A DNA stretch of 54,050 nucleotides, taken from contig JAFGIN010000180.1 of NCBI GenBank assembly GCA_016929595.1, positions 1 to 54,050 on the forward strand, given 5' to 3'. This document shows positions 1 to 54,050 of the stretch, piece after piece. Position numbers and translations under genes: made by a program. Below the pieces are notes generated by a model. It did not search any database. It saw nothing but the letters and a program-made list of their open reading frames with translations, and was not told the origin of the DNA. This DNA is from Chitinispirillaceae bacterium (GTDB lineage Bacteria; Fibrobacterota; Chitinivibrionia; Chitinivibrionales; Chitinispirillaceae). Position 1 is the stretch's first letter. Every line of letters begins with the position of its first letter.

Positions 1-87
1 CAACAGCCAACAGCCAACAGCCAACAGCCAACAGCCAACAGCCAACAGCCAACAGCCAACAGCCAACAGCCAACAGCCAACAGCCAA
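1..87. repeat. Heptanucleotide tandem repeat (CAACAGC)n, cut by window edge
   Basis: About 12 perfect head-to-tail copies of CAACAGC run from the first base to about position 87. There are no spacers between units, so it is a simple period-7 array. The left end is outside the window. The stretch from 88 to 294 is the upstream region of the FIST gene; I see no confident promoter in it. Confidence 0.97.
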
Positions 88-294
88 TCCCGACTCATCG
101 GAATTTGATTAATAGATTTCTAATTGTACCAGTAACCAATATCTCTGAGATCATAATTCCGGGTACAATTTATTAGGTTGCGATTCAAACCTGAAAGCTG
201 TAGAATTAAATCCAGGCTCGCAACGCTACAGACATTTGCAATTTCAGCGGTAAATGTTTGATTATACTACATTTAATTCAATAAAGAGGCATAT

Positions 295-1485
295 ATGGCA
301 ACTAAATGCGGATCTGGCTTCAGTTATAATCGTAATCCCGAGATAGCTGCAAAAGAGGCTATCAATAAAGCTATGCAATCAGCCGGTGCAGAAAAATGTG
401 ATATTGTAATTCTTTTTTCTACGATCGGATACCAGCATGAGATACTGATAAAAACCCTCTCTGCTATAACTGATAACGCAAAACTGATCGGTTGCACTGG
501 CGAAGGAGCCATCTCATTTGATTTTAATAATGAATCACCATTCGCATTATCCATCATGATTATTCAGTCAGATGAATTAACTTTTGAGATAGCGAAGGTT
601 ACCGGTGTCAAAACCGATTGTGAAAAAGCAGGAAAAAAACTTGGTGAAAGTATTACACCATTTATTACCGATAAAACCATGAGTATCTGGATATTCCCTG
701 ATCATCTCTCGATGAATTATGATGCATTTCTGAGCTCTTTCGAAAGTAGTGTTTCAACTAATCATCACATCCCGATTTTTGGAGGGGGCTCTGCAGATAA
801 CTGGCAATTTAAACAGATGTTTCAATTTCATAATAATGAAGTACTCACTGACAGTGTTGTCTGCCTGGTCATTACAGGGACTCTATCGGTTGCGTCAGCC
901 ATAACTCACGGTTGCATTCCCATCGGCATAGAAAGAGAAGTAACCAAATCTCAAGGGAACACCATACTCGAAATTGACAACAGAAAAGTTACGGATGTTT
1001 TACAGGAATATATTCCGGAAGAGGATGTTGCCAACTGGCACAAACTCGGTATCCGCTGTCTCTGCCTTGGCCTTAAAGCACCCGGTACATTGAAAAATGT
1101 CTATGATGAATACATCATTCGAGCAATGCCCGTTGTCGATTTTGCCACAGGAAGTGGAAGAGTATCTACAGAATTAAAGCCCGGTACAAAAATACATATG
1201 ATAAGCCGCAATCCCGAGAAGTTATTGCCTAATGCTGAACTTATGGCCCAGGACATTACGAGGCAGTTAAATGGTGCTCAGCCAAAATTTGTTCTTCAGA
1301 TCGATTGTGCCGGTAGAAGTAAGGTGTTGCGAACCGAGGAAAAGATGATCATACAGAAGAAATTGCAATCTTTTGTCAAATCTGAGGTTCCATGGACAGG
1401 TTTATACTGTTATGGGGAAATGGGACCTGTCGCCGGGAAAAATTATTTCCATAATTTTACGGTAATCATTGCAGCATTTTACTGA
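295..1485 (+). CDS. FIST domain signal-sensing protein
   Basis: A 396-residue soluble protein covering the FIST N and FIST C domains. FIST proteins are cytoplasmic sensors, proposed to bind small ligands such as amino acids, and are often encoded next to GGDEF, EAL, kinase or chemotaxis proteins. Family hallmarks are the early IGCTGEG-like turn (about residues 65-72), the PIFGGGSAD segment (about 160-168), and the C-terminal GLYCYGEMGP segment close to the end. No signal peptide or membrane helix is visible. ATG at 295 follows an AAAGAGG Shine-Dalgarno. The stop is only 48 bp before a GTG-started diguanylate cyclase gene, so the pair is probably a sensor-output unit in which the FIST protein tunes c-di-GMP synthesis. 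The partner and ligand are inferred; the domain call is firm. Confidence 0.87.
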   Translation: MATKCGSGFSYNRNPEIAAKEAINKAMQSAGAEKCDIVILFSTIGYQHEILIKTLSAITDNAKLIGCTGEGAISFDFNNESPFALSIMIIQSDELTFEIAKVTGVKTDCEKAGKKLGESITPFITDKTMSIWIFPDHLSMNYDAFLSSFESSVSTNHHIPIFGGGSADNWQFKQMFQFHNNEVLTDSVVCLVITGTLSVASAITHGCIPIGIEREVTKSQGNTILEIDNRKVTDVLQEYIPEEDVANWHKLGIRCLCLGLKAPGTLKNVYDEYIIRAMPVVDFATGSGRVSTELKPGTKIHMISRNPEKLLPNAELMAQDITRQLNGAQPKFVLQIDCAGRSKVLRTEEKMIIQKKLQSFVKSEVPWTGLYCYGEMGPVAGKNYFHNFTVIIAAFY

Positions 1486-1533
1486 AATTAAAATACCAGG
1501 ACTACTCACTGATGAACATTATGAGGAATTTTC

Positions 1534-2796
1534 GTGAATTCTCATTCACCAATGCAACCTGATGAAACTGATGATACCCGGCGCATTGTTCAGGAGAACA
1601 AACTTCTTGCAGAACAGGTTAAACGTCTGGTAAGAACAGAGTATGCTTTATATAACACACAGCTTGAGCTTGACAATCAAATTCAGTTATATAAAGATCT
1701 TTATGAAACTGGCAGGAAACTTTCTGCTACCCGGAATATAGATGAGATATTCATTGAATTAGCTAATTTTATTATAGATCGTCTTAATTTCGGTGGATTT
1801 CTTGTTCTGGAAAGACGCGGTAATGGTTTTGAGGTAAAAAGATCCGGAGGATGCTGCTCAGATATCAGTCTTCCCGGGAAATCTGAATGCCTTTTCCAGT
1901 TATTTACTAACAAGGACTTCCTTAAACATACAGGAAATGAACACATTTTATCTTTTACATCCGAAAATACCACAATATTCAGTGAACTTGGCAGTTTTAA
2001 TTTTTTCGAAAAGCTTGTAATACACCTGTTTTACATTGGAACAGACAAAATACCTGCTTACATTCTTATCATTGGAAATCCACCCGAAAATCAATTTTAT
2101 AATGATCTTATTTTGAATTCCATACATATGATCAATCTTGGGAATCTGGTCAGTTTGATTGAAAATGCTCTCAACCACACAATTCACTATCAGGAACTTC
2201 TCCGTGAGCGGGAGCTTCTGGAGATAAAAGTACAGGAACGCACAAATGACTTGAATAACGCACTGGAGAATCTCAAAAAACTCAACAACAGACTGGAGAT
2301 TCTCTCTTTTCAGGATGAATTGACAGGTCTTTACAACAGAAGAGGTTTTTATATCTTTGGCGAAAAATTTTTAAGCATGGCAAAAAGGAAAGGTACTAAT
2401 CTTCTATTTGTGTACTGTGATCTTGATAAATTCAAATCAATCAATGATATACATGGTCATAAAGAAGGTGATTGTGCACTGCAGACTACCGCTTCGATTC
2501 TGAAAAATGTCTGCCGGGACTATGATATCGTCAGTAGGTTCGGCGGTGACGAATTTGTCATACTGATTGAAAATGTATCTATCGATGACTTTGTACCATT
2601 GAAAAGAAGAATTTCAGAATTGTTGACTGAGTATAACAACAGATCAAATAAAGGGTATCAGATCCTCATTTCTCTGGGATATACCATCTACTCGCCAGAT
2701 AATACTAATCAAGATATCAGTTTTGATGATCTGATCGAAGAGGCAGATAAAAAGCTGTATGCTGAAAAAAAGAAGAAGAATGAAGATTTGCATTGA
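1534..2796 (+). CDS. Diguanylate cyclase (GGDEF) with GAF-like sensor region
   Basis: A 420-residue cytoplasmic protein that should make cyclic-di-GMP from two GTP. An N-terminal coiled coil (about 15-55) precedes a GAF-like region (about 60-215), a second coiled coil (about 220-260) and a C-terminal GGDEF domain (about 265-415). The catalytic motif is intact, RFGGDEF with GGDEF at 337-341, and the substrate-site stretch DLDKFKSIND is canonical. The inhibitory I-site RxxD is present as RDYD (328-331), five residues before GGDEF, so product inhibition is expected. The GTG start at 1534 follows a GAGGAA ribosome site; an in-frame ATG at 1552 is an alternative. It sits directly after the FIST gene, its likely sensor partner. 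No EAL domain is attached. Confidence 0.92.
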   Translation: MNSHSPMQPDETDDTRRIVQENKLLAEQVKRLVRTEYALYNTQLELDNQIQLYKDLYETGRKLSATRNIDEIFIELANFIIDRLNFGGFLVLERRGNGFEVKRSGGCCSDISLPGKSECLFQLFTNKDFLKHTGNEHILSFTSENTTIFSELGSFNFFEKLVIHLFYIGTDKIPAYILIIGNPPENQFYNDLILNSIHMINLGNLVSLIENALNHTIHYQELLRERELLEIKVQERTNDLNNALENLKKLNNRLEILSFQDELTGLYNRRGFYIFGEKFLSMAKRKGTNLLFVYCDLDKFKSINDIHGHKEGDCALQTTASILKNVCRDYDIVSRFGGDEFVILIENVSIDDFVPLKRRISELLTEYNNRSNKGYQILISLGYTIYSPDNTNQDISFDDLIEEADKKLYAEKKKKNEDLH

Positions 2797-2981
2797 AAAC
2801 CAAAAACAGCCACACACGAAACAACGCATCTATCAATTACTAACATCAGCTCAGAATTCCCGAAAAGATTCGTTCGTGCTTCTCCCTATTTAATCGAAAA
2901 AGATGAGCGCTCTTTTTGCAGAAATTTCGCAATTTACGCTTATAGCGCAACTGGTGGGAAGCTTGTCGAAGAAATAGATCA

Positions 2982-3025
2982 GAAAAGGAAAGCCCTGTTT
3001 CTGAGTACTATTCAGAAACAGGGCT
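2982..3025 (-). terminator. Intrinsic terminator of the rib-nusB-DUF2723 operon
   Basis: A perfect 14-bp stem, AGCCCTGTTTCTGA (2991-3004) and its complement (3012-3025), encloses a 7-nt loop. Read on the minus strand it starts 19 bp after the DUF2723 stop and is followed by the T-rich run TTTCCTTTT. The rest of the 2797-3043 gap shows nothing clear. Confidence 0.8.
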
Positions 3026-3043
3026 GGTCAAAATTGAGAGCCG

Positions 3044-5800
3044 TTAGTTACTTTTTACAGCTGGTACTACTGCGGGCGCTTCAGTTTTAAGAGCAGTATC
3101 AGATTTACCTTTTTTCAACTCATTGAGACGTTGAATATAGGTACTTGCACGTCGATCGCCAGGATGAGTTAAAGAAAATTGTTCCATAGTGGTAACTGCA
3201 CTATCTAACTTACCAAGGTCTTCATAGCATTTTGCTATAGATGCATAAGTATACCACGGATCAGCATCTCCTTTATTCAACATTTTTTTCAAAACCGTAA
3301 TACATTCTTCTTTCTTACCATTTTGATCCAGAGCCTGAGCGAACATTCTGAGATATTCCGTGTTGCCAGGTTCAATCTCGAGTGCTTCACGCATCTTTTC
3401 TTCAGCTTCGAGAGGCTTTCCATGTCCCATAAGAGTCTCATGGCGCAACATACGGGGACGCCAGTCCCACGGCATCATCGCTACACACTGATTCAGTTTA
3501 CTAAGGACAAGTGACAACGAGTCTTCATACGCTTTCTTTTTCGTATCGAGAAGCGATTTTACCTGACCTGTTGAATCTTTCTGAGCACTTAACATCGTAA
3601 CTTCATTCTTCATGTCCATAAGAGGTTTACGTAAAGCAAGAGTGATTTGTATATATGAAGCTGCGTAGTTGGAAAGAAGCTTCTCAGAAGTATCATTAAG
3701 CTGTGCTTTCCCATCACCAAGCCCCCTGAATTTATAAACATAATCCAGCAGGTGAACCGTGCGGGGGATATCGAGGCGATCTGCATCAGTTACCACCTGA
3801 GGCGTCACGCGGTACACAAGCCCCTGCATCTTAAGGTATGGACCGAGCCCCATCAGATTATCATCCGAAACGGTTACAGCAAAATAGATCGGCTTTTTCC
3901 ATGCGTTTGCATCGACGATATTGACCACCATCAAATCCTGCACACGCAAAGCATTCAGTTGCTGACGGGTTGGAAGATTTACGGTAATCCCTGCGTTGGG
4001 AAGAGTATACTTCGTCGGCTCGGTGTAGGGATTGAGACGATGATCAATCTCGGATTCGATCTGTTTTTCAGTGTAGGAAATGGGTACTTTAGGATCATTT
4101 CTTTTAAGCTGCTTGATATACCATTTTGTATTGACAAGGCTTAAATTAACAATTCTGACATCACGGCGTATCCCATATGCTTCCTGCAACGCCCAGAGCG
4201 GAAAGGTATCATTATCACCATTGGTAAAAAGGATTCCATCCTTTTCACAGGACATGAGCAGATTGTACGCATAATCGTAAGGAACCCAATCACCTTTACG
4301 TGAGCTTTGAGCCCAGTTCTGTGTTAGTGGCACTGCCGGTGAGGCGATCAACAACAGGGACACCACTGGAGCAAGTGTCGTTCTGAACATGGACTTCTTG
4401 TGAGTATAAAGAAAATGCATGACAGCTGTCCCTGCAATACCCATCCACATACCCAGATACATGAATGCTGCCGCCCAGAAGTAATCACGAACACGGACCT
4501 CTCTATGGACTATTGGTTCTGCACCAGGTTTTCCAGCCTTTACCCATTGAACATAATCACGGTATTCCGGACGAGTTCCATCTGAGAAGTTCATGTATAG
4601 CACAAGGCCTACGGAACAGAGCAGAAACAGAGAGCCAAGAAAAATCGCAATATTTCTGTTTTTCTTAAAAAGATAATACCAGCCATAAATCATGAAAAAT
4701 GTCGGGAGCAGATAGATAAAAAGCTTTTCGAAACCAAAAAAGCGCTCCGTATCAAGAGGACTGAACCGGAAGAACTGTGTCAGATGGAAACCACCATAGC
4801 CCATATGACCTTCAATTCCAAGCTGATGAGCCCAGCTCCCTCTTCTCCAGAACATACGGGAGAACATATCTTCTGAGCCGTACTGTTTTCGTTCAAGAAA
4901 CTCTTTGAAAGCGATCCAAGAAGACGGGTCGTTTTCGTTAATCATCGGATCAAGCGTAGCCCGTATTGGAATGTAAAGGTGCGCGGAGAAACCGATATAA
5001 GCAAACAGTGTGATCCAGAAACAGAACTGCCACTGTTTCTGATGTTTTCCTTCCATAACAGCCATCAGGCCGGTAAAAACCGTCATAACTGCCCCAGCCC
5101 AGATATAGAGAGGCATCTCTTTAATTACTACACCCAGACCAATTGCTGTGAGCCATATTCTCCAGTCTGTGCGTTTTTCCTTGTCCATAAGAATGATAAA
5201 GAGGAAAACCGGTGGAAGAATGATCATTGAATACATGTGAACAGCAATACCGAGAAAACTAATATAGGTAAGTAAAATGAGCAGCCGATCCTTATTGATG
5301 GCATTACTTTGAGCCCATTTGAGAGCGAGCCACGTTGCAACAGCAACAAACATCATTGATGGATTAGCTTCAGATGCTTCAACAGCACTGAACCAGAAAG
5401 TACTCCCAAAAACAGCAAACAATCCTGCAACGACACCACCAATGTAGACAGAAAAACGCTTCCAGGTTGTGTCAGGGATACCAACCATTGCAATTGCAAC
5501 TCTCACTGCTGTGAGATAGATAAACAAAGCGGTCAGTGCACTGAAAATGACAACTGCAAAGTTCATCCGATAGCCGACGTCCTGAAAAAAAGGCATGATG
5601 ATACTCGACACACGCAAAATCATCATGAATAGCGGATTACCTGGAGGATGCGGTATGCCGAGAGAGTGTCCACTAGCAACATACTCACCACAATCCCAGA
5701 ATGCGACCGTTGGCGATGTTGTCATTAAAAAAGCAAAAAACGCAATCGCAAACACAACGGTAGCGAAAATGCGATTGTAACGATTATGGAGTTTATCCAT
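3044..5800 (-). CDS. DUF2723/TMEM260-type polytopic membrane protein with C-terminal TPRs
   Basis: A 918-residue membrane protein. The N-terminal third carries the DUF2723 signature: a first helix (about 10-30), then WDCGEYVASG and a loop with HPPGNPLF, followed by many further helices up to about residue 490. This family belongs to the GT-C-like membrane glycosyltransferases, and the eukaryotic homologue TMEM260 is an O-mannosyltransferase. The C-terminal part is extracytoplasmic and ends in tetratricopeptide-like helices (about 765-895). The bacterial substrate is unknown, so transfer of a lipid-linked sugar to protein is only an inference. It is the last gene of the rib operon. Its ATG follows AAGGAAGG and overlaps the end of nusB by 8 bp, and an intrinsic terminator lies just downstream. 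Confidence 0.85.
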   Translation of the reverse strand: MDKLHNRYNRIFATVVFAIAFFAFLMTTSPTVAFWDCGEYVASGHSLGIPHPPGNPLFMMILRVSSIIMPFFQDVGYRMNFAVVIFSALTALFIYLTAVRVAIAMVGIPDTTWKRFSVYIGGVVAGLFAVFGSTFWFSAVEASEANPSMMFVAVATWLALKWAQSNAINKDRLLILLTYISFLGIAVHMYSMIILPPVFLFIILMDKEKRTDWRIWLTAIGLGVVIKEMPLYIWAGAVMTVFTGLMAVMEGKHQKQWQFCFWITLFAYIGFSAHLYIPIRATLDPMINENDPSSWIAFKEFLERKQYGSEDMFSRMFWRRGSWAHQLGIEGHMGYGGFHLTQFFRFSPLDTERFFGFEKLFIYLLPTFFMIYGWYYLFKKNRNIAIFLGSLFLLCSVGLVLYMNFSDGTRPEYRDYVQWVKAGKPGAEPIVHREVRVRDYFWAAAFMYLGMWMGIAGTAVMHFLYTHKKSMFRTTLAPVVSLLLIASPAVPLTQNWAQSSRKGDWVPYDYAYNLLMSCEKDGILFTNGDNDTFPLWALQEAYGIRRDVRIVNLSLVNTKWYIKQLKRNDPKVPISYTEKQIESEIDHRLNPYTEPTKYTLPNAGITVNLPTRQQLNALRVQDLMVVNIVDANAWKKPIYFAVTVSDDNLMGLGPYLKMQGLVYRVTPQVVTDADRLDIPRTVHLLDYVYKFRGLGDGKAQLNDTSEKLLSNYAASYIQITLALRKPLMDMKNEVTMLSAQKDSTGQVKSLLDTKKKAYEDSLSLVLSKLNQCVAMMPWDWRPRMLRHETLMGHGKPLEAEEKMREALEIEPGNTEYLRMFAQALDQNGKKEECITVLKKMLNKGDADPWYTYASIAKCYEDLGKLDSAVTTMEQFSLTHPGDRRASTYIQRLNELKKGKSDTALKTEAPAVVPAVKSN

Positions 5801-6278
5801 GCTGAAAGCCTTCCTTTCCAGAGGTGCCGGATTGTCCTTTCAATTTCTTATTTATCGAATCTATGATTCCATTTACAAATTTCCCAGAGTCATCAGTGCC
5901 GAATAATTTGGCAAGTTCGACAGCTTCATCAATAACGACTTTAACCGGAGTATCGGGGAAAAAACGTAATTCCGCAATCGATAACCGGAGTATATTCCTG
6001 TCGATAGCAGCCATGCGTTTGAGATCCCAGTTTGCAGCCCGATCCCTGATCATTTCATCCAGACTTTCTCTGTTATCGTAAACAGCTTTCACCAGTTCGG
6101 AAGCATAGTTTACGACATCCGGAGAAAACGATGATGAATCTGCGATATTATTCAACATCTGACGCCAGTCGTCACCCCCTGAACCAATTTCACATGCATA
6201 GAGGGTCTGCAACGCGAGTTCTCGCGATTTTCTTCTGTTTTTAAAAGCACCTTCATGTTTGTGTTCGGTACTATCCAT
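5793..6278 (-). CDS. nusB: Transcription antitermination factor NusB
   Basis: A 161-residue all-helical RNA-binding protein. NusB binds boxA RNA with NusE (S10) in antitermination complexes on rRNA operons. The sequence shows the family start RRKSRELALQTLYACE (about 15-30) and the C-terminal core DRNILRLSIAELRFF...TPVKVVIDEAVELAKLFGTDDSGKFVNGI (about 90-145), which is strongly conserved. Length is slightly over the usual 130-150 because of a charged N-terminal tail. It sits between ribH (62-bp gap) and the DUF2723 gene (8-bp overlap). The ribH-nusB order is common in many bacteria. The ribosome site before ATG is weak. Confidence 0.95.
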   Translation of the reverse strand: MDSTEHKHEGAFKNRRKSRELALQTLYACEIGSGGDDWRQMLNNIADSSSFSPDVVNYASELVKAVYDNRESLDEMIRDRAANWDLKRMAAIDRNILRLSIAELRFFPDTPVKVVIDEAVELAKLFGTDDSGKFVNGIIDSINKKLKGQSGTSGKEGFQHG

Positions 6279-6340
6279 TCTGATCTTTCTAAAAATTATT
6301 TATAAAACTAAAATACGAACGGGCACTAAAAATAGTTATT

Positions 6341-6805
6341 TCACAGCTTTGAAAACAGATCAACCATTTCAAGAGCACTTAAAGCCGCATCCCATCCCTT
6401 ATTGCCAGCCTTGGTACCAGCTCTTTCTACAGCCTGTTCAATCGTATCGGTAGTAAGAACGCCAAAAATAACTGGCATTGATTCCTGAAGTCCCACCTGT
6501 GCAACACCCTTGGAAACCTCAGCAGCTACGTAATCAAAATGCGGTGTTCCACCACGAATTACAGCTCCCACACAAATTATTGCATCAAATTTTTTGGAAC
6601 GTGCAACTTTCTGGGCCGTTACCGGAATCTCAAAAGCTCCGGGTGTCCACACAATAGCAAGTGAATCCCGGTCGACTTTGTGACGGATCAGGCAGTCAAC
6701 CGCACCTTCCACGAGTTTACGTGTAATCAATTCGTTAAAACGGGAAGCTATGAGCGCGAACCGCTTTCCACTCCCATCTAAGTGTCCTTCAATTACGATT
6801 GACAT
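6341..6805 (-). CDS. ribH: 6,7-dimethyl-8-ribityllumazine synthase
   Basis: A 154-residue enzyme that condenses 5-amino-6-ribitylamino-uracil with 3,4-dihydroxy-2-butanone 4-phosphate to give lumazine, the penultimate riboflavin step. Family motifs are the substrate loop SRFNELIT (about 22-29), WTPGAFEIP (about 53-61), and [15 protein letters not shown] (about 80-94), whose His is the catalytic proton-transfer residue, then [11 protein letters not shown] near the end. Length is typical. The gene overlaps the end of ribBA by 13 bp, which suggests translational coupling, and ATG follows a G-rich site (GGGGGA). Confidence 0.96.
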
Positions 6806-8013
6806 ATTAATCCCCCTTCAAGCAAATGCCCCATTTTTTCTTTTTTTGTTGAAAGATACCTGAGATTGTTTTTTCCCGGGGTGATTTCAAGTGGCACACG
6901 CTCTACCACCTTCATCCCATATCCCTCAAGTCCAACTATTTTTCTAGGATTGTTAGTCATTAATCGAATCTTTTTGATCCCAAGATCAGCCAGAATCTGA
7001 GCGCCAATTCCATAATCACGTAAATCGGGTGCAAACCCAAGTTCAACATTGGCTTCAACGGTATCCATTCCCTGATCCTGAAGATTGTAGGCTTTCAGTT
7101 TATTCACCAGACCGATCCCTCTGCCTTCCTGACGCAGATAAAGAATCACTCCCGCTCCCGCATCATGAATCATTCCCATCGCCCGATGTAGCTGATCTCC
7201 GCAATCACAACGGCTGGAGCCAAGTACATCACCCGTAAAGCACTCGGAATGAACTCTAACAAGAAATGGTTCCTCAGGATTTGGAGTACCCTTTTGAATC
7301 ACCAGATGAGTTGCTCCTGAAACGTCATCTTCGTATGCAATAAGATTGAAATCACCATATTGTGTCGGAAGCCTCGAAACTACCGCCTGTCGAATCAATT
7401 TTTCATGAGCAGTTCTGTACCGGATAAGGTCAGTAACAGAAATAATCCTGAGATTATGCTGCTGTGCAAATACCTTTAGTTGAGGCAATCGGGCCATAGT
7501 ACCATCATCATTCATGATTTCACAGATAACCCCTGAAGGATACAATCCGGCTAATTTTGCCATATCCAGCGATGCCTCAGTTTGTCCGCTCCGAACCAGA
7601 ACACCGCCCTCACGCGCCTGAATAGGAAACATATGACCAGGTTTTACAAAATCCTCCGGTTTAGCCTGAAAGTCACATAATTTTTTAACCGTTGCAGCCC
7701 TGTCATGGGTGGATATACCAGTGGTGGTTCCCTCTCTGGCTTCAACCGAAACGGTAAAGGCAGTTTCAAACCGGGACGTATTCTGCTGTACCATCATTGG
7801 GATATGCAGTTCTTCCAGCCGCTTTCCCTCCATGGAGACACAGATCAGCCCCCTTCCATGTTTTGCCATAAAATTGATTTTTTCAGCATCACACAACTCT
7901 GATGCGCACGCAAGATCACCCTCATTTTCCCTCTCCTCATCATCGACAATGATGACAAGCTTTCCCATTTTATATTCATTGATAATTTCTTCGATTTCCG
8001 CAAATGTTTTCAA
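6793..8013 (-). CDS. ribBA: Bifunctional DHBP synthase / GTP cyclohydrolase II
   Basis: A 406-residue fusion supplying both riboflavin precursors. The N-terminal half (1 to about 200) is 3,4-dihydroxy-2-butanone 4-phosphate synthase, with the acidic metal-site stretch [11 protein letters not shown] near residue 25 and an STHDRA segment. The C-terminal half (about 205-400) is GTP cyclohydrolase II, with the zinc motif [15 protein letters not shown] and the [10 protein letters not shown] loop. Both halves look complete. The start codon is TTG (TTG-AAA-ACA) after a purine-rich GGAGGGAGCGGGG stretch, and its TTGA overlaps the TGA stop of ribE by 4 bp, a typical coupling arrangement. No FMN riboswitch is visible in the operon leader. 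Confidence 0.95.
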
Positions 8014-8666
8014 AACCCCGCTCCCTCCATTTTAAGCAGCAGTGATTCATTGGATATTCCAGACATACTACTGTTTCTTCCAGAATTAAAAATACGTTTG
8101 ATATAACGGGCCAGAACATCACACTCGATGTTAACATAGTCTCCAACTTTTTTCTGTGACAGCACCGTATTCTGAAGAGTCAAGGGTATACAGGATATGG
8201 AAATTTCACAGTTCCCTGAGCTGGCTACTGTTAAACTTATTCCATCGATGGCAACAGACCCTTTCTCCGCCATGAACTCATTGAGTTCTTCAGGAACCCG
8301 GATTGTCCGCAATATGCTGCCATTACGGTCTCTGTCACGGACAATCGTCCCGACACCATCAATATGCCCTGCTACAAAGTGCCCGTCCAGACGATCACCA
8401 ATTTTCAGTGCCCGTTCCATATTAACAGCTCTTCCCGGCAAAACGGATTGCAATGTTGTACGGTTTAAGGTTTCCAAAACCGCAGAAAAGAAACTGGTAG
8501 AACCTTCTATCCGCTCAACAGTTAAACATGCACCATCAATGGCAACGGAAGCACCAACAGAAGTTGTAAAAGTTTTCATACACGGTTTAATACCCAGTAC
8601 GATATTGCTGCCAGTACGACTCGCAGAGACAACAGTTCCAGTACACTCTATCAAACCGGTAAACAT
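8010..8666 (-). CDS. ribE: Riboflavin synthase, alpha chain
   Basis: A 218-residue enzyme that dismutates two lumazine molecules into riboflavin and the pyrimidine precursor. It starts with the invariant MFTGLIE and contains two tandem lumazine-binding barrels (about 1-97 and 98-195); the second begins near [12 protein letters not shown]. The C-terminal tail is about 15-20 residues longer than in many homologues. ATG follows AAGGA at a good distance. It is the second gene of the operon, 136 bp after ribD and overlapping ribBA by 4 bp. It is also called ribC in Escherichia coli. Confidence 0.95.
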
Positions 8667-8802
8667 TATACTATTCCTTGAAATCTATCCCTGACTTGTG
8701 TTCCGGAACTCAGGGCGATCTCTGCATCATCCCTTTTCCGGAGCGTAAGTTAGTTTTAAATAGCTAAAAATAATTAAAACTATGGGTAATGATGTGTTAT
8801 TT

Positions 8803-9912
8803 TTATGAAACGATTTGAGCACAGACGGGTTTGCCAGTCACCATGAAATCATCTCTGAAGGTTTTAAACTGAATCTCATTCAAAAAGATTCCCTCCTTCA
8901 TGGTTAACGGTTTTGGGAATTGAAACCCATCCCTGCCTCCACCCAGGATTCTGTTTCCATAAAAAAGATAAACTCTATCAACAAGTCCAGCAGAAAGAAA
9001 TTCTGATGCGACTCTCTGACCACCCTCAATAAAAATACTGACAATATGCTGTTCATAAGCGATCTTAAGGAATGCCTGTAAAGCCTCCCTGTATGGTTCA
9101 TTTCCAAGATGCCAGTATTCGATCCCATTCTCAGACTTTTCAACTAAGCCGCAAGTTCCATTACAAACGACAACAATAGTTCTGGTTTCTCTGGCACTTT
9201 GAGCAAAAAACGTACTCTGAGGAATAGTTTCATCAGTTGAAAAGACCATCCGTGCAGGGTTGTACCCACTTTTGTGACGGACATTCAATCGGGGATTATC
9301 GGCTCTCAAGGTAGCAATACCAACAGCAACAGCTGCATGACGACGACGAAGTTCATGGACGTATTCCCGGGAGTCCTCACCTGTAATCCATTTGGAATTT
9401 CCGCACTGATCAGCGATTCTTCCATCAAAGGTTTGAGCGAGCTTGAGTGTAACCCAGGCTTTACGTGAAGTAACTCCTTTAATAAAATCCTCGTTGAGCA
9501 GTGTTGATTCATCCCTCAAAAGTCCCAGATGTACCCTGACCCCGGCTTCGCGAAGTTGTGTTATTCCTTTTCCTGCAACAAGCGGGTTGGGATCTTCAAG
9601 CGCAACATAAACCTCAGATATACCTGCCTCAATAATTGCATTGGTGCATGGTGGGGTTTTTTTTCCATGAAAATGACAACAGGGTTCCAGTGTGACATAC
9701 ATTGTCGCTCCAAAAGTTTTTTCTCCTGCCATAGCGATGGCCGCTTTTTCTGCGTGTAATCCACCCCAGGGATTTGTTGCACCCTGCCCCACAATAATAC
9801 CTCTAACAACAATCACTGCACCTACTGCAGGATTTGGAAAAGTTGTCCCCTTTACCGTTTCCGCAAGCGATAAGGCCGTTTGCATGAAATTCGTTTCAGT
9901 GTTTCTTATCAA
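8803..9912 (-). CDS. ribD: Bifunctional riboflavin deaminase/reductase
   Basis: A 369-residue fusion performing the second and third riboflavin steps: deamination of the GTP-derived pyrimidine and NADPH reduction of its ribosyl side chain. The deaminase half (about 5-145) has the zinc residues HAE and PCCHFHGKKTPPC, with the Glu of HAE as catalytic acid-base. The reductase half (about 150-365) has VTLKLAQTFDGRIA and a C-terminal FIEGGQRVASEFL segment. The start is TTG at 9912, chosen because AAAGGA lies six bases upstream; a later ATG (residue 10) lacks such a site. It is the first gene of the operon, divergent from the gene at 10079, and the 166-bp gap should hold both promoters. Confidence 0.94.
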   Translation of the reverse strand: MIRNTETNFMQTALSLAETVKGTTFPNPAVGAVIVVRGIIVGQGATNPWGGLHAEKAAIAMAGEKTFGATMYVTLEPCCHFHGKKTPPCTNAIIEAGISEVYVALEDPNPLVAGKGITQLREAGVRVHLGLLRDESTLLNEDFIKGVTSRKAWVTLKLAQTFDGRIADQCGNSKWITGEDSREYVHELRRRHAAVAVGIATLRADNPRLNVRHKSGYNPARMVFSTDETIPQSTFFAQSARETRTIVVVCNGTCGLVEKSENGIEYWHLGNEPYREALQAFLKIAYEQHIVSIFIEGGQRVASEFLSAGLVDRVYLFYGNRILGGGRDGFQFPKPLTMKEGIFLNEIQFKTFRDDFMVTGKPVCAQIVS

Positions 9913-10078
9913 CTATCATCCTTTATACAATGAACTTAATGTCAGAAAAATGGATAAAAAGAAAAAACAAATTAATTCTTCCATTTTTAAGGAACTGATA
10001 GTAAATATATCTTACGGAGATTATTTTTCGACATTAATGTACTTTGCTGAATAGTTCCAAAGGAAGTATTTTTGAGCC

Positions 10079-11053
10079 ATGAAAAAAAAGATCTTAACAG
10101 GACATGAGCTCCTTTCTCATATAGCAGCCAGCGGTGACGCTGCTGCATTTTATTCTCTTGTTTCTTCATCCCTGAAGGAATATTTTTTTAAACTACGTTC
10201 AGACGGAGAAACCGTAGAGGAAAGCTCAGAGAAAGTTTCAGAATGCGCCATCTCACTTTTTAGAAAATTCCAGCACACTGATCCGGACAACTTTGAAGAC
10301 TGGCTTGAATCTGAACTTGAAACTTTCTCAGTCCGTAAAAACAATGATAATGAAGTCGTCTTAGATAAGCAGTTATTCCTGCAGTGTGATTCAGTTCTTG
10401 CTGACACACAGATGCAACTTTTGAGAACTGCCAGCATATTGAGAAATGGATCCCGAAAACAGGGACTTTTCACATTTCCCGCTCGCCACAAAACGCTCTT
10501 CACATTAGTCGTTGTGTCTATTATAATCACCATTCTCTCATTTGTTTTATTTGGATTCTACGGGATGAAAGTAGACATGTCCTTCTCGAAAAATTACACT
10601 TTATTCAAAAAGAAGAACCCCGCCAGAGACACAACTTCAACAGCCGTCAGCATAGACAGTGTCAAAAATGCAGATTCAACAATCAGTGCACCAGTTCCGG
10701 AAACACCGCCAGTGAAAGAGTCCAAACCTGTGCCACCACCGCCCAGACCACGTCCCAGAGTAACTCATACACCACCACCTCCACCACCTCCACCACCTCC
10801 ACCGCCTCCAGCACCCGAGAATGAACTACCCGAATTGAACCAGTCTACTCAGCCGAATCCAGATCAGGTTTCGCAAACAACATCATCCCGACCAGAAAAA
10901 GTAAGCCAGCAGTCAGGGTACTCGTCTCAAAGCCAGACATCCGAAAGTGAACCTGTGTCCTCATATAATGCTTCGGGAAATTCAGTATCCACTACCCAAC
11001 AACCAACTTCTCAGCAGCAATCACTCATTTCCCAGGAGCAAACCCAACCCTGA
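10079..11053 (+). CDS. Single-pass membrane protein: sigma-region-2-like N-terminus, Pro-rich exported tail
   Basis: A 324-residue protein I cannot assign to a named family. Residues about 15-80 resemble region 2 of ECF sigma factors: a GDAAAFYSLV opening, a helical middle with acidic residues where an EDxxQ-like stretch would be, and a final F-x-x-WL. The canonical DNA-melting basic residues are not obvious. One membrane helix follows (about 140-162), then a low-complexity exported tail with a run of 13 prolines and a Ser/Gln-rich end. The layout (cytoplasmic globular domain, one helix, Pro-rich periplasmic arm) recalls TonB-like or transmembrane regulatory proteins. It lies just upstream of the polysaccharide-export operon in the same direction, with a terminator-like hairpin and two promoters between. 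The sigma likeness is by eye only. Confidence 0.55.
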   Translation: MKKKILTGHELLSHIAASGDAAAFYSLVSSSLKEYFFKLRSDGETVEESSEKVSECAISLFRKFQHTDPDNFEDWLESELETFSVRKNNDNEVVLDKQLFLQCDSVLADTQMQLLRTASILRNGSRKQGLFTFPARHKTLFTLVVVSIIITILSFVLFGFYGMKVDMSFSKNYTLFKKKNPARDTTSTAVSIDSVKNADSTISAPVPETPPVKESKPVPPPPRPRPRVTHTPPPPPPPPPPPPPAPENELPELNQSTQPNPDQVSQTTSSRPEKVSQQSGYSSQSQTSESEPVSSYNASGNSVSTTQQPTSQQQSLISQEQTQP

Positions 11054-11092
11054 AGAATATTCACGGTTTTAATTACCTGTTTAATAAACAGT

Positions 11093-11122
11093 TTGACATA
11101 CAGGCTGATTGTGATGTATATA
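11093..11122 (+). promoter_or_regulatory. Distal candidate sigma-70 promoter
   Basis: TTGACA at 11093-11098, an 18-bp spacer, then TATATA at 11117-11122. It is in the 332-bp gap between 11053 and the Wza-like gene. Transcripts from here would pass through the hairpin at 11252-11271. Confidence 0.45.
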
Positions 11123-11251
11123 TAGGATTAATTCCTGTATATTTTATATTTGTTATCATGGTTTGTTGAACTCTCAGCACGGAAAGTAAGTGTTTTAGCT
11201 ATATTTGGGGGTGAAACGAGGTATTAGATTCGAACCCGATTTGCAGAACCG

Positions 11252-11271
11252 CCTGTTGAAAACAGGTTTTT
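11252..11271 (+). terminator. Terminator-like hairpin with T-run before the export operon
   Basis: CCTGTT, a GAA loop and AACAGG are followed directly by five T residues. The stem is short (6 bp) but the layout is that of an intrinsic terminator. It lies downstream of the promoter candidate at 11093 and upstream of the one at 11293, so it could end transcription of the preceding gene or attenuate the distal promoter. Confidence 0.5.
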
Positions 11272-11292
11272 CCGGAAGGCAAAAAAGGGCTA

Positions 11293-11321
11293 TTGATAAT
11301 GATAACAGATTTTTGTATAAT
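11293..11321 (+). promoter_or_regulatory. Proximal sigma-70 promoter of the polysaccharide-export operon
   Basis: TTGATA (11293-11298), exactly 17 bp, then the consensus TATAAT (11316-11321). The predicted start near 11328 leaves a leader of about 58 nt, which contains a hairpin CTGGTTT/AAACCAG (11335-11360) just before the Wza-like gene. Confidence 0.65.
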
Positions 11322-11385
11322 ATATAACTTGTAACTGGTTTTTTTACATTGTTAAACCAGCTGAATGCAATATGAGCTAACATAT

Positions 11386-12021
11386 ATGAAATTTGTTTTG
11401 ATCTTCCTGGTATCAGCAACCATCTTCCAGATACAGGGTCAGGTTCAGGAGTATATCCTCCAGGCTGGTGATGTAATATCCATCGCAGTCGTTGAGCACC
11501 CGGAATTTTCTGGAAGGCATAAGATCCGTCCCGATGGACGGATAAATTACCCTGTCATTGGTGAAATAGACGCAGCCTCCATGACTACAGCACAGCTGGT
11601 TAAAATAATGCAGGGAAAGCTTTCCTCGTACGTTAACAATCCTGTAGTTTCAATATCCATTGAGGCTTACTACGCCAATAAAATTTTTGTAATCGGCGCG
11701 GTTTCAAGACCTGGTGAATATCAGATTTACGAACCAATAGACCTGTTAAAGGTTATTGCAATGTGTGGTGGAGTAAGTAATAGTAAGGTTAAATTATTTA
11801 AGATTATCAGAGCTGATGGTACCGTGGTAACAATTAACAGTAAGGAAATCCTTGGTGTGAACACAAGTTACGATACAAAAAAATATCTCCTTTACCCGGG
11901 GGATACTATGTTTGCTCCCCATTCATTTCAAATTCCCTGGGGCGTTGTTGCCAGTATTCTGTCTGTTCTCAATATCTCACTTAATATTCTTTTGATAACT
12001 TCTAATTTGAGCAGAAAATAA
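11386..12021 (+). CDS. Wza-like polysaccharide export protein (Poly_export + SLBB)
   Basis: A 211-residue outer-membrane export protein. From ATG 11386 it begins with a signal peptide (MKFVLIFLVSATIFQIQG), then a Poly_export domain (about 20-95: YILQAGDVISIAVVEHPEFS, IRPDGRINYPVIGEI) and one SLBB domain (about 100-170: IFVIGAVSRPGEYQIYEP). A hydrophobic helix near the C-terminus (about 182-205) could be the outer-membrane-spanning helix seen in Wza. An ATG seven codons upstream is possible but would put a polar stretch before the signal peptide. It is shorter than E. coli Wza (379) and has a single SLBB. It heads a five-gene operon whose later gene 13806 encodes the inner-membrane co-polymerase partner. 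Confidence 0.87.
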   Translation: MKFVLIFLVSATIFQIQGQVQEYILQAGDVISIAVVEHPEFSGRHKIRPDGRINYPVIGEIDAASMTTAQLVKIMQGKLSSYVNNPVVSISIEAYYANKIFVIGAVSRPGEYQIYEPIDLLKVIAMCGGVSNSKVKLFKIIRADGTVVTINSKEILGVNTSYDTKKYLLYPGDTMFAPHSFQIPWGVVASILSVLNISLNILLITSNLSRK

Positions 12022-12043
12022 CGACCGGAATCTTTTTGAAACT

Positions 12044-12958
12044 ATGGCCGACCCAATTATTATGTCAATCGGAGGGGGCAAAGGTGGTGTTGGCAAAAGT
12101 ACCATCACCGCAAATATCGGTACTGCCCTGACCCAAAAAGGCTTCTCCGTTGCGTTTGTGGATGCGGACCTGGGAGGCGCGAATCTTCATTTGTGTCTTG
12201 GTGTCAAGCGACCAAATGCCGGTTTGCAGGATTTCATGTCCGGAAGATACAAACAAATAGCGGATATTTTAATTCCTACCTGCGTGCCCAACTCAGTTTT
12301 AATAAGCGGGGCCAGCGATATCCTTGAATTGGCAAATCCAAATTTTTCACAAAAACAGAAAATAATCAAAAACCTCAAAACTATTGCCGCTGATTTTATC
12401 CTTGTTGATCTCGGTGCCGGAAGTGATTATCATGTCACCGATTTTTTTGCAGCATTTCCTTTTGGAATAATTGTCAGTGACGGACTTCCAACGTCAATTG
12501 AAAATGCTTATGGTTTCCTCAAAAATGGAATTATCAGAGGCCTTGTCAGACTTTTTCCTGGAAAAACCGGCCTTCAGGAGCTTATTAAGGGGTTTGCGGA
12601 TCCAGTCAGCAAGAGAGTTTTTTCAACAATGGATGAGATGCTCTCTTTCCTTGAAAAAGATTACCCGGGTGAAGTCACTTTAATGAAAGAATGGATCCAT
12701 GGACGAAAAACCCTGCTTGTACTGAATATGATTCGAAGCGCAGAAGATATACAGATCGGAAATCGGTTTTCTGAAATGGTAAAAAAATACCTTTCGATCA
12801 CATTGTACTATATAGGATACGTTATGTTTGCACCAGAAATTAGAACATCAATCAAAGAGCTCAAACCACTTATGCTTACAGGGGAGGATTCACATATCAG
12901 GGAGTGTTTTGAAGCAATCACACGAAATCTCCTGGTTCTTACCAGAGGTAGATACTGA
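12044..12958 (+). CDS. MinD/ParA-family P-loop ATPase
   Basis: A 304-residue cytoplasmic ATPase of the MinD/ParA/FlhG group. The deviant Walker A motif GGGKGGVGKS with its signature Lys lies at about 9-18, the A-prime strand FVDADLGGANLH near 41-52 and the Walker B-like ILVDLGAGSD near 123-132. Members use ATP-dependent dimerisation to place membrane-associated assemblies. It has about 50 residues more than MinD in the middle (about 160-225). The location, between a Wza-like gene and an ExeA-like ATPase, suggests it positions or regulates the export machine; that role is inferred. Its stop overlaps the next start by one base. The ribosome site is poor, so it may depend on coupling to the upstream gene 22 bp away. 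Confidence 0.83.
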   Translation: MADPIIMSIGGGKGGVGKSTITANIGTALTQKGFSVAFVDADLGGANLHLCLGVKRPNAGLQDFMSGRYKQIADILIPTCVPNSVLISGASDILELANPNFSQKQKIIKNLKTIAADFILVDLGAGSDYHVTDFFAAFPFGIIVSDGLPTSIENAYGFLKNGIIRGLVRLFPGKTGLQELIKGFADPVSKRVFSTMDEMLSFLEKDYPGEVTLMKEWIHGRKTLLVLNMIRSAEDIQIGNRFSEMVKKYLSITLYYIGYVMFAPEIRTSIKELKPLMLTGEDSHIRECFEAITRNLLVLTRGRY

Positions 12959-13809
12959 TGAGCTATCGCAAGTATTGGCATTTGAGAGAAAAACCCTTTG
13001 AAGAGGTATGTGATACACGCTTTTTTTTTGAGAGTGAAGATCATCGTGAGGCTCTCGACCGCTTACTTTACGTTGTCAATGATCGAAACATGAACATGGG
13101 ACTGCTGACCGGTGAAGTTGGCTCCGGAAAAACCATTACAAAAAATGTATTGATTGGCTCTCTCCCGCCGCAGAATTTTGAGGTAATCGATTTTAATAAT
13201 TCAAGCTTTGGTTTCACCGACATATTGTACGATATTGTCAAAAGAATTTCATTCAGGGACAATCGTCTGGATATACTGGACAACGAAACTCCTGAGCGTA
13301 ATGATAAATATATGCTCATGCAGATCCTCAAAAAAAAGCTGGAGACACTTCTCTACGAAGAAAAACGTCATCTTGTACTGCTCTTTGATGAAGCTCAGCA
13401 GATCGAAGATAGTGTTCTTGACGAAATAAAAAATCTCACTAACATCTCATCCGGAATTGAAAACTTCCTGACCATATTTCTTGTTGGTCAACCAGAACTG
13501 AGAGAAAAGGTTCGTTTGCTTAAACAGGTTGATCAGAGAATTTTCCTCCGTTTTCACCTTAATAACCTTGATTTTAATGGCTCAACGAAATACATTCAGC
13601 ACAGGTTACGGGTTGCAGGTCTTGAAAAAGGTACTATTTTTACCAGTTTGGGATACGAGATTATTTTCAGAGGCACCGGGGGTATCCCCCGGGAGATAAA
13701 TAGACTATGCAAACTTGCTCTTAATTATGGATTTGCGCATGAACTTAAAGAAATTTCCCGGGAAGATATTCAGGTTATCATAGATGATCTTCAGGAACAC
13801 AATCAATGA
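12958..13809 (+). CDS. ExeA/GspA-like AAA ATPase of export clusters
   Basis: A 283-residue AAA ATPase of the ExeA family. The N-terminus (MSYRKYWHLREKPFEEVCD) is the family's typical FxxxPF-type start. Walker A is GEVGSGKT (about 52-59) and Walker B is LVLLFDEAQQ (about 140-149), with a sensor-like FLVGQPELRE shortly after. ExeA drives secretin assembly in type II secretion, but homologues without the peptidoglycan-binding tail are common in exopolysaccharide and exosortase-linked clusters. This one ends without such a tail. It overlaps both neighbours (1 bp and 4 bp), so it is co-translated with the MinD-like ATPase and the Wzc-like kinase. No exosortase gene is in the window. Confidence 0.87.
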   Translation: MSYRKYWHLREKPFEEVCDTRFFFESEDHREALDRLLYVVNDRNMNMGLLTGEVGSGKTITKNVLIGSLPPQNFEVIDFNNSSFGFTDILYDIVKRISFRDNRLDILDNETPERNDKYMLMQILKKKLETLLYEEKRHLVLLFDEAQQIEDSVLDEIKNLTNISSGIENFLTIFLVGQPELREKVRLLKQVDQRIFLRFHLNNLDFNGSTKYIQHRLRVAGLEKGTIFTSLGYEIIFRGTGGIPREINRLCKLALNYGFAHELKEISREDIQVIIDDLQEHNQ

Positions 13810-16800
13810 ACAAAAGGAAATTCAGTCTTGGAGAGATCGTAAGTAAACTGAACAAGGCAGAAGATGAACATCCTGGTTCAGAGCAGCCCTTAGCTCATCC
13901 ACCTGTTCAAACTGAAAAAAAAGCAGAGCCGCAAGCTCAAACATCGCAACAAGCATCAGACAAAGAACGCCCTGCAGCTCTACCATTAGAACAAACTGAA
14001 TACGCACTCCCGAAACAACCCTCATTCGATCCGCATTCACACTCAACAAATGAAACATATCCATCAGGTAACAAATATCATCACGAGAACAGATCTGATC
14101 AAAAAACAGATAAAAACCTCTACAGACAATCTGCGCAAGCAACTGGCAGTACAGAAAACATTCAGAATATTCCTCCATTATCAGTTAGTAACCGCCCTGC
14201 GCCATTTCAATCACCTGAACTTGTTGACAAGTTCAAAAACGACGACAATGACGATGACGAAGAGGCCATTGATGTATTTAAATATATTGCCATTGTGCTT
14301 CGTCGAAGATATGTCATTATCGCAATCGCGTTACTTTCTGTGCTGTTCTCTGTCTATCGTTATACAACAAGCGATAAATATTACATAACCAAGGCACGGC
14401 TGCTTTTCAGTCCGGATCAGCAGGACCTCTCAAATGATTCCCGGCTCTTTCTCCTAAGATTTGATCGGGAAAAACAGCTTAACACACATCTTGAACTTCT
14501 TAAATCACCATCAGTACTTTCACTGGTTGCCGAAAATATGGGCAATGCAATACCCCCGACTGCAATAAGCATGGGCCTGATGATCAAACAGGGGGAAACT
14601 AATGGTGAAAAAACTGATATAGTAGAGCTCTCCTATAAAAACCGTGATCCGGATGATGCCCGAGATGTACTGAATGAACTTTGCAGAACCTATATCGATT
14701 ATCGCAGGGATGTCAATACTCAGGAGGTCAGCCGGCTTATTACGAAGCTGGAAATCCAGATAGACAAATTACAGTCAGATCTTAATGACAAAGAAAACTC
14801 TCTGAGGTTCTTTAAAGAAGAAAATAAGATGATTCAACTTTCCAGTGAATCGAACATTGCAGTATCAAAGCTCTCAGAGATGGAGATCTCCCTCCAAAAA
14901 ACAAATCTTGATATAATCGAAAGCAGAGAACGTCAGCAGGAGCTTAAATCACAGATCAGTAATCAGGAACTCAACATTGTTCAGTCAATGACTTACAGCG
15001 ATCCTTTTAAAAACAGACTTTCTGATCTTGAACTTCAACTCAACACTCTTTCGTCAGAATACAGTTCTGAACACTACAAAGTTAAGTCGATCAAGGATCA
15101 GATAGAGCGTCTTAAAGATGCAACTATCGACAGCATAAACCGTGAGGCAGCCAGCCATACGCTGGTAAAAAACCCTATCCGTCAATCACTGTTACAGGAA
15201 ATGATAAACCTGACAATCGAGATTGCGGCACTCGAAACAAAGCGGATTGCACAAGAAAAACTGATCGAACAACTCAATGGCGAATTAATCAGGCTTCCCC
15301 AGCTGGAACAACGATACATCTTTCTTCAACGGGAAACCGAATCAACGCTTCAAACACTCCGGACGCTTAAGAGTAAACACGAAGAAGCGAAAATCAGAAA
15401 AGATTCACAGGAATCGGATCTAAAAATTCTGGAAATAGCGGAGACACCGCAAGTACCAATACGCAAAGTAAAATTCACTATTATCTTCATCGGATTACTG
15501 GCGGGCATAATTATCGGAATTGCACTTGCGTTTGTTATTGAATATCTGGATCAAAGCATCAAGGATCCACACGAAGTAGAAAAATCGCTGGAATTACCCT
15601 TACTGGGTATTGTGCCTCATATCGAAGCAGACCAGGAATTATTCGAACAGATGGATTTATCAAAAAACATATTTGAACCATTCAGAGCGCTGCGCGCCAA
15701 CCTCAAGCATATCGCTTCAACCCATAAGCTCAAAACATTCATTATCTGCAGTGCAGTCAAGGGTGAAGGGAAAACCACACTTTCAGCAAATCTATCTATC
15801 ACTTTTGCGATGGATGGCAAAAAAGTTATTCTCATAGATGCGGACCTAAGACGTTCACAAATGCACACCTTGTTTAACGTTTCAAAGGAAACAGGCCTTG
15901 CTGATTATCTTCTGGGTACATCTACCGTTGATGAAATTCTTAAACCAACAAGATTCGAAAATCTTTCACTGATTACTTCGGGAGAGCGCCCTTATAACCC
16001 GGCAGAACTTCTCGGAACACCACTCTTTGATAATCTGATTCAGGAACTCAGGCAAAGAGGGGACTTCATCATATTCGACTCACCTGCGCTACTCCCTGTA
16101 AGTGATACTATCACCATGGCCCCAAAAATGGATGGATGCCTCGTGGTTGTTCGGACATTGTGGACACCTGTCAAGGCTGCACAACAGGCAAAAAATCAAT
16201 TAAAACGTGTTGGATGCAGAATCTTTGGAGGAATTCTCAACGGAGTGGTTCATTCAAAAGGATATTACCCCTACTACTACGGGTACTACGGGTATTATTC
16301 GTATAAATACACTTATGATGACGATACTCCAAAAAGTTTTTCTATCAGGGAATTAGGGTTAAACATTGAAAGAAATCTTAAAGAGTACTTGCGTTCTTTC
16401 TGGTTGGGTATTCCAAAAATTATTGCCAAAGCAGGTATTTTTCTGCGTTATTTCCTTTCAAGACCACTATTCTGGATTTTACTGATTGTTTCCGTTCTGT
16501 TATTTATTTCGCAAATGTATATTGAATCGAAACGGCCACAAATAACAGATGAGACAATTCATTACATTGGTATGGGAAGAACATCTGATAACCAGGGAAC
16601 ATCTCTGGAATACAAAGATATGGCAACTTTTTCCCGACAACAGCCAGTTGTCACTCGGGAAAAAGAAAAAATACATTTTTCGGACAGCTTAGCACTGAAA
16701 GATAGTCTGCATCTATGGCTTCAGGCAAAAGAAAGGGCAGATACAAGCAGACTGTTCCGGTTTTACCATCCGGAATTCAAACCCTCCGATGTGTCGATAA

Positions 16801-17048
16801 TTAACTGGAAGAAGTCAGCCCAGAAAAATCTGAATAAATTACAACAAAACAAGTATAACTTTTTTTTAACCTCACTTGAAGAAAAAAAGAAAGGCGATGA
16901 TTTTGTTGAAATAGAACTCAGATATAGAATGAATACTATGCGTGATACATCCGATAACAGAGTCGCCATGATCTGGAAAAAGTTCAACTCCCAGTGGAGA
17001 ATTATCAGGGAGTATCCATTTGTACGAAACGATCCGGCAAGATACTGA
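13806..17048 (+). CDS. Wzz/BY-kinase polysaccharide co-polymerase with extra C-terminal periplasmic domain
   Basis: A 1080-residue fusion. Residues 1-150 are a Pro/Gln/His-rich disordered cytoplasmic leader. A first membrane helix (about 168-187), the periplasmic Wzz domain with a long coiled coil (about 190-550) and a second helix (about 557-578) form the chain-length part. A bacterial tyrosine kinase follows (about 595-815): Walker A AVKGEGKTT (650-658), Walker A-prime VILIDADLRRS (about 673-683), Walker B FIIFDSPAL. A tyrosine cluster (12 Tyr in about 20 residues, about 819-838) is the expected autophosphorylation tail. Unusually, the protein continues with a third helix (about 889-906) and about 120 residues (960-1078) resembling an NTF2-like fold. 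The Tyr cluster is thus internal. Standard Wzc proteins are about 720 residues. The gene overlaps its upstream neighbour by 4 bp. Confidence 0.88.
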   Translation: MNKRKFSLGEIVSKLNKAEDEHPGSEQPLAHPPVQTEKKAEPQAQTSQQASDKERPAALPLEQTEYALPKQPSFDPHSHSTNETYPSGNKYHHENRSDQKTDKNLYRQSAQATGSTENIQNIPPLSVSNRPAPFQSPELVDKFKNDDNDDDEEAIDVFKYIAIVLRRRYVIIAIALLSVLFSVYRYTTSDKYYITKARLLFSPDQQDLSNDSRLFLLRFDREKQLNTHLELLKSPSVLSLVAENMGNAIPPTAISMGLMIKQGETNGEKTDIVELSYKNRDPDDARDVLNELCRTYIDYRRDVNTQEVSRLITKLEIQIDKLQSDLNDKENSLRFFKEENKMIQLSSESNIAVSKLSEMEISLQKTNLDIIESRERQQELKSQISNQELNIVQSMTYSDPFKNRLSDLELQLNTLSSEYSSEHYKVKSIKDQIERLKDATIDSINREAASHTLVKNPIRQSLLQEMINLTIEIAALETKRIAQEKLIEQLNGELIRLPQLEQRYIFLQRETESTLQTLRTLKSKHEEAKIRKDSQESDLKILEIAETPQVPIRKVKFTIIFIGLLAGIIIGIALAFVIEYLDQSIKDPHEVEKSLELPLLGIVPHIEADQELFEQMDLSKNIFEPFRALRANLKHIASTHKLKTFIICSAVKGEGKTTLSANLSITFAMDGKKVILIDADLRRSQMHTLFNVSKETGLADYLLGTSTVDEILKPTRFENLSLITSGERPYNPAELLGTPLFDNLIQELRQRGDFIIFDSPALLPVSDTITMAPKMDGCLVVVRTLWTPVKAAQQAKNQLKRVGCRIFGGILNGVVHSKGYYPYYYGYYGYYSYKYTYDDDTPKSFSIRELGLNIERNLKEYLRSFWLGIPKIIAKAGIFLRYFLSRPLFWILLIVSVLLFISQMYIESKRPQITDETIHYIGMGRTSDNQGTSLEYKDMATFSRQQPVVTREKEKIHFSDSLALKDSLHLWLQAKERADTSRLFRFYHPEFKPSDVSIINWKKSAQKNLNKLQQNKYNFFLTSLEEKKKGDDFVEIELRYRMNTMRDTSDNRVAMIWKKFNSQWRIIREYPFVRNDPARY

Positions 17049-17061
17049 ACAGGAATTTTCT

Positions 17062-18642
17062 ATGAAGCACAAGAAAAACGGGTTTAGATTATTGAAGAAT
17101 ATGCTTTATATTCTTATTGCAGGTGTTATCGCTCTGCAAGTTTACACGCTTTATCGCACACATCACACTCCAAAACAATCAAACACACTCGATAGTATCC
17201 AGATTCATGTGAGTGGTAACGTGCGAAATCCGGGTGTATATAGAGCATTGAAAGGTACAACGCACTATGAAATTCTCAAAGTTGCCGGTATCAGACCGAC
17301 ATCAGATTTGTCTGCATTACGACTGTTTAATCAGGTTACCGACAGTGCCAATCTGGAAGTTGGTACCCGCGATGCTGTTAAAGTTGATCTGAAACCTGTT
17401 ACCGCACGACTGGAATTCTTTTTTGGCGAACTCAGTGTGATTGCCGGAGATGGTCGATCATTACCTCAACACAGCGGTTTGACGATCAACCAAGGTGACC
17501 GTATAATCACTGAAGAGGCATCTCAGGCAGAAATATCTATTGGGAACTACACCCGGATAGATCTTGACAAATTCACGGAACTGGTGTTTGATAAAATCGG
17601 GGCTATGGAGAATGAGCAAAACGTTGTGGAACTTTATCAGAAAAACGGAGGCATCTGGTATAAAGCTGTTTATGAAAAAAGTAGTGATCTCCTTAAAATA
17701 GTCACCCAGAACACATCATTTACCGTTGGTGGTTCCGGCGCTGATTTCTTTATTGACATTCAACCAGATCAGACAACAGTGAATCTTTCAGATGGACTTG
17801 TTCTTGTCGAGAAAATAGATGGTTCTGAAGCTATAAATCTTATTACCGGACAAACGGTTACGATTTATAATGATGGAAGGCCATTCCAGATCACAAAGCT
17901 CCTTTCAGAGTTCAATACCAATGATATTTTTTCACAATTATCAAAAGAAAAAATAAATTATCTCAGCAAATATATGCCGCTTAACATTCTGCTCTGTGCA
18001 CCACCGGCAGTATTCTATGTTTTAAATGTTAACTACCAGAATTCAACTTTTAATACAACACAGATTCCTTCCCAGACACTAATCGGAACATTCGCACAGG
18101 ACATTGAATCTCTTGCACAGGCATACCTCTATGGCGGTCCTGTATTTGTCAGTACATTTGTTGAACGTATTCTCAACCTCAAAATTCATAAATACATGGT
18201 AATCGACAAAAGCAGTCTGATACGAATCGCTAACGCAATGGGTGGGATGAATACTGTCATCAATGATAATGCTGCCGCCGAACTTAACATTACTCGTGGA
18301 ACTCACAAATTGATGGGTAATCAACTGCTCACCTTTCTTACTCCAGCAGCAGGTTTTGAAGAGAGTAGAATACGGCAGGCCAGCCTTATAAGAAACCTCT
18401 ATGAAGATTTACGTAAGAAGAGTTTTATTCCAACCCTGCTTTTAGCTGAACAACTGCTCACTAACACTGAATCCAATTTTATCCCATCCGATATCATGGA
18501 GCAATATAACAAATTTATAAATAAAACAAACTGGTCATTCAAAGAGCATGCGTTCCCTGCAACTGCAGTTAAACTCAATCACAGCACTTATTATGAACCA
18601 GATCTGATAAAGTCAAAAATTCTATTCGCTGAAGATCAGTAA
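17062..18642 (+). CDS. SLBB-FecR-LCP triple-domain membrane-anchored protein
   Basis: A 526-residue protein from ATG 17062, chosen for its AGGA site; an upstream ATG at 17020 would overlap the kinase gene by 29 bp. After an N-terminal anchor helix (about 10-30), three domains can be seen: an SLBB-like domain (about 46-115, IQIHVSGNVRNPGVYR), a FecR-like domain (about 118-290, FFGELSVIAGDG to VNLSDGLVLVE) and a C-terminal region resembling LytR-CpsA-Psr (about 306-460, with LNILL, YGGPVFVSTFVERILNLKIHKYMVID and AMGGM). LCP enzymes attach polymers to the cell wall. Here the usual RSDT is absent, PRDT reads PSQT and the late YxRxR stretch is missing, so catalysis is doubtful. It is the last gene of the export operon and may dock or hold the exported polymer. 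Confidence 0.75.
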   Translation: MKHKKNGFRLLKNMLYILIAGVIALQVYTLYRTHHTPKQSNTLDSIQIHVSGNVRNPGVYRALKGTTHYEILKVAGIRPTSDLSALRLFNQVTDSANLEVGTRDAVKVDLKPVTARLEFFFGELSVIAGDGRSLPQHSGLTINQGDRIITEEASQAEISIGNYTRIDLDKFTELVFDKIGAMENEQNVVELYQKNGGIWYKAVYEKSSDLLKIVTQNTSFTVGGSGADFFIDIQPDQTTVNLSDGLVLVEKIDGSEAINLITGQTVTIYNDGRPFQITKLLSEFNTNDIFSQLSKEKINYLSKYMPLNILLCAPPAVFYVLNVNYQNSTFNTTQIPSQTLIGTFAQDIESLAQAYLYGGPVFVSTFVERILNLKIHKYMVIDKSSLIRIANAMGGMNTVINDNAAAELNITRGTHKLMGNQLLTFLTPAAGFEESRIRQASLIRNLYEDLRKKSFIPTLLLAEQLLTNTESNFIPSDIMEQYNKFINKTNWSFKEHAFPATAVKLNHSTYYEPDLIKSKILFAEDQ

Positions 18643-18793
18643 GTTGAATTTTTATGCATCAAAGGAAAACTGATAGAAATGATAATGCATGTGATTAAAA
18701 GGGGCTGAGCCTTTCAAATACAGTTGTTCTCTCCTCACGTTCGCATTTTCTTAAAAACTTCATTTGAAAATATCAGTTTAGTATATTTAAATG

Positions 18794-18934
18794 AGTTGCG
18801 ATTATATACATAGCGACATAGTATATCGCGAATAGTTCTGATTTTCCCCCATCCGCCTTCGGCACCTTCCCCCGTCAACGGGGGAAGGATGGGATAGGGG
18901 TTGTAAAAATGTAAGGGTATAAATAATCGCAACT
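18794..18934. repeat. Fold-back (MITE/REP-like) element with terminal inverted repeats
   Basis: In the 350-bp gap before rfbB, AGTTGCGATTATATAC (18794-18809) is matched in inverted orientation by 18917-18934 with a 2-base insertion. Inside lies a strong hairpin: an 11-bp stem CCTTCCCCCGT (18865-18875) with its complement (18878-18888), partly exchangeable with an outer pair CCCATCC/GGATGGG and a small GCC-TTC-GGC hairpin. No gene is present. It resembles non-autonomous mobile or REP-type elements. The rest of 18643-18992 shows nothing else clear. Confidence 0.65.
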
Positions 18935-18992
18935 ATTGATGTCGTCATGTATTTTTTACTTTTTTAATATAAACAATTGAGCAGGAGTCACC

Positions 18993-19982
18993 GTGAAAAC
19001 GATGCTTATTACCGGAGGATCCGGTTTTATTGGTTCAAATTTTGTGCATCTTATTCTTGAGAAACATTCAGAATATTCAGTAATTAACCTGGATGCACTC
19101 ACATACGCAGGAAACAACGACAATCATCATGCCACTATTAACAACCCCAACTATACATTTATTCATGGTGATATTTGCGATCGGGAGCTTGTTCAAAAGC
19201 TCTTCGTTCAATACGATTTTTCCTCAGTGGTGCATTTTGCAGCGGAATCACACGTTGATCGCAGTATAACAGGTCCTGAGCAGTTTGTATTGACAAATGT
19301 TCTTGGCACTCAGATTTTGCTTCAGGCGGCAAAAAATCATTGGGCTGGTAAAACTGACAAACGTTTTGTGCATGTTTCTACCGATGAAGTGTATGGGTCA
19401 CTTGGTCCTGAGGGATATTTTTCGGAACAAACCCCCCTTGCCCCTAACAGTCCCTATTCCGCATCTAAAGCAGGCAGCGATCTTCTGGTACGCTCCTATT
19501 TTGAAACATTCGCATTTCCCGCGATAATAACACGTTGTTCAAATAACTATGGCTCTTTCCAGTTTCCGGAAAAACTGATCCCTCTTATGATAACTAATGC
19601 ACTACGTGATATTCCACTGCCTGTATACGGTGACGGAATGAATGTCCGTGACTGGCTTTTTGTAAAAGATCACTGCAGTGCAATAGCGACGGTCCTTCAT
19701 AAGGGAACTCCTGGAAAAGTGTACAATATCGGTGGTAACAATGAATGGCACAATATTGACATTGTTAAACATATACTCGCAGAACTTGGTAAACCCGAGA
19801 GCCTCATCACCTATGTCAAAGATCGTCTCGGCCATGACCGCCGGTATGCAATTGATGCATCATTCATTAAATCGGAGCTGGGCTGGTCACCATCAGTAAC
19901 ATTTGAACAGGGAATTCGCCAGACAATCCAATGGTATCTCGATAACAGATGGTGGTGGGAAAAATTGCTGGATAAACAATAA
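18993..19982 (+). CDS. rfbB: dTDP-glucose 4,6-dehydratase
   Basis: A 329-residue extended short-chain dehydrogenase that converts dTDP-glucose to dTDP-4-keto-6-deoxyglucose, the entry to dTDP-rhamnose and related deoxysugars. Motifs are the NAD-binding GGSGFIGSNF (about 8-17), HFAAESHVDRS, the active-site STDEVYG (about 131-137) and YSASK (about 157-161), plus NNYGSFQFPEKLIP. The Asp-Glu pair of STDEVYG is the dehydratase pair. Length is slightly short of the usual 340-360. The start is GTG at 18993 after AGGAG. No rfbA, rfbC or rfbD is beside it, so the rest of the pathway is elsewhere. It follows the polysaccharide-export operon but is separated by the fold-back element. Confidence 0.94.
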   Translation: MKTMLITGGSGFIGSNFVHLILEKHSEYSVINLDALTYAGNNDNHHATINNPNYTFIHGDICDRELVQKLFVQYDFSSVVHFAAESHVDRSITGPEQFVLTNVLGTQILLQAAKNHWAGKTDKRFVHVSTDEVYGSLGPEGYFSEQTPLAPNSPYSASKAGSDLLVRSYFETFAFPAIITRCSNNYGSFQFPEKLIPLMITNALRDIPLPVYGDGMNVRDWLFVKDHCSAIATVLHKGTPGKVYNIGGNNEWHNIDIVKHILAELGKPESLITYVKDRLGHDRRYAIDASFIKSELGWSPSVTFEQGIRQTIQWYLDNRWWWEKLLDKQ

Positions 19983-20028
19983 AAAAGCAGGTAACCACGC
20001 ATTTACTAACAAATGAAGGATAACTACT

Positions 20029-20397
20029 ATGTATGAAATAAGAACTGAAGCCTCATTCTCTGCTGCACACCGGTTAAAAAACTACCAGGGTCCCTGCGAA
20101 AATCTCCATGGACATAACTGGCTTGTACGCGCTACCGTGCGAACCGAAAGTCTTGATAAATGCGGAATAGGAATCGATTTCAAAATCCTTAAACAGCATC
20201 TAAAAGAGATCATCGGTGAATTTGATCATGGTGATCTTAACGCGATACTAGACAAAAGAGATCTGAACCCATCCTCGGAAAATATCGCACGATACATTTT
20301 TTGTAAATTGCGTGAAGCACTCAAAGAGTGGAATGGATCTGTTGCCAGAATTGAAGTATTTGAAACGCCAGGAAATTGTGCCGCATATTATGAGTAG
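20029..20397 (+). CDS. queD: 6-carboxy-5,6,7,8-tetrahydropterin synthase
   Basis: A 122-residue member of the PTPS/QueD family. QueD turns dihydroneopterin triphosphate into 6-carboxytetrahydropterin, the first committed step to preQ0 and queuosine. The zinc histidines are in SAAHRL and LHGHNW, the catalytic Cys is in GPCENLHGHNW, and the C-terminal substrate residues are in [14 protein letters not shown]. Length is typical for QueD and the CENLHGH motif favours it over eukaryotic-type PTPS. ATG follows AAGGA. The following queE start lies inside its last codons (8-bp overlap), so the pathway genes are translationally coupled. Confidence 0.94.
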   Translation: MYEIRTEASFSAAHRLKNYQGPCENLHGHNWLVRATVRTESLDKCGIGIDFKILKQHLKEIIGEFDHGDLNAILDKRDLNPSSENIARYIFCKLREALKEWNGSVARIEVFETPGNCAAYYE

Positions 20398-21031
20398 TTT
20401 CAAAATTTGCGAAATATTCAAAAGTATCCAGGGTGAATCAACGTATGCAGGGACAATATGCTCATTTGTTCGTCTTTCCGGATGCAACCTTCAGTGCAGG
20501 TATTGCGATACCCTTTACGCATTTGACGAATTCACTATATTAAGTGAAGATGAAATACTCAGTAAGGTACAATCACATGGTACCTCTATAGTCGAAATTA
20601 CCGGTGGGGAACCTCTCCTTCAGCAGGATACGCCCTCGCTGTGTGAAGCGTTTCTTGATCGTGGATATAGGGTTCTTGTAGAAACAAACGGATCTCTTGA
20701 CATTTCTGTTTTACCGGAAAAGTGTGTGCGCATCGTCGATGTAAAATGTCCGGAAAGCGGAATGGGCGGATCGTTTCTCGATAGTAATATATTTTACCTC
20801 AACAACCGTGATGAGGTTAAATATGTACTTTCAAGCCATGATGATTTCACATGGGCATCAGACCATGTCCGGCGGTTAAATTTAAACTCAAAGTGTACAG
20901 TCATTTTTTCACCAGATCTCAATACGATAACTGCATCAGAGTGTGCATCATGGATTCTTGACACAAACGCACCAGTGCGTCTGGGAGTCCAGCTGCATAA
21001 GCTGATCTGGGGAGAGCGGCGGGGAGTATAA
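20390..21031 (+). CDS. queE: 7-carboxy-7-deazaguanine synthase (radical SAM)
   Basis: A 213-residue radical SAM enzyme that rearranges 6-carboxytetrahydropterin to 7-carboxy-7-deazaguanine. The 4Fe-4S motif is CNLQCRYC (C-x3-C-x2-C, about 34-41) and [10 protein letters not shown] (about 72-81) is the SAM-binding GGEP motif. The N-terminal [14 protein letters not shown] is family-typical. The start at 20390 ([10 protein letters not shown]) is preferred to an upstream ATG because the upstream 26 residues lie inside queD and do not look like QueE. It overlaps queD by 8 bp and queC by 1 bp. Confidence 0.94.
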
Positions 21032-21711
21032 TGAAAAAAGCAGTAGTGCTTGTAAGCGGCGGTATCGACTCATCAACGTGTTGCGCAATTGCTGCTCATG
21101 AAGAGTATACTATTTATGCAATGAGTTTCATGTATGGCCAGCGTCACTCCGTCGAGCTTGAATCTGCGCGACGGATCGCAAATGCATTCAACGCTGCCGA
21201 TCATCGTATTGTAAACATAGATCTGAGAGCTTTTGGCGGGAGTTCGTTAACTTCAGAAATGGAAGTACCCAAAGACCGCACTACTGATGATGAGAATGAA
21301 ATACCCAGCACCTATGTACCTGCACGAAACACCATCTTTCTGTCATTTGCTACAGGATGGGCCGAGATCATCGATTGCTGCGATATTTTTATTGGTGTCA
21401 ATGCCGTTGACTATTCAGGGTATCCCGATTGCCGCGGGGAATATATCGCCGCTTTTGAAACAATGGCAAATCTTGCAACAAAAAACGGTATTGAAGGCAA
21501 AAAATTGACAATTCACACACCGTTGATTTCATTGAGTAAGGCAGATATCATCAAACTGGGCATAAAACTTGGAGTAGACTACTCAATAACACACAGTTGT
21601 TATGATCCTGACAATGATGGAAATGCCTGCGGACGCTGTGACAGCTGTATAATTCGCCGTAAAGGGTTTGAAGCTGCGGGGGTGCCAGATCCAACCCGAT
21701 ATACAAATTAA
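21031..21711 (+). CDS. queC: 7-cyano-7-deazaguanine synthase
   Basis: A 226-residue ATP-dependent enzyme that converts 7-carboxy-7-deazaguanine to preQ0. The PP-loop is VSGGIDSST (about 8-16), and the zinc-binding C-terminus has four cysteines in the pattern [17 protein letters not shown] (about 190-206). [13 protein letters not shown] is another conserved family stretch. ATG overlaps the TAA of queE by one base. The queD-queE-queC order gives the full route from dihydroneopterin triphosphate to preQ0; folE and queF are not in the window, so whether the product is queuosine or another deazapurine cannot be told here. Confidence 0.95.
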
Positions 21712-21723
21712 TAAGGAATACCT

Positions 21724-22203
21724 TTGACCACCACAATACAAAAAATATTCGAAATTCTTGAACTGAACAAATGGACTGTAAGCACTGCTGAATCTTGCAC
21801 CGGCGGCTTGATTGGTGCAGCATTTACCGACATTGCAGGCTCTTCAAACTACTACTATGGCGGAGTCATTGCATATGATAACAGTATCAAGAAAGCACTC
21901 ATTGATGTTCCCTCTGAAACCTTAGATAAATACGGAGCGGTGAGTAATCAGACCGCACTTGCAATGGTTAATGGAGTAAGAAATCGAACCGGTACCGATT
22001 GCGCAATCTCAACCACTGGTATTGCAGGACCGGGTGGCGGCACAGAAATAAAACCTGTTGGTTTAGTTTATATTGGAATTACAGTTAGAGACAATGTTAA
22101 GACATTCAAGTTCGAATTCAACGGCAGTCGTGAAGAGATCAGACGGCAGACTGTTGCAAAAGCGCTGGAATGCCTGCTTGAAACGCTTTCCGCCCAGATG
22201 TAG
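21724..22203 (+). CDS. pncC: Nicotinamide-nucleotide amidohydrolase (CinA C-terminal type)
   Basis: A 159-residue stand-alone CinA C-terminal domain. PncC deamidates nicotinamide mononucleotide to nicotinate mononucleotide in NAD recycling. Conserved pieces are STAESCTGGLIG (about 19-30), YYGGVIAYDNSIKKALIDV, and STTGIAGPGGGTEIKPVGLVYIG (about 98-120). The N-terminal CinA (MoaB-like) domain is absent, as in E. coli PncC. The start is TTG at 21724 after AAGGAA; no ATG is close. The gene follows queC by 12 bp and is probably on the same transcript. Confidence 0.9.
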   Translation: MTTTIQKIFEILELNKWTVSTAESCTGGLIGAAFTDIAGSSNYYYGGVIAYDNSIKKALIDVPSETLDKYGAVSNQTALAMVNGVRNRTGTDCAISTTGIAGPGGGTEIKPVGLVYIGITVRDNVKTFKFEFNGSREEIRRQTVAKALECLLETLSAQM

Positions 22204-22372
22204 GAACGTATAAGTATAAAGTCTGAATGCAACTGAATTTTATACCCATTATTTTAAAAAACTCACCTTCAATATTAATCCATATACTAATTTCTCTGAT
22301 TAAACGAATTTCTCAAAATTACATATTCTGGTCATTCTTACTCAGAAGCGGTTTCAATTTTTTAGGGTATTC

Positions 22373-23248
22373 ATGAAAAACATCGCTGGAATAGTCATAA
22401 GCCTCCGTCCCCGTCAGTGGACAAAAAATTTCTTTGTGTTCTCTGCACTGATTTTTTCCCGCAATTTATTTGATATCAATATGCTGCTTACAAGCATTGC
22501 CGCATTTTTCCTTTTTTGTATGATATCAGGAGCTGTTTATCTTCTTAATGATATTGTCGACCGCGAAAAGGACCGATGCCATCCTGAAAAATCAAAACGG
22601 CCAATCGCTGCAGGTACAATTTCTGTTAAAACCGCAGCTTCGGTTTTATTCCTGCTGACTCTCATGACACTTGCAGGAGCATGGTTTCTGGGTCTTCCCT
22701 TTTTCCTTTTGATAACAGCTTATTTTATTCTGCAAACTGCATACTCATTCTCTCTGAAACATGTTGTCATTCTCGACGTTTTTACAATCACTGTCGGTTT
22801 TTCAATCAGAGTTTATGCCGGAGCACAGGCTATCGGTCTTGGTATTTCATCATGGCTCGCAATCTGCACCTTTCTCCTGGCACTATTCCTTGCTCTTAAC
22901 AAACGACGTCATGAACTGATTATCCTTGAAAATGATGCGGGAAAACATCGCAAAGTACTTTCCGACTACAGCACCTACTTTCTTGATCAAATGATCTCAG
23001 TGGTTACTGCATCAACGGTTGTTGCGTATGCCCTGTATACTCTTTCCGAACAGACAACCAATAAATTCCATACAACGAATCTCGTGTTCACCGTTCCTTT
23101 TGTCATCTATGGCATTTTCAGGTATCTTTACCTGGTACATATGAAAAACCGTGGAGGAAGTCCCGAAATGATGCTTATCACCGACCTCCCGCTCCTGATC
23201 GATATCATGCTATGGATCGTCACCGCAGGAGTTATCATCTATCGTTAA
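22373..23248 (+). CDS. UbiA-family prenyltransferase, decaprenyl-phosphate phosphoribosyltransferase-like
   Basis: A 291-residue polytopic membrane protein with about eight or nine helices. It matches the UbiA-family subgroup of mycobacterial DPPR synthase (Rv3806c): LRPRQWTKNFFVFSAL at the start (about 11-26) and the first Asp-rich motif NDIVDREKD (about 60-68) followed by HPEKSKRPIAAG. The mycobacterial enzyme transfers phosphoribose to a polyprenyl phosphate as the first step to arabinofuranose donors. In Gram-negatives such homologues are widespread with less certain substrates. ATG follows AGGGT. It stands alone after a 169-bp gap and is followed by repeat DNA. It may feed glycan synthesis together with rfbB and the export operon; this is inferred. 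Confidence 0.82.
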   Translation: MKNIAGIVISLRPRQWTKNFFVFSALIFSRNLFDINMLLTSIAAFFLFCMISGAVYLLNDIVDREKDRCHPEKSKRPIAAGTISVKTAASVLFLLTLMTLAGAWFLGLPFFLLITAYFILQTAYSFSLKHVVILDVFTITVGFSIRVYAGAQAIGLGISSWLAICTFLLALFLALNKRRHELIILENDAGKHRKVLSDYSTYFLDQMISVVTASTVVAYALYTLSEQTTNKFHTTNLVFTVPFVIYGIFRYLYLVHMKNRGGSPEMMLITDLPLLIDIMLWIVTAGVIIYR

Positions 23249-23259
23249 ACACACATTCT

Positions 23260-23346
23260 CCTTCATCCTTCATCCTTCCTCCTTCCTCCTTCATCCTTCA
23301 TCCTTCATCCTTCCTCATCATTCCTCATCATTCCTCATCATTCCTC
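23260..23346. repeat. Heptanucleotide repeat (CCTTCAT/CCTTCCT) grading into a 10-mer repeat
   Basis: Eight units of CCTTCAT or CCTTCCT (about 56 bp) run into three copies of a CATCATTCCT decamer. The tract is pyrimidine-only on the plus strand apart from A. It lies between the prenyltransferase gene and the small gene at 23406. Confidence 0.92.
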
Positions 23347-23405
23347 TCAAGTTCTCGCCATTTCTGCCGATAAATATGGTAAACGATAGTGTGAAAGGAA
23401 GAGAT

Positions 23406-23573
23406 ATGAGTTCGACAGAAGCAATTACAAGTTCCGCTCAGGCTGTTTGTGATATTCTCAAAAATGCTCAGGCAAAAACACTGGAACAGGCAAAAAAGCA
23501 GATGGAATTGTCCATAACAATGAGTGTTGGAAAAGAGGTTGGAAAAGGATCTCAGACAGACATTATCGCCTGA
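23406..23573 (+). CDS. Small helical protein of unknown function (55 aa)
   Basis: A 55-residue polypeptide starting MSSTEAITSS, predicted helical, with an Ala/Gln/Lys-rich amphipathic middle (QAVCDILKNAQAKTLEQ) and a Gly/Ser-rich end. ATG at 23406 follows a good AGGAAG ribosome site; an upstream ATG at 23376 has none. It ends 13 bp before the convergent glgA stop. Its pattern loosely recalls short YjfB/RebB-like proteins (helical, about 50-80 residues) but the resemblance is too weak to name it. The ribosome site and length support it being a real gene. Confidence 0.55.
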   Translation: MSSTEAITSSAQAVCDILKNAQAKTLEQAKKQMELSITMSVGKEVGKGSQTDIIA

Positions 23574-23586
23574 TACTTTGAGCCGT

Positions 23587-25116
23587 TCACCAGTAGTAAG
23601 GTTTGTACGCAGAATCCCGCTGCCGTTTAGTCCCGATAGCTGAATGGTAAAGCTGAATATATTTTTCAGCGCTGCGTTCCCAGCTGACGTCTGCTGACAT
23701 AGCTTCCTGAATCATCGACTTGATGTGATGCGGACGATCGTAATAGGTGCTTACAGCCCACCCGGTTGTATAATAGAGCGCATCAGCAGTTGCATCCCAG
23801 AATTTAAAACCAGTCCCTGTCCCCTCAGCTTCATTGTAATTTTTCACGGTATCATTGAGACCTCCGGTTGCCCGAACGATTGGCAGAGTCCCGTAGCGCT
23901 GAGAATACATCTGATTAAGCCCACAAGGTTCGAACAGCGACGGCATCAGAAAAAAATCGCACCCAGCTTCGATAAGATGAGCCCTGTAATTGTTAAATCC
24001 TATATACGAACCGGCTCTGCCACTATAACGGGTAGGAAGATTGCCAAAAAACTCTTCGTAATTCCGTTCTCCGGTCCCGAGGATAACGAATTGAACAAGC
24101 ATGTTTCCAAGAATTTTTTCAATTGATTGTGCAATCAGATGATATCCCTTCTGATCAACAAACCTCCCGATTGTCCCAATTAGTACGACGTTTTCATCTT
24201 CAGCAAGATCAAATGTTTTTTGCAGATGCCTCTTACACTCTTTCTTTCCACTGAGGTCCTGAGGTGAATATGCTGCAGGAAGATGACCGTCATGGAGTGG
24301 ATCCCATATCTTAGTATCAACTCCATTGAGAATTCCGCAAAGATCATCATGCCGGTTTGAAAGATACGGGGCAAGTCCAAAACCACTACCAGGCTGTACA
24401 ATTTCATTTGCAAATGAGGGACTCACCGCAGCAATTTTGTCGGCAAAATAGATACCGCCTTTTAAGAAATTAATTCGACCGAAACTTTCAAATTTTTCTT
24501 CAGTGAAATTTTGCCACCCAAGACCAAGGTACTCCATATGTGATTTTGGATATACGCCCTGATATGCTATATTGTGAAGAGTCAAAATCGATGCTGTACC
24601 TCCAAGGATCGGATCATTCCAGTGCCAGAGTTTCAAATAAGCAGGACACAATGCGGTCTGCCAATCATTGGCATGGACAATATCGGGCTTGAAGTTAATA
24701 TCTTTACACAATTGAAGTGCTGCACGGGAAAGAAACCCAAATCGCTTCGGGTTGTCATCATAGTCTTTCATTGATTCATCGTGGTAAAGCCCCCAGCGAT
24801 TAAAGTAGAGATCATGCTCAATGAAATAAACAGGTACACCGTCATCAGAATAGGAACCATATACTGAACACCACTCTTCCCTGTTCCCCATCCAGACGCC
24901 CATAGGTGCAAGAGTAAAGGTGATTCCAAGTTTTTCAAGATTGATCATTTCATAACGCGGTATAACTATGCGGGCATCGTGTCCCTGATGGCGAAGTTCA
25001 GCTGCGAGTGATGAAACCACATCAGCAAGACCTCCGGCTTTTGCATATGGGTACATTTCTGATGAAACAAGGAGAATATTTAGTGCTCTGTTTTTGTCTG
25101 AAGAAACTGGTTTCAT
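23587..25116 (-). CDS. glgA: Glycogen synthase (ADP-glucose type, GT5)
   Basis: A 509-residue GT-B glycosyltransferase that adds glucose from ADP-glucose to growing glycogen. The N-terminal SSEMYPYAKAGGLADVVSSL (about 19-38) holds the KxGGL nucleotide-sugar motif. HANDWQTAL is the conserved acceptor-side stretch, and the C-terminal domain carries IGRFVDQKGYHLI and FLMPSLFEPCGLNQMYSQRYGTLPIVRATGGL. Length is a little above the usual 475-490 because of N- and C-terminal tails. No other glg gene is adjacent. It stands alone on the minus strand, convergent with the small gene at 23406. An AGGAA sits rather far (about 15 bases) from the ATG. Confidence 0.95.
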   Translation of the reverse strand: MKPVSSDKNRALNILLVSSEMYPYAKAGGLADVVSSLAAELRHQGHDARIVIPRYEMINLEKLGITFTLAPMGVWMGNREEWCSVYGSYSDDGVPVYFIEHDLYFNRWGLYHDESMKDYDDNPKRFGFLSRAALQLCKDINFKPDIVHANDWQTALCPAYLKLWHWNDPILGGTASILTLHNIAYQGVYPKSHMEYLGLGWQNFTEEKFESFGRINFLKGGIYFADKIAAVSPSFANEIVQPGSGFGLAPYLSNRHDDLCGILNGVDTKIWDPLHDGHLPAAYSPQDLSGKKECKRHLQKTFDLAEDENVVLIGTIGRFVDQKGYHLIAQSIEKILGNMLVQFVILGTGERNYEEFFGNLPTRYSGRAGSYIGFNNYRAHLIEAGCDFFLMPSLFEPCGLNQMYSQRYGTLPIVRATGGLNDTVKNYNEAEGTGTGFKFWDATADALYYTTGWAVSTYYDRPHHIKSMIQEAMSADVSWERSAEKYIQLYHSAIGTKRQRDSAYKPYYW

Positions 25117-25300
25117 AGCTTTAACTGACTATTCCTCGTTAGAGATTAAATCATATAATATACAATACATTAGATAAAAATACTACAACAGTTATCAGGC
25201 CATGTTTTTTCATGGCTAATCGAGCGGCACACCTGTTGCTAACTATGTTTTTATCTTCAGAGAGATCGAATAGTTCATTTATTTCACGAAGGGATTTTCC

Positions 25301-25489
25301 ATGAGAGTTCATGTTGAGCCGGAAACTTGCATTGGTTGTGAGTTGTGTCCATCAATCTGCCCGGACCTTTTTCAAATGGGAGAAGATGGAATCGCACGAG
25401 CTATTATCGAACATGTACCAGGAGAATTGCAGGATTGTGCTAATGAAGCGGCACAAAGCTGTCCTGTTGAGGCTATAAAAATTACCTGA
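25301..25489 (+). CDS. Single-cluster 4Fe-4S ferredoxin
   Basis: A 62-residue ferredoxin. Cys10, Cys13, Cys16 and Cys54 form the C-x2-C-x2-C...CP ligand pattern of a single 4Fe-4S cluster. Cys20 and Cys46 are placed like the disulfide pair seen in some monocluster ferredoxins such as those of Thermotoga. It is a small soluble electron carrier; the redox partner is not evident. ATG follows AAGGGA. The next gene (25527) starts 37 bp later in the same direction and may be co-transcribed. Confidence 0.92.
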   Translation: MRVHVEPETCIGCELCPSICPDLFQMGEDGIARAIIEHVPGELQDCANEAAQSCPVEAIKIT

Positions 25490-25526
25490 TATTTACTTCA
25501 TTCGAAAAATAAAAGTAAGGAGCAGG

Positions 25527-25847
25527 ATGGATCATCAAAAGGAAAAAGTGAAGCGGCTTGTTGATTTTCTTGATCAGAAGGTTTTCAACCCCATAATGGA
25601 AGCAAGGCCTGAGCTCTATTCCAGTGAGCGGGAACAGAAAAAGCTGGAATATGTGAAAAAATTTACATCAACGGAAATAGAACATTTTCACCGCAAAGAA
25701 AACTCTCCTGAGCAGATCAGGGATATGTTTTTCCGGGAGCTTTACTATGAAACATCCGGTGTACTGGGTAAGGACCGGGAAGATCTTGAACTACCCCGGT
25801 TCCTTGAAATGCGAGAACTTTTCATGGGATTATTTGAGGAGAAATGA
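25527..25847 (+). CDS. Hypothetical helical protein (106 aa)
   Basis: A 106-residue, highly charged, mostly helical soluble protein with no signal peptide or membrane segment. It begins MDHQKEKVKRLVDFLDQKVF and has many Glu, Lys and Arg. I recognise no domain. A strong AAGGAG site four to five bases before ATG supports it as a real gene. It follows the ferredoxin gene closely and is followed by a long hairpin that overlaps its stop codon, so the ferredoxin and this protein probably form a two-gene operon. Confidence 0.7.
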   Translation: MDHQKEKVKRLVDFLDQKVFNPIMEARPELYSSEREQKKLEYVKKFTSTEIEHFHRKENSPEQIRDMFFRELYYETSGVLGKDREDLELPRFLEMRELFMGLFEEK

Positions 25848-25914
25848 TAATCCTGAAAACCACAAGTAGCTTGACGCGGATAACGCGTAATCGATTGCGG
25901 TTTTCAAGATTATC
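25846..25914. terminator. Long imperfect hairpin between convergent genes
   Basis: GATAATC-c-TGAAAACC-a-CAA (25846-25865) pairs with the segment ending 25914, about 18 base pairs with two mismatches. It lies between the convergent 106-aa gene and the HD-GYP gene, so it probably terminates both. Its loop contains one copy of the 33-bp dispersed repeat. Confidence 0.65.
25867..25899. repeat. 33-bp dispersed repeat, copy 1 (TAGCTTGACGCG...)
   Basis: Starts TAGCTTGACGCG and ends ATTGCG; it matches 27610-27642 at 28 of 33 positions in the same orientation. It lies just 3-prime of the HD-GYP gene. Confidence 0.75.
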
Positions 25915-25922
25915 ATTTTACA

Positions 25923-27353
25923 TTACGATGCTGACGGAAGCTCTAATTCCCCCTGATCTAAAAGCGAAAACAGGCACTCTACAACTGTTCTGTCGATTTT
26001 TCCATTCACCGCAAGTGTAATGAGCTCATTTTTCGCTTTTCCAAGCACAAGTCCTTTTCGGTAAGGACGATCCGAAAGGAGGGCATCAAAAATATCGGCT
26101 ACAGATACAATGCGGGTTTCAATTGATATATCGTCTCCTTTCAATCCATCTGGATACCCTGTCCCATCAAGGCGCTCGTGGTGATGACGAATCGGATGAA
26201 GTAAACTACGGTACATTTTGAGGGGTATCACAATATTTTCTCCGATCGTCGCATGCCGCTGCACGACATGATGTTCTTCTATAGTCAAGGGACCATTTTT
26301 AAAAAGTATTGCTCCGTTAATACCAGCACTGCCAATATCGTGCAGACGGGCAGCATCCCGAATAATTGAAATACTATCTCCTGTTAATCCCATTGCAGTA
26401 CCAATCCGCGTTGCATATTGCTGTACCCTGCAGGAATGTCCCCGCAAATATGGGTCTCGCTCCTCAACGGAGAGCGCAAGACTGGCAATGGTATCGATAT
26501 AAACCCTTTCGACGTTTGTTTTAAACCGTGCGCTTTCAAAAACACTCGCGATCTGAGAGCAGATACTGGTCACAAGAGAAAGCTGCTCATTATTAAGTTC
26601 CTGGCCCTCACGGGAATCGCAGAGCAGAAGTGCACCAATGTAATGGTTTTCATGAATCAGAGGAACACACACAAGAGGGAATCTGAAGAACGCCCCCTTT
26701 TTCATTGTGGCACGAGGCATCACAATCGTCTTGCGTTCATTTTCGATCCATTGCAAAAATGGTCTGGCATGCCTTAATATCCGTTCATCTGGAAGGTCCT
26801 CAAAACCGATTTTTGATTGAATTTCATATTCGCAGAGCGGATTCACAAGTGTAATACATGAAGAATGTGCATGACAGGAATCTGTTAGAAGCTCCAGCAG
26901 AGATTTTACCACGATGTCCGGATCAATATCATTTCCCGCAATGTCCGGAATATGACTAAGTACCGTGCAAAGAGTCGATTTGCTCTCAAGCAGTTCCCTT
27001 CGGGTTTTGTGAACATCCTCGATGAGCGTCTCCACGGAGCTTACCAGTTCCTGGACCTCTTTGTCGTTATCCGGAAGATCAACGAAATTTTGCACCGGTT
27101 CAAACACTCGGCTTGATCTGCTCAGAGCATCAGCTGTTTTGGAAAAAATGGTAAGACGAAATAGAATAGTGTGTGACCACCACAACAAAAACAGTGTACA
27201 GAATATCGAAAAAAGAAACCCATACTCAAGAGGTATTTTAAAATCAACCAAACCTCGTGAATGAAGTAAACCTAAAGCCAGAACTATGTTTGGTACTATC
27301 AGCATAATAATTGAAATAAGTCTCATATATCTTTTAGAATCAATGTGTTTCAT
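25923..27353 (-). CDS. HD-GYP domain protein (c-di-GMP phosphodiesterase) with GAF-like sensor
   Basis: A 476-residue inner-membrane signalling protein. Two N-terminal helices (about 11-31 and 43-64) precede a coiled linker, a GAF-like domain (about 145-280) and an HD-GYP domain (about 295-460). The metal/catalytic motifs are intact: LHDIG (about 335-340) and HHERLDGTGYPDGL (about 392-405). HD-GYP proteins hydrolyse cyclic-di-GMP to pGpG or GMP. The start at 27353 is preferred because GGAAG lies five bases upstream; an ATG four codons earlier has only a weak site. It opposes the diguanylate cyclase at 1534 in function. It stands alone, with copies of a 33-bp repeat on both sides. Low specificity for related dinucleotides cannot be excluded. 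Confidence 0.91.
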   Translation of the reverse strand: MKHIDSKRYMRLISIIMLIVPNIVLALGLLHSRGLVDFKIPLEYGFLFSIFCTLFLLWWSHTILFRLTIFSKTADALSRSSRVFEPVQNFVDLPDNDKEVQELVSSVETLIEDVHKTRRELLESKSTLCTVLSHIPDIAGNDIDPDIVVKSLLELLTDSCHAHSSCITLVNPLCEYEIQSKIGFEDLPDERILRHARPFLQWIENERKTIVMPRATMKKGAFFRFPLVCVPLIHENHYIGALLLCDSREGQELNNEQLSLVTSICSQIASVFESARFKTNVERVYIDTIASLALSVEERDPYLRGHSCRVQQYATRIGTAMGLTGDSISIIRDAARLHDIGSAGINGAILFKNGPLTIEEHHVVQRHATIGENIVIPLKMYRSLLHPIRHHHERLDGTGYPDGLKGDDISIETRIVSVADIFDALLSDRPYRKGLVLGKAKNELITLAVNGKIDRTVVECLFSLLDQGELELPSAS

Positions 27354-27529
27354 ATCAGCTTCCATGTTAAAGTCTTTTCTTATACATTTTTTTTTATTGT
27401 TTCTAAAGAATTGTAGAATTGCCGGAATAAAAAAACAAGTGCCGAAATTGGAAGGCGAAATAACATAATTCAGTTCTTTTTTAAATTCATTGTGTTAGCA
27501 GAATTATTTTTTTTTACTACTCAGGTAGC

Positions 27530-27547
27530 CATCCCGAGCTCGGGATG
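27530..27547. repeat. Perfect 18-bp palindrome CATCCCGAG/CTCGGGATG
   Basis: An uninterrupted palindrome in the 408-bp gap upstream of the HD-GYP gene. It could be an operator-like site or the remnant of a hairpin with almost no loop. No T-run adjoins its 3-prime side; on the minus strand some T content is absent as well. Confidence 0.5.
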
Positions 27548-27609
27548 AATTCTGAAATCTGACTCCTGAGCAGTAACCAGTTTTGTTGAGCAGTGCCTGA
27601 ACCCGGCAA

Positions 27610-27642
27610 TAGCTTGACGCGAATAACTCACAATCTATTGCG
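27610..27642. repeat. 33-bp dispersed repeat, copy 2 (TAGCTTGACGCG...)
   Basis: The second copy of the element at 25867-25899. Here GCAATAG (27606-27612) and CTATTGC (27634-27640) can close a stem around it. The two copies flank the HD-GYP gene in direct orientation. Confidence 0.75.
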
Positions 27643-27651
27643 CGCATAAAG

Positions 27652-27736
27652 GCTTCAATGTAACTGTATTGAGAGGGTCAATAGACAGGTAGTTATCTCC
27701 TGTCTATCTGCTGCAGTTATAAGAAGGTATTGAAGC
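27652..27736. other. Nested hairpin structure downstream of the CsgG-like operon
   Basis: GCTTCAATGTAACTG at 27652-27666 pairs in two blocks with CAGTTA (27714-27719) and ATTGAAGC (27729-27736). Inside, ATAGACAGG (27681-27689) pairs with CCTGTCTAT (27699-27707). On the minus strand it starts 26 bp after the stop of the CsgG-like gene. It may be a terminator without a U-run or a structured 3-prime end. Confidence 0.5.
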
Positions 27737-27761
27737 AAGAAAACATTGTTCTATTCAGTTA

Positions 27762-28388
27762 TTAAATCTGAATCTCTTTGACAATATTATCTACCGCATC
27801 TGTGATAGCTTTTTTCAACGCATTACCGATATTGGTTTCGTCAAGTTTTACTTTATCGTCCTGATAGGTAAAAAGGACACTCGATGCAGTTGTTGTGGAT
27901 TTTCCTTCACCGGTTGCTTTCCATTTTTTCCCGGTACTTTTCTGTAGCAGGGTAATTTCGATTCTTATAACTGCTGCATCGGTGTTTCTGTGCACTATTC
28001 CTATTGACAGTTCTGATTGAGGTCTCCCGAAGTAGAGAAGTGTTGCCCACGCCAGGACTTCATTTTCAGATTTTTCGATCAATAATGAGAAATCTTTTTT
28101 TTTATACTTGCCATGCCACATGCCAGTGGCGATTTCCTCACGTTTTTTTTGGATACGGTCGTTTGTTTCTACAAATTTGAACATTCCACACTGATAAAGA
28201 GCTTCTGTCAATAAAGCCTGTACACCCAGTCCGATCCGTTCATCCTTCCAGTTTTTATCAGAAAGTTTGTTATGTACTCCAAGGACCTCACACGAGATCT
28301 GTTCCCCCCCCCCTATTGCCTTATGATTTTCAGATACTGGTGTACCGTAAAATGTGATGAGGATAAGCAATGAAAAAAAACAGATCAC
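27762..28388 (-). CDS. CsgG-like secretion lipoprotein paralogue, start uncertain
   Basis: About 208 residues from a GTG at 28388, which gives an N-terminal hydrophobic signal-like helix (ICFFSLLILITFYGTPVS). The reading frame is open further upstream to 28499 but that would overlap the preceding gene by 77 bp. The body resembles CsgG/curli-assembly lipoproteins: an early isoleucine-valine strand region, a middle EVLAWATLLYFG, a late GEGKSTTTASSVLF and a C-terminal amphipathic helix (IGNALKKAITDAVDNIVKEI). The first gene of this operon ends in a very similar helix. No lipobox Cys is clear for this start. CsgG forms a nonameric outer-membrane secretion channel. Assignment is by pattern and moderate. 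Confidence 0.55.
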   Translation of the reverse strand: MICFFSLLILITFYGTPVSENHKAIGGGEQISCEVLGVHNKLSDKNWKDERIGLGVQALLTEALYQCGMFKFVETNDRIQKKREEIATGMWHGKYKKKDFSLLIEKSENEVLAWATLLYFGRPQSELSIGIVHRNTDAAVIRIEITLLQKSTGKKWKATGEGKSTTTASSVLFTYQDDKVKLDETNIGNALKKAITDAVDNIVKEIQI

Positions 28389-28422
28389 CGGCTGATGATA
28401 TACATTAATGACAGAAGCGGAT

Positions 28423-29415
28423 TCAAAACGCAAATCTACCTCCAACTGTAAACGTATTCGAACTGTAATATTCTGCAAGTAATAATATACGATAACCAAT
28501 ATTAAGACCGAAACTATCTGAGATTTTTATAATACTCCCGGCACCGATAGTTAAGCTGTGTGGAGTGCTGATACCATCCTGGCTATAATCGAACCGTTTG
28601 TAACTGCCATCAGTATAAGTTCCACTCATCATATCATATTCCGGGATTTTTTTAAAAGTCATTAGTGTTAAACGATATGACGCATAAATATTGAGTGTCA
28701 ATCTTGTTCCAGCCGGCAAGCCGTAAAGTACTGCAGCGCCCAGATCTGTAGACTGCGTTTTATTGAACATGTTTTGCTGTAGAATTACACCACCAATGAC
28801 CTTTTGTGATGAAAAATATTTTTCAGCTACTACATCAAGAGAAAAAATCCCCCCTATCGGGCTCACGTTATCACCCATATAGTTAAGCATGTCAGTAATC
28901 TTTTTTGAGTAGATGACCATATCAGCTCCGATTCCCGAACCCAGCACAAAATCATCTGTCTGCAAAAATCTTCTTCTTCCCTTAACGCTTAGTAAATGAT
29001 TAAACAACGCATGTTTAGTTTCACCATTCATGAGAGGTTTTGGTACAATGATTCGTTCAGAGAAGCTTCCAGTGATTTTGTATTTTTCATCACCGCTGCT
29101 TCTGCCATATGACACCCTTAGATTATGAGATTGCCCCTGTTGTTTGACCCAGCCATCAATATCTTCTTTATATATCTCTAATTCGTAATCTGATGTGACA
29201 GGATTGAGTTTTGCTGGACCTGATTTTGAAGCCGCCTCAGGTCTCAACTCAAATTGCCGTACCATTTCAATACCATTCGATACGACGGTGGTTTTAGATG
29301 GATCATTGGTTGCAGCACTTCCAGGTTCAGCAACTGGAAAACCTTCCTGTGCAAACGTTCTTATGGTAATGATACCAACAAGAACAGTTAACAGTATACT
29401 CTTTGAAGTTTTCAT
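28423..29415 (-). CDS. Putative outer-membrane beta-barrel protein between CsgG-like genes
   Basis: A 330-residue exported protein. From ATG 29415 (AAGGAA site upstream) it begins with a signal peptide (MKTSKSILLTVLVGIITIRTFAQ). The rest is rich in alternating polar/hydrophobic strands and glycine-aromatic turns, and it ends GGRFAF with a C-terminal Phe, the usual signature of outer-membrane barrels recognised by BamA. I cannot name a family. It is flanked in one operon by two CsgG-like genes, so it may act with a CsgG-type secretion channel or be its cargo. An earlier ATG six codons upstream is less likely. Confidence 0.65.
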   Translation of the reverse strand: MKTSKSILLTVLVGIITIRTFAQEGFPVAEPGSAATNDPSKTTVVSNGIEMVRQFELRPEAASKSGPAKLNPVTSDYELEIYKEDIDGWVKQQGQSHNLRVSYGRSSGDEKYKITGSFSERIIVPKPLMNGETKHALFNHLLSVKGRRRFLQTDDFVLGSGIGADMVIYSKKITDMLNYMGDNVSPIGGIFSLDVVAEKYFSSQKVIGGVILQQNMFNKTQSTDLGAAVLYGLPAGTRLTLNIYASYRLTLMTFKKIPEYDMMSGTYTDGSYKRFDYSQDGISTPHSLTIGAGSIIKISDSFGLNIGYRILLLAEYYSSNTFTVGGRFAF

Positions 29416-29442
29416 ACGATAGTTCCTTATCAATTGTTAGTG

Positions 29443-30132
29443 TTATAGGTTTACTCTTTTTAACAGCTCAAAGACAGCATTCCGCAGAGCTCTTTGCGTT
29501 GCAATACCAACGGTTGATTGGTCAAATGGCAGTTCGGGGTTTACCCAGACAGATGCGGCTATCGAGGTCGCTTCACCAGTTCCCGATGAAGGGACAAATT
29601 CACCGGTTGAAACGTTTAAAAAGCGTATTTGAAAAGTGATTCTGGTTGTAGCCCTTTTTTCCAGTGACAGTCCCTTTACAACCTCAGAATTACTGACACT
29701 GAAGTCAACGAGCTCTGCATAAACAAGGAATTGAGGTGCGCTGATTCCATCCGAATTAATCTGCTGGCTCTCTGCAATAATCCCGGATTGGGACAGTGCC
29801 CATTGAGCCATAAGCTTTTCCTGCATATCCGCTTTTTCTTCAACGAATGTGAAACGTTTTGTTTCATAAAATTCATCAATCATACGGCTGCTTAATCCCA
29901 TACCGACCTGTTTTTCAGCCAGCTGGGGATACTGGACAGCAATTTCAGGCGCCATTTTAAACTCAACCACCTGGATTCGCAGCTTTTCACCAGAAAAAGG
30001 AGGATACGGTTGTAATGGGATGTTTTTTTCCAGGTCTGTTCCAACAGCACTTTTAACGCCCTCCGTTTTAACCGAAGCGCAGGAAAAAATTAAAAGTAGT
30101 AAAAAAGAGATACCATTTGGAATTGTTTTCAT
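29443..30132 (-). CDS. CsgG-family outer-membrane lipoprotein
   Basis: A 229-residue lipoprotein. From ATG 30132 it starts MKTIPNGISFLLLLIFSCASVK: a short signal peptide with a lipobox ending in Cys, so it should be lipidated. The body fits the CsgG family: LRIQVVEFKMAP (first strand), KQVGMGLSSRMIDEF, FTFVEEKAD, FLVYAELVDF, TTRITFQIRFLNVSTGEFV, GTGEATSIAAS, and the C-terminal helix GIATQRALRNAVFELLKRV. CsgG makes the curli secretion channel; other family members secrete unrelated fibres or polymers. No CsgA, CsgB, CsgE or CsgF gene is nearby. It is the first gene of a three-gene minus-strand operon. Confidence 0.73.
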   Translation of the reverse strand: MKTIPNGISFLLLLIFSCASVKTEGVKSAVGTDLEKNIPLQPYPPFSGEKLRIQVVEFKMAPEIAVQYPQLAEKQVGMGLSSRMIDEFYETKRFTFVEEKADMQEKLMAQWALSQSGIIAESQQINSDGISAPQFLVYAELVDFSVSNSEVVKGLSLEKRATTRITFQIRFLNVSTGEFVPSSGTGEATSIAASVWVNPELPFDQSTVGIATQRALRNAVFELLKRVNL

Positions 30133-30221
30133 AGCCAGATTCCAGGTTACGGGCATAAATTATTGAAAATCTATTGCACAGTATACCATGGAAATTGCAG
30201 ATGATCAATTATATTCATAAT

Positions 30222-30245
30222 GTCCCGACATTTGCCTGTCGGGAC
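30222..30245. terminator. Terminator-like hairpin after the helix-hairpin-helix gene
   Basis: GTCCCGACA (30222-30230) and TGTCGGGAC (30237-30245) form a perfect 9-bp stem with a 6-nt loop. It lies 17 bp after the stop of the minus-strand gene ending at 30263 but has no strong U-run. Confidence 0.5.
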
Positions 30246-30262
30246 ACGCCGGACATTATTAC

Positions 30263-30475
30263 CTATTTATGTCCGATAAAAGCACCACCCTCCCGTAAAT
30301 CCTGAACCATCTGGTTTGAAATACCGGGAACTTTATATTTCAAATCATCCCAGTTTTCAAAGGGACGATTTTCAAGGATACGCTGTGCACGAACCTCTCC
30401 AACCATAGGCATTTTCCTCAGATCAGACTCATCAATGCTGTTTAAATCGAATTCACTTCGATTATTTCTGTTCAT
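30263..30475 (-). CDS. Small helix-hairpin-helix protein (ComEA-like)
   Basis: A 70-residue protein made almost entirely of one helix-hairpin-helix unit: FDLNSIDESDLRKMPMVGEVRAQRILENRPFENWDDLKYKVPGIS. This is the ComEA/OB-type HhH pattern (N..s.eeL..lpgIG...A..Il..RpF.s.edL..vpGI). HhH motifs bind DNA non-specifically, though small cytosolic copies may bind other partners. There is no signal peptide or membrane anchor, unlike the competence receptor ComEA. ATG follows an AGAGGT site. It stands alone between the CsgG-like operon and purL. Confidence 0.8.
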   Translation of the reverse strand: MNRNNRSEFDLNSIDESDLRKMPMVGEVRAQRILENRPFENWDDLKYKVPGISNQMVQDLREGGAFIGHK

Positions 30476-30631
30476 AATGACCTCTTCTTTGTAATGAAGC
30501 TGTTCGAACAGCGGCAGATGATCGAAAGATCTCCGCAGCTGCTCCTGTGAGACTTGGCAATAACTACCTGAATGCAGTATACTTGATTTTGCGCAGTCCC
30601 TTAATAATTACGGGATCTTCCGGGAGGTATT

Positions 30632-30671
30632 GTTTCCGACGCCTCAGGACAAATCGGGTAGTGTCGGAAAA
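30632..30671. terminator. Hairpin downstream of purL
   Basis: TTTCCGAC (30633-30640) and GTCGGAAA (30663-30670) enclose a 22-nt loop, 13 bp after the purL stop on the minus strand. The loop is long and the U-run short, so termination strength is uncertain. Confidence 0.4.
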
Positions 30672-30683
30672 ACAGAGATAGGA

Positions 30684-33600
30684 TCACCGAAAGTAGGTAA
30701 CACCCGAGGTAAAAAGATGCTGGTCCTTGTTACCGTAAATATTTTTAGCGACATCAGAACCAATTCGTTCCGAATGTCCCATCTTGCCAAGCACGCGTCC
30801 ATCAAGGCTGGTTATCCCCTCGATACCCATCATGGAGCCATTGAGATTACTGTCTTCGCCAGATGTAGAACCGTCGTAATTTATATATTGTGTAGCGACC
30901 TGACCATTTACTATAAGCGACTGCAGGACTTCCGGTGATGCTACAAAACGGCCTTCACCATGAGAAATCGGTATTGCGTGTATATCACCAGCACTGACAC
31001 CGGCAAACCATGGCGATTTCACGGAGCAGATACGTGTATATGCCACCCGCGAGATGTGACGGCCGATAGTATTAAATGTTAAAGTAGGTGCCTGCGCGTC
31101 CAGAGGGCGGATCTCTCCCCATGGTACAAGCCCGAGTTTAATGAGTGCCTGAAACCCGTTACAGATTCCAAGCATCAATCCGTCTCTCTTAAAAAGCAGC
31201 TCATGCACCGCATCAGTAATATGAGGGTTCCTGAAAAAAGCGCTGATAAACTTCCCTGAACCGTCAGGCTCATCTCCGGCACTGAAACCGCCCGGGATCA
31301 TTATGATCTGTGAATTTCTGATCTTCCGTACAAAACGTTCTATTGATTCTTCAATATCTGAAGAGGAGATATTTTTCATCACGAAAACATCAGCAACTGC
31401 ACCTGCGCTTTCAAATGCCCGCGCGCTGTCATATTCACAGTTGGTCCCTGGAAATACAGTGATCAGTACACGCGGAGAGGCAATCTTTACAGCTGGTTGA
31501 ACAGTGCTTCTAATTGTATGCAACTGAATCGGCTCGTAGTTTTCAGTTTGCTGTGCCGATTGCGGAAACACTGACTGCAAAGGTTTTTCCCATGTGGTGC
31601 AACAGTCATCGACCTTCAGGCACCCGCCATTGACAACTATCAGGGGCTCATTTATGGTTACCCCGATCTCTTCAACAGCAGCATAGCCATTAGTAAAAAT
31701 ATCATCTTTACCGATACCGTCGGCACATTCAACAACTATGGCACCGAATTCTGGTGAAAAATACCACTCTGACCTGTTCTCTTTTCCAAATGTGAATCCA
31801 ATCCGGTTACCAAAACTCATCTTGGTGACTGCTTCGGCAATACCTCCCGCACCAACAACGAAGGCAGACACTATCTCTTTGTTTTCTATCGCGCTGTAAA
31901 TAGCATTATAAGCTTTCTCTATCGATTTGAAATCCGGCAGATCATGATTATCCCTGGGGATACGAACGACCAGTACTGTATGTCCCCCCTTTTTAAACTC
32001 AGGCGAAATCACCACTGATGTTTTAACGGGTGCAAGTGCAAATGAAACCAGCGTAGGTGGTACGGTGAGATCTTTAAATGTTCCGGACATACTGTCTTTA
32101 CCACCAATAGCGGCGATTCCAAGCCTGCTTTGTGTCCACCAGGCACCAAGCAATGCAGCAAACGGTTTTCCCCAGCGTTTGGGCTCATTTCCAGGTTTCT
32201 CAAAATACTCCTGTAATGTAAGCCTTACCTTATGATAATCACCACCGGTGGCAACGATTTTTGCAATGGAATCCACAATCGCATATACTGCACCATGAAA
32301 AGGACTCCACATTGAAAGCTCCGGATTAAACCCATAACTCATTGCAGTTCCTGTTGTTGTAGTACCTTTGAGCACCGGCAGTTTCGCAACCATCGCCTGT
32401 ACAGGGGTCTTCTGAGTCACTCCGCCAAATGGCAGAAAAACAGAACCCGCACCAATGGTACTGTCAAAGCGTTCGACTAACCCTCGCTGACTGCATATAT
32501 TAAGATCGCTAAGGAGGTCGCTCCATTGCTGCTTCAATGGTTTTGCAGTACTATCGGGTGTAATCTGAAAAAATCTCTTTTGTAATGAAGGCGCTTCAAC
32601 GGAAGCAGTCATTTTCTGTTCCACTCCGTTTGTATTAATAAATTCCCGGCTGATATTAACAATTACCTGCCCGCGCCATTTCATCACAAGGCGTTTCTCT
32701 TCTGTCACCTTGGCGACCAGTGCCGTCTCACAGTTTTCATCAGAGGCATACTGAATGAAGCGATCCATATCCGAAGCGGCAATCACCACCGCCATCCGTT
32801 CCTGCGATTCTGAAATGGCAAGTTCAGTCCCGTCAAGACCATCATATTTTTTCGGAACTGCATCAAGATCGATTTCAAGCCCGTCAGCAAGCTCTCCTAT
32901 AGCAACCGATACTCCACCGGCCCCGAAATCGTTGCACCGTTTAATCATTTTGGTAACTTCGCGATTTCTGAACAACCGCTGCAGTTTACGTTCAACTGGC
33001 GGATTACCCTTCTGAACCTCAGCCCCGCACGTCGCAATCGACTCTTCGGTATGCTCTTTGGATGATCCAGTGGCACCTCCACACCCATCACGACCAGTAC
33101 GACCACCGATCAGCAGCACGATGTCACCCGATTGAGGTATCCCCCGAACAACATCCGCTTTAGGCGCAGCACCAACAACCGCTCCAATCTCCATTCGCTT
33201 TGCAATATATCCCTCATGATAAATTTCCGATACCAGCCCGGTTGCCAGGCCTATCTGATTACCATAGGAACTGTACCCATGAGCCGCAAGCGTAGATATC
33301 TTACGCTGAGGTAACTTTCCGGGTAACGTCGATTCAATCGGAGCTCCGGGATCACCGGATCCACTAACCCTCATTGCATGATAAACGTACGATCTCCCCG
33401 AAAGAGGATCACGGATCGCTCCGCCAAGGCAGGTGGCAGCTCCACCAAACGGTTCTATCTCGGTAGGATGGTTGTGAGTCTCATTTTTAAACATCACCAG
33501 CCACTCTTCTTTATTTCCGTCAATGTCTGCAGGAACGACAATACTACAGGCATTTATCTCCTCGGATTCATCGAGGTTGTCAAGTTGCCCGGTTTTTCTG

Positions 33601-34448
33601 AGTTGCTTCATGCCCATCGTGGCTATTTCCATTAAGCAGAGCGACCGTCCAGGTTTTCGAAACTCTTCGGCAACCTTCTGGTATTCGGCATAAGCCTGTT
33701 CAATTGGAGAAGTAAACTCCCCCGGTTCGATGGAAACGCTCTTCAGTGCTGTTAAAAAGGTAGTATGTCTACAGTGATCAGACCAATAGGTATCAAGCAT
33801 TCTGATTTCGGTGATCGTAGGATTACGCTGTTCGCTGTCTCTGAAATAGTTCTGGCAGAATTGAAGATCCTCCAGACGCATCGCCATTCCAAGTGAAACC
33901 CGAAGCGTCTCAAGCTGCTCAGAACTCATCGTAATAAAATCGTTCAGAGTTGCAACATCTGCCGGTGACTCACTCTCCATAACGAGAGTTTTTGGCTTAT
34001 CCATGGATGCTTCACGGGAATCCACCGGGTTTATGTAATATTTTTTAACTTTTTCTAAAATGGCAGGGTCATTAATCCCTTTTAAAATTACAACCTGAGC
34101 TGCAGCAACAACCGGACGGTTACCATGGGTCATAATCTGGATACATTGAGCTGCGCTGTCAGCTCTCTGATCATACTGCCCTGGAAGATATTCAACTGCA
34201 AACGAAGCTTCATCGTTCTGAACTTTAAAAACCTCTTCGTGGATCAGATCGATTGGTGGTTCGGCAAAAACCACATCCCGCGCATCATTAAATTCCTTGT
34301 CTGAAATTCCTTCAATATCATACCTGTTCAGTACCCGTACAGATTTTAACATCTCAAGGCGTAGATTGTTTCTAAAATCATGCAACAACCCTTGAGCAAA
34401 TACATCAAAACCGGCCTTTTTCTCAACAAAAATTCTCCTGACACTCAT
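30684..34448 (-). CDS. purL: Phosphoribosylformylglycinamidine synthase, fused single-chain form
   Basis: A 1254-residue enzyme for step four of purine synthesis, converting FGAR, glutamine and ATP to FGAM. The N-terminal domain (to about 200) is followed by two AIR-synthase-like ATP domains with YWSDHCRHTTF, KNETHNHPTEIEPFGGAATCLGG and a second half with FGGVTQKTP. The C-terminal part (about 1000-1254) is the class I glutaminase, with GTNCEYDSARAF, the nucleophile in GICNGFQ (about residue 1090) and the HGEG segment. It is thus the large PurL carrying its own PurQ, as in enterobacteria and some Firmicutes, so no separate purQ/purS is needed. It stands alone. AAAAGG is very close to the ATG. 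Confidence 0.95.
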   Translation of the reverse strand: MSVRRIFVEKKAGFDVFAQGLLHDFRNNLRLEMLKSVRVLNRYDIEGISDKEFNDARDVVFAEPPIDLIHEEVFKVQNDEASFAVEYLPGQYDQRADSAAQCIQIMTHGNRPVVAAAQVVILKGINDPAILEKVKKYYINPVDSREASMDKPKTLVMESESPADVATLNDFITMSSEQLETLRVSLGMAMRLEDLQFCQNYFRDSEQRNPTITEIRMLDTYWSDHCRHTTFLTALKSVSIEPGEFTSPIEQAYAEYQKVAEEFRKPGRSLCLMEIATMGMKQLRKTGQLDNLDESEEINACSIVVPADIDGNKEEWLVMFKNETHNHPTEIEPFGGAATCLGGAIRDPLSGRSYVYHAMRVSGSGDPGAPIESTLPGKLPQRKISTLAAHGYSSYGNQIGLATGLVSEIYHEGYIAKRMEIGAVVGAAPKADVVRGIPQSGDIVLLIGGRTGRDGCGGATGSSKEHTEESIATCGAEVQKGNPPVERKLQRLFRNREVTKMIKRCNDFGAGGVSVAIGELADGLEIDLDAVPKKYDGLDGTELAISESQERMAVVIAASDMDRFIQYASDENCETALVAKVTEEKRLVMKWRGQVIVNISREFINTNGVEQKMTASVEAPSLQKRFFQITPDSTAKPLKQQWSDLLSDLNICSQRGLVERFDSTIGAGSVFLPFGGVTQKTPVQAMVAKLPVLKGTTTTGTAMSYGFNPELSMWSPFHGAVYAIVDSIAKIVATGGDYHKVRLTLQEYFEKPGNEPKRWGKPFAALLGAWWTQSRLGIAAIGGKDSMSGTFKDLTVPPTLVSFALAPVKTSVVISPEFKKGGHTVLVVRIPRDNHDLPDFKSIEKAYNAIYSAIENKEIVSAFVVGAGGIAEAVTKMSFGNRIGFTFGKENRSEWYFSPEFGAIVVECADGIGKDDIFTNGYAAVEEIGVTINEPLIVVNGGCLKVDDCCTTWEKPLQSVFPQSAQQTENYEPIQLHTIRSTVQPAVKIASPRVLITVFPGTNCEYDSARAFESAGAVADVFVMKNISSSDIEESIERFVRKIRNSQIIMIPGGFSAGDEPDGSGKFISAFFRNPHITDAVHELLFKRDGLMLGICNGFQALIKLGLVPWGEIRPLDAQAPTLTFNTIGRHISRVAYTRICSVKSPWFAGVSAGDIHAIPISHGEGRFVASPEVLQSLIVNGQVATQYINYDGSTSGEDSNLNGSMMGIEGITSLDGRVLGKMGHSERIGSDVAKNIYGNKDQHLFTSGVTYFR

Positions 34449-34913
34449 CCTTTTATAACGCTGCCTTTCAATACTTTAAACAACCTGAAAACCTGCCCTG
34501 CAGATGGACACCAGCCCGAATGTTTTTCAAATCCCAGAACTGAAAAAATTCCCGTCTGGAATTCATGCATAAAATAGTATTAGCCTATCTCTCTTTTTAT
34601 TTAAAATTATTGTATATGATTATGAACAATCGTATGATCAAGAGTAGCACAACCAGAAGGAGTTCTGGCCTCCCTGGTCATCTGGTCTGATGAATTGAGT
34701 GTTACTATCGATTTCCAGAATTTTCAAACCGCAAAACATTTCATCAAGTTTTACTATCAATACAGAGAAAACTTATGTATGAATATGCACAATGAAAAAC
34801 GTTACTTTCAACCGATATTGTGAAATCGCTTACAGACTGGATAGTTACTCATATTATGAATCAAAATAAAAAATTGGCAAATATATAATAAAAGTCAAAG
34901 TGATTAATAAATT
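34449..34913. other. 465-bp divergent intergenic region
   Basis: Between purL (minus) and the histidine kinase gene (plus). I see AT-rich DNA with one modest plus-strand promoter candidate (34830-34857) and no gene, repeat or purine riboswitch. It should contain the promoters for both directions. Confidence 0.6.
34830..34857 (+). promoter_or_regulatory. Candidate sigma-70 promoter for the kinase-activator pair
   Basis: TTACAG (34830-34835), a 16-bp spacer and TATTAT (34852-34857), about 57 bp before the kinase ATG. Both elements are near consensus, but the area is AT-rich. Confidence 0.35.
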
Positions 34914-36056
34914 ATGGAATACTTATACAATACTATTTCAACAGCACCGCCGGTTACTCCCAAGAAGAAAGCAGCATCGTTTACATGTTTATTTGACAAA
35001 AATGAGCAGAGGCCAGGTGAAGTCCTCTGCTGTGATACAGAAGCAGCATCACTGACAGAATTTTCCCTGCAGCAATTATTCTCTTGTAAATTCACTGATT
35101 TATGTCGTGATTTTCCACTGCTGAATCCGGCTGATTTTAATAAACATATCCATTTTCGTAGCGCACTCTATACACTTTCCGGCTCACCTCTGCTCTGTGA
35201 CTTTTATGTTACTGCATTGTACAGTGTTGATGCAGTAATTCTTCAGATAATTGTACAACCGGATTCATCAGAAATATCACAACCACCGCAACGGGAATTA
35301 TTCATTCCATCCAACAAGCTTGAAATTTTAGAGCTACTGTCTCATGGCGTTTCACACAGTATTAACAATTCCATAAATCTGGTTACCCTTAGCTCAGATC
35401 TTCTTGGTGAACTGCTTGGTGACCTTTTATCACATTTTGATCCAACGACCGATATGACAATCAGAGGAATGAGCCTTACAGAACTTTCCAAACTGGTTTA
35501 TCAGTTAACTGACAACCTTTTGGAAAGTTCCTCCAGAATCAATTCTGTTTCTCAAGCTCTCGTACAATTCCTTCGGGTGAATAAAACGACTTCCGGATCC
35601 AGTTATGATTTCAGGAAAGTTATTCATGCGGCAGTAACTCTTACCGAACATGAGATCAATAAATCCTCAAATGAATTCGTCTGTGAACCGACTCAGGGCA
35701 TTATCAAGCGTACAGGGAATCAGATCGAAATTCTTCAGGCAGTTTTGAACTGTATTTTATTTTTATGCAAAAGCGTTTCTGGAAAGAATGGTCGTTTCAG
35801 TATACGTTCAATTTACAGGCCAGATCAAAACAGTTTCAGTATTGAGATGCATCATGATAAAGCTGTGCTGCCATTGAACGACATTGAACTGAGAGGTTTA
35901 CTGAAAATATCAGATGGAAACAGATACAGTAACCATCCATTATCAGTCGCTAAATCACTAATCACTGCAAATTATGGGGATCTTGATATTGTGCAGCATA
36001 AAGTAAGTGGTGTACTCATCAACGTTTCATTTTCAATGGTAAGTTCACACTGTTAA
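34914..36056 (+). CDS. Degenerate NtrB-type sensor histidine kinase
   Basis: A 380-residue soluble protein. An N-terminal PAS-like or unknown region (about 1-125) precedes a HisKA-like helix with SHGVSHSINNSINLVTLSSDLL. This is the NtrB-type H-box with His148 followed by NN, where typical members read HEINNPL. The C-terminal ATPase-like part is weak: the N-box stretch (LQAVLNCILFLCKSV) lacks the usual N-x-x-x-N-A, and no DxGxG or GxGxG box is visible. It may bind or act on the regulator encoded 36 bp downstream without ATP-dependent kinase activity of its own. ATG has no good ribosome site. The pair would control sigma-54 transcription. Confidence 0.7.
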   Translation: MEYLYNTISTAPPVTPKKKAASFTCLFDKNEQRPGEVLCCDTEAASLTEFSLQQLFSCKFTDLCRDFPLLNPADFNKHIHFRSALYTLSGSPLLCDFYVTALYSVDAVILQIIVQPDSSEISQPPQRELFIPSNKLEILELLSHGVSHSINNSINLVTLSSDLLGELLGDLLSHFDPTTDMTIRGMSLTELSKLVYQLTDNLLESSSRINSVSQALVQFLRVNKTTSGSSYDFRKVIHAAVTLTEHEINKSSNEFVCEPTQGIIKRTGNQIEILQAVLNCILFLCKSVSGKNGRFSIRSIYRPDQNSFSIEMHHDKAVLPLNDIELRGLLKISDGNRYSNHPLSVAKSLITANYGDLDIVQHKVSGVLINVSFSMVSSHC

Positions 36057-36092
36057 CCCGAGGCGGTACACATTATTTCTTCTGATTCAACC

Positions 36093-37538
36093 ATGAAAAG
36101 AGCTGTTTATCCGCAATACCCTGTTTTCATTGTTGATGATGACGAATCATTCAGTCGCACAGCGGCAATTACGTTGTTATCTGAAGGTATTTCCAATATC
36201 ACCATATGCAATGACAATAGCCAGCTTTTTGAACTCATAGAAAAATATCACCCGGGAATTATTCTGCTTGATGTCATGATGCCGCATCATACCGGTACAG
36301 AACTTCTTCCACAACTAAAGAAGGACCATCCGGATATAGCCGTTCTAATGATTTCTGGTGTTAATGAAGTTAAAACCGCAGTTGATGCTATGAAGAACGG
36401 AGCATTCGATTACATAGTAAAGCCCTCACGCAAAGAGGAACTTCTTTCGAGTATAAAAAAAGCCATAGAATTCCATGATATACGAAAGGAAACAGCTGCA
36501 TTAAAACAGACGGTCCTGGATAACAAATTGAAAAACCCCGAAGCGTTTAGTCAGATAGTAACCCGAAATGAAACACTTATTAATTTATTTAAATACACCG
36601 AAGCAATAGCAACAGCATTTTTACCTGCACTTATTTACGGAGAAACTGGTGTAGGTAAAGAGCTGCTGGCGCGTGCGCTGCACACATTAAGTAATCGAAA
36701 CGGAAATTTTCTCTGTGTCAACATTGCTGGTCTGGACGATTCAATGTTTTCGGATACGCTGTTTGGCCATCGACGGGGCGCGTTCAGTGGAGCGGATTCT
36801 GAACGGAGAGGCCTTATTGAAGAAGCTGCGGGTGGAACACTGTTTCTTGATGAAATTGGTGATCTCAGCCCTGAGTCCCAGGTAAAGCTTCTTCGTCTTA
36901 TTCAGGATGGCTCTTATTATCCTCTTGGTTCCGATCTGCCAAAGCACAGTACAGCCAGGATCATTGCAGCAACCAACAGAAATCTTCATGAAATGCAGAA
37001 CAACGGCTCATTTCGAAAAGATCTTTATTTTCGGCTTGAAGCACATCTGCTTCACATACCACCACTGCGTGAGAGACTCAATGATCTGCCATTACTTGTC
37101 GAACATCTTTTTCAGGAAGCATCAGACGAACTCCAAAAGAAAAAACCCTCATACCCACCTGAACTTATTACTCTTCTTCGCCAGTATTCTTTTCCAGGTA
37201 ATATCCGTGAACTGCGGGGAATGATTTTTAATGCGACAAGCCGCCACACAACCGGAATCCTATCACTTAACACATTCAAAATAAAATGTGGACGGAGTAA
37301 GCTTGACAGTCCGACCAGACATGAAACTACAGATACTTTTTCATTCCCTCAACAACTTCCAACTCTTGATGAGCTTCAACAGGCACTTATCAATGAAGCA
37401 TTCAAACGTGCGTCAGGAAATAAATCACTGGCAGCTCACATGATTGGTCTCACACGGCAGACACTTAACAACTGGATGAAAAAAAATAAAACCACTTCAT
37501 CCAACAGTCAATCCCTTACCCAATCCCTGAAACCCTGA
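36093..37538 (+). CDS. NtrC-family sigma-54-dependent response regulator
   Basis: A 481-residue three-domain activator. The receiver domain (about 5-120) has the acid pocket VDDDES, the phosphorylation site Asp60 in LLDVMMP and Lys in VKPS. The central AAA+ domain (about 160-390) has Walker A GETGVGKE (183-190) and Walker B GGTLFLDEIGDL. The sigma-54 loop reads GAFSGA (229-234) instead of the usual GAFTGA, a conservative Thr-to-Ser change. The C-terminal Fis-type helix-turn-helix (about 435-475) ends in LAAHMIGLTRQTLNNWMKK. It lies between the degenerate kinase and the chemotaxis operon, whose upstream region contains a sigma-54 promoter, so it is the likely activator of that operon. Confidence 0.93.
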   Translation: MKRAVYPQYPVFIVDDDESFSRTAAITLLSEGISNITICNDNSQLFELIEKYHPGIILLDVMMPHHTGTELLPQLKKDHPDIAVLMISGVNEVKTAVDAMKNGAFDYIVKPSRKEELLSSIKKAIEFHDIRKETAALKQTVLDNKLKNPEAFSQIVTRNETLINLFKYTEAIATAFLPALIYGETGVGKELLARALHTLSNRNGNFLCVNIAGLDDSMFSDTLFGHRRGAFSGADSERRGLIEEAAGGTLFLDEIGDLSPESQVKLLRLIQDGSYYPLGSDLPKHSTARIIAATNRNLHEMQNNGSFRKDLYFRLEAHLLHIPPLRERLNDLPLLVEHLFQEASDELQKKKPSYPPELITLLRQYSFPGNIRELRGMIFNATSRHTTGILSLNTFKIKCGRSKLDSPTRHETTDTFSFPQQLPTLDELQQALINEAFKRASGNKSLAAHMIGLTRQTLNNWMKKNKTTSSNSQSLTQSLKP

Positions 37539-37542
37539 CTGA

Positions 37543-37566
37543 CTGGTGTAATTTTTTTTTACACTG
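37543..37566. promoter_or_regulatory. Upstream dyad 1, candidate activator site
   Basis: CTGGTGTAA (37543-37551) and TTACACTG (37559-37566) flank a T-tract. The half-site CTGGTGTAA recurs exactly, inverted, in dyad 2. Its centre is about 298 bp upstream of the predicted start of the sigma-54 promoter, within the range for enhancer sites. A terminator role is less likely because the T-run is inside the loop. Confidence 0.5.
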
Positions 37567-37629
37567 CTAAATTTCTTGCCTCCCCCCCAACATACTGTTA
37601 TGCCGGTAATTATCATAGCAGATCCTTTC

Positions 37630-37653
37630 CAGTGGTAATTTTTTTTACACCAG
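37630..37653. promoter_or_regulatory. Upstream dyad 2, candidate activator site
   Basis: CAGTGGTAA (37630-37638) and TTACACCAG (37645-37653) surround a T-tract. The right half is the exact inverse of the dyad 1 left half. Centres of dyads 1 and 2 are 87 bp apart, and dyad 2 is about 211 bp before the predicted transcription start. Confidence 0.52.
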
Positions 37654-37826
37654 TTTAATAGTATTCTATATCAATAAATTATTTTAACAAAATGTAACAG
37701 CGACAAAGGTTCTGAAGCTTTTTCGGACATAAACCCTTATTGTATATAAGTTTACAAGTATTTGTTTTGTGGTAGCGCGTTTTTAGAATAGCAACTATTC
37801 ATTAATTCGAACCAGTTCTTTATTTA

Positions 37827-37842
37827 TGGCAGGTTTTTTGCG
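37827..37842 (+). promoter_or_regulatory. Sigma-54 promoter of the chemotaxis operon
   Basis: TGGCAGGTTTTTTGCG matches the sigma-54 consensus (TGGCAC-N5-TTGCW) with the GG and GC dinucleotides at the required 12-base spacing. It predicts a start near 37852 and a leader of about 113 nt to the cheA ATG. It lies between an NtrC-type activator gene and cheA. The rest of the 426-bp gap (37539-37964) is AT-rich with no gene. Confidence 0.75.
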
Positions 37843-37964
37843 TAATTATACTCTCCTTATGAGAACTGTCATTCAGCATCAACTATTCTCATAATAAAAT
37901 CAGTGTGTTTTACACCTGACTTATGCAATAAACTCAGGAATTCCATGTCAAAAGGACAACACCA

Positions 37965-40499
37965 ATGAACGTGCGTGAATGTCTTAACAGAGCCCTGGCA
38001 CACCTCCCAATGGTAAACTGTCAGGACTTGTCCATACTTGCAGGTGTTATCTCCGATTTAGAAAATATCGCATCAAACGGATTACTTCCGGAATCACTCC
38101 GAAAACAGGCATCACGAATATGCAAATTAGGTGAAAATATAATTCTCAATGAATCAGCCTTTGAATCCGGGATGAAAAAGTTCAACCAGAGCATCACGAT
38201 GTTAGAAAAGACACTTTATGAACTCGAACAAACATCTCAGATAGTTCAGGGTAATAATGAGATTTCTAATGATTCAGGATTGTCATCAAATGACTTAAAT
38301 GAATTGCGTGTAAAATTTGCATCACAACAGAAACCACTTCTTGATGATTTTGAGGCATATATACTTGACTTTGAAAAGAATGCACCATCAGCTCCCGATG
38401 CGATAAAAAGAATACTTCATACCTGGAAAGGTGAATTTGGAGTCCTTGATTTTCCAAAAATGAGCTGTCTGGTTCACAATATCGAAGATGCTATAGAGAA
38501 TGGTACAATAAATGCCGATGGCTTACTCAAACTTAAAGATCATCTCGCCGACTCATTTCACAAAATGGCTTCCGGTCTCCCGGTTATCCCTGCTTCTACC
38601 AGGCTTTTTTATAATACCGATACAACAGATTCTGTTGACTACAAGTCATCAGAACCTGGTACCAAAACCGGTTATCAACAAGTACAACCGTCTCAAACCG
38701 TTCAACTCCCTGAAAATGATCTATCATTAGTTCATGATTTCATACAGGAATCGCGAGACCATATACATTCTGCTGAGACACTCATGCTGGATCTTGAGTC
38801 AGATCCCACTAATACCGAATTTATAAATAGTATATTCAGATCATTTCATACAATAAAAGGTGTTTCTGGTTTCCTTGGTATCGGGGAGGTAACTGAACTC
38901 GCCCACAGTTTAGAAAATGTGATCGATCAGGCAAGAAAAAACATCCTTATAATAAAGCCTGCTCATATCGATCTTTTTTTACACTCAATGGATTGCCTGA
39001 AAGAAATTATTTCCAACATTGAAGCTGGTTGTGAAACCAACAGCTTTACAATACCTGCATCCTATTCATCGATAATGGAAAAATTGTCGGTTCCTGAAAT
39101 AATTGAATTACAATACGATATTACAACTTCAGGACCACACAAAAAACTTGGTACACTGCTCTATGAAAAAGGTGAAATCGATAATGTGCAACTGTCAGAG
39201 GCACTAAGAAAGCAGGATTCAGGAGATCTAAGGAAGATCGGTAAGATCCTTATCGAGGATAATGGCGTTCCGGTACGCTCCGTAGCAAAAGCGATAGCAG
39301 TTCAGACGCAATCCCGTATAACAAGAAATGTTGAAGAAACAATCCGGGTTCCTGTGAGCCGTCTTGATCAGCTTATTGATGCTATTGGTGAAGCAATGAT
39401 TTCGCAATCGATGGTCACTGCGGATCCTGCTGTCAAATTTTCAGATAGTCAGACACTTCTTACGAAAATTTCACAAACCAATCTTATTATGCGTCAAATT
39501 CAGGAGTTGTCCATGTCTTTACGTATGGTCTCTGTAAAAGCTACTTTCCAGAAAATGGCGCGACTCGTAAGAGATCTGTCGAAAAAACACACCAAAGAGA
39601 TAGAGTTTATTACCGAAGGAGAAGACACTGAAATCGACAAATCAGTTGTTGAAAATATTGGTGATCCACTCATACATATGATACGGAACTCCGTCGACCA
39701 TGGAATTGAAATGGCCACCGACCGTGAAGCTGCACATAAAAGCAGAATCGCAAAAATTCATCTTCGGGCATATCATAAAGCTGGCAATGTATTCATTGAG
39801 ATCCAGGATGATGGACGTGGCATTGATAAAGACGCAATTTTTGAAAAAGCGGTCTCTAAAGGGTTATGCAAACCAGATGAAAAGCTTACTGAAAATGAAA
39901 TCTATCAGTTTATCTTCCTGCCCGGTTTTTCAACAGCAAAGGTAATCACCGATGTCTCTGGTAGAGGGGTGGGGATGGATGTCGTGAAAAGAAACATTGA
40001 ATCATTGAGAGGCTCGGTCGAAATTAGCTCAGAAAAAGGGAAAGGAACTACCTTTACTATTCGATTACCCCTTACTCTTGCAATAATTGATGGAATGGTG
40101 GTTAAAGTAGATGCTGAAACATGTATCATTCCAACTCTTTCCATCATTGAAACAATATCAACATCGCATAAACACATTGAAACAGTTCTTGACAAAGGAA
40201 ACATGATTAAAGTACGGGGAAATCTTATTCCACTTCTTCACCTGTCTGGTTTATTCAACAATAACCATTCAAAACTCAATGACAAGGCAAAAGTAACTCT
40301 TATTATTGAAGATATGCTCGGCAGAAAAGCAGGACTGCTGGTTGATGAAATTATTGGGCAGCAGCAGGTGGTCATAAAAAATCTTGGTAATGGGCTTGGT
40401 GAAGTTCCCGGTATTTCCGGAGGAGCAATTATGAGCGATGGATCAGTCAGTCTCATTATAGATGTAAGCAATATTGTACGAACAGCATTTGGGAATTAA
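37965..40499 (+). CDS. cheA: Chemotaxis histidine kinase CheA with two HPt domains and an MshEN-like insert
   Basis: An 844-residue kinase. A helical N-terminus carries an HPt-like segment with His152 (LHTWKGEFGVLDF, about 130-200). A second, canonical HPt domain has His295 in SFHTIKGVSGFLG (about 248-355). Residues 394-447 form two 24-residue repeats of the MshEN c-di-GMP-binding type: K-L-G at 394-396 with Gly403 and Gln417, then K-I-G at 424-426 and Gln447, spaced by six residues. Next come the dimerisation helices (VPVSRLDQLIDAIGEAMI), the ATPase with NSVDHG, DDGRGID, FLPGFSTA and GRGVGMD, and a C-terminal CheW-like domain. No P2 domain for CheY docking is evident. ATG follows AAAGGA. It heads the operon behind the sigma-54 promoter. 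Confidence 0.93.
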   Translation: MNVRECLNRALAHLPMVNCQDLSILAGVISDLENIASNGLLPESLRKQASRICKLGENIILNESAFESGMKKFNQSITMLEKTLYELEQTSQIVQGNNEISNDSGLSSNDLNELRVKFASQQKPLLDDFEAYILDFEKNAPSAPDAIKRILHTWKGEFGVLDFPKMSCLVHNIEDAIENGTINADGLLKLKDHLADSFHKMASGLPVIPASTRLFYNTDTTDSVDYKSSEPGTKTGYQQVQPSQTVQLPENDLSLVHDFIQESRDHIHSAETLMLDLESDPTNTEFINSIFRSFHTIKGVSGFLGIGEVTELAHSLENVIDQARKNILIIKPAHIDLFLHSMDCLKEIISNIEAGCETNSFTIPASYSSIMEKLSVPEIIELQYDITTSGPHKKLGTLLYEKGEIDNVQLSEALRKQDSGDLRKIGKILIEDNGVPVRSVAKAIAVQTQSRITRNVEETIRVPVSRLDQLIDAIGEAMISQSMVTADPAVKFSDSQTLLTKISQTNLIMRQIQELSMSLRMVSVKATFQKMARLVRDLSKKHTKEIEFITEGEDTEIDKSVVENIGDPLIHMIRNSVDHGIEMATDREAAHKSRIAKIHLRAYHKAGNVFIEIQDDGRGIDKDAIFEKAVSKGLCKPDEKLTENEIYQFIFLPGFSTAKVITDVSGRGVGMDVVKRNIESLRGSVEISSEKGKGTTFTIRLPLTLAIIDGMVVKVDAETCIIPTLSIIETISTSHKHIETVLDKGNMIKVRGNLIPLLHLSGLFNNNHSKLNDKAKVTLIIEDMLGRKAGLLVDEIIGQQQVVIKNLGNGLGEVPGISGGAIMSDGSVSLIIDVSNIVRTAFGN

Positions 40500-40500
40500 T

Positions 40501-40591
40501 GGTGAATGATTAATGATTAATGGTGAATGGTGAATGATTAATGATTAATGATTAATGATTAATGGTGAATGGTTAATGGTTAATGGTTAAT
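40501..40591. repeat. Heptanucleotide tandem repeat (GATTAAT/GGTGAAT/GGTTAAT) x13
   Basis: Thirteen consecutive 7-bp units begin right after the cheA stop, and the stop TAA itself lies in a unit-like heptad. They continue into an AT-rich 14-bp duplication (about 40601-40637). The whole cheA-cheW gap of 152 bp is thus repeat DNA plus the cheW ribosome site. Confidence 0.95.
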
Positions 40592-40651
40592 GGTAGCAAT
40601 TGATAATTTATAATTAATAATTTATAATTAATAATTATTTAAGGAGGATTT

Positions 40652-41164
40652 ATGAGAGAAGAATCTACAGCAATAATTGAGAAGACTATTGGTGAAAGGT
40701 TAGCTGGTAAATATCTGACTTTTCGTCTTGCCGATGAAGAATATGGGCTTGAGATCCTGAAAGTGCAGGAGATTATCAGAATGCAGGCAGTTACCCGCGT
40801 TCCAAGAACTCCAGACTATGTCAGAGGCGTCATCAATCTTCGTGGGAAAGTGATTCCAGTTGTCGAGTTGCGTAAAAAATTCTCATTTATGCCTTGTGAA
40901 GATACTGAAAAAACCTGTATCATCGTAGTTCAGATATCCTCTTCAGACCTCTCTGTTGTCATGGGAATCATCATTGATGAGGTCAGGGAAGTTCTTGATA
41001 TTGCATCTGAAAATATTGAAGAAACACCATCGTTTGGCGCTTCGATCAATACTGATTTTATTCTTGGTATGGGCAAAATGAACGGCGACGTTAAAATTCT
41101 GCTTGACATTGATAAAGTTTTATCAATTAAAGAAATCAATGATATTCAAAGTATTGCGAAATAG
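40652..41164 (+). CDS. cheW: Chemotaxis coupling protein CheW
   Basis: A 170-residue soluble scaffold that links receptors to CheA. The conserved CheW core is clear: YLTFRLADEEYGLEILKVQEIIRMQAVTRVPRTPDYVRGVINLRGKVIPVVELRKKF, then GIIIDEVREVLDIASENIEETP and ILGMGKMNGDVKILLDIDKVL. A short N-terminal tail of about 17 residues precedes it. ATG at 40652 follows a perfect AAGGAGG. It is the second gene of the operon. The heptad repeat tract lies before it, so changes in copy number would alter spacing from cheA but not the frame. Confidence 0.95.
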   Translation: MREESTAIIEKTIGERLAGKYLTFRLADEEYGLEILKVQEIIRMQAVTRVPRTPDYVRGVINLRGKVIPVVELRKKFSFMPCEDTEKTCIIVVQISSSDLSVVMGIIIDEVREVLDIASENIEETPSFGASINTDFILGMGKMNGDVKILLDIDKVLSIKEINDIQSIAK

Positions 41165-41172
41165 GAAAGAAA

Positions 41173-41808
41173 ATGGCATTTACCTTCTTTTTCAGAGACA
41201 TACATACACTGAACTTCGCAATACGAACGATTGCACCTGAAGTAAGCGGACGTAGCTCGATACGAATCTGGGATGCTGGCTGTGCTATGGGACCGGAACC
41301 ATATACACTTGCGATACTTCTTGCTGAACACTTTGGAAAATTTTCTTTTAGAAATATCCATATAGATGCGACTGATATCGATGAACAGGATTCCTTTGGT
41401 GACATTATCAAAAAGGCCAGTTATCCTTTCGAGCAGCTCCAGCGCTTACCTGAGGAAATATTACACAAATATTTCCAGCCAACAGAAAATAAAGGCGTCT
41501 ACAGGGTTGACGATTCAATAAGAGACAAAATTCGTTTTCATAAGCACAATCTGCTCTCACTTACCCCTGTTGGAGAAGGGTATACCCTGATCGTCTGTAA
41601 AAACGTACTGCTTCATTTTACTCAAATGCAGCGTATTGAAGTCTTGAAAATGTACCATCGTTCTTTAATGCCAGGAGGTTACCTTGTCCTTGAAAGAACA
41701 CAGCAATTACCTGACGAGGTGCGCCACCTTTTTTTACCACTCTCAACAGAAGCACAGTTTTTCAAAGCAATTAACATAGAAATGAACTCATCACCCATCG
41801 GAGGATAA
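41173..41808 (+). CDS. CheR-like methyltransferase lacking the N-terminal helical domain
   Basis: A 211-residue protein matching only the catalytic domain of CheR. The SAM-binding segment is IWDAGCAMGPEPYTLAILL (about 34-52; CheR usually reads WSAGCSTGEEPYSLA), followed by IDATDID and VCKNVLLHF, where CheR reads CRNVxIYF, and LMPGGYLVLERT. The N-terminal all-helical domain that holds substrate helices and the PxxTxFFR-type loop is absent; only a short FTFFFRDIHTLNF remains at the start. The sequence is diverged from the full-length CheR encoded at 44502. It may methylate a subset of receptors or act as a SAM-binding regulator. ATG follows AGGAAAG, 8 bp after cheW. Confidence 0.82.
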   Translation: MAFTFFFRDIHTLNFAIRTIAPEVSGRSSIRIWDAGCAMGPEPYTLAILLAEHFGKFSFRNIHIDATDIDEQDSFGDIIKKASYPFEQLQRLPEEILHKYFQPTENKGVYRVDDSIRDKIRFHKHNLLSLTPVGEGYTLIVCKNVLLHFTQMQRIEVLKMYHRSLMPGGYLVLERTQQLPDEVRHLFLPLSTEAQFFKAINIEMNSSPIGG

Positions 41809-41899
41809 ATGAATAATTCTTTTTTACATTCAGGTTAAAACTTAACATTTTTTTAACATCATGACTAATTACAGTAATAACACATTTAAAGGAGATTAT

Positions 41900-44434
41900 A
41901 TGTTTAAAAATATGAAAATCGGTACCAGGTTAGGTTTTGGCTTCGGATTAGTTTTACTATTGTTAGTGGTCATGTCTATAATGACAATCATACAAATCCG
42001 TTCCATTAAGACAAGTGTCGATGTGATAGTTAATGATAGATTTCCTAAAACGGTTCTCGTTAACGAAATTATTGACGATATCAACATTGTAGCCCGTGCA
42101 CTTCGAAATATGGCTTTACTTTCAGATTCATCAAAAATAGAAGCAGAACATAAACGTATTCTTGAAGCAAGAAGTAATGTTGAAAAAAAATTTGATAAAT
42201 TAACAGAAACAGTTAAAAGCACCGAAGGGGGGAAAATTCTTGAAGCTGCTTTAAGTGCCCGAAAAGCCTATTTTCCAGTTCAGGACGAAATCATTCGTTT
42301 ATTGATCCAGAGAAAGAAGGATGTAGCAGTCTCCTTACTTTTAGGTGAGTTCCGTACATTGCAGAACCACTATATTGACTGTACTTCAGATCTTATTAAA
42401 TTTCAGACAGAATTAACTAATGAAGATGGAGAGACAGGTATTACGACTTCAAAAAATGCTGAAACCATTTTATATTTTTTAGTATCCTTTATTCTCATTT
42501 TCAGTATTATAGCAGCAGTTGTTATTACCAGATCCATCACTGGTCCTATCGGCGAGTGTATAAAAATTGCGGATAAAGTTGCTACAGGTGATACCGACAT
42601 TTCAATCGATACAGACAGCAGGGATGAAACCGGTCAGCTTCTCAATTCCCTTGGAAAAATGATTGAAAGCATTAGAAGGCTTGTTATCGATTCTGGAATG
42701 CTGTCCAAAGCTGCAGTCGAAGGTAAGCTCGACACACGTGCCGATGCCTCGAAACACCAGGGTGATTTCCGGAAAATTGTAGAAGGTGTCAATAATACGC
42801 TTGATGCTGTTATCGGCCCTCTCAATGTCGCTGCTGAATATGTTGATCGCATAAGCAAAGGTGATATTCCACAGAAAATTACCGATACCTATCATGGTGA
42901 TTTCAATGAAATCAAAAATAATCTTAACCAGTGTATCGATTCGTTAAACACCCTTATCAGTCAAATGAATCACATGGCAGATGAACATAACAAAGGTGAT
43001 ATCGACGTACAGATAGATACCGTTAAATTCCAGGGTGTATATAAAACGATGGCTCAGGAAACCAACAATATGGTCAATGGTCATATTAATGTAAAGAAAA
43101 AGGCAATGGCCTGTGTTTCTGAATTCGGTCGCGGTAATTTTGATGCTCCTCTTGAAAAATTCCCGGGGAAAAAAGCATTTATCAACGATACAATTGAGGA
43201 TGTCAGACTAAATCTCAAAAATATCGCAAAAGAACTCAATACTTTAATCGATTCATCCAAGAATGGTTCACTTAGCACACGCGGCAATGCGGCTGCTTAC
43301 CAGGGCGACTGGAGAGCCATGATCCATGGTGTAAATGAAATTCTTGATGCCATACTGATGCCTATCAATGAAGCTGCTGTAGTTCTTGACAAAGTTGCCG
43401 CACGGGATATGACTGCAAGAGTGGTTGGAGAATATAAAGGTGATCATGCAAAAATCAAAAACTCTCTGAATATGGCCGTAGACAATCTTGACAAAGCCCT
43501 TCAACAGGTAACCGAAGCAACCGAACAGGTATCCTCCGCAAGCGGACAGATCTCATTGGGAAGCCAGAGCCTCGCACAGGGTGCCAACGAACAGGCCAGT
43601 TCCCTCGAGGAAGTTTCATCCAGCCTTGAAGAGATGGCTTCCATGACAAAGCAGAATGCTGGCAATGCAAATCAGGCAAAAGGGCTTGCTGCCGAATCAG
43701 ACGGAAATGCCAAAACTGGCACAGAAGCAATGAATCGCATGTCTGGCGCGATCAATCGTATCAAAGAATCATCTGATCAGACAGCAAAAATTGTCAAGAC
43801 CATCGATGAAATCGCCATGCAGACTAACTTGCTCGCGCTTAATGCTGCAGTTGAGGCTGCACGAGCTGGTGAAGCAGGAAGAGGGTTTGCTGTTGTCGCA
43901 GAAGAAGTACGAAACCTTGCTCAGCGCAGTGCCCAGGCTGCGAAAAATACTGCTGACATGATTACCGAGTCGGTTAAAAATGCGGATGAAGGTGTAAAAA
44001 TTGCCGTGGAGGTATCACAGTCCTTCGAGACGATTGCTACAAGCGCGAAAAAAGTCAATGATCTCATTGCCGAGATTGCCGCAGCTTCACAAGAACAGTC
44101 ATTGGGCATTGAACAAATCAATATTGCAGTTTCCCAAATGGACAATGTGACACAACAGAATGCTGCAAATTCTGAAGAATCTGCCAGTGCAGCCGAAGAG
44201 TTGAACAGTCAATCTGAAGAGCTTAAGAATATGATCACTCAATTCGCACTATCGCGCAACATAATGAGTGCCTCTGCACCCGGGAAAATGGCAAAGTCAC
44301 ATACGTTTGTCCATTCAGGTGTGAAAGAAAAAGGTTCAATCAAGACAAACGCTAAAAAGCCTTCAGGTAAAACGACATCCATAAAATCAGAGGATATCAT
44401 TCCTCTTGATGATGATGTATTGAAAGAATTTTAA
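41900..44434 (+). CDS. Methyl-accepting chemotaxis protein with tandem HAMP-type domains
   Basis: An 844-residue receptor from ATG 41900, chosen for the strong AAAGGAG site; an ATG 13 codons earlier lacks one. A first helix (about 12-34), a periplasmic four-helix-bundle sensor (about 40-190) and a second helix (about 194-216) precede a standard HAMP. Several further HAMP-like repeats then occupy about 270-530, a poly-HAMP arrangement. The signalling domain is canonical: [35 protein letters not shown] at the hairpin tip. The C-terminus has no NWETF-type tether; it ends in DDDVLKEF. It is the only receptor in the operon and is likely the main input of this CheA. Confidence 0.93.
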
Positions 44435-44442
44435 CATTTCCA

Positions 44443-44475
44443 ATCCGCTGCCGACTCATTTTTTCGGCAGCGGAT
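44443..44475 (+). terminator. Strong hairpin between mcp and cheR
   Basis: ATCCGCTGCCGA (44443-44454) and TCGGCAGCGGAT (44464-44475) form a perfect 12-bp GC-rich stem with a 9-nt loop, followed by CTTTAA. It could partly terminate the operon, lowering downstream gene levels, or stabilise the mcp message. The T-run after it is short. Confidence 0.62.
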
Positions 44476-44501
44476 CTTTAACCTCAACTCTGTACATAAC
44501 T

Positions 44502-45296
44502 ATGAAACAAGATACATTCAATCAATTTTGTTCGATAATTTACGAACGTTCGGGTATCTCACTTGGAGATAAAAAAGAAGCCCTTGTAGCTGCCCGGGTT
44601 GGAAAACGAACCCGACAACTTGGACTTGACTCAATTGAAGACTATCTGATCTACGTTCAAAAAGACGGGACAGGTGATGAGATCATTCACCTGCTTGATG
44701 CAATATCTACAAATGTAACGTACTTTTTCAGGGAAACCGAACATTTTAATGCTATTACACAATGTTTCCTTGAATGGCTCTCTCATGGCAAGCGTACTTT
44801 CCGATTCTGGTCTGCGGGTTGCTCCTCCGGAGAAGAACCCTACTCAATTGCAATTACACTGCTTGAAGCGCTTTTGAACAGACCTCTGCCTGATATAAAA
44901 ATTCTTGCAACAGACCTTTCAACCAAAGTCCTGACTACAGCATCGGCAGGAATCTATGATTCCAAAAAAGTAGAAAACCTCCCCGAAACAATACTTAGAA
45001 AATATTTTGTTTCGGATAATAATGAATATCATATCAACGATTCAGTCCGTTCGTTGATCACCTTTTCCAGGCTTAACCTCTCTGCGATTCCTTTTCCAAT
45101 GAATGGACCAATGGATATGATATTGTGCAGAAATGTTATGATCTATTTTGATCAGCCATTCAGGAAACAATTAATTTCTGAATACCACAGATTACTGAAA
45201 CCTGGTGGCTACCTTCTTGTCGGTCATTCAGAAAGTCTGACAGGATTAATAAACGGATTCAAAACAATTGCTCCGTCAATTTATATCAAAATCTGA
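44502..45296 (+). CDS. cheR: Chemotaxis protein methyltransferase CheR
   Basis: A 264-residue SAM-dependent methyltransferase that methylates receptor glutamates. Both domains are present: the N-terminal helical domain (about 1-75) ends in NVTYFFRETEHF, and the catalytic domain has RFWSAGCSSGEEPYSIAITLL (about 100-120), ILATDLSTKVL and MILCRNVMIYFD. Length matches the family (270-290). No CheB is encoded in the operon to reverse it, although cheD is. The ribosome site is weak, and it follows a strong hairpin after mcp. Confidence 0.95.
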   Translation: MKQDTFNQFCSIIYERSGISLGDKKEALVAARVGKRTRQLGLDSIEDYLIYVQKDGTGDEIIHLLDAISTNVTYFFRETEHFNAITQCFLEWLSHGKRTFRFWSAGCSSGEEPYSIAITLLEALLNRPLPDIKILATDLSTKVLTTASAGIYDSKKVENLPETILRKYFVSDNNEYHINDSVRSLITFSRLNLSAIPFPMNGPMDMILCRNVMIYFDQPFRKQLISEYHRLLKPGGYLLVGHSESLTGLINGFKTIAPSIYIKI

Positions 45297-45366
45297 TATA
45301 GGATTATTTTATGACATTAAATCAGATAACGCTCACCATAGTCCTACTTTTTCCCTTGGAGTATTT

Positions 45367-45771
45367 ATGAGAATTCTGATCGTTGATGATGATGTTACAA
45401 GCGGGTTGGTAATGCAGAAAATGTTAGTCAGATATGGAGAGACAACAATAACCTCTGACGGCAGGCAGGCTCTTGATGTCTTTAAGGAACATATTAAAGG
45501 TAAAAAACCATTCGATCTCATGTTTCTTGATATCATGCTGCCTGAAATGGATGGACAGGAAGTGCTTAAAAACATTCGTGATTTTGAATTAGAAAACGCT
45601 ATTACAGGTTCCGATGGTATTAAAATTATCATGACGACAGCTCTTGATGATAATAAAAATATCATCAGCGCTTTTCGCTCTCAATGCGAAGGATATATTG
45701 TAAAACCAGTTTCACTGACAAAAATCAAAAACCAGATGAATACCCTTGGTTTTACAGAAAAAACATTATAA
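45367..45771 (+). CDS. Single-domain response regulator (CheY-like)
   Basis: A 134-residue stand-alone receiver domain from ATG 45367 (GGAG six bases upstream). An upstream in-frame start inside cheR is rejected because the receiver begins at MRILIVDDD. The acid pocket is VDDDVTSG, the phosphorylation site is the Asp of MFLDIMLPEMDG, and the late Thr and Lys of IMTTAL and YIVKPVS are in place. It is somewhat unlike classic CheY (long loop KGKKPFD, insertion NAITGSDGI), so it may be a phosphate sink or act on a different target. It lies between cheR and cheD, and a second CheY follows cheD. Confidence 0.88.
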   Translation: MRILIVDDDVTSGLVMQKMLVRYGETTITSDGRQALDVFKEHIKGKKPFDLMFLDIMLPEMDGQEVLKNIRDFELENAITGSDGIKIIMTTALDDNKNIISAFRSQCEGYIVKPVSLTKIKNQMNTLGFTEKTL

Positions 45772-45792
45772 CACGAAACAAGTAAGTGGCAC

Positions 45793-46293
45793 ATGAACAC
45801 CAGCTCAACGCATTCAATACGACATACAATCGGAATCTCAGAAATGAAATTCAGTAACAATCCGGGAGACATTCTTGTTACTCATGCACTTGGCTCATGT
45901 GTTGGAATTGTGATTTATGACCCGGTACATGTTGTCGGAGGTATGTTACATTATATGCTTCCATTGTCGACAATAGATAAGGATAAAGCCACCAGGAACC
46001 CACTTATGTTTGGTGACACTGGTATTCCGTTGCTTTTTCAGGAGATATATAAGTACGGTTCAGTTAAGTCAGATCTCAGAATCGTTATGGCTGGAGGAGC
46101 AAACATTTTCCAGAAAACCGAATATTTTGACATAGGAAACCGCAATATAACAATTGCAAGAAAACTCTTCTGGAAAAATAACGTCATGATTTCGGCTGAA
46201 AATATTGGCGGCAATATACCCAGAACTCTTTACCTGGAGATCGGCAGCGGGAAAACATGGTTTACCAGCAATGGTAAATCGTACGAACTTTAA
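45793..46293 (+). CDS. cheD: Chemoreceptor glutamine deamidase CheD
   Basis: A 166-residue CheD. It deamidates receptor glutamines and in some bacteria partners with CheC/CheX. The catalytic Cys is in ALGSCVGIVIYDP and the His in GGMLHYMLP; the glycine-rich AGGANIFQKTEYFDIGNRN loop is also conserved. With no cheB in the operon, CheD may be the only dedicated enzyme here that alters the receptor's modification sites from the opposite direction to CheR. The ribosome site before ATG is weak. Confidence 0.94.
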   Translation: MNTSSTHSIRHTIGISEMKFSNNPGDILVTHALGSCVGIVIYDPVHVVGGMLHYMLPLSTIDKDKATRNPLMFGDTGIPLLFQEIYKYGSVKSDLRIVMAGGANIFQKTEYFDIGNRNITIARKLFWKNNVMISAENIGGNIPRTLYLEIGSGKTWFTSNGKSYEL

Positions 46294-46314
46294 ATTCTTG
46301 ATGAGGTATAATCT

Positions 46315-46695
46315 ATGAGTTTTTCAATACTGATTGCAGATGATTCTGAAATTATCCGTGAAGTTCTCGAGCGAACCATTCGTATGACACAAATTTCATT
46401 CGATAAAATTCACAAGGCGGCCAACGGTTCTGAAGCCCTGACAATTTTAAACGATCAGTGGGTCGATATTGTCTTTACTGATATTCATATGCCAATCATG
46501 GGTGGAATAGAACTGATTAAAACGATGCGAAAATCGCCTGAACTGAATGACACTCCTGTTGTAGTCATATCTACCGAAGGAAGCTCTGCAAGAATCGAGG
46601 AGCTTAAATCACTCGATATCAAAGGATATCTCAGAAAACCATTTACACCAGAAAGCATCAGAGACACACTCACAGGAATACTTGGAGTAACATGA
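46315..46695 (+). CDS. cheY: Chemotaxis response regulator CheY
   Basis: A 126-residue receiver protein. The DDS acid pocket (LIADDSEIIREVLERTI), the phosphorylation Asp in VFTDIHMPIMGGIEL, the switch Thr/Ser in VVISTEGS and Lys in YLRKPFTPE are all present. Compared with the regulator at 45367 it is closer to the classic CheY pattern. ATG follows GAGGT. It is the last gene of the operon. Confidence 0.92.
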   Translation: MSFSILIADDSEIIREVLERTIRMTQISFDKIHKAANGSEALTILNDQWVDIVFTDIHMPIMGGIELIKTMRKSPELNDTPVVVISTEGSSARIEELKSLDIKGYLRKPFTPESIRDTLTGILGVT

Positions 46696-47023
46696 ACATG
46701 TAATTGTACGTTCAGTGATGTGTACCTGAACAAAAATTTGAATATCACCTGGCTCAAAGAGATCATTAATTCCGCAAACTGAACTTATATATGATAAACT
46801 GCCCACGAACCCCTCACAAATGTATGAAGTGGATTTCAGGATGATTTAAATTGAATAAAAAAATTACACCACACTCTTCCATTCCAAAGTTTATTTTTCC
46901 TTGATCAGTCTACTTGCCTTCTTAGTCCGATAATGATTTTTGACTCATCAAAAAGCAGACTGAAACATTTGCTATGTTCCTGATCCTGTATCTGTGTTAA
47001 ATTTCACTATTAACGGAGCTCTC
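46696..47023 (+). other. 328-bp gap after cheY
   Basis: A small inverted repeat GTTCAG/CTGAAC (46710-46731) follows the cheY stop but lacks a U-run. The rest is AT-rich, without a gene. I see no convincing promoter for yhbY. Confidence 0.5.
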
Positions 47024-47320
47024 ATGCCACTTTCTTCCGCACAAAAAAAGTATTTAAAAGGCCTTGGTCATTCTCTCACTTCAGTAATTCATATAGGAAA
47101 AGAGGGGATCACCGAAAAGCTCATCGCCAGTATTTCCAAAGCATTAAGTGACCATGAGCTTATCAAGGTTACTGTTCTGGAGAACTCTGAGCTCGAACGC
47201 AATGAAGCCGCTAAGAAAGTCGCGAGCGGCACAGGTGCAGAAACGGTTCAGATTCTTGGTAGAAAAATTCTGTTTTACAAACCCAATCCCGAAAAAAAAC
47301 GTATTATTCTACCCGATTGA
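47024..47320 (+). CDS. yhbY: YhbY-type RNA-binding protein (CRM domain)
   Basis: A 98-residue protein with the CRM fold found in YhbY, which associates with pre-50S ribosomes. MPLSSAQKKYLKGLGHSLTSVIHIGKEGITE is the family's typical start, with the GLxH and IGKxG(I/L)T motifs, and the C-terminal GRKILFYKPN is also conserved. Start at 47024 follows GGAG; an in-frame GTG ten codons upstream has no site. It precedes purB by 66 bp. Confidence 0.9.
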   Translation: MPLSSAQKKYLKGLGHSLTSVIHIGKEGITEKLIASISKALSDHELIKVTVLENSELERNEAAKKVASGTGAETVQILGRKILFYKPNPEKKRIILPD

Positions 47321-47386
47321 ACAGGTTTCCACAAACCTTCGTTACAATCTGATGATTAATCAATTGCCTACTCCAAGGAGATAACT

Positions 47387-48832
47387 ATGTGTTCTGAACA
47401 CTTCGAGGAATATCAGAATCCTCTGCTTGAGCGCTATGCATCGCACGAGATTTCATACATTTTTTCGCCGCAATACAAATTCAGTACCTGGCGGAAACTG
47501 TGGGTCGCACTTGCAGAATCCCAGAAAGATCTCGGCTTGCCGATCAGTGATGAACAGATCGCGGAAATGAAAACACATGTCAACGACATCGATTTTGAAA
47601 AAGCGAAAGCATTTGAGCGTCAGACCCGCCATGATGTTATGGCACATGTTTATACCTATGGAGAGTGCTGTCCAAAAGCAAAGCCGATCATTCATCTTGG
47701 AGCCACAAGTGCCTATGTCGGGGACAACACTGATCTGATTCAGATGCGTGAAGGTGCCAGGCTTTTATTGTCAAGAATCGCCGGAGTGATTAAAGTTCTG
47801 GCTGATTTTGCAAAAACCAACGCATCACGTGCAACCCTTGGCTTTACCCATTTTCAGGCCGCGCAACTCACCACTGTAGGGAAGCGCGCGACACTCTGGA
47901 TCAACGAACTTCTCATGGATTTTGAAGCACTTGAATCGTTTATAAATAATATTCCGTTCCGTGGAGTCAAAGGAACAACTGGTACCCAGGCAAGTTTTCT
48001 TTCACTTTTTGAAGGCGATCATGCAAAAGTGCGTGAACTCGACAAAAAAGTAACTGTATCAATGGGATTCCAGAAATGCGTACCGGTATGCGGCCAGACC
48101 TACTCAAGAAAAATTGATGCACAGATCGCTGCCGTCCTCTCGGGAATTGCCCAGACACTTCATAAAATTGCAAATGATATCAGATTATTACAGCACCTCA
48201 AGGAGGTCGAAGAACCGTTTGAAAAAGGACAGATCGGCTCATCAGCAATGGCATACAAACGAAACCCGATGCGTTCCGAACGCATGACCTCACTCTGCAG
48301 ATACATCATTTCACTCTGTCAGTCGCCTGCAATGACCGCCGCTGAACAGTGGTTTGAACGAACACTTGACGATTCGGCAAACAAGCGGCTTTCCATACCC
48401 GAAATGTTCCTCGCCGCTGACGCATCTCTGCTGCTCGCACTTAACATAGGTGACGGACTTGTTGTTTATCCGCAGGTGATAATGCGTCATATTCAGGAGG
48501 AACTCCCGTTTATGGCAACGGAAACCATTTTAATGGCATGCGTGAAACGCGGCGGCGACCGTCAGGAACTTCATGAGCAGATAAGAAAACACTCAATGAA
48601 TGCTGCAAAAGTAGTGAAAGAAGAGGGCAAGCCCAATGATTTACTTAAGCGAATCGCGGAAGACCCGATATTTTCTCTCACTGAAGCTGAGCTTGAAAAG
48701 ATCGTAAATGTTGATGATTTCACTGGAAGAGCTCCTCAGCAGGTTGTAGAATTTTTAGAAGAGTACGTAAACCCTGTTCTGCTCAAGATGAATTCAATCA
48801 CCGCTGCAGACCAGGTTGAACTTCATGTCTGA
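47387..48832 (+). CDS. purB: Adenylosuccinate lyase
   Basis: A 481-residue fumarase/aspartase-superfamily lyase that cleaves SAICAR and adenylosuccinate in purine synthesis. The signature is SSAMAYKRNPMRSER (about 284-298), and RHDVMAHVY and HLGATSAYVGDN are further active-site stretches. The length and the YKRNPMRSE reading are closer to the animal-type ADSL (about 484 residues) than to the shorter bacterial PurB of Bacillus or E. coli. ATG follows AAGGAG. With purL this is the second purine gene in the window, but the two are not linked. Confidence 0.94.
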   Translation: MCSEHFEEYQNPLLERYASHEISYIFSPQYKFSTWRKLWVALAESQKDLGLPISDEQIAEMKTHVNDIDFEKAKAFERQTRHDVMAHVYTYGECCPKAKPIIHLGATSAYVGDNTDLIQMREGARLLLSRIAGVIKVLADFAKTNASRATLGFTHFQAAQLTTVGKRATLWINELLMDFEALESFINNIPFRGVKGTTGTQASFLSLFEGDHAKVRELDKKVTVSMGFQKCVPVCGQTYSRKIDAQIAAVLSGIAQTLHKIANDIRLLQHLKEVEEPFEKGQIGSSAMAYKRNPMRSERMTSLCRYIISLCQSPAMTAAEQWFERTLDDSANKRLSIPEMFLAADASLLLALNIGDGLVVYPQVIMRHIQEELPFMATETILMACVKRGGDRQELHEQIRKHSMNAAKVVKEEGKPNDLLKRIAEDPIFSLTEAELEKIVNVDDFTGRAPQQVVEFLEEYVNPVLLKMNSITAADQVELHV

Positions 48833-48841
48833 AGGGGAAAT

Positions 48842-49663
48842 TTGATTTCAGATTTTCATGTACATACAACGTACTGCGGACACGCTACCGGAAGTACGTT
48901 GCAATATATAGAAAGCGCTATAGCTAAAGGCTTGAAAGAGATCGGTTTCGCCGATCATCTGGGGCGCTACTATCTCACACCTACCCAGAAACGACGCTAC
49001 TGGGACTGGGGTATGAATGAACGCAACGTTGGCCGGTACTTTGAAGAACTGTCTGGTTTAAAGTCAACGTTTGGAGATTCAATCTCCATAAAAATCGGAC
49101 TGGAAATCGATTTTATTGAGGGCGCAGATGATCTTTTAAAGCCACTTATCGAGAATTTTGATTTTGATTTTTTTCTCGGTTCAATTCACTGTCTCCCCCG
49201 TTTCGGATGGAAACATATCTCCGATTATCACACACACAACCCACAGCAGGCATTTACCGAATACTTCAGACTGCTTCGATCGTCAATTACTTCCGGTCTC
49301 TTCAGTTCCATCGCACATCCAGATTTCATCTTTCGATACATACCGGTTCCCCCTGAGCTTCATAAATACATTGTCAATGAGCTTATCATGACTGTTAAAA
49401 TGGCCAGGGAACATCATATGCCACTGGAAGTGAATGCCAACAGTTTTCTCTGGAGCAATATGAAAGAGCAGCAATTTGATCCATTCCTTATCATGCTCGA
49501 TTTAATTGCAGAAAATGATACTCTTATATCAATTGGATCGGATGCTCATGAGCCCCGCAATGTCGCGAAAGTCTACCCTGAACTGCAGGAGCTACTTTAC
49601 AGTAAAAACATTCTGTACTATACAGCTTTTTCCGATATGAAACAGATTGTAAGGAATGTCTGA
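48842..49663 (+). CDS. PHP-family phosphatase, histidinol-phosphatase type
   Basis: A 273-residue PHP-superfamily metalloenzyme. The metal motifs are DFHVHTTYCGHA (residues 3-14), the GFADHLG His (about 38), the LGSIHCLPRFGW His (about 115), IAHPDFIF (about 160) and SIGSDAHEPRNV (about 230). The overall order matches the HisK/HisJ type of histidinol-phosphatase, but PHP proteins also include phosphoesterases of other substrates. The start is TTG at 48842 after AAGGGGAA, 9 bp after purB, so the two are co-transcribed. A 30-bp exact copy of part of this gene (49428-49457) recurs at the window's end. Confidence 0.85.
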   Translation: MISDFHVHTTYCGHATGSTLQYIESAIAKGLKEIGFADHLGRYYLTPTQKRRYWDWGMNERNVGRYFEELSGLKSTFGDSISIKIGLEIDFIEGADDLLKPLIENFDFDFFLGSIHCLPRFGWKHISDYHTHNPQQAFTEYFRLLRSSITSGLFSSIAHPDFIFRYIPVPPELHKYIVNELIMTVKMAREHHMPLEVNANSFLWSNMKEQQFDPFLIMLDLIAENDTLISIGSDAHEPRNVAKVYPELQELLYSKNILYYTAFSDMKQIVRNV

Positions 49664-49944
49664 AAAAAATCTCTATGTTCCCCCTGATTTTACACTCCCC
49701 CACTTCTGTCGCAATTATCGACCGGAATGTTTCAAGCTCTTCAATGATATTCTACCGGGAGGGGACATATGACTTGAATGGAAATACTATTTTTGCAGGA
49801 ACTAATAGCGATAATGGGTTTTAACCCAAGCCGTTTTAAAAAAGGTAACATGGAATGAAGCTAAGTACCCCTTTTCATAAATAGAGTCACAGGAGAACGC
49901 TGCTCTTTTTCTCTCTATCGCGTCCAGCAACAAATAAGTAACGA

Positions 49945-51420
49945 TCAGTACCGGACACCCCTGCTGTTATTGAACAAAAAAACTTCACTTTTACCAGACA
50001 CATAAATTCCCGGTGCTGCTGTTGATTGCAGGGGCTTTACACAGAAATTGTTGCATACACGTTTTCCTGCAAGATTAAAAACTGCAACTGCTGAATTTTG
50101 TACCGGACCGGAATTCCGTTTATTTTTAATTACCGGCGTTTCGCCTGATAAATCAGCTGTAAATTGGATCGTCTGCCCTTCAACAAGCCGATCAGATTTA
50201 ATGGAGAGAATTGGTACATCCCCGCCAGAGGGAATCACACAGGTGATTGAACTGTCGGGTTGTAAATATTTCAGGGATGTTGCAGAACGAATCCCGTTGA
50301 TTGCCACATATGCATCATAATATACAGGAGCCACACCTCTGTTATAAACTGTTACCATTGAAGAATCTTTATTTGAATAAAAAGCACTGATATGAAATTT
50401 ATAGCCACATGCAATCCCGGCATCCTGTATTCTGCTCATAGGATGATATGACGGTTGATCGCTTCCAATCATATATGAGATGTGAAACTTTTCTGCTTCT
50501 TTTTCAAATGGATTACCATGTGATCCGTTGGGACCAAGCACAGTCCGCTGATCCTGATCGGTGTAGTAGTTGAATTCACCTCCTGCAGGGGAATGCCCGA
50601 ATCTGTTTCTGTCAAAAAAATTCCAGCAGCTTGTATTGTATCCTGTATGATCTTCACACATGAACGAATCATCAAAAAGTCCGAATTTCATAGACCTGAG
50701 AGTGGAGTCCGACGCAAATGGCGTCAATGAATTATCAGCGGCATCAATTGAGATACTCCAATGGGTAATTTTGAAAATAGTATCAAGATGTCTGAAAAAA
50801 CTGGTCTGAAACTCCTTTGATGGAAACGTTCTGCCCGGAATACAGGGTCCATCATAAATATGATACTCTGCCCATAAACCGAATCCAACCTGAATGAAGG
50901 CAATTCGTGGATCGCTGTCATACCGTTGTGCAAACTTCTGATAAAATTCGAGTATGAACCGTTTCAGTTCCTGAAATCTCCAATCAGGAAATGATGTCTT
51001 CTCTCCTTCACTTGTACTGTCAATTTCCTCATATCCATCGAGTTTTTTTATGTATTCTGGTATCGATGTTGGATAACCTGGATAGGTATCCCTGAAACGA
51101 AGGACAGCCTGATGTTTACGTGATGCTATTGCATCGAGCTTTTTGTCTACCACATCCCAGTTATAAACACCCTGTTCCCTGACAACCTGATCGTATAGCA
51201 TATATGAGAATTCAAGCTGTATTGCACTGGTAGTATTTTTTTCGTGATCATCCCATAGAACTATCCCTGTCATCGGTTGCACTTGAGATATACTGCTTTT
51301 AAGGGGAACGGGTTTGTATACAGATGAAGCGTTAACCGGGAAAAATGAGTAGATGACAATAATGGAAATAATTGTGACAATACATACATTGTTGTGCCGT
51401 TGATTTGATGGTATAAACAT
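49945..51420 (-). CDS. Secreted DUF4832-type glycoside hydrolase-like protein with type IX-like sorting tail
   Basis: A 491-residue exported protein. After a signal-anchor-like N-terminus (about 10-32), a TIM-barrel region (about 45-340) resembles DUF4832/glycosidase-like proteins: QLEFSYMLYDQVVREQGVYNWDVVDKKLD is followed by strands with conserved aromatic residues (GFGLWAEYH, RFGHSPAGGEF). A beta-sandwich (about 345-425) comes next. The last 65 residues (VFNLAGKRV...GIYVSGKSEVFLF) resemble the C-terminal sorting domain used by type IX secretion, with a GxRV-like turn and a GIY strand. The substrate is unknown. It is a single minus-strand gene; AAGGG precedes the ATG. Confidence 0.7.
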   Translation of the reverse strand: MFIPSNQRHNNVCIVTIISIIVIYSFFPVNASSVYKPVPLKSSISQVQPMTGIVLWDDHEKNTTSAIQLEFSYMLYDQVVREQGVYNWDVVDKKLDAIASRKHQAVLRFRDTYPGYPTSIPEYIKKLDGYEEIDSTSEGEKTSFPDWRFQELKRFILEFYQKFAQRYDSDPRIAFIQVGFGLWAEYHIYDGPCIPGRTFPSKEFQTSFFRHLDTIFKITHWSISIDAADNSLTPFASDSTLRSMKFGLFDDSFMCEDHTGYNTSCWNFFDRNRFGHSPAGGEFNYYTDQDQRTVLGPNGSHGNPFEKEAEKFHISYMIGSDQPSYHPMSRIQDAGIACGYKFHISAFYSNKDSSMVTVYNRGVAPVYYDAYVAINGIRSATSLKYLQPDSSITCVIPSGGDVPILSIKSDRLVEGQTIQFTADLSGETPVIKNKRNSGPVQNSAVAVFNLAGKRVCNNFCVKPLQSTAAPGIYVSGKSEVFLFNNSRGVRY

Positions 51421-51441
51421 TGCAGGTGCCCTTTTTACGTG

Positions 51442-51669
51442 TTATCGAATTCTTAAAAGCCTTAAACCGGACAGACCCGGAGTACTATGCTTGAGACCGG
51501 ATTTAAGATCGATTTCAAAACATATTGAATATGAATTGTTAGTATTAAAATCCGGCAGTTTCGTTTTACCAAAATTTATATCTACCAGACCTGAACCTTC
51601 AAAAGTAATTATTTCCTTGCCCGCAGCACAAAAAGAGAACTCTTCTTTAAAAAATTCCGGAAAATACAC
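51442..51669 (-). pseudogene. Possible C-terminal gene fragment upstream of the hydrolase
   Basis: An open frame of about 75 codons that ends 22 bp before the hydrolase ATG. It opens with a GTG but has no ribosome site, and the frame stays open only a few codons further upstream. The translation has strand-like, carbohydrate-module-like composition (YSICFEIDLKSGL). It could be the remnant of a longer secreted protein or a chance frame. I cannot assign it. Confidence 0.25.
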
Positions 51670-52393
51670 CAGACATGATTTTCTCCTACCTGGTTTATGT
51701 TTAAAAAGTCAGAGATAATTAGAAACCGGATTATTTCCACCGCCGCACCGGATTTCCTACCCAATGCTACCTGCGGATCCCCGCGATTATCGCAATTGCA
51801 CAACATGTGGCTCTGGTGTCTGCCCCCCTACTCCGGCTGCTTATTAGTTGCACAACCCTTTTCTTCACTCAGAACTTTCGCCTTTACCTCGTTTGGACAG
51901 AGTCGGCGTTTCGGCTATGCATCCGCCCAAACCGGGCTTTTGACGGAGCGAAGACTTACACCTCGCAAATTCAGCGGCCTTATCGGCTACTCCCCACACC
52001 TCTGTTTTTAACTTTTTATCGGTACTCTTTACACCTGGTGGCAGTGTGTTGTATGTCATATATGGACGCCCGAGGCGATTTAGTGTGGGTAAGAAAGTTT
52101 CGTGATTCGGCGCAACTGTAGTGATCCCACACATTGAAGCATTTGATGTCGTCTGATGGTGTTAACCACTGGTTGCTTTATCTTCGCACAAAACTGAACA
52201 ACAACGAGTTCGATGCATACAAAGCTCTGTTTTCTCCCCTCGCCAAACATTATTAGTGGAAAAGCCGTGAGCCTGTTTAAGTGACGACGCGCAGGCGTCA
52301 TATAATGATTCCTCAATACAGATGTTATAAAAGGCTATTAGCTGTTTGCAATAAAATTTCTTGAGTAAAATCTTTACTTATACTAAAAGCCAA
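51670..52393. other. Anomalous non-coding stretch, GC-richer than neighbours
   Basis: No convincing gene in about 720 bp. The middle (about 51720-52130) looks GC-richer than its surroundings, with several short mutually overlapping frames on both strands and no ribosome sites. It contains direct copies of TTGCACAAC (about 51795 and 51849), GTGTGGG/CCCACAC as an inverted pair (52083-52089, 52126-52132) and the first copy of the ATTATTAGTGGAAAA repeat. It looks like the remains of mobile or cassette DNA. Confidence 0.5.
52249..52277 (+). repeat. Dispersed repeat ATTATTAGTGGAAAA...AGCCTGTT, copy 1
   Basis: ATTATTAGTGGAAAA, a 6-bp spacer, then AGCCTGTT. The same pattern, with a 5-bp spacer, recurs at 53178-53205, so the pair flanks the unknown gene at 52394. 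Confidence 0.7.
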
Positions 52394-53122
52394 ATGCCAA
52401 ATAAAAATAGAACAGATGGCGATTTCAGACCATTGTTTTCTCAAGAAAACAAAGGGTTAATTGCAGGACTTGCTCTGCATTTAAATATGCCATATATTAA
52501 TAATGAAAACAAATCCGTGGATGCTTTTTCTTATACTCTTAGTGGTAAAACATTGCGAAACACTGTAGTTTTTGAAGCCACTTGCTTTTTGTCAAAACCA
52601 CATTCATCTGCAAAGCGCAAGGTGCACAACCACGTTCCTTATATACTCCATTTTTCTTTTCATCATGCTACTACCAAAAGTCTGTTTGACAATGATACTT
52701 TTGCAAGCTGGGACGATGGACAATTCGCTGTTTACCATAATGATACATTAAAAATAAGAAATATAACATTCTACTATTATGTAGACAAACTGGGTTTACC
52801 AACTTTTAACAACTTTTATGAACTGGAAAGATATGGCCTGACTGGCCATTCCCCTCATGTGAAAGGATGCAATACAGCTTATAAACTTAAAAATAAAGAG
52901 GGTACTCTTATAACAAGTGCTGACCTTATATTCTGTTCGTATCAGACCCGTACCTCTGACAGGTTGAATGTGCCAAGGCAGAATAGTACCGGTGAGCCTG
53001 CTGTAAACCCATATTTGTTGAATGGCAGGCAATGCAGCATAAACAATCAGTGGAAAACATTACTACCTTTAATCCAGAATAACCGGCTCAAACTGACTGC
53101 AAAAAGCAGATCGTGCTCATAG
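52394..53122 (+). CDS. Hypothetical protein (about 242 aa) in a cassette-like unit
   Basis: I do not recognise this protein. From ATG 52394 it begins MPNKNRTDGDFRPLFSQENKGLI; a TTG 11 codons earlier is possible, and neither has a clear ribosome site. It has no signal peptide or membrane helix, an aromatic-rich middle (RNITFYYYVDKLGLPTFNNFYELE) and a basic end. Many His, Asn and Thr residues give it an unlike-neighbour look. A 28-29-bp repeat lies on each side, so it could be a mobile cassette. Confidence 0.5.
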   Translation: MPNKNRTDGDFRPLFSQENKGLIAGLALHLNMPYINNENKSVDAFSYTLSGKTLRNTVVFEATCFLSKPHSSAKRKVHNHVPYILHFSFHHATTKSLFDNDTFASWDDGQFAVYHNDTLKIRNITFYYYVDKLGLPTFNNFYELERYGLTGHSPHVKGCNTAYKLKNKEGTLITSADLIFCSYQTRTSDRLNVPRQNSTGEPAVNPYLLNGRQCSINNQWKTLLPLIQNNRLKLTAKSRSCS

Positions 53123-53177
53123 AACTGAAAATTTCAGATAAAAGGATTCATTCATCCTCTTTTCCTGGAGGGGAAAT

Positions 53178-53205
53178 ATTATTAGTGGAAAACTATAAGC
53201 CTGTT
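53178..53205 (+). repeat. Dispersed repeat ATTATTAGTGGAAAA...AGCCTGTT, copy 2
   Basis: Second copy of the pattern at 52249-52277, in direct orientation and 929 bp away. Flanking bases before the core also share a TTTTC...AAAY pattern. Confidence 0.7.
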
Positions 53206-53312
53206 GACTAATTTATTGATATGGATCATGATAAGTGTAATTTCTTTGCAGAATATCTGGTCAGAATTGGTATACAAATTGCCTATAATTTGCTTATATG
53301 GAGGGATATGTG

Positions 53313-53340
53313 CAAATTGTCTTGAAAAGCAATTTGTTTT
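53313..53340 (+). other. Small hairpin with T-run before the membrane gene
   Basis: CAAATTG (53313-53319) and CAATTTG (53330-53336), followed by TTTT, sit about 16 bp before the 53356 start codon. An AT-rich stem like this is weak but could act in the leader. Confidence 0.35.
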
Positions 53341-53355
53341 ACTAAAGGGAATTAC

Positions 53356-53976
53356 ATGTGGAATGATTTAAAAGAACGACCATTTCTCGTTCTTGTACTC
53401 GCGATTGGTTTAGCAGTAATGATTTATGCAGCGAGTTTTGTGGTCACGGCGATATGTGTGGGAGTAGGCTTGGCAATTACTATTATTTCAGGAGGTGTAA
53501 TGGCAGCTTCAGCTTCAATTCCCTGGGCTATACCTGCAGCTTCATCAGCCATCGTAGGTATCGGTGGTGTTTACATAATAAAAATGATAACAATATTTTA
53601 CAACCAGGCTAAAGAGAAGCCATTTAGTTTTAGCACAGCAACCCTTAGTTTGATATCTGCTCTCCTTGTTGGCCTTGCTACAAAATACGAACTGCAAGAT
53701 ATGCCACTTATATCTACACTCTTCGGTGTAGGTACTGCTTTTGCTGTTGCAGTGGGGGGGGCACTTCTAAAATGCGAGGGTCTTGCAATGAAATTGATTG
53801 GTTTCTTATTTCCCCTTATACCGGCTGTTTTTTTAGTAATACCAATTTTGTCCAAAAATAATCAGACAATTTTGACTGAACTGCAGAATAAACCAGGTAT
53901 TTTAATGTTGTTTGCGATACTTTTAATAATAGCTATCTTATTGGGAATAATAGCGAATTACAAAAACAATGAGTAA
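53356..53976 (+). CDS. Hypothetical polytopic membrane protein (206 aa)
   Basis: A 206-residue integral membrane protein with about five or six helices (near 10-27, 30-48, 55-76, 93-108, 118-137, 148-166, 180-198). The second and third helices are Gly/Ala-rich (VGLAITIISGG, ASSAIVGIGGV). I recognise no family. It has an AAAGGGA site before ATG and is the second gene of the accessory segment. It may form a unit with the gene at 52394 or be a separate cassette. Confidence 0.65.
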   Translation: MWNDLKERPFLVLVLAIGLAVMIYAASFVVTAICVGVGLAITIISGGVMAASASIPWAIPAASSAIVGIGGVYIIKMITIFYNQAKEKPFSFSTATLSLISALLVGLATKYELQDMPLISTLFGVGTAFAVAVGGALLKCEGLAMKLIGFLFPLIPAVFLVIPILSKNNQTILTELQNKPGILMLFAILLIIAILLGIIANYKNNE

Positions 53977-54005
53977 GGAGAAATTTGAATGCAGTGAATC
54001 ATACA

Positions 54006-54050
54006 TTGGCATTCATTTGCAAGTGAATGCCAACAGTTTTCTCTGGAGCA
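54006..54050. repeat. 30-bp copy of PHP gene sequence plus inverted repeat at window end
   Basis: Bases 54021-54050 are identical to 49428-49457 inside the PHP gene. Just before them, TTGGCATTCA (54006-54015) is inverted as TGAATGCCAA (54024-54033), which lies partly in the copied segment. The window stops within the copy. Confidence 0.9.

Follow-up and report, generated by a model that had tools for sequence, protein, structure and literature searches.

A candidate MshEN-type cyclic-di-GMP receptor module in the P2 place of CheA histidine kinases

Most of what is known of the crosstalk between cyclic di-GMP (c-di-GMP) signalling and chemotaxis concerns brake proteins, PilZ adaptors and receptors. 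In the CheA of Escherichia coli, the P2 domain is located between P1 and P3 and is flanked by long flexible linkers. CheA proteins that consist of HPt, dimerisation, HATPase and CheW domains and have no P2 are described in a survey of CheA architectures (Berry, Andrianova and Zhulin 2023, PMC10782961), in which the region from the HPt to the dimerisation domain of these proteins is described as unstructured and the words MshEN and c-di-GMP are absent. Examples of a c-di-GMP receptor domain within a chemosensory or kinase protein are Cbp1 (PMC6454048), a PilZ chemoreceptor, and SgmT (PMC3509222), a hybrid kinase that is not a CheA; the protein described here is like them in this respect and unlike them in being a CheA with an MshEN module. 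The MshEN-CheA fusion is not new as a type: one sentence of Wang et al. 2016 (PMC5013675) places CheA and CheX among the MshEN fusions. A later paper testing this pairing was not found in the open-access literature, nor was a c-di-GMP binding test on any CheA or a c-di-GMP-dependent kinase assay. Earlier descriptions were not found of the P1-MshEN-P3 cassette with its fixed layout, of the conservation of its ligand residues or of the branches with degraded sites, all of which are reported below.

The MshEN domain of Vibrio cholerae MshE (VcMshEN; structure 5htl, PMC5013675) is built on two 24-residue motifs and a four-helix N-subdomain, with Gly3 and Gln24 as ligand contacts and hydrophobic residues at positions 2, 17 and 21, and its N-subdomain alone binds c-di-GMP as well as the whole domain. 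The GSPII-B domain of the Thermus thermophilus pilus ATPase PilF (8pdk, 8pkz; PMC11731258) has Lys as the first residue of motif I, shows hydrophobic stacking, keeps both Gln24 residues and binds with a KD of 6 nM; its authors have extended the position-1 consensus to Arg/Lys/Leu. Binding of the ligand to PilF was found to unwind helix 1 at its first turn and to reorient the adjoining subdomain (PMC11731258). XpsE, with the substitutions G11V, G40L and Q61V, and PilF GSPII-A, with H33, A41 and R62 at the ligand sites (PMC12002112), are known MshEN folds that do not bind. Work on the latter domain indicates that near-consensus motifs may fail to bind owing to helix capping and subdomain contacts, while in an engineered version Ile in place of Leu at both positions 17 and 21 of motif II caused only a 2.4-fold loss (PMC12002112).

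The window analysed here is the whole stretch of 54,050 nucleotides (positions 1 to 54,050 of contig JAFGIN010000180.1, assembly GCA_016929595.1) from a Chitinispirillaceae bacterium. An open reading frame at 37965-40499 encodes a CheA histidine kinase of 844 residues; this gene with its domains and the che genes downstream of it all lie on the forward strand. The HPt, dimerisation, HATPase and CheW-like domains each score above the Pfam gathering threshold, and the domain order is HPt1, HPt2, MshEN, P3 dimerisation, P4 HATPase and P5 CheW-like. The first HPt (38298-38579, limits approximate), assigned from a second Pfam Hpt stretch, carries the phospho-acceptor His152 in HTWKGEFG; the string HTWKGEFGVL is strongly conserved in the closest CheAs, and this N-terminal HPt is absent from many relatives that retain MshEN. 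The second, P1-like HPt (38727-39020, Pfam Hpt residues 255-352) has His295 in FHTIKG and is confirmed as a P1 domain by an AlphaFold2 model of residues 245-530, which matches the CheA P1 structures 1i5n and 1tqg. About ten residues past the second MshEN motif begins the P3 dimerisation domain (H-kinase_dim, residues 458-518, 39336-39518), followed by the P4 HATPase_c domain (residues 567-704, 39663-40076) and the P5 CheW-like domain (residues 710-840, 40092-40484), all assigned with Pfam. The P2/CheY-binding domain, which is optional in the CheA family, gave no Pfam match in this protein at E-values up to 1, and its place is occupied by the MshEN module. A predicted folded domain is thus located where the 2023 survey expected none.

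The original prediction placed an MshEN-type module in residues 394-447 (39144-39305), and the two 24-residue repeats are located there as claimed. Motif I, KLGTLLYEKGEIDNVQLSEALRKQ (residues 394-417, 39144-39215), is joined through the spacer DSGDLR (39216-39233) to motif II, KIGKILIEDNGVPVRSVAKAIAVQ (residues 424-447, 39234-39305). The residues that had been named were all found in place (Lys1, Gly3 and Gln24 in both repeats; Gly10, Leu17 and Leu21 in the first; Asn10 in the second), as was the spacing of six residues compared with five in the classic domain; the length of this spacer varies among the CheA versions in the alignment. Both motifs are recognised by NCBIfam NF053729, AlphaFold2, Foldseek and conservation. 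The profile NF053729 (MshE-related c-di-GMP domain) is matched end to end, over positions 1-53 of 53, with E-values of 2.1e-6 when the complete CheA is searched and 8e-8 with the fragment alone, and with scores of 27.4 bits (whole protein), 31.9 bits (fragment) and 31.3 bits (genome search), which are below the curated cut-off of 38 bits, a curation threshold and not a property of the domain. The module was not detected by Pfam in this CheA. NF053729 is matched by every one of the 55 CheA modules in the alignment (best E 6e-16), and among the matches listed, the cut-off is passed by 8 of 10 CheA modules (39.6-57.1 bits). A phmmer search with an 87-residue segment retrieved Thermus PilF domains with solved c-di-GMP complexes (E 5e-5 to 0.01), and a profile of the 55 CheA modules matched in the PDB the PilF full chain (3.5e-30), PilF 8pdk (1.1e-9) and MshE 5htl (1.9e-9). 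Pairs of ligand-position motifs at the observed spacing were obtained zero times in 20,000 shuffles of the CheA sequence; a chance repeat is ruled out by the shuffles together with the NF053729 match and the search of the CheA profile against the PDB. A weak match to PF14332 (DUF4388) was also observed in 32 of the 55 modules of alignment A2 (best E 1.3e-5), hinting, at the level of sequence, that DUF4388 may contain an MshEN-like unit.

The AlphaFold2 model of residues 386-456, computed with alignment A2, has four helices, a mean pLDDT of 86 and a core above 90, and reproduces the four-helix bundle of the MshEN N-subdomain, superposing on the MshE (5htl) and PilF (8pdk) structures. The top 11 Foldseek matches are all c-di-GMP-bound PilF GSPII-B or MshE structures, with probability 1.00 and an rmsd of 1.2-1.7 Å over 55-57 columns, the E-values of 0.05-0.4 being due to the small size of the domain. 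PilF GSPII-B provides the top structural matches, the rmsd to VcMshEN is 1.2-1.3 Å and the non-binding PilF GSPII-A ranks lower, with an rmsd of 3.1 Å. Profile searches, the predicted structure and sequences from several phyla together give good support to the homology that had been proposed, to the fold and to the conservation of the ligand site, and the identification of residues 394-447 as a genuine MshEN (GSPII N-subdomain) module is well supported by the sequence and the predicted fold. Unlike VcMshEN, the CheA module has Lys for Arg at position 1, Ile or Val for some Leu residues, a six-residue spacer, Asn10 in motif II and no C-subdomain, and its host is a CheA instead of a secretion ATPase. 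It differs from PilF GSPII-B in that the latter is part of a pilus ATPase, has a C-subdomain and begins motif II with Leu. The missing C-subdomain is no obstacle to binding, since the isolated VcMshEN N-subdomain binds like the whole domain.

As for the positions that had been taken as ligand contacts, the basic residue at 1, Gly3, positions 17 and 21 and Gln24 are indeed contacts, while Gly10 is a turn residue and position 2 (Leu/Ile), missing from the earlier list, is also a contact (PMC5013675). The contact positions 1, 2, 3, 17, 21 and 24 read K-L-G..L..L..Q in motif I and K-I-G..V..I..Q in motif II and, judged from the aligned sequences, lie within or near the range of substitutions for which binding has been demonstrated in PilF. 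The relaxed pattern that Wang et al. 2016 gave for the 24 residues fails at position 11 in each motif and also at position 10 in motif II, and failure at these turn positions is typical of the CheA versions; according to the same authors, perfect motif conservation may not be required (PMC5013675). Asn at position 10 of motif II was considered as a fatal defect and rejected: the position serves the turn between the helices, so that Asn10 is not a contact change, and Gly is found there in only 23 of 64 CheA modules, the others having Lys (14), Gln (5), Asn (4) or other residues.

Conservation of the site was examined in these 64 CheA module sequences, which share less than 70% identity. Gly3 is present in 64/64 for both motif I and motif II, and Gln24 is kept in 57/64 for motif I and 63/64 for motif II. 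Mean entropy is 1.02 bits at the contact positions and 2.28 bits at the remaining positions of the motifs (p 9e-5 by permutation). Among 24 relatives, selected because they carry the module, the only columns of the module without variation are those of Gly3 and Gln24 in each motif and two hydrophobic positions of the core. Since the known non-binders keep the fold without Gly3 and Gln24, conservation of these residues points to a working ligand site and not to the fold alone. Binding of c-di-GMP by the module is considered likely from its sequence and by analogy with the characterised domains; most likely, the module would hold one c-di-GMP, each motif clamping one guanine. A functional site with another main ligand, such as 3',3'-cGAMP, would be in keeping with the weak binding of cGAMP by VcMshEN (PMC5013675) and with position 4 and the motif termini, in which the CheA versions are unlike VcMshEN. 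However, the affinity of VcMshEN for cGAMP is several-hundred-fold worse than for c-di-GMP (PMC5013675), the guanine is read by conserved backbone contacts at both sites and many ordinary GGDEF domains are encoded in the genome, which makes such a ligand highly improbable.

To examine the distribution of the module, relatives were sought with the CheA core in 60 related genomes and in a wider scan of 84,980 species genomes, from which the best 80 matches, mostly from metagenome-assembled genomes, were considered. The module is present in most CheAs of the branch to which the window CheA belongs, and the cassette of HPt, MshEN and dimerisation domain was found in Fibrobacterota (including Chitinispirillia and Chitinivibrionales), Desulfobacterota, Planctomycetota, Hydrogenedentota and KSB1, the comparison with CheA homologues thus revealing both module and ligand residues in relatives from several phyla. 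Nineteen of the CheAs that were compared have sequences identical to named records, most of them from Fibrobacterota, and the host is placed in this phylum accordingly. All four Gly3/Gln24 residues are intact in CheA modules of Desulfobacterota, Planctomycetota, Hydrogenedentota and KSB1. Among the 79 loci scanned from the best 80 matches, the module scores at least 25 bits in 56, is weak in 10 and is not found in 13, 56/79 not being a frequency, since the ranking favoured MshEN-bearing matches. A search of viral contigs for close relatives found nothing. Some CheAs of Hydrogenedentota have two or three consecutive MshEN units; the several overlapping MshEN matches before P3 in L092 and L094 of this phylum suggest chains of half-motifs to which more than one c-di-GMP could bind. 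In planctomycetes, an MshEN-bearing ORF lies a few kb from CheAs that have no MshEN (L082:683-2476; L089), and the one in L082 is a GspE/PilB-type ATPase that begins with its own MshEN.

The module also appears in shortened or decayed form. Motif I is shortened and has no Gln24 in one mostly Desulfobacteraceae branch (L063, L064, L071, L076, L078, L081, L104 and L112), and among the several CheAs of the genome under study, a second one (L009, contig C208, 55162-55896) has before its dimerisation domain a shortened remnant, VPMIGEILLSKGDVTKKEIDVVREA--NKRFGEKAIELGVTSKDKVSSALFEQ, without the Gln24 of motif I. As this branch and the second CheA keep the shortened module, an intact site is not needed for the fold to persist. 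L023 shares 72% identity with the window CheA over the kinase core, and its genome has 27 GGDEF matches; an unrelated low-complexity linker replaces the module in this protein, so that the module is dispensable for the kinase core. In L020 it looks decayed. As judged from the sequences, the module is lost or degraded several times, and losses and degradation are scattered while the MshEN-bearing CheAs cluster in a quick tree that has long branches for some paralogues and was used only for the MshEN grouping. A correlation between loss of the module and loss of c-di-GMP signalling is not possible, since GGDEF domains are found in 31/31 genomes tested, including those with a module-less CheA; the losses are therefore not accounted for by whether c-di-GMP signalling is present.

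These degraded versions bear on an alternative in which the module is a relict MshEN fold that does not bind c-di-GMP and acts either as a structural spacer or in the role of P2, where it would dock receivers of the CheY type beside P1. The location at the P2 place in CheAs without P2, the members that have a shortened module with no Gln24 in motif I, the window score below the curated cut-off and the precedent of XpsE and PilF GSPII-A as non-binding MshEN folds are all compatible with such a role. Nevertheless, among the polar or small sites of the module the highest conservation is that of Gly3 and Gln24, whereas the known non-binders keep the fold without them, and the conserved surface patches elsewhere that docking predicts were not seen in the 24-relative and 64-module comparisons; a relict is thus considered unlikely.

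For the window CheA, the reading preferred here, that of an MshEN c-di-GMP receptor in the P2 place which probably tunes the access of P1 to the kinase, is held to be fairly probable. Measured from the phospho-acceptor His of the HPt closer to it, the module lies at a median distance of 98 residues (mostly 90-110), and P3 follows the module at a median of 11 residues (mostly 6-18); as both spacings are narrow, the P1-MshEN-P3 cassette is of near-constant length across phyla, unlike the corresponding region of E. coli CheA with its long flexible linkers. As the flanking linkers are short and of near-constant length, a ligand would most likely alter the reach of P1 to P4. On the simplest mechanism, ligand binding would change the mobility of P1 or its access to the ATP-binding P4, and c-di-GMP would in this way set the gain of receptor-controlled autophosphorylation, with flagella or another target as candidate outputs. 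An effect of c-di-GMP on the kinase, suggested by the placement of the domain only, is considered somewhat probable. Tentatively, at slightly less than an even chance, the same may hold for a P2-less CheA branch spanning several phyla, in which the receptor would form a ligand-gated hinge between P1 and P3 and c-di-GMP would gate phosphorylation beside the receptor input. If true, the motile-to-sessile decision would be placed inside the kinase, in a CheA that carries a c-di-GMP receptor of its own; the comparison provides a defined conserved cassette and separates the branches with intact sites from those with degraded ones.

Binding of c-di-GMP might instead control something other than kinase activity, such as the assembly of arrays, polar placement or the turnover of CheA. 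The data do not separate catalysis from localisation, and the low-confidence loops that flank the module on both sides in the AlphaFold2 model would allow it to move as a separate domain; the model of residues 245-530 (pTM 0.54) gives no dependable arrangement of MshEN with respect to P1 and P3. Against this, the position between P1 and P3 with short, near-fixed linkers suggests action on the P1-P4 geometry, and non-kinase control is regarded as quite improbable.

The original prediction had also drawn support for the coupling from a cyclase and an HD-GYP protein encoded in the window. The cyclase does have an RxxD I-site, the sequence RDYD located five residues ahead of GGDEF, and the HD-GYP protein has the canonical form, but the two are located about 35 kb and about 11 kb, respectively, from CheA. 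In a simple motif scan, c-di-GMP enzyme genes were not seen within 6 kb of the related CheAs, the sole GGDEF-like string being inside an ORF as long as CheA itself. Linkage to c-di-GMP enzymes was rejected as support, the window genes being distant and none occurring near the related CheAs, and the GGDEF and HD-GYP genes of the window add no weight. The genome has 14 GGDEF matches and FliG, and thus encodes c-di-GMP synthesis and a flagellar motor.

Downstream of CheA, a che operon extends over 40652-46695 and includes CheD, two CheR-type methyltransferases and two single-domain receivers. Its genes, assigned with Pfam, encode CheW (40652-41164), a CheR-type methyltransferase without the CheR_N domain (41173-41808), a methyl-accepting chemotaxis protein with 4HB_MCP, several HAMP and MCPsignal domains (41861-44434), CheR (44502-45296), a single-domain receiver whose translation suggests a start probably at an internal ATG (45268-45771), CheD (45793-46293) and a CheY-like single-domain receiver (46315-46695); CheB was not seen among the genes examined in this region (window 40652-46695). 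Before the operon lies a gene for an NtrC-type sigma-54 response regulator (36093-37538), and upstream of it one for a 380-residue protein with no Pfam match over the cut-off (34914-36056); these two proteins possibly serve in the transcriptional control of the che operon.
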